64,000 nt of DNA from contig NZ_ASGZ01000029.1 of assembly GCF_000495475.1 (NCBI RefSeq), positions 72,000-135,999 on the forward strand, read 5' to 3'. Shown one piece after another: positions 1 through 64,000 of the stretch (the first letter of the stretch is position 1; every line of letters begins with the position of its first letter). Source of the DNA: Candidatus Halobonum tyrrellensis G22 (GTDB lineage: Archaea; Halobacteriota; Halobacteria; Halobacteriales; Haloferacaceae). The notes below the pieces were generated by a model. It was not told where the DNA came from. It did not search any database and was given only the letters and a program-made list of their open reading frames with translations. The position numbers and the translations under genes were made by a program.

Positions 1-422
1 AGATGAAGTCGACCGGCGAGGTGATGGGGACCGCCCGGACGTTCGGCAAGGCGTACGAGAAGGCGCTCGACGCCGCGGGTCACGGCCTCCCCGAGGGGGG
101 GACGGTGACGTTCACCACCCGCGGCGACGCGCTCCCGGCGGACGGCGACGACGCGTTCGCCGAGATCCGCGACGGGTTCGTCGACTACTACGACGAGGCG
201 ACGTTCGACGACCTGACCGAGGCGCTCAAGACCGGGAAGGTCGACCTGCTGGTGTCGGACGACCGCGACGCGCTCCGGACCGCCGTCGACGAGGACGTGC
301 CGTACGTCTCGACCGAGGCGGCGGCGCGGGCGTCGCTCGAAGCGCTCTCGCACCGCGACGACGATATCGACGTGATGGCCGTCTCCGACCGGCCGCGTCA
401 CACCACCGACTGGGGCCGCTGA
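1..422 (+). CDS. carB: Carbamoyl-phosphate synthase large subunit, C-terminal part
   Basis: Only the last ~140 codons lie in the window; the frame is open at base 1. The visible start MKSTGEVMGT is the conserved segment at the end of the second ATP-grasp half of CarB. It is followed by an MGS-like alpha/beta domain (about residues 40-125), which carries allosteric effector binding in this family. The enzyme makes carbamoyl phosphate from glutamine, bicarbonate and ATP for pyrimidine and arginine synthesis. The internal ATG at base 3 is not a real start because the domain is cut in the middle. Confidence 0.9.
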   Translation, partial: MKSTGEVMGTARTFGKAYEKALDAAGHGLPEGGTVTFTTRGDALPADGDDAFAEIRDGFVDYYDEATFDDLTEALKTGKVDLLVSDDRDALRTAVDEDVPYVSTEAAARASLEALSHRDDDIDVMAVSDRPRHTTDWGR

Positions 423-552
423 CGCCGGCTCGCGGCTCGCGTCGCTCGCCGAATCCCCGTTCTGCTTGTCGCTCCCGGTTCATTCTCGCTCCCGATTTCG
501 TCCTCGATTCCCGTTCGCGCCCGTCGGGGTCCGCTCGACGCTCGCGACCGGC

Positions 553-1389
553 TCACTCCAGTTTGTTCAGCGCCTCGAAGAAGTCGACGTCCGGGCCGGC
601 GACCCGCATCGGCGGGTCGGCGCGTTCGATCCGCACCTCGGTCGGCACCGCGACCGGGTGGGGGTCGCGACCGTCGCTGATGACGACCGCGTCGGCGGCC
701 GCGGCGGTCAGCGCGACGCTCACCGTCGCGTCGGGCGCGACCACCAGCGGGGGCATCCCGTCGGCGGCGTCCATGCTCATCCCGGTGACGACCATCCCGT
801 CGACGCTCGGGTGGACCAGCGGGCCGCGCTCGGAGAGGTTGTACGCGGTACTGCCGGTTGGCGTCGACACCAGCACGCCGTCGGCGTGGCCCGACGCGTA
901 GGGCGAGCCGTCGACGCGCACCTCGCAGTCGACGCCGCCGCCGTGACCGCGGCGGTCGCCCTGGACGACCACCTCGTTGGCGGCGTGTTCGCTCTCCCAG
1001 CCGTCGCAGGTCGCCGCCAGCCGCGGCACCTCCCGGACGGTCGCCTCGCCCACGCGGAACGCCTCCACCTCCGCGAGCACCACGTCGACCGCCTCCTCGG
1101 GCGAGACCGCGTTGAGAAACCCCACCTCGCCGAGGTTCACGCCGAGTACGGGCGTCCCGCGCGCGCCGCGGGCGGCGAACAGGAACGTCCCGTCGCCGCC
1201 GATGGACACCACGAGGTCGCGCGCCGCCATCGCGTCGACGTCGACCCCGTCGGTCCCGAGCGACCCCGCGGTCGCCCGGTCGAGGGCGACCGCCGCGCCC
1301 GCCGTCTCCAGGCGGTCGCGGACGGTGCCTGCGAGGGCGGCGGCCCGCTCGTTCCCCTTCTGGGCGACGACCCCGACGTCCACGTCCAT
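553..1389 (-). CDS. nadK: NAD kinase
   Basis: A 278-residue protein with the GGDGT motif of ATP-NAD kinases near residue 64 and the second conserved block DGVLVSTPTGSTAYNLS around residues 168-185. It phosphorylates NAD+ to NADP+ in the cytoplasm. Length is normal for archaeal PpnK. The ATG start at 1389 leaves only a short N-terminus before the first strand (DVGVVAQKGN), so it is credible. It converges on carB and diverges from the KaiC-like gene at 1599, with about 210 bases of shared upstream region. Confidence 0.93.
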   Translation of the reverse strand: MDVDVGVVAQKGNERAAALAGTVRDRLETAGAAVALDRATAGSLGTDGVDVDAMAARDLVVSIGGDGTFLFAARGARGTPVLGVNLGEVGFLNAVSPEEAVDVVLAEVEAFRVGEATVREVPRLAATCDGWESEHAANEVVVQGDRRGHGGGVDCEVRVDGSPYASGHADGVLVSTPTGSTAYNLSERGPLVHPSVDGMVVTGMSMDAADGMPPLVVAPDATVSVALTAAAADAVVISDGRDPHPVAVPTEVRIERADPPMRVAGPDVDFFEALNKLE

Positions 1390-1598
1390 ATCTCCGGTTC
1401 GCTCCCCCGGTGGAAAAGCCCGCCGGACGGCCGGCGGCGACCGGTAGCCCGATTCTCACCGCGCGTCGCACGCTGGGGAACATTCATGCCTCCGGCTACA
1501 CTCGGTATGCACATGACCGACTGCGGGTCACCGGTTCCGGGCCCCGGGGGGGCGCCGAGCGGGCCGTCCGCGCGCGCCGGTCGGCGGGGGGAACGGCC

Positions 1599-2747
1599 GT
1601 GACCGACGACGACTGGTTCGAACGGGCGCTCGACGAGGAGGACGACGAGAACGCGAGCGAACGCGAGACGGAGGGGCGGGCGGACGACGAGCGCCGCGCC
1701 GCCGACGCGGAGACCGACGCCGATACGGGTACCGACACCGACGCGGGTGTCGACACCGCTACGGGCGCCGACGGCTCCTCGGGAGACGGCGCGCTCGGCG
1801 ACGACGCCGACCCGTTCGGCGGCTTGGGCGCCGGGACCGACGCCCCGGAGGGGAACCCCGGTCGGGACGCCGACGGCCCCGGGTCGGGCGGCGGTGACCC
1901 GTTCGGCGACTTCGGCGCCGAGATGAGCGGGGCGTCGTTCCCCGGCGGTTCCCCCGAGGGCGGCGGGGGAGGCGGGTTCGACGCCTCCGACGGGTTCGGC
2001 GGCGGCGACGCGGAGGGGTTCGAGGCGGCGGAGGCGGAGTTCGAGTCGGACATCGCGCGGGTCGACGTCGGCATCGAGGGACTCGACGAGATGGTCCTCG
2101 GCGGCGTCCCCGAGCGGTCGCTGATGGCGGTCGTCGGGAGCGCCGGCACCGGCAAGACCACGTTCGCTCTCCAGTTCCTCAACGAGGCGCTCGACGGCGG
2201 CGGCAAGGCCGTCTACATCACGCTCGAGGAGTCCGAAGACGCCATCCTCTCGACGGCCGAGGAGAAGGGGTGGCCCTACCGCGAGTACGAGACCGAGGGC
2301 CGTCTCGCGGTGGTGGCGATGGACCCCGTCGAGATGGCCAACTCGCTCGACTCGCTCCGGGACGACATCTCGCGGCTCGTCACCGAGTTCGACGCCGACC
2401 GCCTCGTCCTCGACTCGGTGTCGCTGTTGGAGACGATGTACGACCACCCCTCCAAGCGCCGCTCGGAGGTGTTCGACTTCGCCCGCTCGCTCAAGCGCGC
2501 GGGCGTGACGACGATGCTCACCTCCGAGGCGTCGACCGCCGACCCGTACACCTCCAGACACGGCATCGTGGAGTACCTCGCTGACGCGGTGTTCGTCCTC
2601 CAGTACATCCGCCCCTCCAACTCCCGGGAGACGCGGCTCGGGGTGGAGATCCAGAAGATCCGCGACGCCAACCACTCCCGCGAGACGAAGCCGTACGAGA
2701 TCACCGACGAGGGTATCTCCGTCTACCGACAGGCGAACATCTTCTGA
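1599..2747 (+). CDS. KaiC/RAD55-family RecA-like ATPase with disordered N-terminus
   Basis: The C-terminal ~220 residues form a single KaiC/RAD55-type RecA fold: Walker A GSAGTGKTTFAL, a following VYITLEESED segment, and Walker B LVLDSVSLLE. The first ~150 residues are low-complexity Asp/Glu and Gly/Phe-rich sequence with no fold. I chose GTG at 1599 (VTDDDWFERAL) because codons further upstream are basic and Pro-rich, unlike a haloarchaeal protein. Such single-domain KaiC-like ATPases are widespread in haloarchaea, and their substrates or partners are mostly unknown. No recombinase-specific domain is seen, so RadA is excluded. Confidence 0.8.
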   Translation: MTDDDWFERALDEEDDENASERETEGRADDERRAADAETDADTGTDTDAGVDTATGADGSSGDGALGDDADPFGGLGAGTDAPEGNPGRDADGPGSGGGDPFGDFGAEMSGASFPGGSPEGGGGGGFDASDGFGGGDAEGFEAAEAEFESDIARVDVGIEGLDEMVLGGVPERSLMAVVGSAGTGKTTFALQFLNEALDGGGKAVYITLEESEDAILSTAEEKGWPYREYETEGRLAVVAMDPVEMANSLDSLRDDISRLVTEFDADRLVLDSVSLLETMYDHPSKRRSEVFDFARSLKRAGVTTMLTSEASTADPYTSRHGIVEYLADAVFVLQYIRPSNSRETRLGVEIQKIRDANHSRETKPYEITDEGISVYRQANIF

Positions 2748-2829
2748 GCGACGGGCTCCCCGTCCGCACGAGTCGGTCGTTCACCCGCCGGTCCGTCGGT
2801 CCACGTCGACTCCGTCCGCGGTCGGACTC

Positions 2830-3369
2830 CTACCGCCGGCGGTAGCCGAGGCCGCCGACGACGGCGACTGCGCCCACCAGCGCGCCGAGCGCGTACTCGC
2901 TCCGGTCGAGCGCTCCGCCCAGTCCGCGTTCGGTGACGGCGACCGTCAGCACCGCCGAGGAGTCGTACGTCCGTGCGCCGCTGCCGTCGAACACCAGCAG
3001 TTGGAGTCCGTGGCTGCCCGGCGTGCTCGCGTCGATGGGCTGCGTGACCGTCCGCGTCTCGCCGGGCGCCAGCCGGACCCGGCCGAGCGTGAACGACCGG
3101 GTGACGTTGTCCGGGCCGGCGGTGTTCAACACGACCGTCGCGTTCGCGGGCGTCTCGCCCGCGTTCCGCACGGTCGCTTCGAGCGTCGCCGACTCCCCCT
3201 TCGCGAGCCGTTCGTCCGACACCGACACGCCGTCGAGACAGACCGGTTCCCCGTCGGTGGCCGTACAGCCCGCGTCGGCCGCGAGCGCCGGCCCGGCGAC
3301 GAACACGAGCGTCCAGACGACGGCCGCCGCCGCGACACCGGCTCCGACTCCCCCGCTCCGTAGCTTCAT
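2830..3369 (-). CDS. Exported CARDB-like protein with C-terminal anchor
   Basis: A 179-residue protein. Residues ~1-32 look like a signal peptide (MKLRSGG, then a hydrophobic stretch ending in ALAADA). The middle (~40-140) resembles one CARDB-type beta-sandwich (LAKGESATLEATVRNAGETP). A hydrophobic segment near residues 158-175 is followed by YRRR, a typical stop-transfer end. It is probably held at the cell surface facing out; function unknown. The ATG at 3369 was preferred to an upstream in-frame extension, which is Arg-rich shadow sequence overlapping uspA. Confidence 0.72.
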   Translation of the reverse strand: MKLRSGGVGAGVAAAAVVWTLVFVAGPALAADAGCTATDGEPVCLDGVSVSDERLAKGESATLEATVRNAGETPANATVVLNTAGPDNVTRSFTLGRVRLAPGETRTVTQPIDASTPGSHGLQLLVFDGSGARTYDSSAVLTVAVTERGLGGALDRSEYALGALVGAVAVVGGLGYRRR

Positions 3370-3443
3370 ACCCGTCGTGCGGTCGGGTCGGCATCTAAAC
3401 CCTGCCCCCCGGCTATCGGCGCTGAAAACCCGCGGGCCGCGAG

Positions 3444-3863
3444 CTACCGGACGACGGTGACGGGGACCGGCGAGTGGCGGACTATCTCCTCGGCGACGCT
3501 CCCGAGCACGACCCGCGAGAGCCCCTGTCTGCCGTGGCTCCCGACGACGACGATGTCGGCCCCGTGGTCGTCGACGTAGTCGACCACCGACTGGGCCGGT
3601 CGGCCGACAACGACATCGGTCGTCGCCTCGCCGCCGACCAGCGCCGCGCCGTCGGCGAGCGTCGACTCCGCGTCGCGCTTCTCCCCCTCGTACCACTCCT
3701 CGGCGCCGCTCGGGACGCCGGCGGTCGGCGAGCTACCCGCCCGCGCCGGGTCGATGACGTACAGCAGGGTGAACGCGGCGTCGGACCACTCCCCGACCGC
3801 GAACTCCAGCGCCCGCCGGGCCTGCTCGCTCCCGTCGAACGCGACGAGGATCCGGTCTGCCAT
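3444..3863 (-). CDS. Universal stress protein, UspA family
   Basis: A 139-residue single Usp domain. It begins ILVAFDGSEQARRAL and ends with the ATP-binding signature VVGSHGRQGLSRVVLGSV followed by HSPVPVTVVR, so it belongs to the nucleotide-binding subgroup. Cytoplasmic; the specific stress is not known. It is a lone gene between the HerA gene and the CARDB-like gene on the same strand, with no overlaps. Confidence 0.88.
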   Translation of the reverse strand: MADRILVAFDGSEQARRALEFAVGEWSDAAFTLLYVIDPARAGSSPTAGVPSGAEEWYEGEKRDAESTLADGAALVGGEATTDVVVGRPAQSVVDYVDDHGADIVVVGSHGRQGLSRVVLGSVAEEIVRHSPVPVTVVR

Positions 3864-3947
3864 ACCTCGCGGTTCTCGCCGGGGGAGAAAAACCCACCTT
3901 CCGCTCGGCCGCCGACGGCCGGTCGTCGCGACGGGTGACGACGGCCG

Positions 3948-5927
3948 TCAGTCGCCGTGCCGGGTCACGCAGACGGGCAGGCCGGTCACCTCGACCGGCT
4001 CGGAGTTGTCGGGCGAGTACACCACCATCTGCCCCTTCTCCATGTACGGCACCTTCTCCGAGAGCGCGGGCGGGATGTTCACGCTGGAGATGGCGTCGTC
4101 GTCGCCGAGGTTGAGCACCAGCCGCGTGTTGACCTGCTTGAACACGGGGTCGGCGATGTCCTGGGGGTCCTGCGTGACGAGGAACAGCCCCAGCCGCTCC
4201 TTTCGCCCCTGCTTGGCCGCCTCGGTGAACGTCGAGATGACCTTCCGCGCCTGGACGTTGTCGGCCTCCGCGAGGAAGTTGTGCGCCTCGTCCATCCCGA
4301 GGAGCAGCGGCGTCTCGTCGACCCGGCGGCTGGTCGGGTCGTTCGAGAGCTTGTCGTCGACCAGCATCGTCGACACCGCGAGCACGAACATCTCCTTGGC
4401 GCGCGACGACGAGAGGTGGTAGGTGGGCACCACCGTCAGCCCGCCCGGCCGGACCAGCGTGGTGTCCAACTCCGTGATGGGTTTCGCGTCCTGGTCGAAC
4501 ACGCCCGAGGGGACGCCGCGGACGCGCCGCTTGACCGCGTCGTACGTCGCCTCGTGGACCCGACCGGACTCGTGGAGCTCCTCCTTGAGCGCCGGGTCGT
4601 CGAGAAACGAGAGGAACTCCTCGTAGGTGCCGTCGTCGTAGTTGCGGAAGAACCGCCGCAGCAACTGCGCGAGCGCGGGGAACTGGTTCTCGTTGAGCGA
4701 CGCGCCCGCCACCAGCCACGGCATGTCGTACTCGTCGACGATGCTGAACGGTATCGTGAACTCCACCTGCTCGGCGCGGTGGCCGCTCCCGGGGTAGCTC
4801 ACGCCCGCCTCCTTCGGGACCAGCGCGACGGTGTCGTCGTGGCCGCCGTGGGCGACCCCCTCCCGGTCGAGCCGTCGGGCGGTCTCGGCGTTGAGCGCGT
4901 CGTTGTCGTCGTGCATCTGGGCGTACTCGTCTTGCGGGTCGAACAGGACGACGCCCGCCCTCGCGTCGCGGCCGTCGTCCATCTCGTACGTCCGGTCGAG
5001 ATACTGCCTGAGGACGTTCTTCGACGCGTGGGTCTTCCCCGACCCGGTGCCGCCCGCCACCAGCGTGTGCCGGAAGACCAGCGGGTCGCCCGCGTCGTAG
5101 TCGTCCTTCAGCCGGTAGTCGACCGTCGGCGGCTCCGCCGCGGTCCGAACCTTCTCGCCGCCGACCGAGAGGTGACCGAGGAACACCCCGTCGTCGGGGA
5201 TGGCTAGCCCGGTCTTGATCTGGTCGGCGTCGGTCGCCTGCCGGACCAGCGCGCCGGGCTTCGGCACCCGGTCGGCCATCCGCCGTTTGAGTTCGCCGCC
5301 CTGCGAGAACAGCACCGCCGTCGGATCGAGTTCGGCGACGAACTTGTAGTCGGCCTCGGTGAACCCGTCACCCCCCTCGCGCATCCGCCTGCGGGCGGTC
5401 AACTCCGTCGCGTCGTCCGTCCGGAACTCCTGGGCGTACTCCAGGGCGGTGATCCGCGAGAACAGCGTCTCCCCGTCCGGGTAGGGGACCAGCAGGTACG
5501 TCCCGATCCGGACCGCGTCGCGGTTGTCGGCGGTGACGAACGCCCGCAGACACGTCTCGTCGCCGTCCTCGGCGACGCGTAGCCCCTGTGCGACCGAGAC
5601 GGTGCCTACCCCCTCGGCGGCCCGCCCGTCCGCCGCCTCCATCGCGTACCGGGTGAACCCGCCCGCCCCGTCGTCGTCCGCGTCGGCGGTCCCGGAACGC
5701 CCCGCCCCGTCGGCGGCGTCCGCGGCCGTACCGCCCCCGGTTCCGTCGCGGTCCGCGCCGCTCGCGTCCGCCGCCGTCGCCGCGTCCGCGTCCGCCGCCG
5801 CCTCGCCCTCCCCGTTCCCGTTCGTCGCGGGCGTCGACTCCGACCCGGCGTCGTCGCCCGCGCCGAACGCCTCGAAGTCCCCCAGTTCCGGACCGCTCGA
5901 ATCGTTCGGGTCGCCCGAATCCGTCAT
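3948..5927 (-). CDS. herA: HerA-like hexameric DNA translocase ATPase
   Basis: About 659 residues. An acidic, disordered N-terminus of ~110 residues precedes an HAS-barrel-like region and a HerA/FtsK RecA core with Walker A GGTGSGKTHASKN, the strand LFDPQDEYAQ and Walker B LLLGMDEAHNF. C-terminal motifs include FLVTQDPQDI and the arginine-finger region NTRLVLNLGD. HerA pumps DNA and works with the NurA nuclease in end resection with Mre11-Rad50. A NurA gene lies 640 bases upstream on the same strand. The start is ATG 5927; an in-frame ATG at 5954 adds nine residues. Confidence 0.85.
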   Translation of the reverse strand: MTDSGDPNDSSGPELGDFEAFGAGDDAGSESTPATNGNGEGEAAADADAATAADASGADRDGTGGGTAADAADGAGRSGTADADDDGAGGFTRYAMEAADGRAAEGVGTVSVAQGLRVAEDGDETCLRAFVTADNRDAVRIGTYLLVPYPDGETLFSRITALEYAQEFRTDDATELTARRRMREGGDGFTEADYKFVAELDPTAVLFSQGGELKRRMADRVPKPGALVRQATDADQIKTGLAIPDDGVFLGHLSVGGEKVRTAAEPPTVDYRLKDDYDAGDPLVFRHTLVAGGTGSGKTHASKNVLRQYLDRTYEMDDGRDARAGVVLFDPQDEYAQMHDDNDALNAETARRLDREGVAHGGHDDTVALVPKEAGVSYPGSGHRAEQVEFTIPFSIVDEYDMPWLVAGASLNENQFPALAQLLRRFFRNYDDGTYEEFLSFLDDPALKEELHESGRVHEATYDAVKRRVRGVPSGVFDQDAKPITELDTTLVRPGGLTVVPTYHLSSSRAKEMFVLAVSTMLVDDKLSNDPTSRRVDETPLLLGMDEAHNFLAEADNVQARKVISTFTEAAKQGRKERLGLFLVTQDPQDIADPVFKQVNTRLVLNLGDDDAISSVNIPPALSEKVPYMEKGQMVVYSPDNSEPVEVTGLPVCVTRHGD

Positions 5928-6182
5928 GTCGGCGTCCACGCGAGCGCCCGACATAAAGCCCGCACGTGTCCGCGTCGGTACCAGTCGCCTACTCCGCGCC
6001 GTCGTCGTCGACCCTCGCCGGCACGCCCCCGCGCAGTCCCGCGCTCACACCGGCTAGCAGCGGGCTACCGACCCCCGGGCGACGGCGGCGACGGTCGGCC
6101 GCGAGGTAGAGAGTGACTGCCGTGTGAACGCGTGTCGGGACGGCCGGACGGGTTTTTCCGCGCGTGGCGCGTACCTCGCTCC

Positions 6183-6518
6183 ATGATACAAGTGCGCGGT
6201 TGCGGTGGCGGCACCACGCTCACCGGGACCATCTACGAGCGCGGGGAGCGCGCGCCGTCGTTCAAGGGCGCCCCCGACGAGGACGCCGCGTACGTCTGGG
6301 TCTGCGACGAGTTCTACCAGGTCGAGTCGGGCGGGTCGGAGTTGACCGTCGACGGCGAGGAGATCCGGGTCGCCTTCGAGACGCCGCTCCCCCGCGGGTT
6401 CGACACGCGCGACCAGGCCGTCGCGGCCGCGAAGGAGCACGTCCGCACGCAGTTCGCGCGCGTCGGCGTCAACGAGGCGGACGTCGACGTCGAGGTGCGG
6501 AAGGAACGGCACGTCTGA
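6183..6518 (+). CDS. Small conserved haloarchaeal protein, function unknown
   Basis: A 111-residue protein starting MIQVRGCGGGTTLTG. It is soluble and compact, with a beta-rich first half and a helical end, and no catalytic motif I recognise. I recall similar proteins in other haloarchaea under a DUF name but cannot confirm the number. It sits alone on the plus strand between the HerA and NurA genes, interrupting what would otherwise be a leftward herA/nurA pair. ATG 6183 fits the first codon of acidic coding sequence; upstream codons are not protein-like. Confidence 0.7.
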   Translation: MIQVRGCGGGTTLTGTIYERGERAPSFKGAPDEDAAYVWVCDEFYQVESGGSELTVDGEEIRVAFETPLPRGFDTRDQAVAAAKEHVRTQFARVGVNEADVDVEVRKERHV

Positions 6519-6569
6519 GCCGCGCGACTCCGCTCGGGGAGACACCCGCCGGCGTTCCCGACGCGGCGG

Positions 6570-7823
6570 CTACTCGTACTCGCCGCCCCAGCGCTCGTCG
6601 TCGTACGTGCGGAGGAACTCGGTGTCGAACCGCTCTTCGAACTTGCGGCGCAGCGCCGCCTTCTCGCCGACGCCGATGCGCGCGAGTTCGTCCGCCTTCT
6701 CGACGGCCCGCGGCGGGCCGCCCGCGGCCGCCACCTCCGAGACGACCTGTCGGGTGAGCGCCCGCCGCGTCGACTCCTCGCGGGTGAACGCCGCGGGCGC
6801 CTCCACCTTGAACAGCAGGTCCGCCCGCGGGTCGTACGCGTGCATGAACGTCACCTCGTACTCCTCGGGGTCGCGTTCGCGCTCCACCCCGAGCGCGTCG
6901 CCCCGCGCGGACAGCGGGCGGTCGGACCCGCCGCGCGACCGGAACCAACTGGTGTGGGTGACCGCGTCGGTCAGCCGCTCGCCGTCCTCGCGGCGTTCGA
7001 GCAGGCGGGTGAACAGCGCCGCGTCGTCGGGCCACGGCGCGGCGACGCCGTTCGCCTCCAGCGTCCGGCCGATGTACCCCGACGTGGGGTTCTTCACGAA
7101 CCCCACCAGCGGGACGCCCCGCTCGACGTGTCGCTCCACGAGGCGGACGTAGTTCTCGACGGCCTCCGCGACCGCGTCGCCGTACGCGAGTTCGCGGAGT
7201 TCGCGGTCGCGGGTCGCCCAGTTGAGTAGCCGTTTGGGGTACAGCGGCCCGTCGAGCACCAGCAGGTCGTCGACGAGGTGGCTGTGTTGGAGCGCGTGGT
7301 GCGACTCCGCGAGCGACAGCGCGAGTTCGTGCACCGTCTCGTCGGCGAACCGCCGCGTCCGGGGCACCTTCAGCACGCGCCGCTCGCTCCGTCCCCCGTC
7401 GTAGCGCTGCCACCCCGAGGGGAAGCGGACGGTGGTGTCGTTCGCGTGGACGGTCACGACGATGCTCCGGCAGCCGTGGACGTCGAGGTCGGTGGGTTCG
7501 GTCCCCATCGCGGCCTGCGCCACGTCGAGCACCAGCCCGTTCTTGAACGCCGTCGGGTTGAGCGTCCCCGAGTCGATGCCGTGACTCGACGCGAACGGGC
7601 GGTCCGCGAGCGCGGCGTCCGTCACGGGGGTCCGCCGGAGTTCGTGTGCGCCCAACGGGTCGAGCGTCGGCCGGCCGTCCTCGCGGAGGGGGTCGAGGAA
7701 CTCCTCCCACACCCGCCCGGCCAGGTCGGCGTGGTCCCCGTCGTCGACGCCGTCCGCGATAGCCGACGCGAGATGCGCGATGGTGTCGACGTGGACGGGG
7801 TCGAGCGTCACGTCCGAGTACAC
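6570..7823 (-). CDS. nurA: NurA-domain 5'-3' nuclease
   Basis: A 417-residue protein with a NurA fold. The conserved acidic motif I is GIDSGTLNP (Asp84), and later motifs include LSLAESHHALQ and LVVDDLLVLDGPL-like strands ending in an Asp-Gly pair near residue 185. The segment VPLVGFVKNP is also typical. NurA degrades 5' strands with HerA to make 3' overhangs for RadA. It is read in the same direction as the HerA gene downstream, separated only by a small opposite-strand gene, which supports both calls. The ATG at 7823 is followed at once by acidic sequence. Confidence 0.82.
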   Translation of the reverse strand: MYSDVTLDPVHVDTIAHLASAIADGVDDGDHADLAGRVWEEFLDPLREDGRPTLDPLGAHELRRTPVTDAALADRPFASSHGIDSGTLNPTAFKNGLVLDVAQAAMGTEPTDLDVHGCRSIVVTVHANDTTVRFPSGWQRYDGGRSERRVLKVPRTRRFADETVHELALSLAESHHALQHSHLVDDLLVLDGPLYPKRLLNWATRDRELRELAYGDAVAEAVENYVRLVERHVERGVPLVGFVKNPTSGYIGRTLEANGVAAPWPDDAALFTRLLERREDGERLTDAVTHTSWFRSRGGSDRPLSARGDALGVERERDPEEYEVTFMHAYDPRADLLFKVEAPAAFTREESTRRALTRQVVSEVAAAGGPPRAVEKADELARIGVGEKAALRRKFEERFDTEFLRTYDDERWGGEYE

Positions 7824-8038
7824 GACACCCGACCAGCAAAAGCGGTGTGGTCGACCGCCGGCGGGCGGTCACGCGTCTGGACTCCCGGGACGCACTGCGG
7901 GTCGCGGCCCTCCGCCCGTCTCGTTTTGGTCGGCGCCGTGACCCGATACGGGGTGGCCGCCGGGCGCCGGCGTTTCGGCCGGTAGACGGGCGCTGGCGTG
8001 TCGCTAGGTTCTTGCGTGTGCAACCCGTCCCCACTCGC

Positions 8039-8746
8039 GTGCTCAACGCCGTCGGGTTCGACCTCGACTACACGCTCGCGGTGCCGAACCGTTCGCGCCG
8101 CGACATCCTCGCCGACGCGGTCAGGGAGGTGGCGTCGCCCGCCCTCCTGGAGGCGGGCGTCACCCGCGAGGCGTACCTCGACGCGCACGCGCGCCACCGG
8201 ACCGCCGAGACGCGCGAACCGGTGTTCGCCGACCTGCTCGGCGGCATCGACCCGGTCGTCGCCGGCGACGCCGGCGCCGAGACGGAGGCGGACCCCGCCG
8301 ACCCCGCGGCGCTCGCGACCGCCTACCGCGAGGCCGTGGTCGACGCGCTCGTGCCCGTCGAGGGCGTCGTCGGCCTGCTGGCGGCGCTCCGCGAGACGTA
8401 CCGCGTGGGGCTGTTGACGAACGGTCCCGTCCGCGCACAGGAGTCGAAACTCGACGCGCTCGGCTGGTGGGACGAGTTCCACACCGTCCACGTCTCCGGG
8501 TCGCTCCCCGCGGGCAAGCCCGACGGGCGCGCGTTCCGCGCGCTGTTGGACGGACTCGGCACCGACCCCGAGGAGACCGCGTTCGTCGGCGACCACCCCG
8601 CCGAGGACATGGCGGGCGCCGCCGACGCCGGTCTCGTCCCGATACAGGTGCTCGGCGAGGGCGACGAACCCGCGCCCGACGCCGTCGCGACCGTCGAGCG
8701 CGACCGACTCGCGCGCGACCTGCCGGGCGTGCTGGCGTCGCTGTGA
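8039..8746 (+). CDS. HAD-superfamily hydrolase
   Basis: All four HAD motifs are visible: I DLDYTLA (nucleophile Asp), II LLTNGP, III the lysine in GKPDGRAF, and IV VGDHPAEDMAGA. A helical cap of ~100 residues lies between I and II, as in phosphoglycolate phosphatase-like enzymes. The substrate cannot be read from the sequence. There is no ATG near the fold start; GTG 8039 (four residues before motif I) is chosen, and GTG 8018 would add seven residues. It diverges from nurA across about 215 bases. Confidence 0.85.
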   Translation: MLNAVGFDLDYTLAVPNRSRRDILADAVREVASPALLEAGVTREAYLDAHARHRTAETREPVFADLLGGIDPVVAGDAGAETEADPADPAALATAYREAVVDALVPVEGVVGLLAALRETYRVGLLTNGPVRAQESKLDALGWWDEFHTVHVSGSLPAGKPDGRAFRALLDGLGTDPEETAFVGDHPAEDMAGAADAGLVPIQVLGEGDEPAPDAVATVERDRLARDLPGVLASL

Positions 8747-8776
8747 CTCCCGTCCCGGCGTCGGCGTAGCTCCGCG

Positions 8777-9196
8777 CTACTCCTCGCCGTCCCCGCCCTC
8801 GACCGCCGCCGCGAACGCCGGCAACACCCGCTTTACCTCCGCGCCGTCCTCGACGAACACCAGCGTCCGCGGCGGCCGGGTGGCCGTCGGCCGGACGCGC
8901 AGTCCCGCCTCCTCGGCGGCCCGCGCGGCCGCGTCGGGCGCGGCGACGAACTCGACGCGCGCGCGGTCGGGGTGGACGTACACCGCGGCGAGCGGGTCGT
9001 CCTCGCGCTCGCTCCCTCCGCCTCCGGACGCCTCCGCGGTGACGACCCGGTAGGCGAGCGCGCCGTCGGCCGTCGGCTCGGCGTCGGGGTCGGCGTCCGT
9101 CACCGCCAGCGGGCCGAGCGCGCCGCCGCCCGCGGCGAGTTCCGACGCGAGCAGTTGGGCGATGCGCACGCCGTCGGCCGTGCGGTCGTCGGCCAC
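8777..9196 (-). CDS. Conserved hypothetical protein, cytoplasmic
   Basis: A 139-residue Ala/Asp-rich protein without signal peptide or membrane segment. A beta-rich centre (AVYVHPDRARVEFVAAP) and a predicted helical end are the only features. It starts one base after the stop of the DUF2240 gene at 9198, so the two almost certainly form an operon. Function unknown. Confidence 0.68.
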   Translation of the reverse strand: MADDRTADGVRIAQLLASELAAGGGALGPLAVTDADPDAEPTADGALAYRVVTAEASGGGGSEREDDPLAAVYVHPDRARVEFVAAPDAAARAAEEAGLRVRPTATRPPRTLVFVEDGAEVKRVLPAFAAAVEGGDGEE

Positions 9197-9197
9197 G

Positions 9198-9653
9198 TCA
9201 CTCCTCCCCGACGAGCGACGCCCGCGCGTCCGCGGCCACGTCGTCGACGCCGACGCCGCGTTCGCGCGCGACGAGCACCGCCGCCGTCTCCAACGTCACG
9301 CCGCGGTCGCGCTGTCGCTCGTTGGCCGCCGCGACCGCCTCCTGTTTCTCCATCCCCGACGCGACGAGCGCGTCGACCGCGCGCTCGAACGTCGACTGCT
9401 CGCGCAACACCGACTCGTCGGGGACGAACCCGTCGGGCACCGCCACCTCGTAGGGGTCGAACTCCGCGACTACGGCGCCGTCGTCCGCCCGCGAGAGCAG
9501 CCCCCGCCCGGTCGCCACGTCGATGAGCCGCTTCGCCTGGTCCGGCGAGAACCACTCGCGGTCCAGCGAGAGCGCGACGACGAACTCGCCCTCGCCCATC
9601 CGGTCGGTCCCCGCCCCGCGGAACGGCGCGGCGACCGCCGCCTCCAGACTCAT
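9198..9653 (-). CDS. DUF2240 family protein
   Basis: A 151-residue protein starting MSLEAAVAAPFRGAG with the segment FVVALSLDREWFSPDQAKRL that I recognise from the archaeal DUF2240 family. The middle (SPDQAKRLIDVATGRGLL) looks like a winged-helix recognition region, and the C-terminus is helical. A nucleic-acid-binding or regulatory role is possible but unproven. First gene of a two-gene operon with the gene ending at 8777. Confidence 0.75.
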   Translation of the reverse strand: MSLEAAVAAPFRGAGTDRMGEGEFVVALSLDREWFSPDQAKRLIDVATGRGLLSRADDGAVVAEFDPYEVAVPDGFVPDESVLREQSTFERAVDALVASGMEKQEAVAAANERQRDRGVTLETAAVLVARERGVGVDDVAADARASLVGEE

Positions 9654-9744
9654 GGTCGACTCCCAGGGCCGACCGGGTGAAAAACGCGGCTATCCCGTCG
9701 CGGGTTCGCCCCCCCGCGGTCCGGACCCGCGAACCGTCGCCCCG

Positions 9745-10905
9745 TCAGTTGTCGTCTCCCGCGCTTCCGGCGCTCCCTTCGGGACGCTCGGAGCCTTCAG
9801 CGTCCCCGGAGTCGTCGGGACCGCCGGTGCCGCCCGACTCGTTCGACTCGTCCGACTCGCCGGCGACCGCCGCCTCGTAGTCGGCGAGTCCGGCGCCGTC
9901 GCGCGGTTGGTCGGGGACGTTCCGGGCCGCCGCTTCGAAGTCGCGCATCACCGTCTCCGGCGGCGTCTCGCCGCGGACGTCGAGGTACTTCGCGACCATC
10001 CCCGCCACCTCCGGCGCGGAGAAGGAGGTGCCCGAGGACTTCACCCACGGCCCCTCCAGTTGCTCGCCCATCGCGGTGCCGTCCGCCTGCGCGAGTTTGT
10101 TGTCCTTCCCGATGGCGGCGACGTCCGGGTTGTCCCGGTCGGGGTTGTACGACGAGAACTCCGCGATGGCGCCCTCCTCGGTGCAGGCGGCGATGCTGAA
10201 CGCCCGTTCGGCGGTCGCGGGACTCCCCGAGCGCTCGCCCGAGTTGCCCGCCGAGACCACGCACCTGACGCCCGTCTCGACCAGCGAGTTGTGGACCTCG
10301 TTGATCGACCGCGACGTCTCCTGTGACCCCCACGACATGTTCACCACGTCGAACTCGTCGGCGTGGCCGTGGAGCCACTCGTAGGCGCGCATGATGACGT
10401 TGTCCTTGGTCTGCCCCTGTTCGCCGAAGATGCGCAGCGCCACCAGGTCCGCGCCGGGCGCGAGTTGGGTGACCTGCCCCAACACCGCCGTGCCGTGGCC
10501 GACGGCGTCGCCCTCGCCCGTCCCGGTCACGTCGACCTGTTCGACGTCGTCGTCGTCGAAGACGGGGTGGCCGGTGTCGACGCCCGAGTCCATCGCCACG
10601 ACGGTGTAGCCGGCGCCGGTGTCGCCATCGTCGGGGACGTCGTGGAGTTCGCGCACGTCCTCGATGGTGGCCATTCGGTCGGGGTCCGCGCTCACGTACT
10701 CGGGTTCGATCGGGAGTTGGGCCGTGTAGTTGGGGTCGACCGACACCACCCGGTCGTGGTCCGCGAGCGACGACTCCTCGCGTTCGTCGCAGTCGATCAG
10801 CGCCGCCTCCAGGTCGTCGTCGAACTCGTACGTCTCGATCACGTTGCAGTCGCGGCCGTGGAGGAAGTCGGACGACCCGCGGAGCAGGACGATGCGTTCG
10901 CTCAT
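9745..10905 (-). CDS. Subtilisin-like serine protease (S8), no export signal
   Basis: A 386-residue S8 protease with a complete catalytic set: Asp106 (VAMDSGVDTGHP), His137 (VGHGTAVLG), oxyanion Asn221 (SAGNSGE) and Ser294 (SSGTSFSAPEVAG). The first ~75 residues could be a prodomain-like region ending in YTAQLPIEPEYV. Unlike halolysins there is no Tat or Sec signal at the N-terminus, so it is probably intracellular or exported by an unrecognised route. The last ~45 residues are a disordered Glu/Ser/Gly tail. The ATG at 10905 begins MSERIVLLRG, plainly folded sequence, so a missed upstream signal is unlikely. Confidence 0.87.
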   Translation of the reverse strand: MSERIVLLRGSSDFLHGRDCNVIETYEFDDDLEAALIDCDEREESSLADHDRVVSVDPNYTAQLPIEPEYVSADPDRMATIEDVRELHDVPDDGDTGAGYTVVAMDSGVDTGHPVFDDDDVEQVDVTGTGEGDAVGHGTAVLGQVTQLAPGADLVALRIFGEQGQTKDNVIMRAYEWLHGHADEFDVVNMSWGSQETSRSINEVHNSLVETGVRCVVSAGNSGERSGSPATAERAFSIAACTEEGAIAEFSSYNPDRDNPDVAAIGKDNKLAQADGTAMGEQLEGPWVKSSGTSFSAPEVAGMVAKYLDVRGETPPETVMRDFEAAARNVPDQPRDGAGLADYEAAVAGESDESNESGGTGGPDDSGDAEGSERPEGSAGSAGDDN

Positions 10906-11116
10906 GAGTCTCGGTTCTCGTTTCCTCGTCGTTGTATTAGGGTTTCCGGCGGGGCAACATACGACCGCCCGACGGCGGAGCGGCGGCGCCGCACGCGACG
11001 CGGACCAGGCCGACCCGCCGGACCCGCCGAACCTCCGGGACGGTGGCGGTCACACTCGACCCGGTAACACTCGCGTCAGCGCGGACTCAAGTCGCTCGGC
11101 CGCGTACCCCCGGGCG

Positions 11117-12106
11117 ATGACGGACGTCACGCCCACGCCGGGCATCCACCACGTAACGTGTGTCGCGGGCGACCCCCAGCGGAACGTGGAGTTCTGGGTC
11201 GAGACGCTCGGTCTCCGCCTGGTCAAGCGGTCGATCAACCAGGACGACCCGAGCACGTACCACTTCTTCTTCGCCGACGCCGAGGGGACGCCCGGGACGA
11301 GCATGACGTTCTTCCCGTGGGAGGAGATGTCGCGGGGGAAGGTCGGGTCGGGACAGGTCTCCCGCACCGCGTTCCGCGTCCCCGAGGGGAGCCTCGACTA
11401 CTGGGAGGAGCGGTTCGACGAGTACGGCGTCGACTACGACGAGCGGGTCGAACGGTTCTCCGAGACGGTGCTCCCGTTCCGCGACCCCGACGGCCTGCCG
11501 GTCGAACTGGTGGCGGTCCCGATAGCCGACGACGACCCGACCGTGCCGTGGACCGAGTTCGTCCCCGAGGAGGCGGCGATCCGCGGGTTCCACTCGGTGA
11601 CGCTGTGGCTCGCTAACCCCGACGCGACGATGGACCTCCTCCGGACGATGGGGTTCGAGGAGGCGGGGACCGAGCAGTCGCCCGGCGACACGCCGGGCGA
11701 CGAGCGCACCCGCTTTTCGGCCGCCGGTCCCGTCGGCCGGTACGTCGACGTGCTCCCGACCGTCGGCGCCGGCCGACAGGGCCACGGCACGGTCCACCAC
11801 GTCGCGTTCCAGACGCCGACCGACGACGACCAGGCCGCGATGCGCGAGGCGGTCCGCGCGGCGGGGCTCGAACCCACCCGACAGATCGACCGCCACTGGT
11901 TCCGGTCGGTGTACTTCCGGGAGCACAACGGCGTCCTCTTCGAACTCGCGACGCGCGACCCGGGCTACGACAGCGACGAACCGCTCTCCGAGTTGGGCGG
12001 TCGGCTCGTCCTCCCCGGCGAGTTCGAGGCGCGCCGCGGCGAGATAGAGGCTGACCTGCCCGACGTGACGGTGCCGCGGGCGGAGCGGGCGGAAGCCGAC
12101 GACTGA
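11117..12106 (+). CDS. Ring-cleaving dioxygenase-like protein with two VOC domains
   Basis: A 329-residue protein with two glyoxalase/VOC modules: one starting [13 protein letters not shown] (His near residue 11) and the second starting [12 protein letters not shown]. Metal-ligand candidates are His11, the mid His in TVHHVAFQT, and the Glu in [12 protein letters not shown]. The arrangement matches the LinE/MhqO/CatE-type extradiol dioxygenase family. The aromatic substrate is unknown. ATG 11117 begins [13 protein letters not shown], just before the first fold, and upstream codons are non-coding in character. Its stop lies next to an exporter remnant. Confidence 0.82.
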
Positions 12107-12116
12107 GACGACCGCG

Positions 12117-12286
12117 ACCGGACGTACGGCGGCGTCGAACGACTTCGAGTCGGCCGTCGCCGTCGCGGTGGCGGTGTTCGGCGTCGGTTCGGGGGTCGCG
12201 GTCGCCACCGTCGTCGGCCCACTGATCGAAGTTCCGGTGCTCCTCGCGGTGGTGAACGTCGCGCTCTCCTTCCAGCGCCGGTTCGA
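12117..12286 (+). pseudogene. Remnant of an ACR3-type arsenite efflux permease (C-terminal end only)
   Basis: An open frame reads [18 protein letters not shown], then [20 protein letters not shown] and [11 protein letters not shown]. This is the last transmembrane part of the ACR3/ArsB-type arsenite transporter (family pattern N-N-F-E-x-A-x-A-V-A-x-A-x-F-G and G-P-L-I-E-V-P). Nothing of the other ~300 residues precedes it: the VOC gene's stop is at 12104-12106, only about 20 bases upstream. No start codon fits, and the frame runs on into the next gene without the usual stop. An ArsC-like gene follows, as in arsenic operons. Confidence 0.7.
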
Positions 12287-12352
12287 CCGGGGGAGCGAGA
12301 CGACCGGTAGTATCGATACGACGGCGACCGAACCCGCGACCGACGACCACCC

Positions 12353-12799
12353 ATGTCCAGTACACCCGACCCGGACCCGACCCGTATCGCCTTCATCTGC
12401 GTCCAGAACGCCGGCCGCTCGCAGATGTCCACCGCGTTCGCCGAACGCGAACGCGAGCGGCGCGGGCTGACCGACCGCGTCGGGATCCTGACCGGGGGGA
12501 CCCACCCCGCCGACCGCGTCCACGAGGAAGTGATCGCGGCGATGGACGAAGAGGGGTTCGACCTCTCCGACCGGACGCCACGAGAGATCACGGGCGAGGA
12601 ACTCCGGTCGTGCGACTACGTGGCGACGATGGGCTGTTCGACGCTCGACGTCGGCGAGGTGGGCGAGGACGTAGAGGTACGCGACTGGACGCTCGACGAC
12701 CCCGACGGGGCGACCCCCGAGCGCGTACGCGAGATCCGCGACGAGACCGAACGGCGCGTGAAAGCCCTGTTCGACGAGATCGAGTCGGCCGAGCCGTAG
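12353..12799 (+). CDS. arsC: Low-molecular-weight phosphatase / arsenate reductase-like protein
   Basis: A 148-residue LMW-PTP-fold protein. The N-terminal loop [15 protein letters not shown] carries the C-x5-R-S catalytic motif with Asn in place of the usual Gly pattern, as in thioredoxin-coupled ArsC enzymes. The later segment [15 protein letters not shown] holds a cysteine that could serve as a second redox residue, and [11 protein letters not shown] contains the conserved general-acid Asp. It follows an arsenite-exporter remnant, supporting an arsenic role. The left end of the integrated element lies about 120 bases downstream. Confidence 0.82.
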
Positions 12800-12916
12800 G
12801 TCGCGGCCGGACCGGCGCGAGCCGACTCCGGGTCGACTCGCGACGGCTGGAACCCTCTCACGTTCTGCGTGTCGAACCCGTGAGGATGGCTCCCACTCGC
12901 TTCGTCCGTCGCAGAG

Positions 12917-12931
12917 TAGTCCCGGGCGGAT
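12917..12931. repeat. attL, left 15-bp direct repeat of the element
   Basis: TAGTCCCGGGCGGAT is identical to 33289-33303. The sequence equals the 3' acceptor strand and part of the T-stem of tRNA-Gln read on the plus strand. Chromosome-like G+C ends here, and AT-rich sequence (AAATCACAAATTGTTAG) starts at once on the right. Confidence 0.85.
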
Positions 12932-12976
12932 AAATCACAAATTGTTAGTTAGTCCTTCGAGACGTCGTCCAGTGAA

Positions 12977-14377
12977 ATGGGAGTCGACGACCCGCATAAC
13001 CTCGACTCGCAGTTGCAGAGTCAAAAGGAAAAATTGGACTCGCTCTCCGATGAGGACGCCCGGATGCTGTGGGACTTCGCGGCTGTCGCCAGTAAGGAGA
13101 TGGCCGTGTCGACGGTCATCCAGTATCTCTCGAAACTCCGTGCTATCTCGGAGAAGTCTGACGCACCAATCGAAGAACTGACCCCGCGGCAGATGGACTC
13201 CGTTCTTGACGACCTTGAGGAAGAACGCGGCTGGTCAAGCAAGGGAACGCGTCGCAACTACGAGAAGGCGCTGAGAGTCCTTTGCCGAGAACTACGAAAC
13301 GCCCGTGTCGAGGAGTTTGGGCGTGACTACTCGTCAATTCTCCCGGCACGTGGTGCCATCCGTCTCTCGGACAAGGACGAAACGAAGATCACTCCCGAAG
13401 ACATCCTGACACGCGAGCAGATCGAGACGCTGATACAGGATTGCTGCCGGACAGCGCGCGATCGAGCCATCGTCGCGATGCTCGCCGATACGGGGCTTCG
13501 AATCGCACAGATGCTCTCGCTGCGCGTCAAGGACGTGGATTTCAGGGAGAATTCGGGTGGCGGATTTTTCCAAGCAAACCCGGATGCGACTGGTTTGAAG
13601 GGGGATGACAAGCGGAAGCCGCTTACGTGGTCGGCAGCTCACATCGAGAGCTACCTGTTCGACGAGCATCCCCGACCGGACGATGACGAAGCACCCTTGT
13701 TCCACAAGTCGGAAGGATGGACGGATGAGGACGATGATGGCAGTATGACGCCGGCACTCGTCCGTCAACGGCTTGAGAGACTCGTTAGGGATGGTGACAC
13801 CGACCTTGATCCAGAAGATGTCCACCCCCACGTTTTCCGGCATACTGCCGTCACTATTTGGGCGCGTCAGGGATTTACGGACAGGGAAATCAAGCATCGG
13901 GCCGGTTGGAGTCGGGATTCGGATATGCTTGACCGGTACGAGCACATCCAAGAAGACGAGATTAATAAGCAGGTTCTCCAGCGGTACGGGTTCGACATCG
14001 ATGAGGACGGGATTGGTGAGCCTGAACTCGACCGATGTCCGCGCTGCTCGGCGGCATTGACGCCAGAAGCGAACTACTGCCCACGGTGTAGCGCACGTGT
14101 CCAGATTCCGGAGGATACCGTGATGGAACTCCTGATGGAAATTGTCACGAATACGAGTGGGCCGGCAATCGACGAGATCGGTCGCGACGGCCAATCGGCG
14201 GAAGACGCGATTCGGAGCGGTAACATCGAAGCGGAAGAAGTCCGGACGCTGCTCGATGTGCAAGCCGAAACAATCGGGTTCAGCGATTGGACGGAGTGGC
14301 ACGAGCAGCGGTTACAGGAGCGGTTTGGTATCGACATCGACGAGTACCGCGGACGTGGGGGACAGCCACGACGATAA
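12977..14377 (+). CDS. Tyrosine recombinase (integrase) with C-terminal zinc ribbon
   Basis: A 466-residue protein: SAM-like N-terminal core-binding domain (~10-120), then the catalytic domain with Arg175 (ADTGLRIAQML), His285-x-x-Arg288 (HPHVFRHTA), Trp311 (KHRAGWS) and the nucleophile Tyr321 (DMLDRYEH). Two CxxC pairs follow (Cys354/357 and 368/371), forming a zinc ribbon, with a helical tail of ~90 residues. This layout is common in haloarchaeal element integrases. It lies next to attL and probably catalyses integration at the tRNA-Gln 3' end. The ATG at 12977 gives the full core-binding domain. Confidence 0.93.
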   Translation: MGVDDPHNLDSQLQSQKEKLDSLSDEDARMLWDFAAVASKEMAVSTVIQYLSKLRAISEKSDAPIEELTPRQMDSVLDDLEEERGWSSKGTRRNYEKALRVLCRELRNARVEEFGRDYSSILPARGAIRLSDKDETKITPEDILTREQIETLIQDCCRTARDRAIVAMLADTGLRIAQMLSLRVKDVDFRENSGGGFFQANPDATGLKGDDKRKPLTWSAAHIESYLFDEHPRPDDDEAPLFHKSEGWTDEDDDGSMTPALVRQRLERLVRDGDTDLDPEDVHPHVFRHTAVTIWARQGFTDREIKHRAGWSRDSDMLDRYEHIQEDEINKQVLQRYGFDIDEDGIGEPELDRCPRCSAALTPEANYCPRCSARVQIPEDTVMELLMEIVTNTSGPAIDEIGRDGQSAEDAIRSGNIEAEEVRTLLDVQAETIGFSDWTEWHEQRLQERFGIDIDEYRGRGGQPRR

Positions 14378-14393
14378 CCGAAAGTATCAAGTG

Positions 14394-15293
14394 ATGAACC
14401 ATTTTGTGGGTGGATACCCATCCACAGGTATGGGAGTTGTGGAACGGTACGCGCGCGAGGTACGGAATCCGTTGATTGATACTCAAATTAGGAAGGCCAA
14501 ACGCGGTGTTCACCGTGGGTCGATACAGAACGATGAGGGTAGCTTTTACCAACGAGACGATGACGAGCCTGTCCTGTCCGTGAACACAATCACGGCATCC
14601 GCCAAAGGAGAGTCAGATGATAGCGATTTACCGGCAGAGTATCGACGCGCTCGTGGTGTCATAATGCACGACGATTTGGACGGCATCCACGGCGATGATC
14701 ACCACGACCTGTTCCGAGAGGAGTTTGAGGGCCACTGGCTGTCGACGTGGCGCGCGGTCGCTGAGTATGACCCAACAGTACGCCCGCCCGAGGAGGTTGA
14801 TTTCGACCGTTTTGACCGCTTCGAGGAAGCGAAGCGAATCGTCACGTGGGCTGCTGTCGAGCAAGCGCGCAATGCGTCGATGCTGGCGAGTATGTGGTGG
14901 ACGGACGTGGTGGATTATGACCCACTCGCCGACGAGATGCTGTTCGTCACCGATGTAAATGGAACACGGTATGGTGGCCAGATTGATCGCTTGGCCCGTA
15001 TCAACGGTGGGGCCGTCCCTAAGGGGATCTACGCGGCCGACTACAAACTTGCTCACGAGATTCGATGCAGCCATTACCAACAAGTAGAGGCGTTCCGCCG
15101 TGCATTCTGGCCTGATTTAGAACCGATTGAGGGACTAATTTTGCGCGTCGACCCCATCAAGCGAGAAGTCGAGTCGGTGTCAACGCACGATGAGGAGTGG
15201 CCGGACGATGCGTGGGAAGAGTTCCAATCCGATGCACACGACGAGTACGGCGGGTTGACGAGGGTGCGACTCAGGCAATCCGTATGGCACTAG
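14394..15293 (+). CDS. RecB/Cas4-like PD-(D/E)XK nuclease
   Basis: About 299 residues. The core signature of RecB-family exonucleases is visible: a G-x-x-x-H motif (ARGVIMHDD, His92), Asp198 (YGGQIDRLAR), the D-x-K pair Asp216/Lys218 (IYAADYKLAH) and a Q-x-x-x-F motif (SHYQQVEAFRRAF). There are no helicase motifs and no four-cysteine cluster as in Cas4. It follows the integrase by 16 bases and may be cotranscribed; a role in element replication or recombination is inferred. ATG 14394 is used; ATG 14430 (MGVVERYARE) is equally possible, and a 6-bp stem hairpin lies between them. Confidence 0.72.
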   Translation: MNHFVGGYPSTGMGVVERYAREVRNPLIDTQIRKAKRGVHRGSIQNDEGSFYQRDDDEPVLSVNTITASAKGESDDSDLPAEYRRARGVIMHDDLDGIHGDDHHDLFREEFEGHWLSTWRAVAEYDPTVRPPEEVDFDRFDRFEEAKRIVTWAAVEQARNASMLASMWWTDVVDYDPLADEMLFVTDVNGTRYGGQIDRLARINGGAVPKGIYAADYKLAHEIRCSHYQQVEAFRRAFWPDLEPIEGLILRVDPIKREVESVSTHDEEWPDDAWEEFQSDAHDEYGGLTRVRLRQSVWH

Positions 15294-15368
15294 TTCCCCC
15301 ATCGGCTGCCACCTTTACAACGGATCGCTGACCTTCGTCCAGATGTGGATACGCGGGAACGAGTCGTT

Positions 15369-15605
15369 CTAATCTATTTTCTCAGGTGCGTTGAGCCGCC
15401 ATCCTTCGCTGTTGAGGGAGATCGACGCCTGCTCGCCGGCCCCATTACCAACGACCGCGACGGTCTGCCCCTCGACCGCGGTGATATAGACTCGGTGGCC
15501 TGTTCCTTCGACGGCGAGTTCGACGTGCTCGCCCTCCGTCAACTCCTCGCGGTCAACCTCTGTGATGCGTGGAACCATCGTACCAACGCCGCGGTCGAGT
15601 AGCAT
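15369..15605 (-). CDS. Small hypothetical protein of the element
   Basis: A 78-residue acidic protein predicted to be nearly all beta strand (VELAVEGTGHRVYITAVEGQTVAVVG). An alternative in-frame ATG at 15578 gives MVPRITEVDREEL. No motif is recognised. It stands alone on the minus strand, convergent with the nuclease gene and divergent from the zinc-ribbon pair. Confidence 0.55.
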   Translation of the reverse strand: MLLDRGVGTMVPRITEVDREELTEGEHVELAVEGTGHRVYITAVEGQTVAVVGNGAGEQASISLNSEGWRLNAPEKID

Positions 15606-15693
15606 CGGTCAAAAAGATCCGCGTCCCCCGCAGCCACCGCTGGCAGCCGGCGAGCCGGCATTCAAGTCCGATCTCGCTCATCGATCACGATGT

Positions 15694-15903
15694 ATGACGG
15701 CAGTGGTTGATACCTGTGGCGCGTGTGGCGAGCAGATTAGGTTCCTGACCGGAGCAGACGTTGATTTCCTTGATTGCCCAGAATGCGGCTCCGAACACTG
15801 CGTGACGCCGCTCGGTGCCTCATCGGTCGGTGAAATCCCCCCAGAAAAGGAGGAGATGTTCGACAAGTTGCGCGAATGGGACGAGGAGGTGCTGAACGAC
15901 TAA
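15694..15903 (+). CDS. Small zinc-ribbon protein A
   Basis: A 69-residue protein with two CxxC knuckles (DTCGACGEQ and DCPECGSEH) about 18 residues apart, followed by a short acidic helix. It looks like a zinc ribbon and may bind nucleic acid or act as an adapter. Its stop overlaps the ATG of the next zinc-ribbon gene (TAATG at 15901-15905), showing translational coupling. Confidence 0.7.
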   Translation: MTAVVDTCGACGEQIRFLTGADVDFLDCPECGSEHCVTPLGASSVGEIPPEKEEMFDKLREWDEEVLND

Positions 15904-16064
15904 TGCCGGTCGTCAAGACGACGTGCCCGCGGCGCGACCGCACGGGAGAGATCACCTACACTGGCGTCGATCCTAACGGAGAGTTGCGAGAGTGTCCTGA
16001 CTGCTCGGGCGAGGTTGCAGTCGACCCGCGGTGCGACGAGGTGCTGCACGTGGAGTCCGAGTAA
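15903..16064 (+). CDS. Small zinc-ribbon protein B
   Basis: A 53-residue protein, MPVVKTTCPRRDRTG followed by LRECPDCSGEVAVDPRC. It has four cysteines, one clear CxxC and an atypical first pair. The start overlaps the previous stop by one base, so the two form an operon. Function unknown; such tiny zinc proteins are common in haloarchaeal mobile elements. Confidence 0.62.
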   Translation: MPVVKTTCPRRDRTGEITYTGVDPNGELRECPDCSGEVAVDPRCDEVLHVESE

Positions 16065-16074
16065 GTGGTGTCCA

Positions 16075-16614
16075 ATGCCCGCGACTCATCACCACGACCA
16101 CTACGGGTGGAACGTCCGCGGCAAGACGTACGGTGCGGAGCAGATCCGGATCGGCTACCACAACCACGTGTACACCCTCTAATGGGACGACCGCACGAAG
16201 CACTGGGGTGTCGAACCGATGAAGAACGCGCACGTCTACCCTGCCGTGCAGTCCGACACGCCGCCAGCCGACTGGCCGCGCGAATTGACGCTCGCCGATC
16301 TTGACGGCGTGGACGTACCGCAGACCCACCGGCGCGACGCTGACCTCCCTGCCCACCTCACGAAGTACGGGGAAGAACTGTGGCTCGGTGCCGACGGCTG
16401 CTACGGCTCACTGTTCCTCTTCTCGAAACAGGTCGAACGCCTCCCGGGCGTGTTCGTGAGCCTGTTCGACCTCCTCGATGACCTCGTCGTCCACGTCTGC
16501 GTCCTCCGCGGTAGCGAGCCAACCCGCTGCACCGCTGACGAACATCGCCAACTGTGTCTTCAGACGTTCGCTTTCGTCCATAGCGGTAGCTTCGACATCA
16601 CTACTGCCGGATAA
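16075..16614 (+). pseudogene. Gene interrupted by an in-frame TAA stop
   Basis: From ATG 16075 the frame reads MPATHHHDHYGWNVRGKTYG to HVYTL, then meets TAA at 16180-16182. It continues in the same frame as WDDRTKHWGVEPMKNAHVYP and LADLDGVDVPQTHRRDADLP. The composition is protein-like on both sides, and a second start (ATG 16219) exists. A nonsense change of a Tyr or Gln codon is the simple explanation. Beyond about 16407 the frame overlaps a small opposite-strand gene and may no longer be original. Alternatively two separate small proteins are made. No family was recognised. Confidence 0.5.
16408..16581 (-). CDS. Small acidic helical protein
   Basis: A 57-residue protein starting MDESERLKTQLAMFVSGAAG with an acidic helical second half (DDEVIEEVEQAHEHAREAFD). 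The composition is typical of a real haloarchaeal protein, and an ATG is well placed. Longer upstream in-frame sequence on this strand is not protein-like. Function unknown. Confidence 0.5.
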   Translation of the reverse strand: MDESERLKTQLAMFVSGAAGWLATAEDADVDDEVIEEVEQAHEHAREAFDLFREEEQ

Positions 16615-16818
16615 ATGCCGGCGTGAAGCCAAAAGGGGATGGCTCCCCCAGAACCACCGCCCGGGATTATACCGGGCACCTAACCGGCGGGTTTCGCCCC
16701 CGCCGATTACCACTGTGTCCTCCACCTCCCTAAAACCAACGCAGAATCCGCGAAAATGCCCATAGCTATCCTTGAGGCCGTCAAAGCGACTATCGGGACG
16801 GGGGAAGATAATACGCGT
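16582..16818. other. Intergenic region with a short inverted repeat before the DUF433 gene
   Basis: No gene seen. It contains GGTTATACCGGGC-like and CGGCGGGTTTCGCC-like GC-rich stretches near 16660-16705 and an A-rich stretch near 16733-16755. An in-frame ATG at 16756 could extend the following gene by 21 residues, but AATAATACG just before 16819 looks more like a promoter. Confidence 0.35.
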
Positions 16819-17301
16819 ATGCCCGATGACCCGGATCCCGACGATACCGACTACTCGGACACGCGATGGGGGGAGATGACGGAGCGTGAAGCAGAGATCA
16901 TCGACGAGCGCATCGACGAGATCGAGGACGTGGACAGACAATATGAAACCGAAGAGGTCGCCGAGGAACTCGGCATCGACCTTGACGGTGACGATGCAGC
17001 GAGAGTCGCTCGCGACCTGATGGGCGAACCGCACGTCGCCGGCCGTCGAATCCCCGTTCGCCAGTTGCGCGCGCTCGTCGAGGAGGGCGGCGAGGACGCT
17101 GAAACGGTGGCCGACCGATTCGACCTCGACATCGCCAACGTCTACCACGCCCTCGCGTACTACCACGATCATCCCCGCGAAATGCACGAGGTCGAGCGCG
17201 AACGCGAGGAGTCCCGCGAACGCGTTGAGCAGCTCGACAACGACGAGAATCTCGATGACATCGACGTGCTGATTGACGACCTCCCCAGCGACGAGGAGTG
17301 A
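16819..17301 (+). CDS. DUF433-domain protein, antitoxin-like
   Basis: A 160-residue acidic protein. Residues ~70-120 form a DUF433 domain (VAGRRIPVRQLRALVEEGG, then VADRFDLDIANVYHALAYY), a winged-helix-like fold often found in antitoxins paired with PIN-like DUF5615 toxins. The flanking parts are highly charged helices. No toxin-like gene follows: 17302-17446 has no good reading frame, and the next gene is a regulator on the other strand. It is therefore an orphan, perhaps a transcriptional regulator. Confidence 0.72.
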   Translation: MPDDPDPDDTDYSDTRWGEMTEREAEIIDERIDEIEDVDRQYETEEVAEELGIDLDGDDAARVARDLMGEPHVAGRRIPVRQLRALVEEGGEDAETVADRFDLDIANVYHALAYYHDHPREMHEVEREREESRERVEQLDNDENLDDIDVLIDDLPSDEE

Positions 17302-17446
17302 CCCCACCCCCTCAAGTTCCGATGAAAACCATCCGCCGGTGCGGGTTCCACTATCCTAGCTCACACACTCCTCGGTTCCGATGAACTGCACCACGGCAAC
17401 ACTCGGTCAGCGATGGCTCCGTCGATCCGCTGGACGATCTCTCGGA

Positions 17447-17941
17447 TTATGAGTCTTCACCCGCACTGATGCGCGAATCCGTCTCGTCAACGAGGACGCG
17501 CTTGATGTTGCGGATTTCCTCGGCGACCTCTTCGAGGTCGTCGTCGTGATCCTCTACCTCGTCCTCAAGATCCACGATACGGGTCTTCACCTTACCGTAG
17601 GTCTCCCGCATTCGACCCACCTGCTTCTCCAACCGCAACATCCGCTCCTCAAGTGGGAGCGTCTCCGTGTCCTCGTCGAACTCCTCGGCGATCTCACGGC
17701 CAGCCTCCGTAGGCTCGGCCACTCGCACCGCCATCTGATGCTCAGGCGTCCGTTCGTCGTCGTGCCACGTTTCGATTAGCCCGCATCCTTCGAGATTGTT
17801 GAAGCGGTACCGGGCCTGACTGCCCGTATCGATACAGTACAGTTGCTCTTTGATCGTGCTGGTACTCACAGCCCTGTCAGCGTCAACGACGGCGTGCAGA
17901 ACGGCTAGATCCTCTCGGGCAAGGTCGATGTCGTCGTCCAT
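17447..17941 (-). CDS. Winged-helix regulator with coiled-coil tail
   Basis: A 164-residue protein. Residues ~8-80 look like a winged helix (VLHAVVDADRAVSTSTIKEQ, then YRFNNLEGCGLIETW), and ~95-150 form a long charged coiled coil likely to dimerise. ATG 17941 is chosen because upstream codons are basic and Gly/Ser-rich. It probably controls element genes. A 14-bp repeat (17961-17974) lies 20 bases upstream and recurs at 18410-18423, a candidate operator pair. Confidence 0.72.
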   Translation of the reverse strand: MDDDIDLAREDLAVLHAVVDADRAVSTSTIKEQLYCIDTGSQARYRFNNLEGCGLIETWHDDERTPEHQMAVRVAEPTEAGREIAEEFDEDTETLPLEERMLRLEKQVGRMRETYGKVKTRIVDLEDEVEDHDDDLEEVAEEIRNIKRVLVDETDSRISAGEDS

Positions 17942-18300
17942 CACCTCTACCTTATTTGATGGTTTACCAACGCCCGTAAGTGCTCCCCGAGAACACCCCG
18001 TTTGAACTTGCGCGGCGAAACTGCCGGCTTTCCACCCCGTGAACGCCACCGGGGATTCAACGCGATGCCGGCGCGGCACACCGAGCGCCGTCAGTATATA
18101 GACCGTCTCGGCGGCGGTAGCGGAGGCTCCGCAGTGCTCCGCGTGCCGGACTCCCCCGCCTCAACCTCAGGAGTGGATCTCGAGTGCGTGTCCGCGTGGC
18201 CGGGGCAGAGGCCCGCACCGTGGGTGAGGAGGAGACCGCCTCGGCGGCGTCTCCCAGCACCCTCTCCGCTGTGAGGGCTGGATTCCCCTGACCCTCGTGA

Positions 18301-18365
18301 AGCGGGGTTCCCCGTGTTTCCTCAAGGAGCGGGGTTCCGGACACTACCGCGGGGACAGGGTTCCC
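18301..18365. repeat. GC-rich motif repeated at exact 27-base spacing
   Basis: AGCGGGGTTCC occurs at 18301-18311 and again at 18328-18338. A variant, ACAGGGTTCCC, starts at 18355. Each start is 27 bases from the last. A weaker relative (GGATTCCCC) lies one unit earlier. On the minus strand the period reads as a nine-residue G-(N/T)-P repeat. Confidence 0.5.
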
Positions 18366-18567
18366 GGCTTCGACGTCGACGCGGCTACCACCACCCTCAC
18401 AGCGATCACGGTTTACCAACGCCTCGCCGAGGACTGATTCCCGGCATCGACGCGAGGCGGTCTTCATCGGAACCGAGGGGTGTGTGGGTGATGGCTCCAC
18501 GCGAATCCAAGGGGTCTCCCTGCCCCGGCGACCTCGAGTTTACATTCAAGAGCCGGGGTGTGGGTCT

Positions 18568-18585
18568 CACTGCGCTAGCGCAGTG
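18568..18585. repeat. Perfect 18-bp palindrome
   Basis: CACTGCGCTAGCGCAGTG is its own reverse complement. It sits about 50 bases beyond the 3' end of the minus-strand gene 18638-18979. It could be a terminator hairpin or a binding site for a dimeric protein; the absence of a loop favours the latter. Confidence 0.55.
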
Positions 18586-18637
18586 CAGCAATCCCATTCG
18601 GAAAAGGAAAGGAACCGCGAGAAAGGAAGACTATCAG

Positions 18638-18979
18638 TCAGTCGATGCGCTCAATGGACTCCAACTCGCCCAGCGACTCGTGCTCCTCGGTACCGCTGTC
18701 ATCGATGTCGGCTGCGTACTCCACGTCAGGTATCGTCCACCCGTCCTCAAGACGGGTCGCCAACACGCTCACGTAGCAGAACACCGCACCGAGGTCATCA
18801 GCAGCCTCGGGCGAGATCAGGATGTGAGCGTAGACGTGACAATCACGTGGACGCTCCTCGTCGACAGTACTATCAGCGGTCTCCACGGTGCCGTCGACTT
18901 CGTAGCCGTCGGTCGTGGTCACGCGGACGTCATCATCTGCGGTCAGTCCATCGAGCTTACTGACGATGTGTGGGATCAC
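18638..18979 (-). CDS. Hypothetical acidic protein of the element
   Basis: A 113-residue protein. The N-terminal half contains VRVTTTDGYEVDGTVETAD, which resembles a small beta barrel, followed by YAHILISPEAADDLGAVFC. No known family is recognised, and there is no signal or membrane segment. The composition (Asp/Glu-rich, few Lys) is typical for the host. It is a single gene on the minus strand. Confidence 0.62.
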   Translation of the reverse strand: MIPHIVSKLDGLTADDDVRVTTTDGYEVDGTVETADSTVDEERPRDCHVYAHILISPEAADDLGAVFCYVSVLATRLEDGWTIPDVEYAADIDDSGTEEHESLGELESIERID

Positions 18980-19362
18980 CGTTGCACACGTACTAGGAGC
19001 GTCGGCTGCTTAACATTGTTGGAGTTTGATATGTTAGCAGAGGGTATTGACGCCCGGCAAGTTGCTTGTCAACATCACTCGCGTGTCACACTCTAAGAAG
19101 CATTACTTTTAAGTGAACAAGACCAGAGAGTATGAGTTCGGAAAACCCCATTCCCGCCTCCTATGGCCTGAAACTCCAGAAAACAAGCGATTTGGTTAAG
19201 TGTCAAATGAAAACAAAAGCCTATAAGTTTAAGTGGTCACTCCTCACTGGTACGCAGGAACTGACAGAAACCCAGAACAGGCCAAACCGGCCCACGGCCC
19301 CGCCCTGACCCACGAACAGATCGCGAAGCAGTCGAGAAACAACAACCCCAACAGCCACGCCT
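18980..19362. promoter_or_regulatory. AT-rich control region before the three-gene operon
   Basis: No confident gene. TATA-like boxes are ACTTTTAAGT (19105-19114) and CCTATAAGTTTAAG (about 19220-19234). Small inverted repeats include AACATTGTT near 19011 and GGCAAG-TTG-CTTGTC near 19059-19073. An ATG at 19132, ideally placed behind the first box, opens a 58-codon frame ending at 19308, but its Lys-rich composition makes it doubtful. Confidence 0.4.
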
Positions 19363-19770
19363 ATGTCCATCAGCAAGAACCCCTACGACGACGACCGCTA
19401 CGAAATCAACTACGCCGAAGCCACCCCCGTCGAAGCCGCCGACAAGACCCTCAAACCCGCCCGCGACGAACTCGCAAACAAGGCCATCAGCCGGATGAAA
19501 TCCGGCTCCCCGGTCTTGGCGGCACGAGGAGCTGCTGTCGCCTACGAACTCAACGAACGGCTCGCAGACCCTGACCACATCTACGCGGGTGACGCCCGAA
19601 CCCTGTTTGACGACGAAGGCTACGTCGACCTCGCCGACCACATCATCACCGAACACGCAGACGCAATGGAAGACAGCGCCGAACGCATCTACATCGACGA
19701 CGGCGGAAAGACCATCCGCAAAACCATCGACGAACTCCGCGCCCGGGTCAACCGGGGTGATGACGAGTGA
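19363..19770 (+). CDS. Hypothetical protein, first gene of a three-gene operon
   Basis: A 135-residue acidic, mainly helical protein (NELNERLADPDHIYAG, HIITEHADAMEDSAERIY). No family recognised. Its stop codon overlaps the GTG start of the next gene by three bases (19767-19770), so the two are translated together. The position just upstream of the origin and replication gene suggests a plasmid maintenance role, which is inference only. Confidence 0.65.
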   Translation: MSISKNPYDDDRYEINYAEATPVEAADKTLKPARDELANKAISRMKSGSPVLAARGAAVAYELNERLADPDHIYAGDARTLFDDEGYVDLADHIITEHADAMEDSAERIYIDDGGKTIRKTIDELRARVNRGDDE

Positions 19771-20438
19771 GCGGTCACAAGGTCACGCTCCGCACGCCTG
19801 ATGGTGACACCACGACGCTCGCACGCTACCCCGAGCACGAGGACGCCACCAGTCACCTCTACTCCTACTGCCTCTGGGATGACAACCACGACTGGGGCGT
19901 CGCCGACGACTATCGCAGCGCGGACGCCGCTGACGGCTCCAAGCTGAGCGTCACGCCTGCCCCCATCCACCGGTATTACCAACCCGGCAACGTCGAACCG
20001 GATCCGCGGCACGGCGTCCTCGACTGGACGAGCAAGACCACCAGTCTGGATGGTGCGGAGTTCATCTCGTGCGACTCCAGCAACCCCGACGCGCTCGACA
20101 AATCCATCAGTGCCAATACGGTCGGTGTGGTCATCCGCGGACTCAACGACTACCTCGACCAGCACAAGGTGACCGAGGTCGAGGTGCCGCCGTACTACTC
20201 CCGCATCCCTGACGACCACGACGAAATCGCCTACGAGTACGACGACTCTGACGACAACATGGTCGGACTCAACGCCGGCATCATCGAAGCCGGAATCCGA
20301 GTGCTCAACGGCTCGGGTCGCTACCCCGCCAGCGAACACGTTCTCCACGACTGCCAGCCCCACCCGTCCGTCCTTGAGCGCGAAAGCCACGGCGCCGTGA
20401 TGTTGGCTCCGCGCACTGCCGACCCCGCCGAAGCCTAA
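19767..20438 (+). CDS. Hypothetical protein, second gene of the operon
   Basis: A 223-residue protein starting at GTG 19767. It begins HKVTLRTPDGDTTTLARYPE, a beta-hairpin-like segment, and has mixed alpha/beta character throughout, without signal peptide or membrane segment. The block HKVTEVEVPPYYSRIPDD is the most distinctive part. No family recognised. Coupled to the preceding gene by overlap. Confidence 0.65.
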   Translation: MSGHKVTLRTPDGDTTTLARYPEHEDATSHLYSYCLWDDNHDWGVADDYRSADAADGSKLSVTPAPIHRYYQPGNVEPDPRHGVLDWTSKTTSLDGAEFISCDSSNPDALDKSISANTVGVVIRGLNDYLDQHKVTEVEVPPYYSRIPDDHDEIAYEYDDSDDNMVGLNAGIIEAGIRVLNGSGRYPASEHVLHDCQPHPSVLERESHGAVMLAPRTADPAEA

Positions 20439-20487
20439 CGTCGCAGTCCCGCCAGCCACAGCAAACACATCCCTTTCAGACACATCT

Positions 20488-20784
20488 ATGGCCAACGTCA
20501 ACGACGACACCGCGCCGCAGTACAGTGAAGGAGATCGCGTCCGCGTCAACGTCCCCGAACCCGACCCGGACGAATACGCCACCCCCGAAGAACGCGTTGA
20601 GTACCGTCTTGCCCGCTATGACCACGAACAGTTCGATGGCCGCACGGGGACGGTCGCGTACGTCATCAACTCCTTCCAGTACGAGGTGGAGTTCGACGAC
20701 GGCTCCAACCCCGCCGACGAGCCTCATTTCGGCGTCAACTTCCTCGAAGGCGACTTCGAAGCCGTTGACAGGGGTGACGACTAA
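20488..20784 (+). CDS. Small protein with SH3/KOW-like beta barrel
   Basis: A 98-residue acidic protein. The pattern YSEGDRVRVNVPEP, then GRTGTVAYVINSFQYEVEFD and a final hydrophobic strand, fits a small SH3- or KOW-like barrel that reads a DNA, RNA or protein partner. It is third in the operon, 49 bases after the second gene and directly before the repeat-rich origin region. Confidence 0.62.
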   Translation: MANVNDDTAPQYSEGDRVRVNVPEPDPDEYATPEERVEYRLARYDHEQFDGRTGTVAYVINSFQYEVEFDDGSNPADEPHFGVNFLEGDFEAVDRGDD

Positions 20785-20865
20785 GCAACGCAAGTGACGT
20801 CGGTGACGAAAGCAACATCGGTGGCGTAAGAGACCCAAGTGACACAAGTGGCGAAAGCGACGCCA
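20785..20865. repeat. Tandem 9-bp array A
   Basis: Nine imperfect 9-base units in strict register, for example GTGACGTCG, GTGACGAAA, GTGGCGTAA, GTGACACAA and GTGGCGAAA (consensus near GTGACGNAA). It lies immediately after the stop of the preceding gene. Four units of the same family recur inside the replication gene at 24271-24306. Confidence 0.65.
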
Positions 20866-21360
20866 CCCACGCCTCCTACCAACGACCCCCACCGCCGTTG
20901 CGAATTAGCGGATGCTCGTCGAGTAGGGACGTCAGTTGGCGTCAGACCCTGAGGTTCTGACACCCCGTACTCCGTGATTTTACCATCTTCGACGCCTTTT
21001 CCGTGTAGGTAGAGATTGTCCCGGTGGTGGGGTGTCAGACCCTGATCACTCCAAGGTTCTGACGGGGGATCGCGGGGCGTTTCAGAGCCTATTGGTTCAA
21101 TTTTCATCTTCTTTTGGTGGGTCAACCAAGGGGGGCGTCAGAACCTTAGCGCATATTTGTACCCCCGCCTACACCTTCTGAGATCCCCCCAAGGGAGTGT
21201 GCAAAGTACGCTGCAGGCTCTGACCACTCTGACACCCCGTCGTTTTACCCTTGTGAAGCGGTTTACTGCCCGACCTCGATCTGAGGCAGGTTCTGACACC
21301 GGGTCTGACACCTGCCGGTGCTGGTAGCGAGTGCGGTGTCTGGCTGACGGAACCACCCGC

Positions 21361-21429
21361 GTCCAGTGAATCCAGTGCGTCCAGAGCAGCCAGTGCGTCC
21401 AGAGCAGCCAGTGAGTCCAGTGTAGCCAC
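21361..21429. repeat. Tandem 9-bp array B
   Basis: Seven full units plus a partial one: GTCCAGTGA, ATCCAGTGC, GTCCAGAGC, AGCCAGTGC, GTCCAGAGC, AGCCAGTGA, GTCCAGTGT. The same family forms array C about 90 bases downstream. Confidence 0.75.
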
Positions 21430-21515
21430 TACTCGGGATGAAAAAGTGGAGAATTGGACTCTGACCAGTCAATTATTAGGTTCTGACAGGTAAAACAGTT
21501 TCTCACACTACCCGC

Positions 21516-21578
21516 GTCCGGTGTAGCCAGTGCGTCCGGGGCGTCCAGTGTATCCTAAGCGTCCAATGCGTCCGGGCC
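21516..21578. repeat. Tandem 9-bp array C
   Basis: Seven units of the array B family: GTCCGGTGT, AGCCAGTGC, GTCCGGGGC, GTCCAGTGT, ATCCTAAGC, GTCCAATGC, GTCCGGGCC. It ends about 45 bases before the replication gene start. A copy of AGGTTCTGAC lies between arrays B and C. Confidence 0.75.
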
Positions 21579-21590
21579 GTCTTCTGTTTC

Positions 21591-21600
21591 GTATTTATAC
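21591..21600 (+). promoter_or_regulatory. TATA-like box of the replication gene
   Basis: GTATTTATAC lies 24-33 bases before the ATG at 21624, the spacing expected for a leaderless haloarchaeal transcript. Array C abuts it, so a protein bound to the repeats could control expression. Confidence 0.5.
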
Positions 21601-21623
21601 CTAGTGTATCAAAGATGTGGTAG

Positions 21624-24600
21624 ATGGACTCTGACCGATCCATCACCCCGCGCGAAGTGATTGAAGCCCGTCTTGACGAGTCTGATGTCCGAACCGACAA
21701 CCGGTACGTCTCCGTTGCAGACGGCGAGAAGGTCTGCTACGGCGATCACACCGACACCGACAACCGGTACGACAGCCCTCCCGCTGGCAACTTCGGCGTC
21801 TACCTGACTGCCGCCGACCAACTCGTCGTCCTCGACGTGGACGACTACGATGGTGACGACCTCCCGTTCGACCTCCCCGACACGCTCATCGAGGAGAGTC
21901 CGCACGGTGGCGAACACCTCTACTATCACGTCCCCGTGGACGCGGACGGTCGGATGCCGGCCGCCGTGTTCGACGATGAGATCGGCGCGAAGAACCCAGT
22001 TCCGTCTTGGGGCGAAGTCCAAGTCAGCAACAAGTACGTCGTCGCCGCGGGCAGCACGCTCGACGACTGCGGCAAGGAGTGGCACGACTGCACTCAGCCG
22101 GACGAAGGCGACTACACCGTTGCCGAAGACCGCGAGATCGCGACGGTCTCTGCCGAACGGCTCGTCGAAGTGCTGCTATCCGACTCGGAGATTGAGGAGC
22201 CGACCCCCGACCTGAAGCCGGGGACGCGTGAGCACGAGAACGACGACGTCTACCTCGACGTCCACGACGTGCTGTTCAGCGCGGAGTACCCCGAAGAGGA
22301 ACGGACGGCTCACCCCGTCCACGGCTCCAGCACTGGCACGAACTTCCAAGTCGACGACGGCGCTGAGACTTGGCGTTGCTGGCGGCACGGCTGCACCGGT
22401 AACGCCCTCCACCTGATCGGGATGCAGCACGACATCATCGAGTGCGGCGAGTGGGATAACGGCGGTCTCGACACGGAGACGTGGCGCGAGATCTTCGCCG
22501 CCGCCCGCGAAGACGGGTACGACATCGGCGACCCGCACTCTCACGACGAACCTGAGGAGCCGGACTACGACGGCGTGGATGACGAGGCCGACCTGATCGA
22601 CCTCGCCCGTGACCGCGTGCAGGACGTCTTCGCGCGAATGAACCCACCCGAAGACGAGGACGTCGAATCGCTCGGGAAGAAACCGGCCATTCACGAGTTC
22701 GCGGTCATCATCGACACCTACTGGCACTGGCTCTACCCGGACGCGGCCAGCGCAGAGTGGCAGAACACGCTCTACATCTACGACGTAGACCGAGGCATCT
22801 ACACCACGAACGGCGAGACCGCCGCGGAGGAGATCACCGAGAAGCTCCTCGGTGACTTCGCCGACAACCACGTAGTCTCAGAGATCGTCGCCAAGCTCAA
22901 GCGTCGTAACCGTGCCGCAGCACGGGAGATTGACGCACAGAAGCCGCCGGCGCACGAACTCGTCGTTGAGAACGGCATCCTTAACCTGAAGACCGGCGAA
23001 CTCCGCGACTACACCCCGGAGGAGTACCACACAACCCGTGTGGATGTGGCGTACGACCCCGACGCCCAGACCGACCGCATCGACAAGTTCTTCCGCGAGG
23101 TCGTGGACGACGGGCACGTCTCGACGCTCTACCGCCTTGCCGCGCATATACTCCTCAAGGAGTATCCGTCGCGCAAGGCAGCACTCCTCGTCGGTGAGGG
23201 CGCGAACGGGAAGGGCACCGTCCTTGACCTGTTTGAGGAGTTCGTCGGGAGTGAGAATACGGTCGCCCGCGGCATCCAGAGCCTCACCGACTACCGCTTC
23301 GCGGCGCAGGATCTGCACGGGAAGCTCGCCAACCTCGAAGGCGACCTCTCGCCGAACGAGCTGAACGACAGTCGGATGATCAAGAAGCTCACCGGTGACG
23401 ACCAGATCAATGCGGACGTCAAGCAGGCCAACGAGACGGTGAACTTCCAGAACCACGCGACGCTGATGTTCGCGGTGAACACCGTGCCGCAGTCCCCCGA
23501 GGACTCTCACGGTTGGTGGAGCCGGTGGATGTACATTCCGTTCCCGAACCGGTTCGACGGCGATGATGCGAAGCCCAAGAGCGAGCTGATGGACGAACTG
23601 ACGACCGAGGAAGAACTGCAGGGGCTTCTCGCCCGCACCGTCGAAGAGATTCAGCGGTACGACGAGACGGGCGAGTTCTTCCCCGAGAGTAAGACCCCGG
23701 AGGAAGTCCGTGAGCAGATGAAGAACGCGGCGAACCCCGTCCGCGACTTCGCGACGACCGCGTTCAATGAGGTGGAAGAACCGGACGGAGCCTACGGTCG
23801 AGTGCGGAAAGACCACGTCGTGGATGCGTACTCCCGGTACGCCGACGAACACGACCTCCCGAACCTGAACCCGCAGAAGCTCAAGGACGACGTCAAGAAA
23901 CTCGACGACTTCACCATCGAAGCCGGTCAGTCTCGCGCTCTCAGCGATGATGACCGCGTCCAGTGCTTCGTCGGCATCGAGTGGACTGCCCGGGGCGCAC
24001 AGCTCGCGGCCATCGAGCAGCCGGACGACGATCAGGGCGTACTGGACGGCGACTGGAAGCAGGACGTGCCGCTCGCCGACGTGCGTGAGTACGTTGAGAC
24101 CCACCCCGAGGCGGACGTGTACGAGGTGATGCGCGAGTTCGGGTTCGGCGGTGACGCGTTCGATGCGGTCGAGCACCTCGTCGAGGGCGTCGACACCGAC
24201 TCCGACGACGGGGGTGACGACGACCCGGATGCGGGGGGTGTGAACACTAACGACACCGAGGACGACGACAGTGACGAAAGCAGCGCAAGTGACGATGGTG
24301 GCGACACCGACGGAAGTACCCCCGACCGCCGGTACACGGCGGCGCAGAAGGAGCAGGCCGTCGAGGCGATGGCCGAGGACACCGACGAGGACGCCGATGA
24401 GATCGCCGAAACGCTCCTGATACGCGAGGAAGACGAAGACGAGGTGACCGAGATCGTCGCAGGCGTCCGTGGCGATGAGGACGACACCGAGGATCCCGCG
24501 CCGCCAGCACCGCCGGAGTCGGACGCACCACCCGTGACCGATGTGCCGACGCGGGGTGAGGACGAGGACGGCATCGAGTACGACACCGAGGAGATCGGCG

Positions 24601-24767
24601 ACCCGGGCGATGTGGTGGCCGCCCACGGCGAGGTTGACGCTGGTGTCGAGGATGTCGACGTCATCGTCATACCCCGCGACGAGTTCGGAATCGCCGTGGA
24701 GGCCGCATATGCACGCGACGTTGAGTTCGTGACTCCTGATGGTGATTCTATCGGTGATGCGGAATGA
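21624..24767 (+). CDS. Primase-polymerase / D5-type SF3 helicase replication protein
   Basis: A 1047-residue protein. Residues ~50-170 resemble an archaeo-eukaryotic prim-pol domain (VLDVDDYD acidic pair near 71-73, SPHGGEHLYY with His98). CWRHGCTG near 252 looks like part of a zinc motif. Residues ~440-720 are a D5_N plus SF3 AAA+ helicase: Walker A GEGANGKGT (~525), Walker B LANLEGDLS (~570) and sensor MFAVNTVPQS (~616). A winged-helix-like segment follows. The last ~200 residues are an extremely acidic, repetitive linker and a small terminal domain. It probably primes and unwinds the element DNA. Confidence 0.85.
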   Translation: MDSDRSITPREVIEARLDESDVRTDNRYVSVADGEKVCYGDHTDTDNRYDSPPAGNFGVYLTAADQLVVLDVDDYDGDDLPFDLPDTLIEESPHGGEHLYYHVPVDADGRMPAAVFDDEIGAKNPVPSWGEVQVSNKYVVAAGSTLDDCGKEWHDCTQPDEGDYTVAEDREIATVSAERLVEVLLSDSEIEEPTPDLKPGTREHENDDVYLDVHDVLFSAEYPEEERTAHPVHGSSTGTNFQVDDGAETWRCWRHGCTGNALHLIGMQHDIIECGEWDNGGLDTETWREIFAAAREDGYDIGDPHSHDEPEEPDYDGVDDEADLIDLARDRVQDVFARMNPPEDEDVESLGKKPAIHEFAVIIDTYWHWLYPDAASAEWQNTLYIYDVDRGIYTTNGETAAEEITEKLLGDFADNHVVSEIVAKLKRRNRAAAREIDAQKPPAHELVVENGILNLKTGELRDYTPEEYHTTRVDVAYDPDAQTDRIDKFFREVVDDGHVSTLYRLAAHILLKEYPSRKAALLVGEGANGKGTVLDLFEEFVGSENTVARGIQSLTDYRFAAQDLHGKLANLEGDLSPNELNDSRMIKKLTGDDQINADVKQANETVNFQNHATLMFAVNTVPQSPEDSHGWWSRWMYIPFPNRFDGDDAKPKSELMDELTTEEELQGLLARTVEEIQRYDETGEFFPESKTPEEVREQMKNAANPVRDFATTAFNEVEEPDGAYGRVRKDHVVDAYSRYADEHDLPNLNPQKLKDDVKKLDDFTIEAGQSRALSDDDRVQCFVGIEWTARGAQLAAIEQPDDDQGVLDGDWKQDVPLADVREYVETHPEADVYEVMREFGFGGDAFDAVEHLVEGVDTDSDDGGDDDPDAGGVNTNDTEDDDSDESSASDDGGDTDGSTPDRRYTAAQKEQAVEAMAEDTDEDADEIAETLLIREEDEDEVTEIVAGVRGDEDDTEDPAPPAPPESDAPPVTDVPTRGEDEDGIEYDTEEIGDPGDVVAAHGEVDAGVEDVDVIVIPRDEFGIAVEAAYARDVEFVTPDGDSIGDAE
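24271..24306. repeat. Four 9-bp units of array A family inside the replication gene
   Basis: GTGACGAAA, GCAGCGCAA, GTGACGATG and GTGGCGACA lie in one register, the same words as array A at 20785-20865. They encode part of the acidic linker (SDESSASDDGGD). Confidence 0.5.
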
Positions 24768-24812
24768 CGGTGAAACTGCATTGCCGATCTTGCGGGAACT
24801 TACAAGAAGTAC

Positions 24813-25535
24813 TTAGAGGTCGTCTTCAGTAAAAATGAGTTGGACGCTATTCTCCGTAAGCCAGTCGACGTGTTCCTCGTACTTCGGATCGTGTTTTTGG
24901 ACGAGGTTCCAGAACCGACGCGTGTGATTCTTTTCGCGCAAGTGAGCGAGCTCGTGGACTACGACATAATCGATCACGTCGTCAGGTGCCATCACGAGCC
25001 GCCAGTTGAAGCTAAGTGTTCTCTGGGGGGAACAACTAGCCCACCGAGTTCGTTGGTTACGAAGCTCAAGTTTCCCCGGCTCAACGCTCATCTCATCAGC
25101 ATAGTGGTCGATTCTGGACTTGAAAACCAACCGGGCCTTTCGTCGGTAGAGCGACTCTAGTGTGTCCTGAATCCCCTCTTCTTCTACGGCATCAGCCGCG
25201 AGAGCGAACGTTTCAGGCTCAACGTGTGACTTATCAACATCTTTCACTTCGATCTGCCGGTCATCACCACGGTAAAGAAAGGTCTCACCGGGTTCGAACC
25301 TCCGCGATGGTGCCTGTTCACGGTGATCTTGGTATTGGCGCCACTGCTTGAGGATCCAGCGTGCGTTGTCTTCTACGAGTTCTTGCGGATCGATGTCGCT
25401 CTCGGCAGGCAGCACCACCGCCACGCCGTGGATGTCGACATCGATCCGTGGCTGGGTCGCGTCCTCGCTGCGTCGAACCTCGTAATCGATCGTCTCGTCG
25501 AAGACCCGGAGCGAACCGGCGTTCTCATTCGGCAT
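24813..25535 (-). CDS. YgjP-like metallopeptidase (M48-related) of the restriction operon
   Basis: A 240-residue protein. The zinc site HELAH (194-198) with a third His at 204 (HELAHLREKNHTRRFW) and the upstream strand RTLSFNWRLVMAP define the YgjP/DUF45 family. The long N-terminal beta region carries RIDVDIHGVAVVLP. Such genes often close Type I restriction operons, although their target is unknown. Its ATG overlaps the end of hsdR by 11 bases, and the order and strand match the operon, so it is the last gene. Cytoplasmic; no signal. Confidence 0.85.
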   Translation of the reverse strand: MPNENAGSLRVFDETIDYEVRRSEDATQPRIDVDIHGVAVVLPAESDIDPQELVEDNARWILKQWRQYQDHREQAPSRRFEPGETFLYRGDDRQIEVKDVDKSHVEPETFALAADAVEEEGIQDTLESLYRRKARLVFKSRIDHYADEMSVEPGKLELRNQRTRWASCSPQRTLSFNWRLVMAPDDVIDYVVVHELAHLREKNHTRRFWNLVQKHDPKYEEHVDWLTENSVQLIFTEDDL

Positions 25536-28500
25536 TTTCGACGAGGTACTCGATGGTCTGCTCGAGGAACCGGTCGTCCTTGGCGAGCGCGACTTTCCCG
25601 TGCTCTTTGGCCAGCCGACGGATAACGAGGCGGCGGATCTCCTTGCGCGTCTGGGAGTTGGTCTCCCAGCCCTCGAACCGTTCAATCTCGGCGTCGAACT
25701 GCTCCAAGATGTCGGTCGCGATGCGCTCGGCCTCATCCTCATCGGCCACCTCGTCGCTGTAGTTTTCCGTCAGCTCGGAGTAGATGGCGTGTGCCGCCTC
25801 GCTCAGGCCGTGTTCGTCGAGGTCTTCCTCGAACTCGATGACATCGCGTTCCACGCGTTCGAGCTTCTCGACGGCCTCCGGATCTGTGAGGTCGCCGCGC
25901 TGCCAGCGGTCGACGATGTCCTCCAGCTTCTCGCTGAGCGACTTGTACTTCGGGTTCCGGTCGACCCGGGGCTGAAGGTGTTCCCGCGTGGCGTGTTCGA
26001 TAGCATTCGCCTTCGCGGCGGGCTCGGTCATCTGGTCGACTTGCTGGAGATGTTCCTCTCCGAGCTTGTAGACCGGGTAGCTGCTCTTGATGTCGCCGAT
26101 CTCGACGTTGTCGGCGATGATCTCCTTCGTCTTCTCACGAAGATTCTCCTCGGGATTCTCTTCGCGGTTGTTGTTCCGCCGGAAGGCAATATACACGTTG
26201 GTTAGCCACTTGTAGTCGTCCTGAATCCCGCGATCGACCAGCTCCCGGTCAGGTGACAGGGTCTCGTAGAGATCCTGCAGCTCACGGTATCCCTGCTTGA
26301 AGTCGCGCTTCGGCTGGGGCTTGCTGAGCCTTGCGAGGCACTTGTTGAGCGTCTCCTGCCGATTGTCGCGGGGAATGCCGTCGAACAGGCCAAGAAGGTC
26401 GTCGATGACCTCCTCGATGTCCTCAAGCAGTTGCTCGCGTGATCGATCAATCTCGTCGCGGACGTCCGATCCGTAGTCAAGGGCGTTGTCGAGGTTCGCA
26501 AACACGCCCTGATAGTCGACGATCTCACCGTTGTGCTTGCCGTCGGCCGGCCGATTCGTCCGAGCGATGGCCTGCAGGAGGTTGTGGTTCTTCAGGTTCC
26601 GGTCGAGGTACATCGTCTTCAGCACCGGCGCGTCGAATCCGGTGAGGAGCATGTCCACGACGACGAGCAGCTTCGGATCCTTGTCGGGATCCTTGAAGTC
26701 CTCAACGATCGCGTCGCGCTCCTCCGATGTCGTGTGGAACTGGCGGACGGTCTCGGAGTCGTCGCCGGTGCTGGTGTACAGCACTGCGACCTCCTCGGGG
26801 TCGTAGTACTTCCGTAGCTCCTCGCCGTAGATGGCGGCGGCCTTCCGGCTGGGAGTGACGACCATGCCCTTCCAGTTGTTGGGTCGCACCGACTCCTCGA
26901 AGTGGTCTATGATGCCTTTCTGCTCGCCAGCCCAGACGACTTCCTCAACGCGGGGTCGGAGTTCCGAGATCTCCGTGGTGGTGAGATACTTCTCGATCAC
27001 CTCCTGCTTCTCGTCAATGGAGAGGTCGGCGAACTCTCGGTCGAAGTCGACGTCGATCGCGTCGGCGTCGATTTCCCACTCCATGTCGTGTCGGAGGGAG
27101 AAGTGAACCGGCAGGATCAGACCGTCGTCGATCCCATCACCAATGGAGTAGTAGTGCAGGTACAGTTCGTCGGGCTTCCCCTCCGGGCGGTAGTTGTCGA
27201 AGGTGTCCCGCTCGGACTCCCGTACGGGCGTGCCGGTGAACCCGAAGTGGAACGCGTTCGGGAGCGCGGCGGCCAGCTTGTTGCCGAGATCCTTCTCCAT
27301 GAACCGGTGGGCCTCGTCGGACATGACGACCGTGGGCTGTTCCCGTTGGAGGTTGGACTCCACGTCCTCAAACTTCTGAATGGTCGTGACGATGAGTTCG
27401 CTCTGGTCGGTCTGAAGCCGACGCTCGAGATGGTCGATGTTCTTGGCCCGGGTGAACTGCTCGAAGTTCCCGAGGTTGTTGAGCGTCTGGGCCATCTGAT
27501 CCTCGAGATCCTTCGTGTCGACCACGAGGACGACTTTCGGGTGGTCGAGGACGCCACGCTCTAGCAGCATCCGGGCGGCGTACAGCATGGTGAACGACTT
27601 CCCGCTGCCCTGCGTGTGCCAGATCAACCCTCGGCGCATGGCCTCGTCGGTACGTCCCTCGCGGACTCGATCGACGATGCGGTTGGCCGCGTAGTACTGC
27701 ATGTATCGCGGGATGATCTTCGTCGTCCCGCCGGTGCGATGCTCGTAGAACACGAAGTTGCGGAGGACATCCAGCAGGGTCTCGTGGTTGCACATCGCCA
27801 GCACCGGCTCCTTGAGCGGGTTGGCGTCCTCCTCGTCGACGCGGTACTCCGGTGGAGTCTCGTTCTCATCGGCCTCCCACGGCATGTAGAATGACGAGGT
27901 CGCGCCGACGGCGCCGTAGCGGTACGCCATCGAGTCGGCAGCGACGTTCCAGAGGTTCGGAACGAACAACCGGGAGACGTCCTCCTCGTAGTCCCGGAGG
28001 TCGCTGATGGCGTCGTAGTAGTCATTCTCCTGCGCGAGCGATTTCAGCTCCATCGTCACCAGCGGGATGCCGTTGACGAACAGGTTCACGTCGGGCCGAA
28101 TGGAGTTCCCCCCGCGCTTCACGCGGAACTCGTCAGCGGCGACAAAGCGGTTGTTTTCGATGTCGCGGAGATCGACGAGGCGAACGAAGATGCGCTGCGT
28201 CTCCTTTCCCTCCTCGCTCGTGACGGCGAACCGCTTCCCGCGGACGAGCAGCCGGTGGAACTTCTCGTTGGCCTCCACGAGGTTGGCGCTGTCGTGGGCG
28301 AGGTCGCGCCGGAGCGAGGTCAGGAAGTCATCGACGTTGTCCTCGGTTATCTGGTCGTTGTTGCCGACCTCCGAGTCCACGAGCCACTCACGGAGCATCT
28401 CGTAGTAGATGACCTCTGTCGGGTCACGGCCGTACCTCTCGTCGAGAGTACTCGCACCCTCGCCCTCGTCCTCTCTGAGGCCGTAGGTATCGTAGTTCAG

Positions 28501-28566
28501 TCCCTCTAACCATCTGAGGACATCCTCTTTGACTCCTGATTCGTCTGGAGCGGCGGATTTATCCAT
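25525..28566 (-). CDS. hsdR: Type I restriction enzyme, R subunit
   Basis: A 1013-residue protein. The PD-(D/E)XK nuclease near the N-terminus has Asp159, Glu173 and Lys175 (RPDVNLF ... TMELKS). The SF2 translocase has Walker A HTQGSGKSFTM (~320), DEAH box VMSDEAHRF (~417), motif III FGFTGTPV (~443) and motif VI AIARTNRP (~665). The C-terminal ~250 residues are helical and bind the modification complex. It cleaves unmodified DNA after ATP-driven translocation with HsdM and HsdS. Its start overlaps the hsdS stop by 8 bases. All key residues are present, so it looks functional. Confidence 0.93.
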   Translation of the reverse strand: MDKSAAPDESGVKEDVLRWLEGLNYDTYGLREDEGEGASTLDERYGRDPTEVIYYEMLREWLVDSEVGNNDQITEDNVDDFLTSLRRDLAHDSANLVEANEKFHRLLVRGKRFAVTSEEGKETQRIFVRLVDLRDIENNRFVAADEFRVKRGGNSIRPDVNLFVNGIPLVTMELKSLAQENDYYDAISDLRDYEEDVSRLFVPNLWNVAADSMAYRYGAVGATSSFYMPWEADENETPPEYRVDEEDANPLKEPVLAMCNHETLLDVLRNFVFYEHRTGGTTKIIPRYMQYYAANRIVDRVREGRTDEAMRRGLIWHTQGSGKSFTMLYAARMLLERGVLDHPKVVLVVDTKDLEDQMAQTLNNLGNFEQFTRAKNIDHLERRLQTDQSELIVTTIQKFEDVESNLQREQPTVVMSDEAHRFMEKDLGNKLAAALPNAFHFGFTGTPVRESERDTFDNYRPEGKPDELYLHYYSIGDGIDDGLILPVHFSLRHDMEWEIDADAIDVDFDREFADLSIDEKQEVIEKYLTTTEISELRPRVEEVVWAGEQKGIIDHFEESVRPNNWKGMVVTPSRKAAAIYGEELRKYYDPEEVAVLYTSTGDDSETVRQFHTTSEERDAIVEDFKDPDKDPKLLVVVDMLLTGFDAPVLKTMYLDRNLKNHNLLQAIARTNRPADGKHNGEIVDYQGVFANLDNALDYGSDVRDEIDRSREQLLEDIEEVIDDLLGLFDGIPRDNRQETLNKCLARLSKPQPKRDFKQGYRELQDLYETLSPDRELVDRGIQDDYKWLTNVYIAFRRNNNREENPEENLREKTKEIIADNVEIGDIKSSYPVYKLGEEHLQQVDQMTEPAAKANAIEHATREHLQPRVDRNPKYKSLSEKLEDIVDRWQRGDLTDPEAVEKLERVERDVIEFEEDLDEHGLSEAAHAIYSELTENYSDEVADEDEAERIATDILEQFDAEIERFEGWETNSQTRKEIRRLVIRRLAKEHGKVALAKDDRFLEQTIEYLVENAE

Positions 28567-29944
28567 ATTTACTCACCCGTGGGTTGATCTCGATGTCGGC
28601 TTGGTTCGTCCGAACATCTCCGGAAATAAGGTCGCTCAGTAGACCTTGTTTGATCCTCGCTAGCTGGGACTTGTACCGCTCGTTCGACTCAATCTGCCTG
28701 TCGAACTCTCGGATCACTTCGGCGATCTCCTGCTGCTCTTCAACGGGAGGTCGAGGCATTAGGACACGCTGGACGTTTTGGGCGTTGATGTTCGCTTGGC
28801 TGACTCCCTTGGTTGCGAAGGCCATCAACCGATCCTGTCCCTTCTTCGAGTTCAGATAGTAATTCAGATAATAGGGGTTAGCATGGCTGTTAGTACGCAG
28901 CCGCACCAGATACGAGGCGAACACATAGTCTCCATCGAGATTGAAAAGCCCCGTCTTACCTACTAACTCGTAACTGTTCGTTCTGTTGAAGAGGACGTCC
29001 CCCTCTTCGACTTTGTACTTCTCGAACTCGTCGTCCTCCAAGTCGATGTACTTCATCGGGGAGTCCACCATGTACCCGTTCTCGATGTTGTTCATCCGGA
29101 AAACAGGGTATTCACCCTCTGTCGACAGGCTTTTTGAGAGGCCATATTGGGCCATCTCAACGACGTCTCCGATTGAGCAGACCTCCCACTCCGAAGGTAT
29201 GCGACCGACCGCAGTATCTTCAAAGTCGTCGTGCGACCGAGTACCCTCCCGAAGGAGTTCCTGCGTCACTCCTTTCTTGACCCGGTGCGTCTGCTGAATT
29301 ATCTCGTCTGTTTTTTCGATGGCCTGATCAATGTCCATCAAAATGCTGGCGGTCTTCCGCTGCTCCTTCATCGGTGGAAGCGAGACCTCCAACTCCTTCC
29401 GGAACACGTCGAACGGCACCCGCTGACGCCCCGTCGATCCGCGCATCCGCGAGATGGCGTAGTTCCGCACTGGATGGGATTTGGCCACGTAGTAAAGGTA
29501 CAGCGGGTGGATGTGCTCGTGGTCAGGCGACAGGACGGCGTATTCTGTCGAGCCGATGCCCACGTCGCTCCCCATCTCGTCAACGAAGGCCGTCTTGCCG
29601 TTCTCCGTACAGGGCGTGATGCGGGCGAACAAGGTGTCGCCCTCTCGGAAGAGCTTCCCGCTGTAGTCCGCCGCCTTGCGCTTCGTAGCGTACTTCGGAA
29701 ACGGCAGTTCGGTATCGAGGGCGTCCATCTCGATGTACGTGATTTCCTCCTCTTCGGGCGTGTATGAGGGGTTCACGTCGTATATTTCGGAACCATCGAC
29801 CAATTCCCACTCCGTGGGCACTACGCCCCAGAAGCGGCTCTGCGGCGCCTCGGTCGCCACGGCGCCACCGTCGGCAGCCGGCTCGGTGGCGTCCATAGTA
29901 GGCGAGTCGTCGGGCTGGTCGGCGGGGATGTCGTCGTTACTCAT
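28559..29944 (-). CDS. hsdS: Type I restriction enzyme, specificity subunit
   Basis: A 461-residue protein with two target recognition domains, each followed by a helical spacer. TRD1 runs ~30-215 and ends in the repeat-like PPMKEQRKTASILMDIDQAI. TRD2 runs ~255-420 and ends in PPVEEQQEIAEVIREFDRQI. These two matching segments are the usual HsdS conserved regions. The recognised DNA sequence cannot be inferred. ATG 29944 (MSNDDIPADQP) overlaps the hsdM stop by 8 bases. Confidence 0.92.
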   Translation of the reverse strand: MSNDDIPADQPDDSPTMDATEPAADGGAVATEAPQSRFWGVVPTEWELVDGSEIYDVNPSYTPEEEEITYIEMDALDTELPFPKYATKRKAADYSGKLFREGDTLFARITPCTENGKTAFVDEMGSDVGIGSTEYAVLSPDHEHIHPLYLYYVAKSHPVRNYAISRMRGSTGRQRVPFDVFRKELEVSLPPMKEQRKTASILMDIDQAIEKTDEIIQQTHRVKKGVTQELLREGTRSHDDFEDTAVGRIPSEWEVCSIGDVVEMAQYGLSKSLSTEGEYPVFRMNNIENGYMVDSPMKYIDLEDDEFEKYKVEEGDVLFNRTNSYELVGKTGLFNLDGDYVFASYLVRLRTNSHANPYYLNYYLNSKKGQDRLMAFATKGVSQANINAQNVQRVLMPRPPVEEQQEIAEVIREFDRQIESNERYKSQLARIKQGLLSDLISGDVRTNQADIEINPRVSKYG

Positions 29945-31553
29945 AGTTGAGAGCCTCCATGTGCTGGTCGAGTCGCGCCTCGATGTCGGCACGCTCCTGC
30001 TGGAGTTCGCGCAGCTCGGCGAGTTCCTCGGCGACGTCGATGTCCTCTTCAGGTTCGGTCGTGTCGACGTACAGAGCGATGTTGAGGTTGTAGTCGTACT
30101 TGCGTATCTCCTCGCGGGAGACTGTCCGGCTGACCTTCTCCTCGGTTGCCCAGTCGTGGTAGTTGTCGACGATGTGGTCGACACCCGCCTCCGTCAGCTC
30201 GTTCTGGCTGCTGTTGGAGACGTCCCGATAGAACGGCTCGTCGACCGCGTGGTTGTCCGCGGCGTGGAGGAACAGGACTTCTTCCTCGCGCTCCTCCGGC
30301 TTGTCCTCGTTCAGTACGAGGATGGACGTCGGGATGGCGTTGTTCTGGAAGAGATCGGCGGGCAATCCGATGATCGCCTCCACGAGGTCGCGCTCTACCA
30401 TTGGTTCCCGGTACCGCCCCTCGTGCTTGCGGAACAGCACGCCGTTCGGCACGACGATGGCGGCCCGGCCAGTCTCGTTGAGCTGTTCGGCGATGTGCAT
30501 GATGAACGCGTAGTCGCCGCGGTCGGCCCGAGGGAGCTTCTCAGTCCAGTCGAACCGGCCGTACGGATCGTCCTGCAGCCCGTCCTTGTCCCAGTTGGCC
30601 GAGAACGGGAAATTAGCGAGGACGTAGTCGAACTTGGTGAGTGTGGTGTCGTCCTCCGTGAACAGCGGTTCACTGAGCGAGTCCTGTCGCTTGACCTCCC
30701 CCTTCAGCCCGTTAAGGAACAGGTTCATCTTCGCGATGGAGGCGATGTCGGGGTTGACCTCCTGTCCCGTCATCGTGAGTTGAGAGGGGTCGCCGCCCTG
30801 CTCCTCCCGGAAGTGGTGGGCCGCTTCGATGAGGAAACCAGCCGAACCACAGGTCGGGTCGTGGAAGGTGTTGCCCGCCTCGTAAGGTGCAAGCAGCCGC
30901 ACCATCATCTGGACGATCTGCGGCGGCGTGAAGAACTCGCCCCCGTCGCGGCCCTCCTCGGACGCGAAGTGACGTACGAGATCCATGTAGGCTTCCCCGA
31001 GCATGTCATCGGGAAGGCGCTCCTGACTCAGGTTGTGGGTGCTAAGGTGTTCGACGAGGCGGATGAGCTTGCCGTCGGACTCTGCGAGTGCATCCGCGGC
31101 CATGAAGTCCGAGCGGAACACTCCGTCGAGCTGGTCGGGGTTCGCGTTCTCAATCTCGGTGAACGCCTCGTCGATGAACGACGCGACGTTCTCCTTCTGA
31201 CTCCGGAGATCCTGCTCGGCGTCCTTCCCCTTCCACTCGTACCCGTCGGGGAGTGCATCGTCGTCAGCCTCCCACAGGTACCCTTCCGGAATCTGGAAGT
31301 CGTGAAACGCCTCGTCGCGAGCGAGTTCGGCGTCTTCGAACTCCTCGAGGTTCGCCGCGTACTCGTCGACGAAGGTGTCGCTGATGCTCTTGTAGAACAC
31401 CAGCGGGAGGATGTAGTCCTTGTAGTCGGTCTTGTCGACCGTGTTGCGGATGATGTCCGCACACTTGAACAGGTGTTTCTCGAGCTGGTCGGTCGTGAGG
31501 TTGGTCGTCGGCTGGCTGTCGGCGAGCGTCTGCTGATTAGGGTCGTCAGTCAT
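29937..31553 (-). CDS. hsdM: Type I restriction enzyme, methyltransferase subunit
   Basis: A 538-residue N6-adenine methyltransferase. An N-terminal HsdM helical domain (~15-150) precedes the SAM site DPTCGSAGF (~236). The catalytic motif IV reads ANFPFS (~315), with Phe where most enzymes have Pro (NPPF). A second FTPPQIVQMMVRLL segment at ~205 is typical for HsdM, and a C-terminal coiled coil (LRELQQERADIEARL) likely contacts HsdS. Its start overlaps the stop of the winged-helix gene (ATGA at 31550-31553). Confidence 0.92.
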   Translation of the reverse strand: MTDDPNQQTLADSQPTTNLTTDQLEKHLFKCADIIRNTVDKTDYKDYILPLVFYKSISDTFVDEYAANLEEFEDAELARDEAFHDFQIPEGYLWEADDDALPDGYEWKGKDAEQDLRSQKENVASFIDEAFTEIENANPDQLDGVFRSDFMAADALAESDGKLIRLVEHLSTHNLSQERLPDDMLGEAYMDLVRHFASEEGRDGGEFFTPPQIVQMMVRLLAPYEAGNTFHDPTCGSAGFLIEAAHHFREEQGGDPSQLTMTGQEVNPDIASIAKMNLFLNGLKGEVKRQDSLSEPLFTEDDTTLTKFDYVLANFPFSANWDKDGLQDDPYGRFDWTEKLPRADRGDYAFIMHIAEQLNETGRAAIVVPNGVLFRKHEGRYREPMVERDLVEAIIGLPADLFQNNAIPTSILVLNEDKPEEREEEVLFLHAADNHAVDEPFYRDVSNSSQNELTEAGVDHIVDNYHDWATEEKVSRTVSREEIRKYDYNLNIALYVDTTEPEEDIDVAEELAELRELQQERADIEARLDQHMEALNYE

Positions 31554-32239
31554 GCGTTGTTGGTGAAGTAGGTCGTCATCGTTGCCGCCGGCGTGTCGCC
31601 GGGGAGGTACTCTGCGATGTCCACGTGCGCGTCCGCGAGAGCGTCGAGGCCCGCATGGACGCGGTCAAGGGCGACCGCGAGCTGGAGCAGGGGGCGCACT
31701 GTCTCCCACGCCGGGTCGTCCCGGCCCTTGAAGTCCGGGTGCGTCACGAGGTGGGTGGCTGCGCTCCGCACCAGCTGGTCGGCGTGGAGCATCACCTCGC
31801 GAACTGTCTGGATGCGGCTGTCGTCGAGCGCGTCGACGAGCGCCGCGACGAGGACGTCGAGGAGGAGGTCGTTGCCCTCGAACGTGTCCCGGAGGCCGCG
31901 CTTGGCGGCCGTGCGCGTCTCGTTGTACGCGGCCACCTCGTCGGCGAACCGGTCGGACTCGGACTCGCGGGCGAGGAACCGGTCGACGTGTTCGCGGTAC
32001 AGCGCCAGCAGTTCCGCCTCGACGATCTCGTACCGGCGCCCGTCCGTCTCGCGTACGAGGTCGGTCTCGACCAGCTTCCGGCAGTTGTTGGAGATGGCGC
32101 CCTTCGAAACCGGGAGCAGCTCGTCGAGGTCGCTCTGTCTTGGGGCCGTTCCATCGCGGAACTGCAGCTTTGCGATGGCCGCCACGATGTCCGTCTGTGT
32201 ACGGCCCTCTCGGGCGTCAAGCAGGGAAGTTGCTGCCAT
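31550..32239 (-). CDS. Winged-helix protein encoded before hsdM
   Basis: A 229-residue protein. Residues ~15-75 form a winged helix (RQSDLDELLPVSKGAISNNC, then LVRETDGRRYEIVEAEL). The remaining ~150 residues are all-helical and could sense a ligand or bind a partner. It overlaps hsdM by four bases, so it is fixed in the operon. It may act as an operon regulator or an accessory restriction component; no specific family is recognised. Confidence 0.72.
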   Translation of the reverse strand: MAATSLLDAREGRTQTDIVAAIAKLQFRDGTAPRQSDLDELLPVSKGAISNNCRKLVETDLVRETDGRRYEIVEAELLALYREHVDRFLARESESDRFADEVAAYNETRTAAKRGLRDTFEGNDLLLDVLVAALVDALDDSRIQTVREVMLHADQLVRSAATHLVTHPDFKGRDDPAWETVRPLLQLAVALDRVHAGLDALADAHVDIAEYLPGDTPAATMTTYFTNNA

Positions 32240-32241
32240 CC

Positions 32242-32865
32242 TTACTCCTCGAAGGTCTCGGTCAGTGCGGCGTGCGCAGCGTTTCCTTCGTGGTTAAGGT
32301 CGGTGATGGTCACGTCCACGGTGTCACCCTCTTCGAACTCCGTAGGGTCGTCTACATCGACGAACGTCTGTACCTTCTCGACCTCTCCGCGGAGCGTCGA
32401 GTTCGGTCGGCCCTGAATCTCTTCGACGACGAGTTTGCGTTCAGCACCCGGTTCGAACGGGAACGAACGCTGTTGCGCTTCGATGTGTGCCGCCTGCTTC
32501 TCCAGTAGGTCGGGGTTCAGACATCCCTCGACGGCGTCAAGACGTGCCGCGAGGTCGTCTTGCCGGCTCCGGAGATCGTCGATCTCCTCTTCGACGGTTT
32601 CTTCGAGGTCAGTCACGTTCGTGGCTAACTGACCGAGAGCCCTTCCGAGGTCGTTGATTTCGGATTGCAGGTCACTCGTGTCACCCTCCAGTTCCTCGAC
32701 GCTGCCATCGAGAGCATCTACGTGGGCAGATAGGGCGCGGAGATCTGCATCAATCTCCGGGACGGCCGAGCACAGCACGGCAATTGTTTCCAACTCGGTG
32801 GAGAGCTCATCGAGCCCTCCAACGCCAACCCCAGTCTGACTCCCTTGACTTTGAGCGGACATCAC
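32242..32865 (-). CDS. Coiled-coil protein with C-terminal TRAM/OB-like domain
   Basis: A 207-residue protein. Residues ~15-130 are a long acidic coiled coil with heptad Leu (LQSEINDLGRALGQLATNVT). Residues ~140-205 look like a TRAM/OB barrel (GEVEKVQTFVDVDD, then EFEEGDTVDVTITDLNHEG). TRAM domains usually bind RNA; the assignment here is by eye. It is the first gene of the six-gene restriction operon, two bases before the winged-helix gene. ATG 32865 or 32862 are both possible. Confidence 0.65.
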   Translation of the reverse strand: MMSAQSQGSQTGVGVGGLDELSTELETIAVLCSAVPEIDADLRALSAHVDALDGSVEELEGDTSDLQSEINDLGRALGQLATNVTDLEETVEEEIDDLRSRQDDLAARLDAVEGCLNPDLLEKQAAHIEAQQRSFPFEPGAERKLVVEEIQGRPNSTLRGEVEKVQTFVDVDDPTEFEEGDTVDVTITDLNHEGNAAHAALTETFEE

Positions 32866-33288
32866 AATTCATACTCGTATTGCTACCCACTTAGTACTTA
32901 TGGATAGGAGAGAAGATAGAGTTATCTAAGAGTTTAGCACCCCTTACTATTTTGTCAACGGAGGTTATAGGGCTGTATATGGCTGATCGAACATTCCATC
33001 GGAACGCGCTGCCGGGCTACGGCCAGTTATCGAGTGGCGAGAGAGATCACGACATGGATGGTCGTAGTGGTGCTCTCCCCAATCTCAACGCGATAGATAA
33101 TGCCACTGTACTCAACTCCGTCTCGCCCGTGGTCTGGATCCGGCCCCGTGCATCCGCGATCGTCAACACGATCTCGTCGACATCCGCGCCGAGTTGCATC
33201 TGCGGAGTACTGCGCACGGACAACTGGAATAAGCCACAGAATGGTGCTAGGGAATCCTGTTGAATTGGGATTCGTAACAAAATGTGGA
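32866..33288. other. Intergenic region between the restriction operon and attR
   Basis: No confident gene in these 420 bases. Close to 32890-32902 is a TATA-like ATAAGTACTAA (minus strand) for the restriction operon. Minus-strand fragments such as VDEIVLTIADARGRIQTTGE (about 33140-33200) have host-like composition but no intact frame with a start, so a decayed gene is possible. Confidence 0.4.
32892..32902 (-). promoter_or_regulatory. TATA-like box of the restriction operon
   Basis: On the minus strand CATAAGTACTAAG lies about 27-37 bases before the ATG at 32865. It would drive a single ~8-kb transcript through hsdM, hsdS and hsdR to the metallopeptidase, as all junctions overlap or are within two bases. 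Confidence 0.4.
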
Positions 33289-33303
33289 TAGTCCCGGGCG
33301 GAT
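33289..33303. repeat. attR, right 15-bp direct repeat of the element
   Basis: TAGTCCCGGGCGGAT is identical to 12917-12931. It overlaps the last 14 bases of tRNA-Gln (3' acceptor strand and start of the T-stem), so the gene was restored on integration. Confidence 0.85.
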
Positions 33304-33361
33304 TCGAACCGCCGTCGAAGGCTCCAAAGGCCCTCATGATTGGCCACTACACCACGGGACT
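33290..33361 (-). tRNA. tRNA-Gln (anticodon UUG)
   Basis: A complete cloverleaf of 72 bases: acceptor AGTCCCG pairs with CGGGACT. The anticodon arm AGGGC-CTTTGGA-GCCTT gives loop anticodon TTG, and the T-arm is GGCGG-TTCGAAT-CCGCC. No CCA end is encoded and no intron is seen. It serves as the integration target of the element on its 3' side. A T-rich TTTTG run follows within 20 bases on the minus strand. Confidence 0.93.
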
Positions 33362-33395
33362 TCAGGCCGCCACACGGGCGTACCGCCCCGGAACC

Positions 33396-33581
33396 CTAAG
33401 CCGTTCCGGAACCGCTCCACGCCCGCCGCCGGATGTCGAACCCGTCACACTCGGGGCACTGCTGTCTGTTCATCTCGAACGACGCGCCACAGCGGTGACA
33501 CTCGAACGTCAACGCCGGCTCCTCCCGTTCGAGACCGACGAGTCGTCTGAATCGATCGGTGATACCGATGCCCCCGCTCAT
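33396..33581 (-). CDS. Small zinc-ribbon protein
   Basis: A 61-residue protein with two CxxC knuckles (FECHRCGASFE and QQCPECDGFD), a single rubredoxin- or TFIIB-like zinc ribbon, and a basic tail (IRRRAW). It lies just upstream of the tRNA-Gln gene on the same strand. Such tiny zinc-finger proteins are frequent in haloarchaea; the partner is unknown. Confidence 0.72.
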   Translation of the reverse strand: MSGGIGITDRFRRLVGLEREEPALTFECHRCGASFEMNRQQCPECDGFDIRRRAWSGSGTA

Positions 33582-33667
33582 CTACGTGGAGCGTATCCGA
33601 GCGGGTAACTTAACTCCCCCGCCTCGGTTTCGCAGGGTGATTTCGCCGGGTTCGACGGCGCTCGCGG

Positions 33668-34120
33668 TCAGTCCGCGGGGTTCTCCTGTTCTTGCTCTTG
33701 GTTGCCTTCGACGTCGAGGTAGCGGCAGGCGTCGGTCTCGGCGTCGAAGCAGTCGGGGCACTCCGACGAGCGGTCGATGATCGTGTCGAGCCGTTCGGCG
33801 ACGGTGTCGTCGATCACCGCCTCCAGCGACCGCGCCTCCGCACGGAACTCCTCGACTTCGAGCACGTTCGCGAGGAAGCGCTCGATGATACAGTAGTTCG
33901 ACAGCGCCTCCCGCGCGCGGACGATCCCCTCCTCGGTGAGCGAGACGCCCTTGTACTTCTCGTGTTCCGCGAGGTCGCGGTCCTGTAGCTTCCCGATCAT
34001 CTCGTTGGCGCTCGCGGGGCTCACGTCGAGTGCGTCCGCGACCGCGCCGGTCGAGGCGGGCCCGTCCTCCGTCTCCTGGACGAGGTAGATCGCCTTGAGG
34101 TACTGGTCTGCGGTGTTCAT
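33668..34120 (-). CDS. DtxR/MntR-family metal-dependent regulator
   Basis: A 150-residue protein. The N-terminal winged helix (YLKAIYLVQETEDGPASTGA, then NEMIGKLQDRDLAEHEKYKG) and the dimerisation helices (NYCIIERFLANVLEVEEFRAEA) match DtxR/MntR/SirR proteins. A Cys/His-poor tail contains SECPDCFDAETDAC. It probably senses Fe(II) or Mn(II). The gene starts seven bases after the ferritin-like gene on the same strand, so both lie in one operon, implying metal homeostasis. Confidence 0.87.
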   Translation of the reverse strand: MNTADQYLKAIYLVQETEDGPASTGAVADALDVSPASANEMIGKLQDRDLAEHEKYKGVSLTEEGIVRAREALSNYCIIERFLANVLEVEEFRAEARSLEAVIDDTVAERLDTIIDRSSECPDCFDAETDACRYLDVEGNQEQEQENPAD

Positions 34121-34126
34121 ACTAGG

Positions 34127-34615
34127 TCAGGCTCGCCGCTCCATCACGTCGGTCACTTCCTCGACGCCCTCCGCCTCCTCCTCGCGGATCCCGCGGAGCG
34201 TGTCGAGCAGGCGGTCGCGGTCGACCGAGTAGGTCGCGTCGCTCCCCTCGACGGCCGCGATCAGGTCGTCGTAGAACTTGTACGCCGTCTCCTCGTTGCA
34301 CAGTTGGTCGTAGAGGACGCCGTCGAAGTCCTCGGGTTTGGTGTTGCCGTACTGCGCCTCCACGAGCGCCTCTATCTCGTCGAACGGGACCGACTCCGCG
34401 TCGAGTTCGGCGATCAGCGCTTCCAACTGCTCGCGGTGGTCGGCCGACTCCTCGGCCGCGTCCGCCAACAGCGCCTCCAACTCCGCGTCGAGTTCGGCGT
34501 CCATCGCCCGGTAGTGGTGGTGCGAGCGCGCTTCGACCACCTCTTCGAGCACGACCCCGATCTGGAGGAGACGGGCGAGCTGGTGGTCCGAGCCGACCCG
34601 CTGGCCGACGCTCAC
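34127..34615 (-). CDS. Ferritin-like di-iron protein
   Basis: A 162-residue four-helix protein. Candidate metal ligands appear in the order expected for a ferritin-like fold: EARSHHHY (helix 1), EESADHREQ (helix 2), NEETAYKFY (helix 3) and EEEAEGVEEV (helix 4), which give E/ExxH pairs. There is no signal peptide, so it is cytoplasmic. It may store iron or detoxify peroxide. It is first in an operon with the DtxR-type gene and divergent from the MFS transporter. Confidence 0.75.
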   Translation of the reverse strand: MSVGQRVGSDHQLARLLQIGVVLEEVVEARSHHHYRAMDAELDAELEALLADAAEESADHREQLEALIAELDAESVPFDEIEALVEAQYGNTKPEDFDGVLYDQLCNEETAYKFYDDLIAAVEGSDATYSVDRDRLLDTLRGIREEEAEGVEEVTDVMERRA

Positions 34616-34756
34616 GGCCGGACCACCCCGGAGTCGGCACCGTCGACCGGCGATACGCTACACATCGTCATCGACTCGGTGGACTGCGGCCTTAAACGGT
34701 TCCCCTCGGCGGCCGACCGGTAACCCTCAAGCCGCCCCGACGCCTACCCACGTCGG

Positions 34757-35953
34757 ATGACGCACAGCCGCGACCGGGTCGCGCTGGCGGCGGTCGTCCT
34801 CGCCGTCATGCTCGCACAGACGCTCGTCTACCCCGGCGTCGACCTGCTCGCAGACGCGCTCGGCGGCGGCGGGTTCGTGGCCTCCTCGACGCTGTTTCTC
34901 GCCGTGGAGTTCGCCGCGTTCGCGCTGTTCGCTGGCGTCTGGGGCGGCGCGAGCGACTCGCTCGGCCGGCGACGCCCGCTGATCGCCCTCGCCGCGCTCG
35001 GGGGCGCGATCGGCTACCTCGCGCTCGCGGCGCTGGGCGGCTCGCTCCCCTTCGCGGCCGCGCTCGCGCTCCGCGGCTTCCAGGGCGCCGCGACCGTCGG
35101 CGCGTTCTCGCTGGCGGTCAGCGCGCTCGCCGACCTCGGCGGCGAGAACGGCCGGAACATGGGTGCGGCCGGCATCGCCATCGGTCTCGGCACCGCGACG
35201 GGCGCGCCGCTGGGCGGACAGCTGTACGAGCTGTCCGTCTTCGCCCCGCTGTACGCCGCCGCCGGCCTGCTCGCAATCGCGGGCGTGCTCACGCTCGCCA
35301 CGCCCGACCGCGTCCCCGCCGGCGGCTCCGAGCGCGGGCTGGGTGCGATCGTCGCCGGTCTCCGCGACCGCCGCGCGCTCGCCGTCCCGTACGCGTTCGG
35401 CTTCGCCGACCGGATGACCGCCGGCTTCTTCGCGCTCGTCGGCACGCTCTACTTCCGGGAGGTGTTCGGACTCGGGCCGGGGGCGACCGGGCTGATGCTC
35501 GCCGCCTTCTTCGCGCCGTTCGCGCTGTTGCAGTACCCGTTCGGCGTGCTCTCCGACCGGGTCGGCCGGGTCGCCCCCGTCGCCGCCGGCTCGCTGACGT
35601 TCGGCGTCGTGGTGGTCGGCGTCGGTCTCGCCCCGTCGGTCCCGCTCGCGGCGGCGGCGATGGTGCTCGTCGGCGTCCTCGGCGCGCTGATGTCGCCCGC
35701 GACGATGGCGCTCGTCGTCGACATCGCGGCCGACGACGAGCGTGGCGTCGCCGTCGCCGGCTTCAACGCCGCCGGTAGTCTGGGCTTCCTCGCCGGTTCG
35801 GTCGTCGGCGGCGCCGTCCAGACCCGCTTCGGCTACCTCGCGGCGTTCGGCGTCGCCGGCGGGGTCGAGGTGCTCCTCGCGGTGGCGACGCTGCCCGCCC
35901 TCTTACGGCTGGGTCGCGCCGCCGGCCGGGCGAGCGTGTTCGGCGGCGACTGA
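34757..35953 (+). CDS. MFS transporter
   Basis: A 398-residue protein with about 12 membrane segments. It has the MFS loop 2-3 signature GGASDSLGRRRPL (residues ~70-82) and a repeat in the second half (GVLSDRVGRVAPV). The loops are only mildly charged. The substrate cannot be read; drug/proton antiport is a common role in this subgroup. It is divergent from the ferritin-like gene, so metal-related control is possible but not shown. Confidence 0.85.
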   Translation: MTHSRDRVALAAVVLAVMLAQTLVYPGVDLLADALGGGGFVASSTLFLAVEFAAFALFAGVWGGASDSLGRRRPLIALAALGGAIGYLALAALGGSLPFAAALALRGFQGAATVGAFSLAVSALADLGGENGRNMGAAGIAIGLGTATGAPLGGQLYELSVFAPLYAAAGLLAIAGVLTLATPDRVPAGGSERGLGAIVAGLRDRRALAVPYAFGFADRMTAGFFALVGTLYFREVFGLGPGATGLMLAAFFAPFALLQYPFGVLSDRVGRVAPVAAGSLTFGVVVVGVGLAPSVPLAAAAMVLVGVLGALMSPATMALVVDIAADDERGVAVAGFNAAGSLGFLAGSVVGGAVQTRFGYLAAFGVAGGVEVLLAVATLPALLRLGRAAGRASVFGGD

Positions 35954-35996
35954 GCGGGTTGCGGTCGCGGCCCGTCGCCCGCCGGTCGCCCGCCGC

Positions 35997-36482
35997 TCAC
36001 CGGCGCGCGAGCAGGTAGCCCGCGGCGGCCCCGGCGACCACCGTCCCGCCGCAGGTCACGACGAGTCCGAACGCCCCGAGCAGGAGCGGCGTCCCGACCA
36101 GCAGGAACAGGTGTTCGGCCGCCCGCGCGAGCGGCGACGACCCCGGCCCCGGGTCGAACAGGGAGCCCTCGAACGCGATCACCCCGAGTTCGAGGAGGTA
36201 GAACGGGACCGGCAGCGCCAGTAGGCCCACCAGCGCGCCCGCGGCCGCCCCCCTGCGCGGGGAGTCGGCCGCGCCGAGTCGTCCCCAGAGCGCCCACGAG
36301 ACGAGCGCGCCACCGAGGAACCCCCCGACGACGAGGAACGCCTCGGGTCCGACCGGGAGACGGTCGTCGACCGGCCCGTCGGACGCCGCGAGCAGGTACG
36401 CGAGCGCGAACAGCCCGCCGACGACGCCGAACGTCGCCGAGGGGTGTCGTCGAACGGCCGCGGGGAGCGAGTGGAGATCCAC
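35997..36482 (-). CDS. Membrane protein, four to five segments, function unknown
   Basis: A 161-residue protein with hydrophobic stretches around residues 17-33, 47-65, 82-100 and 125-155. The end AAAGYLLARR is a typical cytoplasmic anchor. No polar catalytic motif is seen. Convergent with the MFS gene. A conserved family is likely, but I do not recognise it. Confidence 0.65.
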   Translation of the reverse strand: MDLHSLPAAVRRHPSATFGVVGGLFALAYLLAASDGPVDDRLPVGPEAFLVVGGFLGGALVSWALWGRLGAADSPRRGAAAGALVGLLALPVPFYLLELGVIAFEGSLFDPGPGSSPLARAAEHLFLLVGTPLLLGAFGLVVTCGGTVVAGAAAGYLLARR

Positions 36483-36616
36483 GCCGGATATCGGTCGCTA
36501 CGACGTATGAGCGCACCGCTCGCCGGAGTCGGCTCGACGGCGAGCGACGGCGAGAACGTGGGAGGGGAAGCCGGAAGACGGGAAGAACGTCGAGAGAGAG
36601 GTGACCGGGCGGCCGT

Positions 36617-37876
36617 TCAGTGGAGCCGTCGGGTGATCAGGTCGCTGATGTCCTCGCGGAGTTCGTCGACTTCGACCTCCTCGAGGACGGGGACGAAGAA
36701 CCCCTCGACGAGCATGTTGCGCGCGGTGCGCTCGGGGATGGTTCGGGAGGTCATGTAGAAGAGGTCCTCCCGGTCGACCTGCCCCACGGTCGCCGAGTGG
36801 GACGCCTCGGTGTCGTGGTTGTTGATGATCAGCTTCGGGGAGGCGTCGGCCTCCGACTCGTCGCTCAACATCAGGGTGTTCTCGCGCTGGTAGCTGGAGG
36901 TGTCCCACGCCTCGCGGCCGACGTCCTGGACGCCCTCGTAGACGGAGCGGGCGTGGTCGTCGAGGACCCCCCGCGTGACGAGGTCGGCGGTGGTGTGTTC
37001 GGCGTTGTGCCACACCCGCGCGTTCACGTCGAAGTGCTGGTCGTTGTGGCCGAAGAACGCGCCGACGATCTTCGTCTCCGAGGAGTCGCCGTTCAGTTCC
37101 GTCTCGATGTCCGAGCGGGTGAGCCGCGAGCCGAGGTTCCCCTCGACCCAGTTGATCGTCGAGTAGGTGTCGGCGTCGCCGCGCTTCAGCGTGTACGTGT
37201 ACGACTCCTCGTCGAGGTTCTGCAGGGAGCCGTACTGGACGTACGAGTTCTCGCCGGCGTCGACCTCAACGAGGTTGCTGAAGTAGCGCTCGGTCCCCAG
37301 GTCCTGGTCGGCGCTCTCGCCCGCCTCGCGGGGGGTCTCGGAGAGACCGGCGCCCGTGTCGATCCGTTCGAGGATCGTCACCGAGGCGTTCTCCTCGGTC
37401 ACGACCAGCGTGTGGCTGAACAGCGACCGGGAGTTGATCTCCGCGCGGACCTTCACGTCCTCGGCGTCGACGCCCTCCGGGACGTAGACGAACGTCCCCG
37501 TGGTGAACAGCGCCGTCGACAGCGCCGTCAGGTAGTTCGTCTCGGGGTCGGTGACCGAGCCGAACCGCTCCTCCAGCAGGTCGCCGTACTCGGCGAGCGC
37601 CTCCGTGAACGGGAGCACCTCGACCCCCTCGGCGTCGGGGACGACGCGTTCGGTCTCGTCCTCCTGGGTCAGCGGGTCGACCAGCGTCTCGAAGTCGAGG
37701 TCCTCGAGGTTGGTCCACCGCCGGCCCGGCGTCTCGATCACGTCGGGCATCTCCAGGTCTTCGAGCGCGCGGAACGCCGACAGCCGGCGTTCGAGGAGCC
37801 ACTCCGGCTCCTCGCGCTCCTCGGAGATGGTGTGGATCGTGTCCTCCGAGAGGCTGAGTGGTACCTGCGTGCTCAT
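36617..37876 (-). CDS. sufD: Fe-S cluster assembly protein SufD
   Basis: A 419-residue SufB/SufD-family beta-helix protein. The N-terminus (EEPEWLLERRLSAFRAL) and the C-terminal block (NNHDTEASHSATVGQVDRED) are hallmarks of the family. SufD pairs with SufB on the SufC ATPase to build and hand over Fe-S clusters. Its start is one base after the sufB stop on the same strand, giving the order sufC-sufB-sufD. Confidence 0.9.
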   Translation of the reverse strand: MSTQVPLSLSEDTIHTISEEREEPEWLLERRLSAFRALEDLEMPDVIETPGRRWTNLEDLDFETLVDPLTQEDETERVVPDAEGVEVLPFTEALAEYGDLLEERFGSVTDPETNYLTALSTALFTTGTFVYVPEGVDAEDVKVRAEINSRSLFSHTLVVTEENASVTILERIDTGAGLSETPREAGESADQDLGTERYFSNLVEVDAGENSYVQYGSLQNLDEESYTYTLKRGDADTYSTINWVEGNLGSRLTRSDIETELNGDSSETKIVGAFFGHNDQHFDVNARVWHNAEHTTADLVTRGVLDDHARSVYEGVQDVGREAWDTSSYQRENTLMLSDESEADASPKLIINNHDTEASHSATVGQVDREDLFYMTSRTIPERTARNMLVEGFFVPVLEEVEVDELREDISDLITRRLH

Positions 37877-39307
37877 CTACCCGAGCGAGCCCTCCATCTC
37901 CAGTTCGACGAGGCGGTTCAGTTCGACCGCGTACTCGATCGGGAGCTCCTCCGTGATCGGCTCGATGAACCCGGAGACGATCATCTGCTTGGCGTCGTCG
38001 TCGTCGAGCCCCCGCGACTGGAGGTAGAACACGTCCTCGTCGCCGATCTTCCCGACGGTCGCCTCGTGGGCGACGTCCACCGTCGACTCGTTGATCTCCA
38101 TGTACGGCATCGTGTCGGAGGTGGACTCGTTGTCGAACATCAGCGCGTCACACTCCACCGAGGTGGAGGAGTTGGTCGCGCCGTCGGCGATGTGGACCAG
38201 GCCGCGGTAGTTGGTCCGCCCGCCGTCCTTGCTGATCGACTTCGACTCGATCGTCGACTTCGTGTTCGGGGCGTTGTGGTACACCTTCGCGCCGGTGTCG
38301 ATGTCCTGCCCCTCGCCGGCGAACGCGATCGTGATGTGGTTGTCGGAGGCGCCGCGGCCCTTCAGGATGGTCGAGGGGTACAGCATCGTCGCCTTCGACC
38401 CCATCGACCCCGAGATCCACTCCATGCGGCCGCCCTTCTCGACGAGCGCGCGCTTGGTGTTGAGGTTGTACGTGTTCTTCGACCAGTTCTGGACCGTCGA
38501 GTACTGGACGTGCGCGTCGTCGCCGACGAACACCTCGACGCCGCCCGAGTGGAGGTTGAACGCGGAGTACTTCGGGGCGGAACAGCCCTCGATGTAGTGG
38601 ACCTCGCTCCCCTCCTCGGCGATGATGAGCGTGTGCTCGAACTGGCCCATCCCCTCGGAGTTCATCCGGAAGTACGCCTGGACCGGCATCTCCACGGTCA
38701 CGTCCTCGGGGACGTACACGAACGACCCGCCCGACCAGATCGCGCCGTGGAGCGCGGCGAACTTGTTGTCGCTCGGGGGGACACAGGTCGTCATGAAGTG
38801 CTCTTTGACGAGCTCCTCGTGCTCCTGGACGGCCTCGTCCATGTTACAGAAGACGACGCCCTTCTCCTCCCACCGCTCCTGCATGTTCTGGTAGACGACC
38901 TCCGACTCGTACTGCGCGCCGACGCCGGAGAGCGCGTTCTTCTCGGCCTCCGGGATGCCGAGTTTGTCGAAGGTGTCCTTGATGTCGTCGGGGAGTTCGG
39001 TCCAGTCGTCGACGCCGCCGCGGGTCTCGACGTCCGGCCGGATGTACGGGACGATCTCGTCGATGTCGACCTCGCTGAGGTCGGGCTGCCCCGGCCAGTC
39101 GGTCGGCATCGGCATCGCGTGGTACTGTTCGAGCGCGCGGAGGCGGCGCTCGAGCATCCACTCCGGTTCGTCCTTGTCCTCGGAGATGGCGCGAACCGTC
39201 TCCTCGGTCAGTCCCTTCTCCGAGCGGAACGCCGACTTCTCGTCCTTCTTGAAGTCGAAGCGGTCCTCGGTGTCGGTCTCTTTGAGGTGGTCTTGATCGG
39301 AACTCAT
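37877..39307 (-). CDS. sufB: Fe-S cluster assembly scaffold SufB
   Basis: A 476-residue scaffold protein. Family features: EPEWMLERRLRALEQY (~50), GCSAPKYSAFNLHSG with a conserved Cys (~240), and HEATVGKIGDEDVFYLQSRG (~415). The Cys and the later Glu/His residues form the cluster-binding interface in the SufBC2D complex. Middle gene of the suf operon, 35 bases after sufC. Confidence 0.93.
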   Translation of the reverse strand: MSSDQDHLKETDTEDRFDFKKDEKSAFRSEKGLTEETVRAISEDKDEPEWMLERRLRALEQYHAMPMPTDWPGQPDLSEVDIDEIVPYIRPDVETRGGVDDWTELPDDIKDTFDKLGIPEAEKNALSGVGAQYESEVVYQNMQERWEEKGVVFCNMDEAVQEHEELVKEHFMTTCVPPSDNKFAALHGAIWSGGSFVYVPEDVTVEMPVQAYFRMNSEGMGQFEHTLIIAEEGSEVHYIEGCSAPKYSAFNLHSGGVEVFVGDDAHVQYSTVQNWSKNTYNLNTKRALVEKGGRMEWISGSMGSKATMLYPSTILKGRGASDNHITIAFAGEGQDIDTGAKVYHNAPNTKSTIESKSISKDGGRTNYRGLVHIADGATNSSTSVECDALMFDNESTSDTMPYMEINESTVDVAHEATVGKIGDEDVFYLQSRGLDDDDAKQMIVSGFIEPITEELPIEYAVELNRLVELEMEGSLG

Positions 39308-39342
39308 TGGTTGATCTCGTGTAGCTTGCCGCTCTGTCCTTA

Positions 39343-40260
39343 TCAGGCTGTCCCGTACGCTTCCTCGCGCACCCAGTCGTACCCCTCGTCCTCCAACTGC
39401 TCTGCGAGTTCGGCACCGCCGCTCTTGGCGATCTCGCCGTCGAGCATGACGTGGACGCGGTCGGGTTCGACGTACTCGAGGATGCGCTGGTAGTGGGTGA
39501 TCTGGAGGATGCCCGTCCCCTGCTCGTCGCGGAGGCGGTTGATCCCCTTCGAGACGTCCTGGAGGCGGTCGATGTCCAGCCCGGAGTCGATCTCGTCGAG
39601 CACCGCGATCGACGGCTCGAGGATCGCGGCCTGGAGCACCTCGTTCTGCTTCTTCTCGCCGCCCGAGAAGCCCGCGTTGAGATATCGCGAGGCGAACTCC
39701 TCGTCCATGTCGAGCAGTTCCATCTTCTCCTTCAGTAGCTGCTGGAACTCGGCGACGCCGACGTCGCCCTCGTCGATGTTACCCTCCATCGGCGACGTGT
39801 CGTAGCCGGCGTCCTCCTCCTCTCCTTCCGTCTCGTCGTCCTCGTCGTCTTCGAACAGTTCCTCGCGCTCTTCGAGTTTGGCGTTGAGCGCCTGCCGGAG
39901 GAAGTTGGTCATCGTGACGCCCTCGATCTCGGCGGGGTACTGGAACGCGAGGAAGATGCCGAGCGCCGCGCGCTCGTTCGGTTCCAAGTCGAGCAGGTCC
40001 CAGCTGTAGTCGTCGTCGTCGAGGTCCGCGTCGATGTCCGCCAGATCCTCGTCGTCGAGGTGGAGCAGGACCTCCCCGCTCGTCACCTCGTACGCCGGGT
40101 GGCCCGCGATCACCTTCGCGGTCGTCGACTTCCCCGACCCGTTCGGACCCATCAGTGCGTGGATCTCACCGCTGTTGACTTCCAAGTCCACGCCCCGCAG
40201 GATCTCCTCGCCCGTCTCTGCGACCCGCGCTTCGAGGCCGCTGAGTTCCAGTGTTGCCAT
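39343..40260 (-). CDS. sufC: Fe-S cluster assembly ATPase SufC
   Basis: A 305-residue ABC ATPase with Walker A GPNGSGKST (~37), signature FSGGEKKQNEV and Walker B IAVLDEIDSGLD. A very acidic insertion (DDEDDETEGEEEDAG, ~150-165) between Walker A and the signature is an adaptation seen in haloarchaeal SufC. ATG 40260 (MATLELSG) is chosen; the upstream in-frame sequence is not acidic and not conserved. First gene of the suf operon. A TATA-like AATATTT lies about 90 bases upstream. Confidence 0.93.
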   Translation of the reverse strand: MATLELSGLEARVAETGEEILRGVDLEVNSGEIHALMGPNGSGKSTTAKVIAGHPAYEVTSGEVLLHLDDEDLADIDADLDDDDYSWDLLDLEPNERAALGIFLAFQYPAEIEGVTMTNFLRQALNAKLEEREELFEDDEDDETEGEEEDAGYDTSPMEGNIDEGDVGVAEFQQLLKEKMELLDMDEEFASRYLNAGFSGGEKKQNEVLQAAILEPSIAVLDEIDSGLDIDRLQDVSKGINRLRDEQGTGILQITHYQRILEYVEPDRVHVMLDGEIAKSGGAELAEQLEDEGYDWVREEAYGTA

Positions 40261-40380
40261 TGTCGTGAATCTCCTCGTGGTCGAACGGAGGGCAGTTTCG
40301 CGGTTAATGGTTTCGCATCCGGCCCCCGTGCGGTCGGGTCTCACGAAATATTCTTCCGGGATCGAAAACTCGGTCGCGGA

Positions 40381-43137
40381 TTACATGAAGCTGCCGAGGC
40401 CGGTCTGCTCTTGGCCGGTCTTGACCTCGTCCCACGAGATGTCGAGCGCCTCGATGACGCGGGCGATCGGTCCCTTCAGCGTCTTGTCGAGCATCTTGTC
40501 CCAGTCCACCTCGAACTCCTCGGGCACCTCGTCGGCGTACTCGAAGCAGATCACGTCGGGGTCGCGCTTGAACTCGCCGTACAACGGGTCCGTCTGGGGG
40601 TCGAACCCCTCGTCGGTCTCCATCCGGTCGAAGAAGTCCGGGTGGACCTTCGAGAGGTAGAGCCGCTTCGGCTTCGACCCCCGCTGGAAGTTCGTCCCCA
40701 ACAGGAGGTTGGCGTACTTCGCGCCGCGGACCTGCGCGGTGTCGGTGTCGTAGCTATCCAGTCGCTTGCCGATGCCGCCGGGGATCCCGATCTCGTCGAG
40801 GCCGACGTCGCCGCCGGTGAACCGTTCGATCTCGTCGTGGACGTACTCCTTGACACGGTCGGTGTCCTCCCCGGTGACGATCATCTCGATCACCTCGCGT
40901 TGGACCCGTTTGGTGACCGCCGCGATGTCCGAGCGCTTGTACTCGAAGCCGGTGATGTCGATGTCGTCGACGTCTTTCCCCTCCTTCCAGATGATGTGAC
41001 CGGCGTAGCGCTTCTTCTTGCCTGCTTGGAAGAACCGTCGGTACAGCTTCTCGAACTCGATCTGGAAGCGGTGCTCGTGGGCGTCGAGTTCCTCGCACGC
41101 GAAGTCGTCGTACCGGCCGTTGATGTGCTCCTCGATGGCGAACGACTGCTCGATGGCGTCCGCCTTCGAGATATCGGGTCCGAGCGCGAGCATGACGCTG
41201 TCGGTATCCCCGTACGTCACTTCGTGGTCGATCTCGGCGGCGGCCTCCTCGGTGAACTCGATCACGCGCCGCCCCATCGCGGTGATCGCGGCGGCGTTCT
41301 CCTTGTCGTACAGCCGGAAGCGGTCCCAGCCGGAGACGCCGTACAGCGAGTTCATGATCACCTTCACCGACGCCTGCTGGCGGTCGTACTGCTCGTAGGC
41401 GTCCGAGTCGGGGGCGTGTTCGTCGCGCGCGCCCTTCAGCCGCTCGCGCTCGGTCAGCAGTTCGTCCACCATCTCGCGCATCATCCCGTCGGGCTCCTTC
41501 CGGAAGCGGGTGCCGTTGGGCGCGCGGTACGTCTCCCCGTCGTACGCCTCGGGGTCGTCGACGATCGTCTCGGGGGAGGCGTTGATCGTCACCATACACA
41601 TCGGGTACAGCGACTTGAGGTCGAGCACCGAGACGTTCTCCTCGACGCCCGTGATCGGTTCGAAGACGGCGCCGCCCTCGAACTCCTCGCCCTCCTGTTG
41701 GCCCTTCGTCGGCAGGACGAACTGCCCGTACGCGTTGTGGAGGACGTACATGTCGACCGCGTCGCCGGGCGTGGGTGCGTCCTCCAGTTGACAGCCGACG
41801 AACCGGCGCGCGTCGTCCCAGAACGCCACCACCGCCTGCTTGCGGTCGATCTCGACGCAGATCTCCACGTCGCGGAGGTTGTACTCCAGCAGTCGTTCGG
41901 GGTCCGTCTCCCAGAGGTCGCCGATGTCGCCCGCGTACCGCTCCTTGCCCGCGTCGAGTTCGAGTTCCCCCACCGCGTCCAGCCGGTACGACTCCAGTTC
42001 GGTGAACTGCGTCCGCTGGTAGGCGTACAGCAGGTCGAAGACGACGCGGCCCTTCACGTCCGGGCCGCCCCACCCCGAGCGCCACGTCTCGTCGACCCGC
42101 GACAGACGGTCGGGCGAGAGGTCGTACTCGCTGGTCGGGTCGAGTTCCTCCATCCGGTCGAGGAGGTACGGCGCGTCGAAGTCCTCGAAGTTCCACCCCG
42201 TGAGCACGTCCGGGTCCGTCTCGCCGAGGTAGCCGACGAAGTCGTCGAGCATCGCGTCCTCCGCCTCGAACGTCCGGACGGCGACGTCGGGTCCCTCGCG
42301 GAACGGCTCGTAGCCGTCGAGGACGGCGGGCGCGGCGGCGTCGCCGTCGGGCGCGTCGTACAGCCAGGCGACGTACTCGTCGCGGTAGGAGTCGTGAGCG
42401 GTGAGACAGACCACCGGCTCCTCGCCGTCCTCGGGGAACCCGTTGCGGTCGTCCACCTCGATGTCGAACGTGTTGACCCGGAGCGACGCGCTCACGTCCG
42501 CGGGTTCGAGGTGGGTGGGCAGCACCTGCAGGTCGCCGTCGCCCTCGCCGTCGAGGCGTCGCTCCTCCACGCGGACGCCCGCAGTGATGCCGTGGTCGAT
42601 CAGGAACCGGTTGGGGAACAGGATGTCCGCCTCGTACGTCCGCTCGAAGTCGTCGCGGATCTGACCGACGTCCCGCGGCGTGCGCGCGACCACCTTCGTC
42701 ACCGGCGTCCCCCGGATGCTCCCGAACGGCTCCGCGTCCTCGTCGCCGCGCGGCCGCTCGCGGGTGTCGAGCACCACGTCGTACTCCTCGACCAGGTCCC
42801 GGCCCTCCACGTCCGCGGTGGGGACGTAGAAGTACGGCTCCGTCCCGACGACGCGGACGTGCTCCACCTCGTCGTCGCGCGTGCGCCCGAACACGTGGAC
42901 GACGGGGTACTCGGAGGCGCCGCTCCCCTCGACGGTGTAGTCGACGGCGGTCACCATCAGCTCCACCGTCCCCGTGGCGTCGGGCACCTGCATCTCCTCG
43001 GCGTCGACGACGCCCGCGACGTGTCTGTCGTCGCCGGCGACGTACGACGCCTCCGCCTCGGGTCGATCGGCGGTCGCGCCGTCGTCGTCGGCCGCGTCCC
43101 CCTCCCAGCCGTCGAGGGAGGCCTGCGACTCAGTCAT
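40381..43137 (-). CDS. polB: Family-B replicative DNA polymerase
   Basis: A 918-residue DNA polymerase with 3'-5' exonuclease. Exo I is NTFDIEVDDR (~218) and Exo II is TGWNFEDFDAPYLLDR. Polymerase region A is DLKSLYPMCM (~505), B is NSLYGVSGW (~605) and C is YGDTDSVM (~645). All three sites that carry inteins in many haloarchaea are uninterrupted, so this allele is intein-free. The acidic N-terminal domain of ~110 residues is usual. It is monocistronic, with a divergent small gene at 43268. Confidence 0.94.
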   Translation of the reverse strand: MTESQASLDGWEGDAADDDGATADRPEAEASYVAGDDRHVAGVVDAEEMQVPDATGTVELMVTAVDYTVEGSGASEYPVVHVFGRTRDDEVEHVRVVGTEPYFYVPTADVEGRDLVEEYDVVLDTRERPRGDEDAEPFGSIRGTPVTKVVARTPRDVGQIRDDFERTYEADILFPNRFLIDHGITAGVRVEERRLDGEGDGDLQVLPTHLEPADVSASLRVNTFDIEVDDRNGFPEDGEEPVVCLTAHDSYRDEYVAWLYDAPDGDAAAPAVLDGYEPFREGPDVAVRTFEAEDAMLDDFVGYLGETDPDVLTGWNFEDFDAPYLLDRMEELDPTSEYDLSPDRLSRVDETWRSGWGGPDVKGRVVFDLLYAYQRTQFTELESYRLDAVGELELDAGKERYAGDIGDLWETDPERLLEYNLRDVEICVEIDRKQAVVAFWDDARRFVGCQLEDAPTPGDAVDMYVLHNAYGQFVLPTKGQQEGEEFEGGAVFEPITGVEENVSVLDLKSLYPMCMVTINASPETIVDDPEAYDGETYRAPNGTRFRKEPDGMMREMVDELLTERERLKGARDEHAPDSDAYEQYDRQQASVKVIMNSLYGVSGWDRFRLYDKENAAAITAMGRRVIEFTEEAAAEIDHEVTYGDTDSVMLALGPDISKADAIEQSFAIEEHINGRYDDFACEELDAHEHRFQIEFEKLYRRFFQAGKKKRYAGHIIWKEGKDVDDIDITGFEYKRSDIAAVTKRVQREVIEMIVTGEDTDRVKEYVHDEIERFTGGDVGLDEIGIPGGIGKRLDSYDTDTAQVRGAKYANLLLGTNFQRGSKPKRLYLSKVHPDFFDRMETDEGFDPQTDPLYGEFKRDPDVICFEYADEVPEEFEVDWDKMLDKTLKGPIARVIEALDISWDEVKTGQEQTGLGSFM

Positions 43138-43233
43138 TGGCCACGGCTTCGCCGTTCACGGCTAAAAACCCCGCCCTTCCGCCCGCTGGCCGCCCCACGG
43201 CGGCGGGGCGGCGACCATCGCCCCGACGGAAAG

Positions 43234-43267
43234 GCATATATCGTGCCATACGGTACCACGTGTTACC
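43234..43267 (+). promoter_or_regulatory. Promoter with near-palindromic operator-like site
   Basis: A TATA-like GCATATATC (43234-43242) lies 26-34 bases before ATG 43268. Directly before the ATG is GGTACCACGTGTTACC (43252-43267), an inverted repeat with seven of eight arm bases matching around CACGTG. A dimeric regulator bound there would block the start of transcription. Confidence 0.45.
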
Positions 43268-43444
43268 ATGACCCACCCATCCGATCTCTCCTGGGACGGG
43301 ACGGACACCGCCGAGCGCTCCGACGAGGCCGTCGAGACGGTCGAATCGTACGAAGACGAGGGCCGGGTCGTTCTCTACGACGCGGAGAACCCCCTCGCGT
43401 GGGTCGAAGCCGACGGCGCGGTGCCCGTCACCGACATCTCCTGA
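43268..43444 (+). CDS. Small conserved haloarchaeal protein (58 residues)
   Basis: ATG 43268 opens MTHPSDLSWDGTDTAERSDE, followed by VVLYDAENPLAWVEADGAVP, and stops at 43442-43444. It is acidic, without membrane segment, and has two predicted beta strands at the end. I recall homologues (a DUF in the 7300 series) across haloarchaea but cannot confirm the name. The well-placed promoter and host-like composition support it. Divergent from polB. Confidence 0.68.
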   Translation: MTHPSDLSWDGTDTAERSDEAVETVESYEDEGRVVLYDAENPLAWVEADGAVPVTDIS

Positions 43445-43687
43445 CGACTCGCTTCTCCGCCGTTCGTCGTTCCCGGGCCGGCGCGTCGCCGCCCACGGTC
43501 GCGACCGGTTCTCGTCCGACGGCTCCCGTTCGGGAGGCGAGAGGCGGACCGGGTCACCCCGCCTGACGCCGGCGAGCGGCGGGCGCGCAGATTCGTCGGC
43601 AAGTCGGCACGTCGACGGACCGGTGGTGCTCCCGGGTGAGCGCCCCATCGAGGAACCCTTTTCACCCCGATCGTCGTACCCGCAGGT

Positions 43688-44137
43688 GTGCTCGACGAGG
43701 ACCGGGAGGGTAGCGGATCGGCCGCCGATCCGGTGGAGGCGTCGGTGGACGCCGAGACCCCCGAGAACACGGTCGACGTCCCCGAGGTCGACGTGCCGGA
43801 GGTCGACGGTCCGTCCGTCCCGGACCCGGCCGACGGCTTGGCCGACCCCTCGTCGGTCGACTCGACGGTCAGCGGTCCGTTCGTGACCGCGGTCGTCTAC
43901 GCCAACGTCGCGCTGTTCGGCGTCTCGCTCGGGGCGATGCTCCTCGGCTTCCGCGGGCAGTGGCGGTGGGGCGGCGCCGCGGTTCTCGTCGGCCTCTTCG
44001 CGGCCGTCCGGACGTACCAGACCTACCGGTCGTTCGAGGCGGGACGGGCGGACCGCGACGCCGGGGAGTCGGAGGCGCCCGACTCCGCGGAGGAGGCGGC
44101 CGACGCGGACGACGCCCGGGCGGCCGAGGTGGACTGA
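43688..44137 (+). CDS. Membrane protein with two central helices and acidic ends
   Basis: A 149-residue protein with start GTG 43688. Residues 1-62 are acidic and Pro-rich with a VDVPEVDVPEVDGP repeat. Two membrane helices lie around 65-82 and 92-106 (VVYANVALFGVSLGAMLLGF and AAVLVGLFAAVRTYQ). The tail is Asp/Ala-rich. Both ends are probably cytoplasmic. It precedes a small HTH gene and may be cotranscribed with it. Function unknown. Confidence 0.65.
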   Translation: MLDEDREGSGSAADPVEASVDAETPENTVDVPEVDVPEVDGPSVPDPADGLADPSSVDSTVSGPFVTAVVYANVALFGVSLGAMLLGFRGQWRWGGAAVLVGLFAAVRTYQTYRSFEAGRADRDAGESEAPDSAEEAADADDARAAEVD

Positions 44138-44223
44138 CCGGGTCGCGGTTCGTCGGCTCGTCGTTCGACGGTACCACCGACGGTACCGACACGTCTTTTC
44201 GCGCGCGCCGCCTCGGCGCTCCC

Positions 44224-44643
44224 GTGCAGCCAGTCCGAGACGACGAGGGACGGCGGTACCTCCGCGTGAAGCGGTCGGCCGACTCCAGCCTGGTCCGCGA
44301 CCCCGCGACCGGCGAGGAGCGACACCTCCCGAACGACCGACTCGAAGCCGAGGGCGAGTCGCCGCTGTCGGCCGCCGCGGGCGGTCTCCCCGACGGCGTC
44401 AGGCGGGCGGTGCTGGCGTGCCCCGACGACCGCGCGCTGGGGCTGCTCGTGGAACTCGTCGACCGCGGGCCGCTCGCTGTCCGGACGCTCCTCGACGCGT
44501 ACGACCTCTGTGAGTCGGACCTCCACGGCCTGCTCGCGGAGTTCCGCGCCGCTGGACTCGCGGAGGAGGCGACGGTCGCGGGCGAGCGAGGCTACGGCCC
44601 GACGGAGGCGGCGCGCGAGGCGGTCGCCCGGTTCCGCGAGTGA
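44224..44643 (+). CDS. HTH-like small protein near rad50
   Basis: A 139-residue protein starting at GTG 44224 (MQPVRDDEGRRYLRVKRSAD). The first half contains a short beta domain (RDPATGEERHLPNDRLE). The second half (LLVELVDRGPLAVRTLLDAY, then HGLLAEFRAAGLAEE) reads as a winged helix. It converges on rad50 with 12 bases between stops. Possible regulator; no family name recognised. Confidence 0.66.
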   Translation: MQPVRDDEGRRYLRVKRSADSSLVRDPATGEERHLPNDRLEAEGESPLSAAAGGLPDGVRRAVLACPDDRALGLLVELVDRGPLAVRTLLDAYDLCESDLHGLLAEFRAAGLAEEATVAGERGYGPTEAAREAVARFRE

Positions 44644-44655
44644 GCGGCCGGGGGG

Positions 44656-47352
44656 TCAGTCGTCGGCGGGTTCGCCGGCGGTCAGGTCGGCGAGCGACGC
44701 GCCCTCCGCGCGCTCGGCCGACGACCGGTTGGAGGTGGGGTCCTTCTCGACGCTGACGAGTTCGTCGGCGGCGCCGACGAGTTCGTCGTCGTGGCTCACG
44801 ATCACGATCTGACGGACGCCGAACCCGCGCATCTCCTCGACCAGATCGACCAGCCGGGAGACGTGCCCGGAGTCGAGGAACACCGTCGGCTCGTCGAGGA
44901 TGAGCGGCGGCGTCGGCGCCGCACCCTCGATGCCCTCCGCGAGCAGGCGGTAGATCGCACACCGGAGGCTGAGGTTGAACAGCGCGCGCTCGCCGCCCGA
45001 CAGCTGTTCGGGTTCGAGGGGTTCGCCGTCCTTCTGGTAGACGGTGAGTTCGTACTCCCCGTCGAGTTCGATGTGTGAGTAGGCGTCGTTGCCGTACACC
45101 AGGTCGAACGTCTCGTTGAGCATCCGTTCGAGGCTCTCGACGTTTCGCCGCCGCAGTTCCGCGCGGAGGTCGCCGTACATCGCCTCCAACTCCTCGGTCT
45201 CCTCGTGGACCGAGTCGAGCGCCTCGACGCGCGCGCGGAGGTCGTCGCGCCGCTCGCGGAGCGTCTCCACCTCGTCGAGTTCGTTCTCGACGGCGCCGAC
45301 GGCGCTGGTGAGTTCGTCGCGCCGCTCGGCGAGTCGGTCCAGCTCCGCGTCGACCCGGTCGATGTAGTCTTCGGCCGTCGAGAGCCGCTCGCGGGCGTCC
45401 TCGATCCGGTCCTCGTCGAACGCCTCGCGGAGTTCGTCCCGGCGCGTCCGCTTCTCCGCGAGGAACTCCCGTCGCTCGTCGTTCCGGTCTGCGAGCTCCG
45501 ACCGCCGCTCCGAGAGCCGTTCGATCGCGGACTCGGTCTCCGCTACGGCGTCCCGCGCCGCCTCGACCGCGTCGAGTCGGTCGCGCGCCGCCTCGACCGC
45601 GTCGAGTTCCTCGTCGACCGCCTCGACCCGCTCGCGGGCCTCGTCGGCCTGCTCGCGCTTGTCGGCCGCGATGTCGCGCTTGTCGGCCGCCTCCGATTCG
45701 AGCTCGGCCGCCTCCTCGCGGAGCGTCTCGGCGCGCTCGCGCTTCTCCTCGACCGCGTCGCGGGCCGCCTCGATGCGTTCCTCGACGAGTTCGCGGGTCG
45801 ACGACAGCTCCGACAGCCGGTTCTCCGCCTCGACCAACTCCGCGGCGCGGTCGAGCTCCGCCTCCAGTTCCGACTCGCGCTCGCGTCGCCCGGCGAGTTC
45901 GCTCTCCAGTTCGGCGACGCGCTCGCGGTCCTCGTCGAACGTCTCGACGTGCGGGGAGCCGTCGACCGGCTGTCCGCACTCGGGGCACTTCCCCTCGTCG
46001 AGCAGTTCCTCCGCCTCCTCGACGCTCGCGCGCGCCGTCGAGAGGTCGGCGGTGAGGTCGGTGACCGTCTCGCGGACCGCGTCGAGGTCGTCGCGGACCG
46101 ACGCCCGGTAGGCCGCCGCCTCGCCCGCCTCGACCGGGGCGTCGTCGAACTCCGCGCGGAGGTCGTCGCGCTCGTCGTCCGCCTCGGCCAGCGTCGTCCG
46201 CCGCTCGTCGAGTTTCTCACGCTTCTCCGCCACCTCGTCGTCCAGCCCGTCGGCCCGCTCGCGCTTCTCCGCCGCCCGCGCGTCGAGGTCGTCCGCGCTC
46301 GACGCCAGGTTGTCCGCCTGCGCGCCGAACGCCGTCGCGTCGTCGGCCGCCGCCTCCCGGCGCTCACGGAGCGTCGCCTCGCGGTCGTCCAACTCCGCCC
46401 GGCGCTCCGCCACCGCCTCGGGGTCGGCCGCGTCGAGTTCGGTCGCGTCGAGGCGGTCGTCCACCTCCGCCCGGAGGTCGGTCAGCCGGTCGCGCTCGTC
46501 GGCGACGTCGTCGGCCAGCGACTCGCGGTCCGCCTCCGCCTCGCGGACCGTCGCCTCCAACTCCTCGATGTCGGCCGCCAGCTCCTCCAGTTCCGCGCGC
46601 TTCTCCTCGTGGGCGTCGAGTGTCTCGCGCGCGTCGTCGCGGGTCGACACCGCCTTCTCGCGCTGGCTCTCGTAGTTGTCGACGCTGTCGTCGAGTTCCG
46701 ACAGCTCCGACCGGAGGTCGTTCAGCCGGCCGTGGAGATCCTTCCCCTCCTTCTCCTCTAGCTGGTCTTCGAGGTTCGACAGCGCGCCCCGCTTCTCGCT
46801 CAGCACGTCCTCGACGCCGAGCCGCGCCCGCCCCGCCCGCTCGCGGTACTCCTCGAGCGCGCCCAGTTGGAGCAGGTCGTCGATCATGTCCTGACGCTCG
46901 CCCGGCGTGGCGTTGATGAGCTTGTTCACCTCGCCCTGCCGGACGTACGCGCAGTTGAGAAACGCCTCGTGGTCCATCCGCAGCAGGTCGGTGACGAACC
47001 CGCGGACCGCGGTCGCCCCGTCCCGGGTCACTTCGCCGTCGTCGGATTCGAGCGTGCAGGTCGTCGTCTGAACCTGGTCGCCGTAGCGTCTCACCTCCCG
47101 GTCGATCCGGTAGGAGACGCCGTCGTGGCCGAACCACAGCGTCACCGCCGTCTCGTCGGCACCGTTCGTCACCACGTCCGCCAGCGTGCCGTCGAGCGCG
47201 CGGGCGCCGTACAGCGCGAAGAAACAGGCGTCGAGCAGCGACGACTTCCCGCTGCCGTTCAGCCCGTGGATGACAGTCACGCCCTCCGAGAGCCGGAGGT
47301 CGGTGTCGGCGTACGGCTTGAAGTTCCGCAGGCGGAGGCGGTCGAACCTCAC
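44656..47352 (-). CDS. rad50: DNA double-strand break repair ATPase Rad50
   Basis: An 898-residue SMC-like ATPase. Walker [18 protein letters not shown] (~30-45) is at the N-terminus, and signature [13 protein letters not shown] and Walker [13 protein letters not shown] are near the C-terminus. Between them ~600 residues form an antiparallel acidic coiled coil with the zinc hook CPEC ([12 protein letters not shown]) at about residue 455. It tethers and processes DNA ends with Mre11. Its ATG overlaps the mre11 stop by four bases (47349-47352). Confidence 0.95.
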
Positions 47353-48758
47353 CGGTACTCACCCATCGTCGCCTGCGTGTCGTCGTCCGTCCGGTCGGCG
47401 GCGTCGGTCCCCGCCGCGTCGGCGTCCGCCCCCACGTCGGACCCGTCCGCCGTCCCGTCCGCGGGGACGCCGTCCGCGTCGTCGCCCTCGCCCGGGTCGG
47501 CGACCGGCGCGTCACCGCCCGCGCCGTCGGCCGGCGCGCCGTCCGCAGTTCCGTCGTCGGTCGCCTCGTCGGCGTCCGTGTCGTCTTCGGCCGTGTCGTC
47601 GTCCGCGTCGTCGGTCCCGTCGCGGTCGGTCGCGGACGCCCGCTCGGTCGCGGCGAGGAACGCGTCGGGGTCGTCCAGCCGCTCGTCGAGGCGGCGCTTC
47701 ACCTCGTCGCGGACGTTCGCGTCGGCGTCGTCGCCGCGGACCACGTCGTCGACGTCGCGCGCGACGGTCGACAGCCCGAGGTCGCTCACCCGCTCGCGGA
47801 CCGCCGCGTCGGGGTCGGCGAAGTCGACCGACACGTCCGCGGAGGACTCCACCTCCCGGCGGTCCTTCACGCGGGCGATGAGCGCCCCCCGCTCGGCCGC
47901 GAACTCCTCTATCGCCGCGGGCGCGACCGGGTCGCCCTCGCCGGTCACCTCGACGACGACGACCGCGCCCTCGACGTCGCGTTCGCGAACCCGGTCGCGG
48001 ACGCGCTCGACCCCCTCGCCGGGACCGAGTTCCGCGTCGACGAACACGAACGGGCGGGTGTCGAGCGCGCGCCGGCGGATGTCGACGCCGTCGTCGCCGC
48101 CGAACGTGACGAGGTTGTACCCGCGGCCGTCGCGCTCGCTCGCGGACGCGCGCTCGGTCGACCCGCAGTACGTCACCCACGTGCCGGACACCTCCGCGGT
48201 GTCGGCCGTGTGGTTGTCGCCGAGCAGCATCGCGTCGAAGTCGACGGTCGCGGACTCCAGGACGTGCTCGGTGTCCCACTCGCCGTGCGTGAACGGCTCG
48301 AACAGGCCGTGGCTCACGAGCGCGGCGTGGGCGGCGTCGTGGGGGGTGAACTCGTAGTCGAGGCCGTCCCGGCGGGAGGCGGGGACGTGGTCGAGTCCGT
48401 AGAACGCCGTCTCGCCGACCACGACCGGGTCGGAGCCGAGCCGGGTGGCGAGTCCGAGCGACTCGAACAGGTCGAGCCACTGGCCGCCGCGAGCCGACTC
48501 GTGGTTGCCGACGACGGCGAGGAACGGCACCCCCGCGTCGTCGAGTTCCCGCAGCGCGGAGAGCGTGCCGAGCAGGTCGGGGAGCTCCGGGCGGCGGTCG
48601 TGGAACAGGTCGCCCGCGTGGACGACGGCGTCGACGCCCTCCTCCGTGGCGTCGGCGACGACCCGTTCGAACGCGTCGAGGAAGTCGGCTCGCCGGTCCG
48701 GCGAGTGGTACTGGCGATACCCGATGTGGGTGTCGCCGGTGTGGATGACCCGAGTCAT
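47349..48758 (-). CDS. mre11: DNA double-strand break repair nuclease Mre11
   Basis: A 469-residue protein. Phosphoesterase motifs: [12 protein letters not shown] (I), [11 protein letters not shown] (II), [11 protein letters not shown] (III) and [13 protein letters not shown] (H-rich, IV). A Rad50-binding region follows at ~300-370, then a disordered Asp/Ala/Gly tail of ~100 residues. It is a Mn-dependent 3'-5' exo/endonuclease. ATG 48758 ([11 protein letters not shown]) is used. It overlaps both the upstream small gene (ATGA, 48755-48758) and rad50, forming a three-gene operon. Confidence 0.94.
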
Positions 48759-49210
48759 TCGTGTCGCGTGGGTACTGCGTCGCCGGACATAAGCCCCGCG
48801 TCGGCGGTATCCGCGTCGATACTTCCGCCGCTGCCGGCCGCCGTGGCCGTCCCGCCGGCGTCGACGCCGCCGACGTTCGCGGTGTCCGCGTCGCCCGCGG
48901 TCCCCCCGCCTCCCCTCGCGTCCAGGCCCGCGGCGCTCGCCGCCCGCCGGTAGGCGTCGACGACGTCGAGGACCTCCCGACACTGGTCCGCGAGCGCGTC
49001 GTCGCCGCGGCGCGTCGCCGCGCGCTCGGCGGCCCGCACCCGCTCGAAGCCGCCGGCGTCCGCGACGGCGGCCGCCCGTTCGACGGTCGAGAGCGCGTCG
49101 GCGGCCGCCGACACCCGCGCCGTCTCCCCCCCGCCCGCCCGTTCGCCTCCCCCGTCGACCAGCGTCCGGAGAGCGTCCTTCACCGCTCGCGCGTTCGACT
49201 CGGCGGTCAT
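48755..49210 (-). CDS. Small protein coupled upstream of mre11
   Basis: A 151-residue protein. Residues 1-100 are helical and Arg/Ala-rich (NARAVKDALRTLVDGG, VRAAERAATRRGDDALADQC), and the rest is a disordered Gly/Ala/Asp tail. Its stop overlaps the mre11 start by four bases, so translation is coupled. This suggests a role in end processing, but that is inference and no known domain is visible. Confidence 0.68.
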   Translation of the reverse strand: MTAESNARAVKDALRTLVDGGGERAGGGETARVSAAADALSTVERAAAVADAGGFERVRAAERAATRRGDDALADQCREVLDVVDAYRRAASAAGLDARGGGGTAGDADTANVGGVDAGGTATAAGSGGSIDADTADAGLMSGDAVPTRHE

Positions 49211-49316
49211 GCGCCGACTGCGTCGTCCTCCCGGATAAACCCCGGCCCGCCGTGCGGCGTCGACCCCGTCGGCGGTCGAACGCCGCGTCGTCGGTACGGG
49301 CCGAATCGAAGCCGAG

Positions 49317-49586
49317 TTACAGGTCGAGCGTGTAGAGCCGCTTGCGCGCGTCGGAGAAGGAGAAGCGCGACTCGACGGCGCCCGCGTCTTCGAGCCGCGA
49401 GAGCGCGTACCTGACCGTCCGGGGGGGCAACAGCGTCTCCTCGGTCAACTGGCTCTGGGTCAGGGTGTCCTCGTACTCCAGCACCTTGGCGACCAACTTC
49501 GCGCTCGGGGGGAGGTCGCGCACGCTCTCCCACCGGTCCCCCGCGTCGTCGCCGCCCGCCGCCGTCTCCTGGTCGGATGTACTCAT
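49317..49586 (-). CDS. MarR-like winged-helix regulator
   Basis: An 89-residue protein with a single winged helix (LVAKVLEYEDTLTQSQLTEE, then PPRTVRYALSRLEDAGAVES) and a final strand RKRLYTLDL. The first ~20 residues are acidic and disordered. ATG 49586 (MSTSDQETA) is preferred to 49607. It diverges from PAN across 125 bases that contain GGATA-N8-TATCC (49616-49633), a possible operator. No ligand domain is present. Confidence 0.78.
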   Translation of the reverse strand: MSTSDQETAAGGDDAGDRWESVRDLPPSAKLVAKVLEYEDTLTQSQLTEETLLPPRTVRYALSRLEDAGAVESRFSFSDARKRLYTLDL

Positions 49587-49682
49587 GGCTGTGTCCGTGA
49601 CGTACACATACCGAGGGATAATACTTGCTATCCAATTTGATTACTCGGAGGTATTGCACTCGCGTTGTGCTCACCCGAAGCC

Positions 49683-49690
49683 TCTTATTA
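49683..49690 (+). promoter_or_regulatory. TATA-like box of the PAN gene
   Basis: TCTTATTA lies 22-29 bases before ATG 49712. The inverted repeat GGATA-ATACTTGC-TATCC (49616-49633) is some 50 bases further upstream, between the two divergent genes. Confidence 0.4.
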
Positions 49691-49711
49691 ACGTCCGCCC
49701 TAGAACCGGCG

Positions 49712-50929
49712 ATGACCGACACCGTTGACGACGTGGACCTCCCGTACGACGACGAGGCCGCGTCGCAGCAGGAGAAGATCGAGGCCCTTCAGGAGCGTCT
49801 CGATGTTCTCGAATCTCAAAACGAGGAGATGCGCGACAAGCTCCTGGACGCCAACGCCGAGAACAACAAGTTCCAACAGAAGCTCGAGCGGCTCACCCAC
49901 GAGAACAAGAAGCTGAAGCAGTCGCCGCTGTTCGTGGCCACGGTACAGGAACTCAACGACGACGGCATCGTCATCAAACAGCACGGCAACAACCAGGAGG
50001 CGCTGACAGAGGTCACCGACGAGATGCGCGACGACCTGGAGCCGGACGACCGGGTCGCCGTCAACAACTCGCTGTCGGTCGTAAAGAAACTGGAGAAGGA
50101 GACCGACGTCCGCGCCCGCGTCATGCAGGTCGAACACTCGCCCGATGTGACGTACGCCGACATCGGCGGGCTGAAAGACCAGATGAACGAGGTGCGCGAG
50201 ACCGTCGAGATGCCGATGACCAGCCCCGAGATGTTCACCGACGTCGGCATCCAGCCGCCCTCCGGTGTTCTGCTCCACGGGCCGCCCGGCACCGGGAAGA
50301 CGATGCTCGCGAAGGCCGTCGCGAACGAGACGGACGCGACGTTCATCAAGATGGCCGGCTCCGAACTCGTCCACAAGTTCATCGGCGAGGGGGCGAAGCT
50401 CGTCCGCGACCTGTTCGAGGTGGCCCGCGAGAACGAACCCGCGGTCATCTTCATCGACGAGATAGACGCCATCGCCTCCAAGCGGACCGACTCGAAGACG
50501 TCGGGGGACGCGGAGGTCCAGCGGACGATGATGCAGTTGCTCGCGGAGATGGACGGGTTCGACGAGCGCGGCGAGATACGGATCATCGCCGCGACCAACC
50601 GCTTCGACATGCTCGACCCCGCCATCCTCCGGCCGGGGCGGTTCGACCGGCTCATCGAGGTGCCCAAGCCCAACGAGGAGGGCAAGGAGCTCATCTTCCA
50701 GATCCACACCCGCGACATGAACGTGGCCGACGACGTCGACTTCGACCTGCTCGCGGCGATGGCCGACGACGCCTCCGGCGCGGACATCAAGGCGGTCTGT
50801 ACGGAGGCCGGGATGTTCGCCATCCGCGAGGACCGCACCGAGGTCCGGATGGCCGACTTCGAGGCGGCGTGGGAGAAGATCAGCGCGACCGACGACGCCG
50901 GCTCCGACGACTCGCTCGCGTTCGCCTGA
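49712..50929 (+). CDS. pan: Proteasome-activating nucleotidase (PAN)
   Basis: A 405-residue AAA+ ATPase. An N-terminal coiled coil (~18-75, [20 protein letters not shown]) and an OB ring domain (~76-130) precede the AAA core: Walker A GPPGTGKT (~195), Walker [11 protein letters not shown] (~248) and the arginine-finger region [13 protein letters not shown]. The hexamer unfolds substrates for the 20S proteasome. The C-terminus ends SDDSLAFA rather than the usual hydrophobic-Tyr-X docking motif. ATG 49712 is supported by a TATA-like box. Confidence 0.95.
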
Positions 50930-51010
50930 CGGCGCTCCGGTCCCTCCGTTTCCGGTTTTCGCGTTTCGACGCCCCGAGCGGCGGCGACGGGACCGACGGC
51001 GCGCCGACCG

Positions 51011-51142
51011 CTACAGCGAGAACAGCAGGAACGGCAGTCCGAACAGCAGCGCCGTCACGACCGCGAGCACGAGCGCGTACCCCGCCGCCACCCCGACGGC
51101 GGCGCCGAACGGGGCGGGGAGGTCGGTGCCGAGGAGGTCCAT
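51011..51142 (-). CDS. Very small membrane protein (43 residues)
   Basis: ATG 51142 opens MDLLGTDLPAPFGAAVGVAA, followed by a hydrophobic helix ending in LLFGLPFLLFSL. One or two membrane passes. It has no partner nearby: PAN lies upstream on the other strand and nth diverges. Composition and start look genuine, but the size limits confidence. Confidence 0.5.
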   Translation of the reverse strand: MDLLGTDLPAPFGAAVGVAAGYALVLAVVTALLFGLPFLLFSL

Positions 51143-51267
51143 AGCTCGCGATCCGTGGCGGACGACTAAACCGTTCGGGCGTCCGACCCGGGAACCACCG
51201 GGGACGCCGGCCCCCACTCGGACGCCGAATCGGACCACTCAAGCGCGCCGCGCCGCTGGCACCGGGC

Positions 51268-51951
51268 ATGGGAACGCCGCTCGACACGCGCGAGGCGCAG
51301 GTCGCCGAGGTGCTCGATACGCTGTACGCGGAGTACCCCGACACGGACATCTCGCTGGAGTTCTCGACGCGGCTCGAACTCCTCGTCGCCGTCGTCCTCT
51401 CGGCGCAGTGTACCGACGAGCGGGTGAACCAGGTGACCGCCGACCTGTTCGAGAAGTACCGGAGCGCGGACGACTACGCGAACGCCGACGAGTCGGAACT
51501 CGCCGACGACATCTACGGCATCACCTTCCACAACAACAAGGCGGGCTACCTGAAGGAGTCCGGGCGGATCATCGCCGAGGAACACGGCGGCGAGGTGCCC
51601 GACACGATGTCGGCGCTGACCGACCTACCGGGCGTCGGCCGGAAGACGGCGAACGTCGTGCTCCAACACGGCCACGACGTGGTCGAGGGCATCGTCGTCG
51701 ACACCCACGTCCAGCGGCTCTCCCGACGGCTCGGGATCACGGAGGAGACGCGACCGGAGGCCATCGAGACGGACCTGATGCCGCTCGTCCCCGAGGACGA
51801 CTGGCGAATGTACACCCACCTGCTCATCAGCCACGGCCGCGCGGTCTGTACCGCCCGGAACCCCGACTGCGACGACTGCACGCTCGCGGACGTCTGTCCC
51901 TCCGAACGCGGCGACGGCGGCGTCGACCTGGCCAGCGGCGAGGCGTGGTGA
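51268..51951 (+). CDS. nth: Endonuclease III (DNA glycosylase/AP lyase)
   Basis: A 227-residue HhH-GPD enzyme. The hairpin LPGVGRKTANVVL carries the catalytic Lys, and VDTHVQRLSRRLG carries the catalytic Asp. The iron-sulfur cluster is C-x6-C-x2-C-x5-C in CTARNPDCDDCTLADVC. It removes oxidised pyrimidines in base excision repair. Length is normal. Its start lies 125 bases from a divergent tiny membrane-protein gene. Confidence 0.95.
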   Translation: MGTPLDTREAQVAEVLDTLYAEYPDTDISLEFSTRLELLVAVVLSAQCTDERVNQVTADLFEKYRSADDYANADESELADDIYGITFHNNKAGYLKESGRIIAEEHGGEVPDTMSALTDLPGVGRKTANVVLQHGHDVVEGIVVDTHVQRLSRRLGITEETRPEAIETDLMPLVPEDDWRMYTHLLISHGRAVCTARNPDCDDCTLADVCPSERGDGGVDLASGEAW

Positions 51952-52050
51952 GCCGAGGGGTGGCGGGCGGCCAAGAGAACCCGGACTCACCGCGACGCGT
52001 CGCCGTACTCGTGTCGTCGGGGAGCCGGCGTCACCTCGGCTTCCGTCGAC

Positions 52051-52539
52051 TCACGCGACGTACCGCAGGTAGTAGCGGTAGACGCCGACGAGGAACGCGA
52101 GCAGCCAGAACAGCGTGTAGCCGAACACGCCGACCCGGAGACGGCCGCGCCAGGCGCCCATGTTCTCGTGGAGGTCGTTCAGGTCCACCTCGCCGTCGGC
52201 GCCCTCGTAGAGGTCGGCCTCGCGTTTGACCTGGAAGATGCGGACGATGCCCGTGAGTCCGAACGCCAACAGCGCGTACGCTTGGAGACCGAGGAAGGCG
52301 TGTAGCGCCGACAGCCCGTTCAACTGGTCGAACAGGCGGGGCGCCATCCACGTCGCCACCGGCACCGTCGTGAGCACCAGTCCGGGCAGGATGTACGAGA
52401 GGTGGTGGGTCAGCAGGTCCCAGGTGACGTTGTCCTGCTCGCGCGAGAGGATGATCCACGCGCCGTAGAGGTAGAAGGGGAAACTGGCCGCCACCGCCCC
52501 CGCCGCGACGGTTGCGACGACCGAGTCGGAGACCATCAC
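52051..52539 (-). CDS. Four-helix membrane protein, possibly respiratory
   Basis: A 162-residue protein with four membrane helices (~10-30, 45-65, 82-102, 135-155). Histidines in or near helices (LLTHHLSYILPG, LSALHAFLGLQ) could bind haem as in cytochrome b561-like proteins, but spacing was not tested. An acidic loop (GADGEVDLNDLHENMG) lies before the last helix. It neighbours the bc complex genes on the opposite strand. I recall similar uncharacterised proteins near haloarchaeal bc clusters. Confidence 0.68.
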   Translation of the reverse strand: MMVSDSVVATVAAGAVAASFPFYLYGAWIILSREQDNVTWDLLTHHLSYILPGLVLTTVPVATWMAPRLFDQLNGLSALHAFLGLQAYALLAFGLTGIVRIFQVKREADLYEGADGEVDLNDLHENMGAWRGRLRVGVFGYTLFWLLAFLVGVYRYYLRYVA

Positions 52540-52656
52540 CCCGAGGGTAGAGAGCGGCCGCGCTAAAGCGGCCCGATCCGAGCGCGGCGCGAACGGACGA
52601 GCGCGGACGGCGCCGGACCGTCACCCTAACGGTCGTGCCGGCCCAACTCCCCGCCC

Positions 52657-53604
52657 ATGAGCGACTCGCCCGCCCGCGAGGACACCGCGTCCGACTCCGA
52701 GGAGCCGTCCGACGCCGCGGCCGACGACGAGGTGGCGGCGCTCCGCGAGCGGGTGGAAGCGGAGTACGACTTCGAGAACTTCGGGCCGGCGGACATGGCG
52801 GAGATGAGCGGCGAGGAGTGGGAGGCGGCGTTCGACCCCGACTCGTGGATCACCGGTCGTGACCTGCTCGACCGGGTCGAGGCCGACCTCCGGACGCGGA
52901 TCGCGTCCCGCGACGTGTTCGCCGTCCTCGATAGACTCGACGACCCCGAGGCGGTCGTCGCCTACTCCGACGAGGGGTGGGCGGCGGTGTACGCCGACGG
53001 GAGCGTCGAGGGGGAGGGGACGGTGCTCCGGGACGTGAAGCCGTCGGTCGCGCTCTGTTCGATGGAGTCGTACGAGGTGCCCGACCCGCCCGCGGAGTAC
53101 GAACTCCCGGCGCCCGAAGAGGTCGAGGAGGGGACCGGCGAGTTCGGCAACCGGATGCTCCAGGCCGTCGGGGGGTCGCTCCTCGTCGTCGGTCTCGGGA
53201 CCGTCGGCCTCTGGCTGTTCACCGACCTGTTCCCGACGCCGCCGGGCAACGAGACGAACATCATCATCCCCATCGTCTCGGCGCTGTTCGTGCTCGCGGG
53301 GGTGTTCCTGTTCGCGCTCGTGGCGAACGCCCGGCTGTCGGACCGCTTCCGCGCGGAGGAGTACCGCGACCGCCTGCGCGCCGCGGGCATCGCCGACGAC
53401 GGCTCGCGGCAGTTCGCGCCGTTCGAGGAGGTCGTTCGGGAGGCGCTCGCGGACGGTGACGACCCGGCGTCCCGGAAGGCACGGTCCGGGAGCCCCGACA
53501 CCGGTCGCTCGTCCCCCGCCGAGACCACCGAGAGCGACGGGAGCGGTCGGACCGACGGGACCGCTCGGGCGGACCGGTCGGATGGGACCGAGCGGTCCGA
53601 GTAG
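52657..53604 (+). CDS. Acidic protein with two membrane helices, upstream of bc genes
   Basis: A 315-residue protein. The acidic cytoplasmic N-terminal ~165 residues contain a repeated-looking fold (SWITGRDLLDRVEADLRTRI, VVAYSDEGWAAVYADG). Two membrane helices follow (~170-190 and ~207-227), then a tail of ~80 residues ending in disordered Ser/Gly/Asp. It precedes the halocyanin gene by 120 bases on the same strand and may assist assembly of the complex; unproven. Confidence 0.68.
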   Translation: MSDSPAREDTASDSEEPSDAAADDEVAALRERVEAEYDFENFGPADMAEMSGEEWEAAFDPDSWITGRDLLDRVEADLRTRIASRDVFAVLDRLDDPEAVVAYSDEGWAAVYADGSVEGEGTVLRDVKPSVALCSMESYEVPDPPAEYELPAPEEVEEGTGEFGNRMLQAVGGSLLVVGLGTVGLWLFTDLFPTPPGNETNIIIPIVSALFVLAGVFLFALVANARLSDRFRAEEYRDRLRAAGIADDGSRQFAPFEEVVREALADGDDPASRKARSGSPDTGRSSPAETTESDGSGRTDGTARADRSDGTERSE

Positions 53605-53688
53605 GCGGCGAACCCCGCCTTGCCGACCGCGGAAAACCGGGAGATAGCGCCCCGATACGCCGGGCTGGGCCGGCCGAAGTAGGTCGGA

Positions 53689-53696
53689 GGCTTTAT
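53689..53696 (+). promoter_or_regulatory. TATA-like box before the halocyanin/cytochrome bc operon
   Basis: CTTTATGC lies about 30-37 bases before ATG 53726. The four following genes are spaced by -1 to +10 bases and are likely read from here. Confidence 0.4.
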
Positions 53697-53725
53697 GCGC
53701 GACGATACCCCACGAACTAGCACCG

Positions 53726-54397
53726 ATGAAGAGGCGGGAGTTTATACGAAATGCCGGTGGCGCGACCGCCGTCCTCGGGGCGGGTGCCAGCACGGCAGCC
53801 GCCCAGGAGGGGACCGGGACGGCGACCGGCACCGCGACCGGCACCGGCACGGCGGGAACCGGCACCGGCAACGCCACCGGGACGGGCAACGCGACGGGCA
53901 CCGGGACGGGAACGGGTGGCGGCGGCGGGGGCGGAACGGTCACCGTCGCCGTCGGGCCGAACGGTGACTACGTCTACACCCCCGGGACCGAGGAACCGCT
54001 GTACATCACCCCCGGGACGACCGTCCAGTTCGTCTGGGAGTCCGACAACCACAACATCGTCGTCGACAACCAGCCCGACGGTGCGGGGTGGGAGGGTCAC
54101 CCGCCCATCCAGAACGAGGGGTTCACCTACAGCCACACGTTCGACACGCTCGGAACCTACGAGTACCATTGCGTCCCCCACGAGGCGCTTGGTATGGTCG
54201 GGGTCATCGAGGTGGTGGAGTCGACGCCCACGCCGGGCGGCGCGGGCGAGCAGGACCTCCACGAGATCGGCGCCCCGATCCAGGCCCACTGGGTCGGGTC
54301 GGCGACGATTCTGGGCATCGTCCTCACCGTCATCTTCAGCTTCTACGTGCTGAAGTACGGTGAGTCGCCCAACACCGGCACCGGGAGGTCGCGGTAA
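53726..54397 (+). CDS. Membrane-anchored halocyanin (blue copper protein)
   Basis: A 223-residue protein. A Tat signal (MKRREFIRNAGG) is followed by a Gly/Thr-rich linker (~28-70) and one plastocyanin-like domain. Copper ligands are His109 (DNHNIV), Cys149, His152 and Met157 (YHCVPHEALGM). A C-terminal membrane helix (~188-210) anchors the domain outside the cell. Its stop shares a base with the next ATG. It probably carries electrons to or from the cytochrome b genes that follow, in the place where a Rieske protein is usually encoded. Confidence 0.9.
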   Translation: MKRREFIRNAGGATAVLGAGASTAAAQEGTGTATGTATGTGTAGTGTGNATGTGNATGTGTGTGGGGGGGTVTVAVGPNGDYVYTPGTEEPLYITPGTTVQFVWESDNHNIVVDNQPDGAGWEGHPPIQNEGFTYSHTFDTLGTYEYHCVPHEALGMVGVIEVVESTPTPGGAGEQDLHEIGAPIQAHWVGSATILGIVLTVIFSFYVLKYGESPNTGTGRSR

Positions 54398-54783
54398 TGT
54401 CGAGTAGCGGCTCCACCTACGGCGACATCAACCGGTACGAACCGGCCCGCGAGAGCACGGCGGCGGCCATCGCGATCGTGATCCTCACGGTCATCGAGGT
54501 GCTGTTCGTGTTCATGTTCACGTACGGGCTGGTCAGCGGTTGGGGGGTGACCCCGGACGGGAACATGTTCCTCGGCGGCATCCTCGCGGTGGTCTTTATC
54601 GACCTGGCGTTCATCCTCGCGCTGTACCGCAAGGAGTTCCTCCCGGACGTCGTCATCGTGAAGAAGCGCCGCCGGAAGTGGGAGGACCTCTACATCCGCG
54701 AAGACCAGGTGGAGGGGACCGAGATGGGTGGCGACGCGTGGGAACAGGTCAAACGTGCGGTCTACCCCTACTACAAGCGCTAA
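54397..54783 (+). CDS. Small two-helix membrane subunit of the bc operon
   Basis: A 128-residue protein. Two membrane helices (~22-46 and ~57-77) are followed by a basic KKRRRKWEDLY segment and a cytoplasmic tail. It overlaps the halocyanin gene by one base and precedes cytochrome b by three bases, so it is almost certainly an accessory subunit of the complex. No haem-ligand pattern. Homologues in other haloarchaeal bc operons are known to me only as a DUF. Confidence 0.75.
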   Translation: MSSSGSTYGDINRYEPARESTAAAIAIVILTVIEVLFVFMFTYGLVSGWGVTPDGNMFLGGILAVVFIDLAFILALYRKEFLPDVVIVKKRRRKWEDLYIREDQVEGTEMGGDAWEQVKRAVYPYYKR

Positions 54784-54786
54784 CCA

Positions 54787-55593
54787 ATGAGCCTACAGAA
54801 AGCCGACGAACACGACCACGAACGCTGGCTCAAGGAGAAGGACCTCAGCCCGCTGGAGCGGAGCTTCCTGGTCTCGCTCATCTGGATGGACAAGCGGCTC
54901 CGGATCGTCGACTACCTGGAGCTGCTGGAGACGCTCTACTACCGCGTCAACCTCCAGATGCCGAAGAGCCACACCGAACAGTACGACCTGGACAACAAGT
55001 TCTGGTACTGGTATCCGCTGTACACGCTCGGGTTCTTCAGCACCCTCGCGTACGTGGTCGCCGCCATCTCGGGGGCGTTACTCGGGTTCTACTACAGCCC
55101 CGCCATCGGGGCCGCGGCGGCCGGCGAGCAGTCGGTCGCGTACCAGCAGATCGCGTTCATCATGCAGGACCTCCAGTTCGGGTACATGCTGCGCTCCATC
55201 CACCGGTGGTCGGCGCAGGTGATGACCGCGGCGGTGTTCCTCCACATGCTCCGCGTCTACTTCACGGGCGCGTACAAGGAGCCCCGCGAACTCAACTGGC
55301 TGCTCGGCATCGTCCTCATCTCGCTGACGATGGTGTTCGGGTACACCGGCTACCTGCTCCCGTGGGACCAGCTGAGCTACTGGGCGGGTCAGATCGGCGT
55401 CGAGATGAGCCTCTCGATCCCGCTCGTCGGCGAGTGGGTCGCCCAACTCATCTTCGGCGGCTTCTCGTTGAGCCAGTCGACGCTGATGCGGATGTACATC
55501 CTGCACGTGTTCCTGCTGCCGTTCGTGGTGACGACGCTGATCGCGATCCACATCGGCATCGTCTGGGTGCAGGGCATCGCGGAACCCCACTGA
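54787..55593 (+). CDS. Cytochrome b, N-terminal half (PetB-like)
   Basis: A 268-residue di-haem cytochrome b. Four haem-ligand histidines are in the correct pairs: His139/His153 (SIHRWSAQ, FLHMLRVYF) and His240/His255 (YILHVFLLP, AIHIGIVW). The N-terminal ~65 residues are a hydrophilic extension. It is shaped like b6 (four helices) rather than full-length cytochrome b, and the C-terminal half is a separate downstream gene. It forms the quinol-oxidising core of a bc-type complex. Confidence 0.92.
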   Translation: MSLQKADEHDHERWLKEKDLSPLERSFLVSLIWMDKRLRIVDYLELLETLYYRVNLQMPKSHTEQYDLDNKFWYWYPLYTLGFFSTLAYVVAAISGALLGFYYSPAIGAAAAGEQSVAYQQIAFIMQDLQFGYMLRSIHRWSAQVMTAAVFLHMLRVYFTGAYKEPRELNWLLGIVLISLTMVFGYTGYLLPWDQLSYWAGQIGVEMSLSIPLVGEWVAQLIFGGFSLSQSTLMRMYILHVFLLPFVVTTLIAIHIGIVWVQGIAEPH

Positions 55594-55603
55594 GACCACA
55601 ACC

Positions 55604-56371
55604 ATGACCGAAGACGACACCCAAGAGCCGAAAACCGACGGCGGAGGCGGAACAGGCATCGTCGCGCCGGACGACGAGACCCCGACGTGGCGCCAGCGGA
55701 AGGAGCGCACCCAGGGGCTCTCCCGGCTGACGTACGAGTATTTCGAACGCGCGCGGCGTGAGGACGAGGACCTCCGACGGGAGTCGGACTACGTCGAACG
55801 CGACGTGCTCGCGTTCCCGACGTGGCCCCACGAGATCGTGCGCAACCTCGCGATCACCAGCTTCTTCGTCGGGATGATCCTCTTCCTGTCGGCGACGCTG
55901 CCGCCGCACATCGCGAACCCCGCGAACACCAACGTGACGCCGGGCATCATCCTGCCCGACTGGTACCTCTACTGGTCGTTCGGTCTGCTGAAGCTCGGCC
56001 CGCTCAACCCCGAGCTGTCGATCCTCGGCGGGGCGAAGCTGATGTCCGACCGCACGTACGGCGTGCTCGCCAACGGGGTCATCGTCGGGTTCATCGCGAT
56101 CGTGCCGTTCCTCAACAAGGGGAGCGCGCGCCGCCCGGTCGAACAGCCGTTCTGGGCGGCGGTCGGCGTCGCCGGCGTCACGTTCGCGTTCACCATCTCG
56201 GTGCTGTCGGTCAAGAACCTCATGCCGATGGACGTCCATCTCCTGTTCGACCTGACGTTCTTCGCACCGTTCGTGACCGGCTGTCTCACGTACGCGGTGC
56301 TGAAGACGATGCGCGAGGGGTACATGTACGACCTCAACCGGCGGTACTACCGGCTACGCCCGCCGAAGTAG
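55604..56371 (+). CDS. Cytochrome b, C-terminal half (PetD-like)
   Basis: A 255-residue protein with an ~80-residue acidic N-terminal extension, then three to four membrane helices. The quinol-site motif appears as PDWYLYW (PEWY in most bacteria and mitochondria); PDWY variants are known in early-branching lineages. It completes the split cytochrome b, ten bases after the PetB-like gene. It ends with YDLNRRYYRLRPPK. Confidence 0.9.
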   Translation: MTEDDTQEPKTDGGGGTGIVAPDDETPTWRQRKERTQGLSRLTYEYFERARREDEDLRRESDYVERDVLAFPTWPHEIVRNLAITSFFVGMILFLSATLPPHIANPANTNVTPGIILPDWYLYWSFGLLKLGPLNPELSILGGAKLMSDRTYGVLANGVIVGFIAIVPFLNKGSARRPVEQPFWAAVGVAGVTFAFTISVLSVKNLMPMDVHLLFDLTFFAPFVTGCLTYAVLKTMREGYMYDLNRRYYRLRPPK

Positions 56372-56553
56372 AGCAGTAGAGCGCCGGAACGGTTCCCGGC
56401 TCGCCTCTTCGTCTTCGGCCCCGGTCCTCTTCCACCGCTTCGCCGTTCTCCGACGCCGCCCGTCCAGCCAGCGCCGGCTGTCGCCCGCCCCCGACTTCGG
56501 GCCGGACGCCCCCGGTTCGCAGGACAGTTGTACGTCCGGCCCGTGGCCCCCGT

Positions 56554-57006
56554 ATGAGCGACGACGCGCGCGACCGCACGGCCGACGCGGACGCCGCCAC
56601 CGCCGACGCGCCCCCCTCCGACCGCGACCCCGCCGGCGGGGGCGGTGCGGGGGGCGGTCGGGAGGTGGTGGTGCCGATGCGGCTGTACAAGACCGTGACG
56701 GTGTTCTCGACGCTGATCGCGGTAGTCGGCGTCGTCGTCGGGTTCGTACTGCTCGACGCGGCGACGCTGCAGGTGTCGACCCTGCGGAGCGTCCTCGTCG
56801 CGCTGTTGGCCGCCGTCGGGTTTCCGACGCCGTCGGGGGTACTCACGGGGGTGTTCGCGGTCTGCGGGCTGGCGTGCATCCTCGTCGGCGCCGGCGTGTA
56901 CGTACTCGGGACGCGGTTCCGCGCGGAGGGGATGGGCGGCGCGGGGGACCGAGCGGGAAACGGAAACGCTCAAGACGACGACGGCGAACGATCGCACAAT
57001 GGCTGA
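56554..57006 (+). CDS. Membrane protein, three helices, near bc genes
   Basis: A 150-residue protein. An acidic, Gly-rich N-terminus (~1-45) and three hydrophobic stretches (~52-72, 82-98 and 105-125) precede a Gly/Asn tail. Its stop overlaps the start of the next small membrane protein (56999-57006), so the two are coupled. A role in the respiratory complex is plausible from position only. Confidence 0.68.
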   Translation: MSDDARDRTADADAATADAPPSDRDPAGGGGAGGGREVVVPMRLYKTVTVFSTLIAVVGVVVGFVLLDAATLQVSTLRSVLVALLAAVGFPTPSGVLTGVFAVCGLACILVGAGVYVLGTRFRAEGMGGAGDRAGNGNAQDDDGERSHNG

Positions 57007-57262
57007 CGAGTTCGTCAAAGGTCTCGGGCTGTTCACCGGAGCGGGGCTGGGCTGGCTCGTGCTCGCGGGCTGGTACCGGACCGAGTCGTTCGAGAGCCCG
57101 CGGCAACTCATCGCGGCGCCGCCGGACCCGGAGACGCTGTTCGACGCGATCGGCATCTTCCTCGGCGACGTGTTCTTCTGGACCGCGCTGCTGGGCGCGT
57201 TCACGTTCTGGCTGCTCGTCCCCGCGATCAACCAGTTCGCGTCCCGCGGTCAGAGCTCCTGA
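56999..57262 (+). CDS. Small membrane protein, coupled to the preceding gene
   Basis: An 87-residue protein with two membrane helices (LGLFTGAGLGWLVLAGWY at ~9-26 and VFFWTALLGAFTFWLLV at ~57-76) and a short loop. Starts inside the previous gene (8-base overlap). Function unknown; likely a partner of that protein. Confidence 0.7.
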   Translation: MADEFVKGLGLFTGAGLGWLVLAGWYRTESFESPRQLIAAPPDPETLFDAIGIFLGDVFFWTALLGAFTFWLLVPAINQFASRGQSS

Positions 57263-57322
57263 GGACGGGGCGCTCCGAGAGCGACACGACACGCATTTGC
57301 CCCCCCACGGCGACGTCGAGGT

Positions 57323-58243
57323 ATGGGCGTGGACCGACGGACGGCGCTCCGGCGCGTCGGCCTCCTCGTGTTCGCCGTGAACGTGTGTCTCGCGGCCGCC
57401 AAGGCAGGGGTGTGGTACGCGACCGGAAGCCTCGCCGTCGGGTCGGAGGCGGTCAACTCGCTGTCGGACTCGGCGTACTCGCTGGTCGTCGTCGCCGGAC
57501 TCTACTTGACCACCCAGCCGCCGGACTTCGAGCATCCGCACGGTCACGAGCGGATCGAGCCGTTCGTCTCGCTGTTCGTCGCCGCGGGCGTGTTCCTCGC
57601 CGCCGGGGGCGTCCTCTACAGCGCGGTCCGGAGCCTCCTCTCGCCCGCCCCGTCGGCCGGCGGCGGGAGCGCGCTCGCGGTGGGCGTCCTCGTCGGTTCC
57701 GCGGCGGCCAAACTACTCCTCTACCGCTACTGTCTCCGCGCCGGCCGCCGCCGCGACTCGCCGGCGCTGGTGGCGACCGCGAAGGACAACCGGAACGACG
57801 TGCTCACGGCGGTTGCAGCGCTCGTCGGCGTGGTCGGCGCGGCCGCGGGCTACCCGACGCTCGACCCGCTGGCGGCGGTCGTCGTCGGCGTGGGGATCCT
57901 CTATACGGGGTACGAGATCGTCCGCGACAACGTGGGCTACCTCGTCGGCGCCGCCCCGCCCGACGACCTCCGCGAGGAGATCCTCCGGCGCGCGCTCGAC
58001 CACCCCGAGGTGCGGGGCGCACACGACGTGATCGCCCACTACGTCGGCCCGGAGGTGGACGTGAGCCTCCACATCGAGGTGGAAGGCGAGATGTCGCTCA
58101 ACCGCGCGCACGCCATCGAGACGGAGGTGGTCGAGTCGGTCCGGTCGATCCCCGCGGTCGACGACGTGTTCGTCCACGTCGACCCGAAGGAACTCGGCGA
58201 GTGGAAGGTCGACGACGCCCCCGGCGTCCCGTTCACGGAGTGA
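57323..58243 (+). CDS. Cation diffusion facilitator (CDF) transporter
   Basis: A 306-residue protein with six membrane helices and a cytoplasmic C-terminal domain (~210-300, DVSLHIEVEGEMSLNRAHAI). The metal-site helix reads GSEAVNSLSDSAYS, giving Asn and Asp, and the fifth helix has TAKDNRNDVLTA with the paired Asp residues. It exports divalent metals such as Zn, Mn or Fe by exchange with protons. The His-rich loop DFEHPHGHERIEP is conserved in the family. Confidence 0.9.
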   Translation: MGVDRRTALRRVGLLVFAVNVCLAAAKAGVWYATGSLAVGSEAVNSLSDSAYSLVVVAGLYLTTQPPDFEHPHGHERIEPFVSLFVAAGVFLAAGGVLYSAVRSLLSPAPSAGGGSALAVGVLVGSAAAKLLLYRYCLRAGRRRDSPALVATAKDNRNDVLTAVAALVGVVGAAAGYPTLDPLAAVVVGVGILYTGYEIVRDNVGYLVGAAPPDDLREEILRRALDHPEVRGAHDVIAHYVGPEVDVSLHIEVEGEMSLNRAHAIETEVVESVRSIPAVDDVFVHVDPKELGEWKVDDAPGVPFTE

Positions 58244-58333
58244 CCGCGGGAGCGACCCGACCCGGGTTCCCGCTCGCCGTCGTGGCGTCCCGGCGTTGCG
58301 GCGTTCCGACCGGACCGGGAGGGCCCGCCTGGC

Positions 58334-58798
58334 TCAGTAGAGGTGGACCCGCTTGAGGGCGTTTCCGACGCGCGTCCGGAGGCTGTCCGTCGGGTCGCGG
58401 TCCGTCACGTCGACCGGACTCGCCTCGCGCCCGTCGATCCGGGCCGCGGCGCGCCCGGCGGCCGACAGCGCGTCTTCGAGCGTCGCGCGGTCGTCGTCGC
58501 CCGGGGGGACGCTCGCGACGGCCGTCCGGCGGCCGGCGGAGCGGTCGCGTTCGTACACCGCGAGCGCCGTCGCCGCGTCGGCTCCGGCCGGGGTGACCAG
58601 CAGGTCGCGCGGCCGGTCGGGGTGACACAGCGTCACGCCGTCCGCGAGGGGTTCGTCGCCGAACGTGACCACCTCGGTCCCCACCCGCCACCCCGCCGGG
58701 ACGAGGGCGTCGACGGCCACCTCTCGGAGCACGTCCCTGAGCGTCCGCTCGGTGCGCACCGAATCGAGGGAGTCGGCGGTTCCACGGCTGTGGTCCAT
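58334..58798 (-). CDS. Conserved hypothetical protein, possible nuclease-like fold
   Basis: A 154-residue soluble protein. Segments VTFGDEPLADGVTLCHPD and RPRDLLVTPAGADAATALAV suggest an alpha/beta fold. The end is basic (LRTRVGNALKRVHLY). ATG 58798 is chosen; an upstream in-frame ATG at 58873 adds a non-acidic stretch that is unlikely to be translated. Function unknown. Confidence 0.62.
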   Translation of the reverse strand: MDHSRGTADSLDSVRTERTLRDVLREVAVDALVPAGWRVGTEVVTFGDEPLADGVTLCHPDRPRDLLVTPAGADAATALAVYERDRSAGRRTAVASVPPGDDDRATLEDALSAAGRAAARIDGREASPVDVTDRDPTDSLRTRVGNALKRVHLY

Positions 58799-59139
58799 GC
58801 GCGTCACCTCGGCCTCGGGGCATATGAACCACGAACAACGTTTCGCGCCGTAGAACGCTTCTACCCCGACCATACGCCGTCGTTGTGCGGCGCGGACGCC
58901 CGCGCACGCCCGGCCTTCGACGGGGAGGATGGGCCGAAGGTCGGGCCTTCTTCATCGGGAGGAGGCGGACGTACCCGAGGTAGGGAGTCGGACCTGCGCC
59001 TCGGCGCGGACCCACGAGGGTGCGACCACCGGTGCGTTCCCGTTCACCCGGTCGTAGTGGGGGTGGCGTCGCCCCCGGTGACGAACCCGGCGGCCCGGCC
59101 GGACAGTGACACGTCCCGTGGACGCGCCGAAGGCCGGTC
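58799..59139. other. 340-base region with no gene seen
   Basis: Contains a palindromic GGGCCGAAGGTCGGGCC-like stretch (58931-58947) and GC-rich repeats, but no start-to-stop frame of host-like composition and no match to the SRP RNA or RNase P RNA motifs I know. Probably the 3' region of the downstream gene and the promoter of the 58798 gene (CATATGAA near 58820 is AT-richer). Confidence 0.35.
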
Positions 59140-60432
59140 CTACCGCGCGGCCGGCGGCTCCGACCGCCCGGCGGGTTCCGTCTCGACCGGGTCGCCGAAC
59201 GCGTACATGGTGTTCTGGCCGGTCACCTCGACGGTGAGAACGTCGCCGGGTTCGACGCCCCGCTCGGACGCCTCCCGGACGATGATCTGGCGGTAGGCGC
59301 CGTCGCGGCACTTGACGGAGTCGCCCGTCCCCTCCTCGACGACCAGCACCTCGCGGGTCGACCCGACCATCGACTCGTACGCCTCGCCGACGATCTCGCG
59401 TTTCAGCTCGCTCATCGCCTTCGAGCGCTCCTTCTTGACGGTTCCGCCCAGCCCCTTCATCCCGGCGGCGTCGGTGTTCGGCCGCTTCGAGAAGCGCGTG
59501 ACGTTCACCTTCTCGGGGCGCACCTCCGCGAGGAGCTCCATCGACAGTTCGTGGTCGGCGTCCGTCTCGGTGGGGAAGCCGACGATGAAGTCGGTCGAGA
59601 GCGTCCACTCGTCGAGCGCCGCGTCGAACGTCTCGACGGTCTCGCGGAACTTCCCCACGCGGTGCTGGCGGCGCATCTCGTCGAGCACGTCGTCGCTGCC
59701 CGACTGGACCGGCAGGTGGATGAAGTTGTACAGCTTCTCGTTGTCGGCGAACACCGCGGCCAACTCCTCGCGGATGCCGTGGACGCCGCCGGGGTTCGCC
59801 ATCCCGACGCGGACGCGGAACTCGCCGTCGATGGAACAGATCCGGTCGAGCAGCTCCGGCAGCTTCCGTTCGCCCGTGTCCCACCCGTAGACGCCGGTGT
59901 CCTGACCGGTCACGCGGATCTCGCTCGCACCCGCGTGGACGAGCGCGCGCGCCTTCTCGACGTTCTCCTCGACGGGCGGCGAGTCGATCCGGCCGGTCGC
60001 GTGTTTCGTGATGCAGTACGAGCAGTTGCTCATACACCCCCGCGCGATGGGGAGGATCCCCACCTCGCCGTCGAGGATCGGTTCGGTGTCCGAGGCGGGC
60101 GTGGGGCACTCGCCGTTGAGCACCGCCGACGGCACCTCCTCCCAGTGGAGGACGCGCGCGTCGACGCCGGCGTCGCGGAACTGCTCGCCCTGTGCGAGCG
60201 CCATACAGCCCGTCACGATCAGGTCGGCCGTCTCCTCGGCCAACTCCTCGGCGCGACGGAGCATGTTCCGCTCCGTCTTCTCGACGACGGTGCAGGTGTT
60301 GAGGATGGCCACGTCCGCCCCGGCCGGCCCGTCCGCCGGGCGGTGGCCGGCGTCGCGGAGCCGTCGCTCGATCTCGCGGCTCTCACCCTGGTTGGACGTG
60401 CAGCCGTAGGTCTCGATGTGGTACGTCGCCAT
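59140..60432 (-). CDS. tRNA N6-threonylcarbamoyladenosine methylthiotransferase
   Basis: A 430-residue radical-SAM enzyme. The UPF0004 domain carries Cys11 (YGCTSNQ), Cys47 (NTCTVVEK) and Cys76 (VTGCMALA). The radical-SAM motif is CMSNCSYC (Cys133/137/140), and a C-terminal TRAM domain runs ~360-415. It belongs to the archaeal/eukaryal CDKAL1-like branch that turns t6A37 into ms2t6A in ANN-decoding tRNAs. ATG 60432 opens MATYHIETYGC, so the start is secure. Confidence 0.92.
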   Translation of the reverse strand: MATYHIETYGCTSNQGESREIERRLRDAGHRPADGPAGADVAILNTCTVVEKTERNMLRRAEELAEETADLIVTGCMALAQGEQFRDAGVDARVLHWEEVPSAVLNGECPTPASDTEPILDGEVGILPIARGCMSNCSYCITKHATGRIDSPPVEENVEKARALVHAGASEIRVTGQDTGVYGWDTGERKLPELLDRICSIDGEFRVRVGMANPGGVHGIREELAAVFADNEKLYNFIHLPVQSGSDDVLDEMRRQHRVGKFRETVETFDAALDEWTLSTDFIVGFPTETDADHELSMELLAEVRPEKVNVTRFSKRPNTDAAGMKGLGGTVKKERSKAMSELKREIVGEAYESMVGSTREVLVVEEGTGDSVKCRDGAYRQIIVREASERGVEPGDVLTVEVTGQNTMYAFGDPVETEPAGRSEPPAAR

Positions 60433-60785
60433 TTCGGTCGTGCGTGTGTTCTCGCGCCCGCGGTTAAGGTGTGCGGTCGCCTTCGTGACCCGGACCGCCC
60501 TCTCAGCCGGCTCCCGACGAGTATCGACAAGAAATTTATATTACTCGACCGATGCGCTCGCGCCGTAGCGCTCCGACCGGCGGCGGCCGGCTACACGTCG
60601 ATCACACGAGTCGGGTGATAGATAGCCTACTATCGAAGGTAACCGCGATAGTTCCCGGTGTCCGGGCGGGACCGTTCGTTAAACATCCACTACTGATTAT
60701 GTACTCCCTATCATCCGGGTAAGCAAGTTTACCCAAACGGTAACATGTCAATTAGGACCAGAATACTCATATGGCTCATGGAGGG
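60433..60785. promoter_or_regulatory. AT-richer control region of the surface-protein gene
   Basis: No gene. Markedly AT-rich after 60520 (AAATTTATATTACTCG near 60531-60546 is a strong TATA-like box). The GATAG-CCTA-CTATC hairpin (60621-60634) and further GATAG words follow. These could be regulator sites for the large surface protein. Confidence 0.45.
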
Positions 60786-63700
60786 ATGTGTAGCTGCATT
60801 GTGAATCCTCCTTCAAGATCGCAGCTCCTCTGCGTCGGTGTCGTACTCGCCCTCCTCGTCTCGGGGGTGGGGGGCGTCGCCACGGCAGCGGCGCCGCCGC
60901 AGGCGACCGAGGTAGACTCGTGTACCACCATCACCTCTCCCGGTGCGTACGCACTGACGCAAGACATCCGGAACAGTAGCGCCGACGTCTGTATCGAGAT
61001 CCGAGCCGACGACGTGGCCTTCTACGGGGAGGGCCACACCATCGACGGAACCGAGACGCTCAACGGTAGCGTCGACTACGACGAGTCGCTGCCGGTCGGC
61101 CTCCGCGTCGACAACGCGTCGAACGTGACCGTCGAGAACGTCGTCGTGACCAACTGGGAGGCGGGGCTCCAGTACCGCACCGCCACCGACGGTCGGATCA
61201 CCGGCGTCAACGCCACCCTCAACAGCCAGTTCGGTATCGAACTGGAGGACACGACGAACTCCGTCGTCGAGAACGTGACGACGAACGACAACGGGGTCGA
61301 GGTCGGCGGAGCGACGACCAAGGAACTCGTCGCGGGTCTCGGGCTGTTCTCGAGCGACGACAACACGGTCCGGAACGTCGAGTCGCGGCGGAACACCCGA
61401 CACGGCGTGATCGTCGCCAGCCAGTCGACCGGCAACACGTTCGAGTCGGTCACGTCCGCGACGAACGGCGGCGACGGGCTGACCCTCCGCCAGTCGAGCA
61501 CCGACAACGTGGTCGAGAACAACCGCCTGATCGACAACGGCCAGATCGCCCTTGACGGCGACGGGATCGAACTCACCCAGTTCAGCGCGAACAACACGGT
61601 TCGCGACAACGTGATCCGCGGCTCCAACAGCGATGGGGTCTCGGTCAACAACGACCTGAACAGCTCCTACCGCGATCCGGATCCGGACGCGGGCGCGAAC
61701 GCTAACCGCGTGATCGGCAACGAGATCGTGAACAACGCTCGCGGGGTCCACCTCTACCACGCGAACGACACCGTGGTGATGGACAACCAGATCCTCGAGA
61801 GTAATCGGGGCAACGTGCGGATCCTGGGCGGGTCGAACAACGAACTCGCTTCGAACGAGATCCGGGCGGCCGGAGACGACGGGGTTCGGCTCTCCTCGAC
61901 CGACGACAACGACATCGTCGAGAACACGATCGTCGAGAACGGCGAGGACGGTGTCGACCTCGTCGACTCCGACAACAACCTGATCGCGCGGAACACGATC
62001 GAGAACAACTCGGGGGAGGCCGTACTCGTCCGCGGCAACTCCACGGGCAACGACGTACAGACGGCCAACGACAGCGAGGGCAACGAGACGGGGGCGGCGA
62101 ACTTCTCCGTGTCGGACCTGAGCGCCCCCGAAAACGCGACGGTCGGTGACGCCGTGACGGTGACCGCGAACGTCACCAACGCGGGCGAGACGAACGGGAG
62201 CCAGACCGTCGAGTTCCGGATCGACCTGAACGACGACGGCACGCCCGAGGCGATCGGTCTCAACGAGTCGGTGTCGCTCGACGCCGGCGCGAACGAGACG
62301 GTCGGCTTCGAGGTGCCCACGGACGGCGTCGAACCCGGGACGTACACCCACGGCGTGTACACCGACAACGACAGCGCGACGACCACCCTGACCGTCGAGG
62401 CGGCCGACGACGACGGTGGCGAGGGTAACGACACCGACGTGTCGGGCTTCGCCGTCTCGGAACTGAGCGCTCCCGCGAACGCCACGGGCGGTAACCCCAT
62501 CACCGTCAACGCGACGGTGACCAACACGGGCGACTCGCGTGACACCCAGCGCGTCCAGTACCGATTCGACGTGAACGAGACGAACGAGACCGTCACCCGC
62601 AACGAGTGGGTGTCGCTCGACCCCGGTGCGAACGCGACCGTCAGCTTCACCGTGTGGACGGGCGGCGTCCGTCCCGGGACGTACACTCACGGCGTCTACA
62701 CCGACGACGACAACGCGACGGCCCAACTCACCGTCACGAAAGCGGTGTACTACTCGGTGACGAACGCGACCGTCCCCACCAACGCCACACAGGGCGAGAC
62801 CATCACGCTGAACGCGACGGTCACGAACCTGGGTAGCGAGGAGGGGTGGCAGCGGATCCAGTACAAGATCGACCTCAACAACAACGGCACGCTCGAACCG
62901 GTCGGCGTCAGCCAGCCGGTGAGGCTCGCGCCCGACGAGAGTCGGACGGTGTCGCTCGACGTGCCGACCGACGACTTCGAGACCGGAACGTACGAGCACG
63001 GCATCTACTCCTACCAGGAGTGGGTGACGACTAACCTGACCGTCGAGTCGGCCGACGACTCCGAACCGGCCGTCACCTTCGACGACCAGCCGCCGAACGG
63101 GACGACCGTCTCGGTCGCCTCGGTGACGGTGCCCGACGGCGGGTTCGTCGCCATCCACAACGAGACCGACGGTGACGTCGGTCCCGTGGTCGGCGTCTCC
63201 GCGTACCTCCCGGCGGGCGTCCACGAGGACGTGAACGTCACGCTCTACGAGGGCGTCAACGGCGCGAACTTCAGCGAGAACGCGACGGTCGAGGACGGCC
63301 GGACGCTGATCGCGATGCCGCACCTCGACACGAACGGGAACGAGACGTACGACTTCGTCTCCTCGAACGGCTCCGCCGACGGCCCGTACACGGTCGACGG
63401 CAGCGCCGTCACCGACTCGGCGACCGTGACGAACGAGTCGAGCGACGACTCCGACGACGGTAGCGACTCCGGTGGGGACGACTCGGGCGGTGACGACGAC
63501 GGTGACGACGGTGACGACAGCGACGACAGCGACGACGACAACAGCGGTAGCGGCGGCGGCAGTGGCGGTGACGCGGCCCAGTCGACCAGCCGTTACAGAG
63601 TGGTCGACGTCAACTCGGGCGTGACGGTCTCCGTCACGGAGGTCCTCTCCGACTCGCCGCTCGACGCCGAGATGAACGTCTCGGGCGCCGGTATCTCCGT

Positions 63701-64000
63701 CACGTCGCTCGGACTCGACACCCGATTCGCCACCTCCGACTTCCGGATCGAGGTGGACACGCCGACCGCCTCCGCCGGCGACGCGCCCGCGCTCGCGGAC
63801 GCGACGCCCGTGGCGTACTTCCGAGCCGAGAGCGTCGGGTTCAACGACGCCCGGATCGGCTCCGCCAACGTCTCGGTCACCGTCTCGGAGCTTCCGGCCG
63901 ACGCGTCGCCCGAGGACGTGGTGATCTACCGGCTCGTCGACGGCTCGTGGACCGCCCTCGAGACGACACGGCTCGACGACGGTAGCTACGAGGCGCAGAC
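60786..64000 (+). CDS. Large surface protein: NosD beta helix, three CARDB domains, PGF-pre-PGF domain (3' end outside window)
   Basis: The frame runs to base 64000 with no stop. Signal peptide ~1-33. Residues ~60-430 are right-handed beta-helix (NosD/PbH1) repeats such as NTVRNVESRRNTRHGVI and NLIARNTIENNSGEAVL. Three CARDB domains follow (~438-540, 552-650, 655-750), then a DUF7282-like domain (~755-880) with VPDGGFVAIHNETDG and AMPHLDTNGNETYDF. An acidic Ser/Gly linker (~882-920) precedes a PGF-pre-PGF domain (from ~936). A PGF-CTERM anchor is expected beyond the window. Start ATG 60786 is arbitrary; ATG 60771 and GTG 60801 are in frame. Confidence 0.85.
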   Translation, partial: MCSCIVNPPSRSQLLCVGVVLALLVSGVGGVATAAAPPQATEVDSCTTITSPGAYALTQDIRNSSADVCIEIRADDVAFYGEGHTIDGTETLNGSVDYDESLPVGLRVDNASNVTVENVVVTNWEAGLQYRTATDGRITGVNATLNSQFGIELEDTTNSVVENVTTNDNGVEVGGATTKELVAGLGLFSSDDNTVRNVESRRNTRHGVIVASQSTGNTFESVTSATNGGDGLTLRQSSTDNVVENNRLIDNGQIALDGDGIELTQFSANNTVRDNVIRGSNSDGVSVNNDLNSSYRDPDPDAGANANRVIGNEIVNNARGVHLYHANDTVVMDNQILESNRGNVRILGGSNNELASNEIRAAGDDGVRLSSTDDNDIVENTIVENGEDGVDLVDSDNNLIARNTIENNSGEAVLVRGNSTGNDVQTANDSEGNETGAANFSVSDLSAPENATVGDAVTVTANVTNAGETNGSQTVEFRIDLNDDGTPEAIGLNESVSLDAGANETVGFEVPTDGVEPGTYTHGVYTDNDSATTTLTVEAADDDGGEGNDTDVSGFAVSELSAPANATGGNPITVNATVTNTGDSRDTQRVQYRFDVNETNETVTRNEWVSLDPGANATVSFTVWTGGVRPGTYTHGVYTDDDNATAQLTVTKAVYYSVTNATVPTNATQGETITLNATVTNLGSEEGWQRIQYKIDLNNNGTLEPVGVSQPVRLAPDESRTVSLDVPTDDFETGTYEHGIYSYQEWVTTNLTVESADDSEPAVTFDDQPPNGTTVSVASVTVPDGGFVAIHNETDGDVGPVVGVSAYLPAGVHEDVNVTLYEGVNGANFSENATVEDGRTLIAMPHLDTNGNETYDFVSSNGSADGPYTVDGSAVTDSATVTNESSDDSDDGSDSGGDDSGGDDDGDDGDDSDDSDDDNSGSGGGSGGDAAQSTSRYRVVDVNSGVTVSVTEVLSDSPLDAEMNVSGAGISVTSLGLDTRFATSDFRIEVDTPTASAGDAPALADATPVAYFRAESVGFNDARIGSANVSVTVSELPADASPEDVVIYRLVDGSWTALETTRLDDGSYEAQ

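Follow-up and report, generated by a model that had tools for sequence, protein, structure and literature searches.

A probable P4-type iteron origin upstream of the replication gene of an integrated haloarchaeal element

Introduction

Three arrays of 9-bp tandem repeats, with a short word scattered between them on both strands, lie just upstream of a replication gene in Candidatus Halobonum tyrrellensis G22. What are these repeats for? A sequence-only reading of the locus had proposed a candidate replication origin and, on account of the short 9-bp units, a possible novel mode of initiator binding. We address the question within the window (the whole 64-kb stretch of DNA that was analysed) and by comparison with homologous replication genes elsewhere.

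The alpha protein of phage P4 is an SF3 helicase-primase with a C-terminal winged helix (PMC4234260), and the P4 record (NC_001609) contains type 1 repeats of 8 bp, found on both strands at steps of 9-11 bp, and tandem type 2 repeats with a 10-bp step. The pri-rep-ori modules of PICIs and SaPIs have an AT-rich stretch with a set of iterons on either side (PMC6092414; PMC7581432). The origin of pRN1 from Sulfolobus is a stem-loop without iterons, an arrangement that has been proposed as general (PMC4234260).

Results

The repeats lie in an integrated element

The surroundings of the locus are haloarchaeal-type chromosome, and a lower-GC island holds the repeats. A 15-bp direct repeat marks the ends of a 20.4-kb element (12917-33303) that is integrated at a tRNA-Gln gene (Table 1). 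The element encodes a type I restriction-modification set, and we recognised no virion genes among the element proteins scanned. The repeat region is directly 5' of the initiator gene, whose product has 7OLA as its nearest solved structure (E 3e-18, residues 380-751). Residues 660-790 match the Pox_D5/RFX winged-helix region of haloarchaeal relatives (hhalign 97.8%, E 8e-13); we assigned the winged helix by this homology, as the C-terminus of the AlphaFold model is too poor to use (pLDDT 49.5). Rfam gave no match. All the repeats fall, as the sequence-only reading had said, within about 840 bases ending at the promoter of the replication gene, where the putative TATA-like box TATTTATA stands ~25 bp ahead of the ATG at 21624.

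Table 1. Features of the element and its repeat region (positions in the window).
Feature	Position	Strand	Description
Left attachment repeat TAGTCCCGGGCGGAT	12917-12931		exact 15-bp direct repeat of tRNA-Gln 3' end
Tyrosine integrase	12977-14377	+	Pfam Phage_integrase 3e-18
Array A	20785-20874	+	9-bp step, unit ~AAGTGACGN
Divergent candidate iteron pair GTCAGACCCTGAGGTTCTGAC	20941-20961		cores 15 bp apart
Divergent candidate iteron pair GTCAGACCC...GGTTCTGAC	21034-21063		cores 24 bp apart
Candidate iteron AGGTTCTGAC	21137-21146	-	left flank of 82-bp centre
Tandem candidate iteron pair AGGCTCTGACCACTCTGAC	21215-21233	+	cores 9 bp apart (21219/21228); right flank of centre
Candidate iteron pair AGGTTCTGACACCGGGTCTGAC	21288-21309	+	cores 12 bp apart
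Array B	21361-21432	-	8 x 9 bp, unit GTCCAGTGC; reverse strand CWCTGGACG
B-C spacer	21433-21515		relatively AT-rich; candidate iteron words ~21456-21465 and 21478-21487
Array C	21516-21587	-	7 x 9 bp, unit as in array B; adjoins rep promoter
Putative archaeal TATA-like box TATTTATA of replication gene	21593-21600	+	read from sequence
Replication initiator	21624-24767	+	1047 aa; Prim-Pol, D5_N, DUF5906 SF3 helicase, C-terminal winged helix of Pox_D5/RFX type
Right attachment repeat	33289-33303		3' end of tRNA-Gln gene (33289-33361, - strand)

Three arrays with a 9-bp step

Arrays A, B and C all keep the exact 9-base register first noticed in them, and the unit count given earlier stands for C (seven) and not for B, which has eight units rather than seven. 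The units as read also bear out one consensus for B and C and another for A, which is degenerate (units AAGTGACGT, CGGTGACGA, AAGCAACAT, CGGTGGCGT, AAGAGACCC, AAGTGACAC, AAGTGGCGA and AAGCGACGC). Array B has in addition an 18-bp super-period (TRF score 98). The best lag-9 identity per 63-bp stretch is 0.63 in A, 0.69 in B and 0.61 in C, compared to a mean maximum of 0.40, and no value above 0.54, when the region was shuffled 2000 times under a first-order Markov model. Elsewhere in the 64 kb, array B is matched at lag 9 at a single site, ~63470. Arrays B and C are oriented alike, not inverted, with their inner cores ~94 bp apart, and the AT peak of the region (0.57, over 80 bp at 21425) lies between them. 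No close relative of the element, and none sharing arrays A-C, turned up in the contigs searched.

A dispersed word concentrated in the region

The dispersed word AGGTTCTGAC occurs exactly five times, four on the + strand (20952, 21054, 21288 and 21478) and one on the - strand (21137), in agreement with the earlier count of at least five copies in both orientations. All five sit between arrays A and C, four lying within the A-B interval. Several one-base variants accompany them, the near copies including AGGGTCTGAC (20941-, 21034-), CGGGTCTGAC (21300+) and AGGCTCTGAC (21215+), and the TCTGAC core is found 11 times in 839 bp. A genome-wide count, suggested by the sequence-only reading as a check, shows that the motif is enriched: of 21 copies of GGTTCTGAC in the 3.68-Mb genome, 5 are within the 840 bp and 16 are in the other 3.67 Mb (Poisson P ~5e-15). 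Among 391 genomes searched, only one other has the divergent paired pattern seen at 20941-20961. The ~82-bp centre between words (21143-21218) is not AT-rich (AT 0.43).

Short iterons beside homologous replication genes

We gathered homologs of the initiator from haloarchaeal genomes, named plasmids and a phage, and fetched a second set afterwards from viral and genome contigs; flanks, controls and shuffles were all treated by one fixed procedure. Many homolog loci have a locus-specific word of 8-10 bp that recurs in both orientations immediately 5' or 3' of the gene; roughly half have no strong iteron set in a word search that misses weak iterons. The commonest tandem step beside the haloarchaeal relatives is 9 bp, which accounts for 36 of the 76 same-strand gaps of up to 40 bp between motif copies in their flanks. 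Facing inverted tandem pairs occur in 11 of 103 haloarchaeal flank segments, versus 1 of 341 same-locus controls and 0 of 103 shuffled segments; in the second set they occur in 5 of 58 flanks and 0 of 61 controls (pooled: 16/161 flanks versus 1/402 control segments). At most of these pairs the centre has a higher AT content than the DNA around it, and the distance from inner start to inner start is often 92-95 bp. Oriented iterons contain GAC at 13 of 18 loci, versus 2 of 18 when reversed, a few of the orientations being assigned from partial layouts. Iteron similarity tracks winged-helix similarity weakly, and in the correct orientation only (Mantel r 0.18, P 0.024).

By these patterns we predict iteron origins with locus-specific words at L079 (pHTUR06), L078 (pCBA1220-05), L077, L133, L044, L047 and L234-L236, which are carried by named plasmids, genome-borne elements and viral contigs. 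The initiators of pHTUR06, pCBA1220-05, the Halomarina PSR21 plasmid (L077) and Halorubrum tailed virus DL_1.7 (L076) are homologous to the one in the window and also have locus-specific short iterons, but the iteron words differ, and no long 9-bp arrays like A-C were seen at these four loci. More generally, the recurrence of the repeats beside homologous replication genes holds for the short 9-bp-spaced iterons and fails for the long arrays, which have no counterpart there except that L054 has runs of 3-4 copies and L128 has short ones.

Other kinds of repeat were also seen. A group of more distantly related viral contigs (L246, L247 and L252-L258) has the iteron TGCGTCCA in common, in a P4-like arrangement 3' of the primase gene. 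Upstream of the primase genes at L045 and L063 there are repeats of a different type, with a 22-bp period and a GCTAT-like core.

The nearest relatives of the initiator, on viral contigs L234-L236, have 39-41% identity to it. The L235 iteron, CTCTGACACC, is almost the same as the window's TTCTGACACC; the L234 iteron, CCTGGACGT, resembles arrays B and C read on the other strand (CTCTGGACG); and the L236 iteron, CCGTGACAC, resembles array A (GTGACG).

Mirror-symmetric layouts

Eight layouts were picked for display as ordered-looking clusters, and 6 of these 8 (L235, L236, L133, L044, L047 and L079) show more mirror symmetry than shuffled layouts do (P <=0.013), so the symmetric share must be lower among all loci; symmetry was not significant in L234 and L246. 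The L133 layout, for example, reads - 22 + 63 - 9 - 80 + 9 + 63 - 22 + 10 +. The annotated P4 ori reads - 10 - 11 - 22 + 43 - 10 -, and crr contains + 9 + 43 -; by these spacings, half of a haloarchaeal layout resembles P4 ori. The TCTGAC layout of the window is not mirror-symmetric (P 0.98), and the strict facing-pair test found no complete facing inverted pair among its words, which are spaced irregularly (Table 1). Because of these two results we call the window's region a variant P4-type origin.

Patterns set aside

Several apparent parallels were rejected. A 9-bp CCAGT array at L058 encodes the SGDTGE repeats of a lipoprotein, and 9-bp periodicity alone is therefore a poor sign of an origin. 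As a genome-wide signature, tested in 170 genomes, YCASW at 9-bp spacing was not enriched over its reversed control. Viral contigs L229-L232 have GTCCAGAGC arrays and no primase homolog, the array in L232 lying in an open frame. The divergent GGTTCTGAC pairs in viral contigs have no adjacent primase, and the pair in G185 is an isolated palindrome. A search with the initiator as single protein gave no match in viral contigs, and in genome contigs it gave pattern matches with no confirmed relative. Separately, we noted that the unrelated viral contig L230 has, in noncoding AT-rich DNA at 4059-4125, a 9-bp tandem repeat of GTCCAGAGC (~7.7 copies).

Discussion

Comparison with homologous replication genes supports the candidate origin well. 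Judged by sequence comparison, the region has local enrichment of a word, a 9-bp step, a position beside the gene, an iteron class common to the relatives, and an initiator with a homologous winged helix; from these features we infer binding, melting, origin activity and the protein that reads the arrays. GGTTCTGAC is most likely the iteron of the initiator, and the region most likely a P4-type origin, because the word is enriched here, its class of iteron is common to the flanks of homologs, and the L235 iteron is nearly identical. The integrated 20.4-kb element very probably has its replication origin and rep promoter here, the origin being of P4/PICI type with iterons that the winged helix of the initiator would bind. 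The proposed novel binding mode is not supported by the comparison: P4 type 1 repeats are 8 bp long at steps of 9-11 bp, and the haloarchaeal relatives most often show a step of 9 bp, so a 9-bp unit is normal for P4-type origins and no new mode of binding is called for.

The window resembles P4 ori/crr in having short repeats in both orientations, with steps of 9-11 bp, together with an additional tandem array, and its initiator gene, next to the repeats, encodes a D5-type SF3 helicase-primase with a C-terminal winged helix, as alpha is. It differs in its irregular word layout and longer arrays, and in its primase domain, which is an archaeo-eukaryotic Prim-Pol rather than the Toprim of P4. 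In the haloarchaeal relatives a single palindrome contains two facing halves, each like P4 ori, whereas ori and crr of P4 are several kb apart. PICIs and SaPIs likewise combine an initiator helicase and an adjacent iteron origin in an integrated island, but there, as in L234-L236, the origin is downstream of the gene, and in the window it is upstream. As for the PICI arrangement of iteron sets around an AT-rich stretch, arrays B and C lie on either side of a relatively AT-rich spacer (AT 0.57) but point the same way, and the DNA in the middle of the words shows no AT enrichment. With the pRN1 family the element has in common a Prim-Pol, an SF3 helicase and a winged helix in one archaeal protein.

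We propose that the C-terminal winged helix of the initiator would bind the short iterons, TTCTGACACC words present in both orientations, that two helicase assemblies would load face to face and melt the DNA between iteron groups, and that the Prim-Pol domain would then prime. Our leading guess is that arrays A-C are degenerate iterons of the same initiator; as further 9-bp-step sites they may aid assembly or copy control. Because array C abuts the promoter it could also provide autoregulation, perhaps by shutting down the rep promoter. The main rival to this guess keeps the dispersed words as the origin and assigns the arrays to another protein, as the operator of a rep repressor or as the partition site of a small dimeric DNA-binding protein (compare the tandem heptads of ribbon-helix-helix proteins). 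The location of array C beside the rep promoter would suit such a protein, the array units do not simply repeat the dispersed word, and the element encodes other possible DNA-binding proteins, with 17447-18079 looking winged-helix by eye. We nevertheless regard this rival as unlikely, since the 9-bp step is also the step of the initiator's iterons in relatives, both array classes resemble the iterons of the nearest relatives, and no partition ATPase was seen among the element proteins scanned. That the arrays are functionless, either neutral minisatellite-like repeats or the remains of coding repeats, is more doubtful still: GC-rich coding DNA does give rise to 9-bp repeats, comparable lag-9 values are found elsewhere in the window, and both the coding array at L058 and the YCASW result point in this direction, but here three arrays, two of them with one consensus, occupy a single noncoding-looking 840-bp stretch and adjoin a gene from an initiator family that uses 9-bp steps.

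Two further alternatives concern the origin itself. The domain order of the initiator is that of pRN1 ORF904, and a stem-loop rather than iterons has been proposed as the target of such proteins (PMC4234260), so that the Prim-Pol/SF3/winged-helix protein might assemble on a large stem-loop to which the repeats are secondary. This seems very improbable, because the relatives have iteron clusters instead and none of the stretches tested folds more stably than shuffled versions of itself (z -0.63 to 0.27). No stem-loop of ~100 nt was found in the stretches tested or after the rep stop, where the ~45 bp before the next gene would be too little for one. Haloarchaeal chromosomes use Orc1/Cdc6 origins with ORB elements. 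We give almost no credence to an origin of that type here, as the region has no ORB-like match with up to three mismatches to TTCCAGTGGAAAC, which we take to be the ORB consensus.

Returning to the P4-type origin that we favour, the representative of archaeal Prim-Pol/SF3/winged-helix replicons had been pRN1; many haloarchaeal relatives have predicted P4-like iteron origins of regular geometry, which was not expected from pRN1. We suggest tentatively, with slightly less belief than doubt, that haloarchaeal Prim-Pol/SF3 replicons have a common origin code, unnoticed so far in the open papers that make up the literature covered, which consists of locus-specific iterons at 9-bp steps, an oriented GAC core, and a mirror-symmetric layout like a double P4 ori. 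The element in the window would then be derived, its long arrays partly replacing facing pairs around the B-C spacer. Such origins link archaeal and bacterial satellite replication, and the predicted origins gained for several plasmids, including pHTUR06 and pCBA1220-05, may provide a basis for simple vectors and binding assays.
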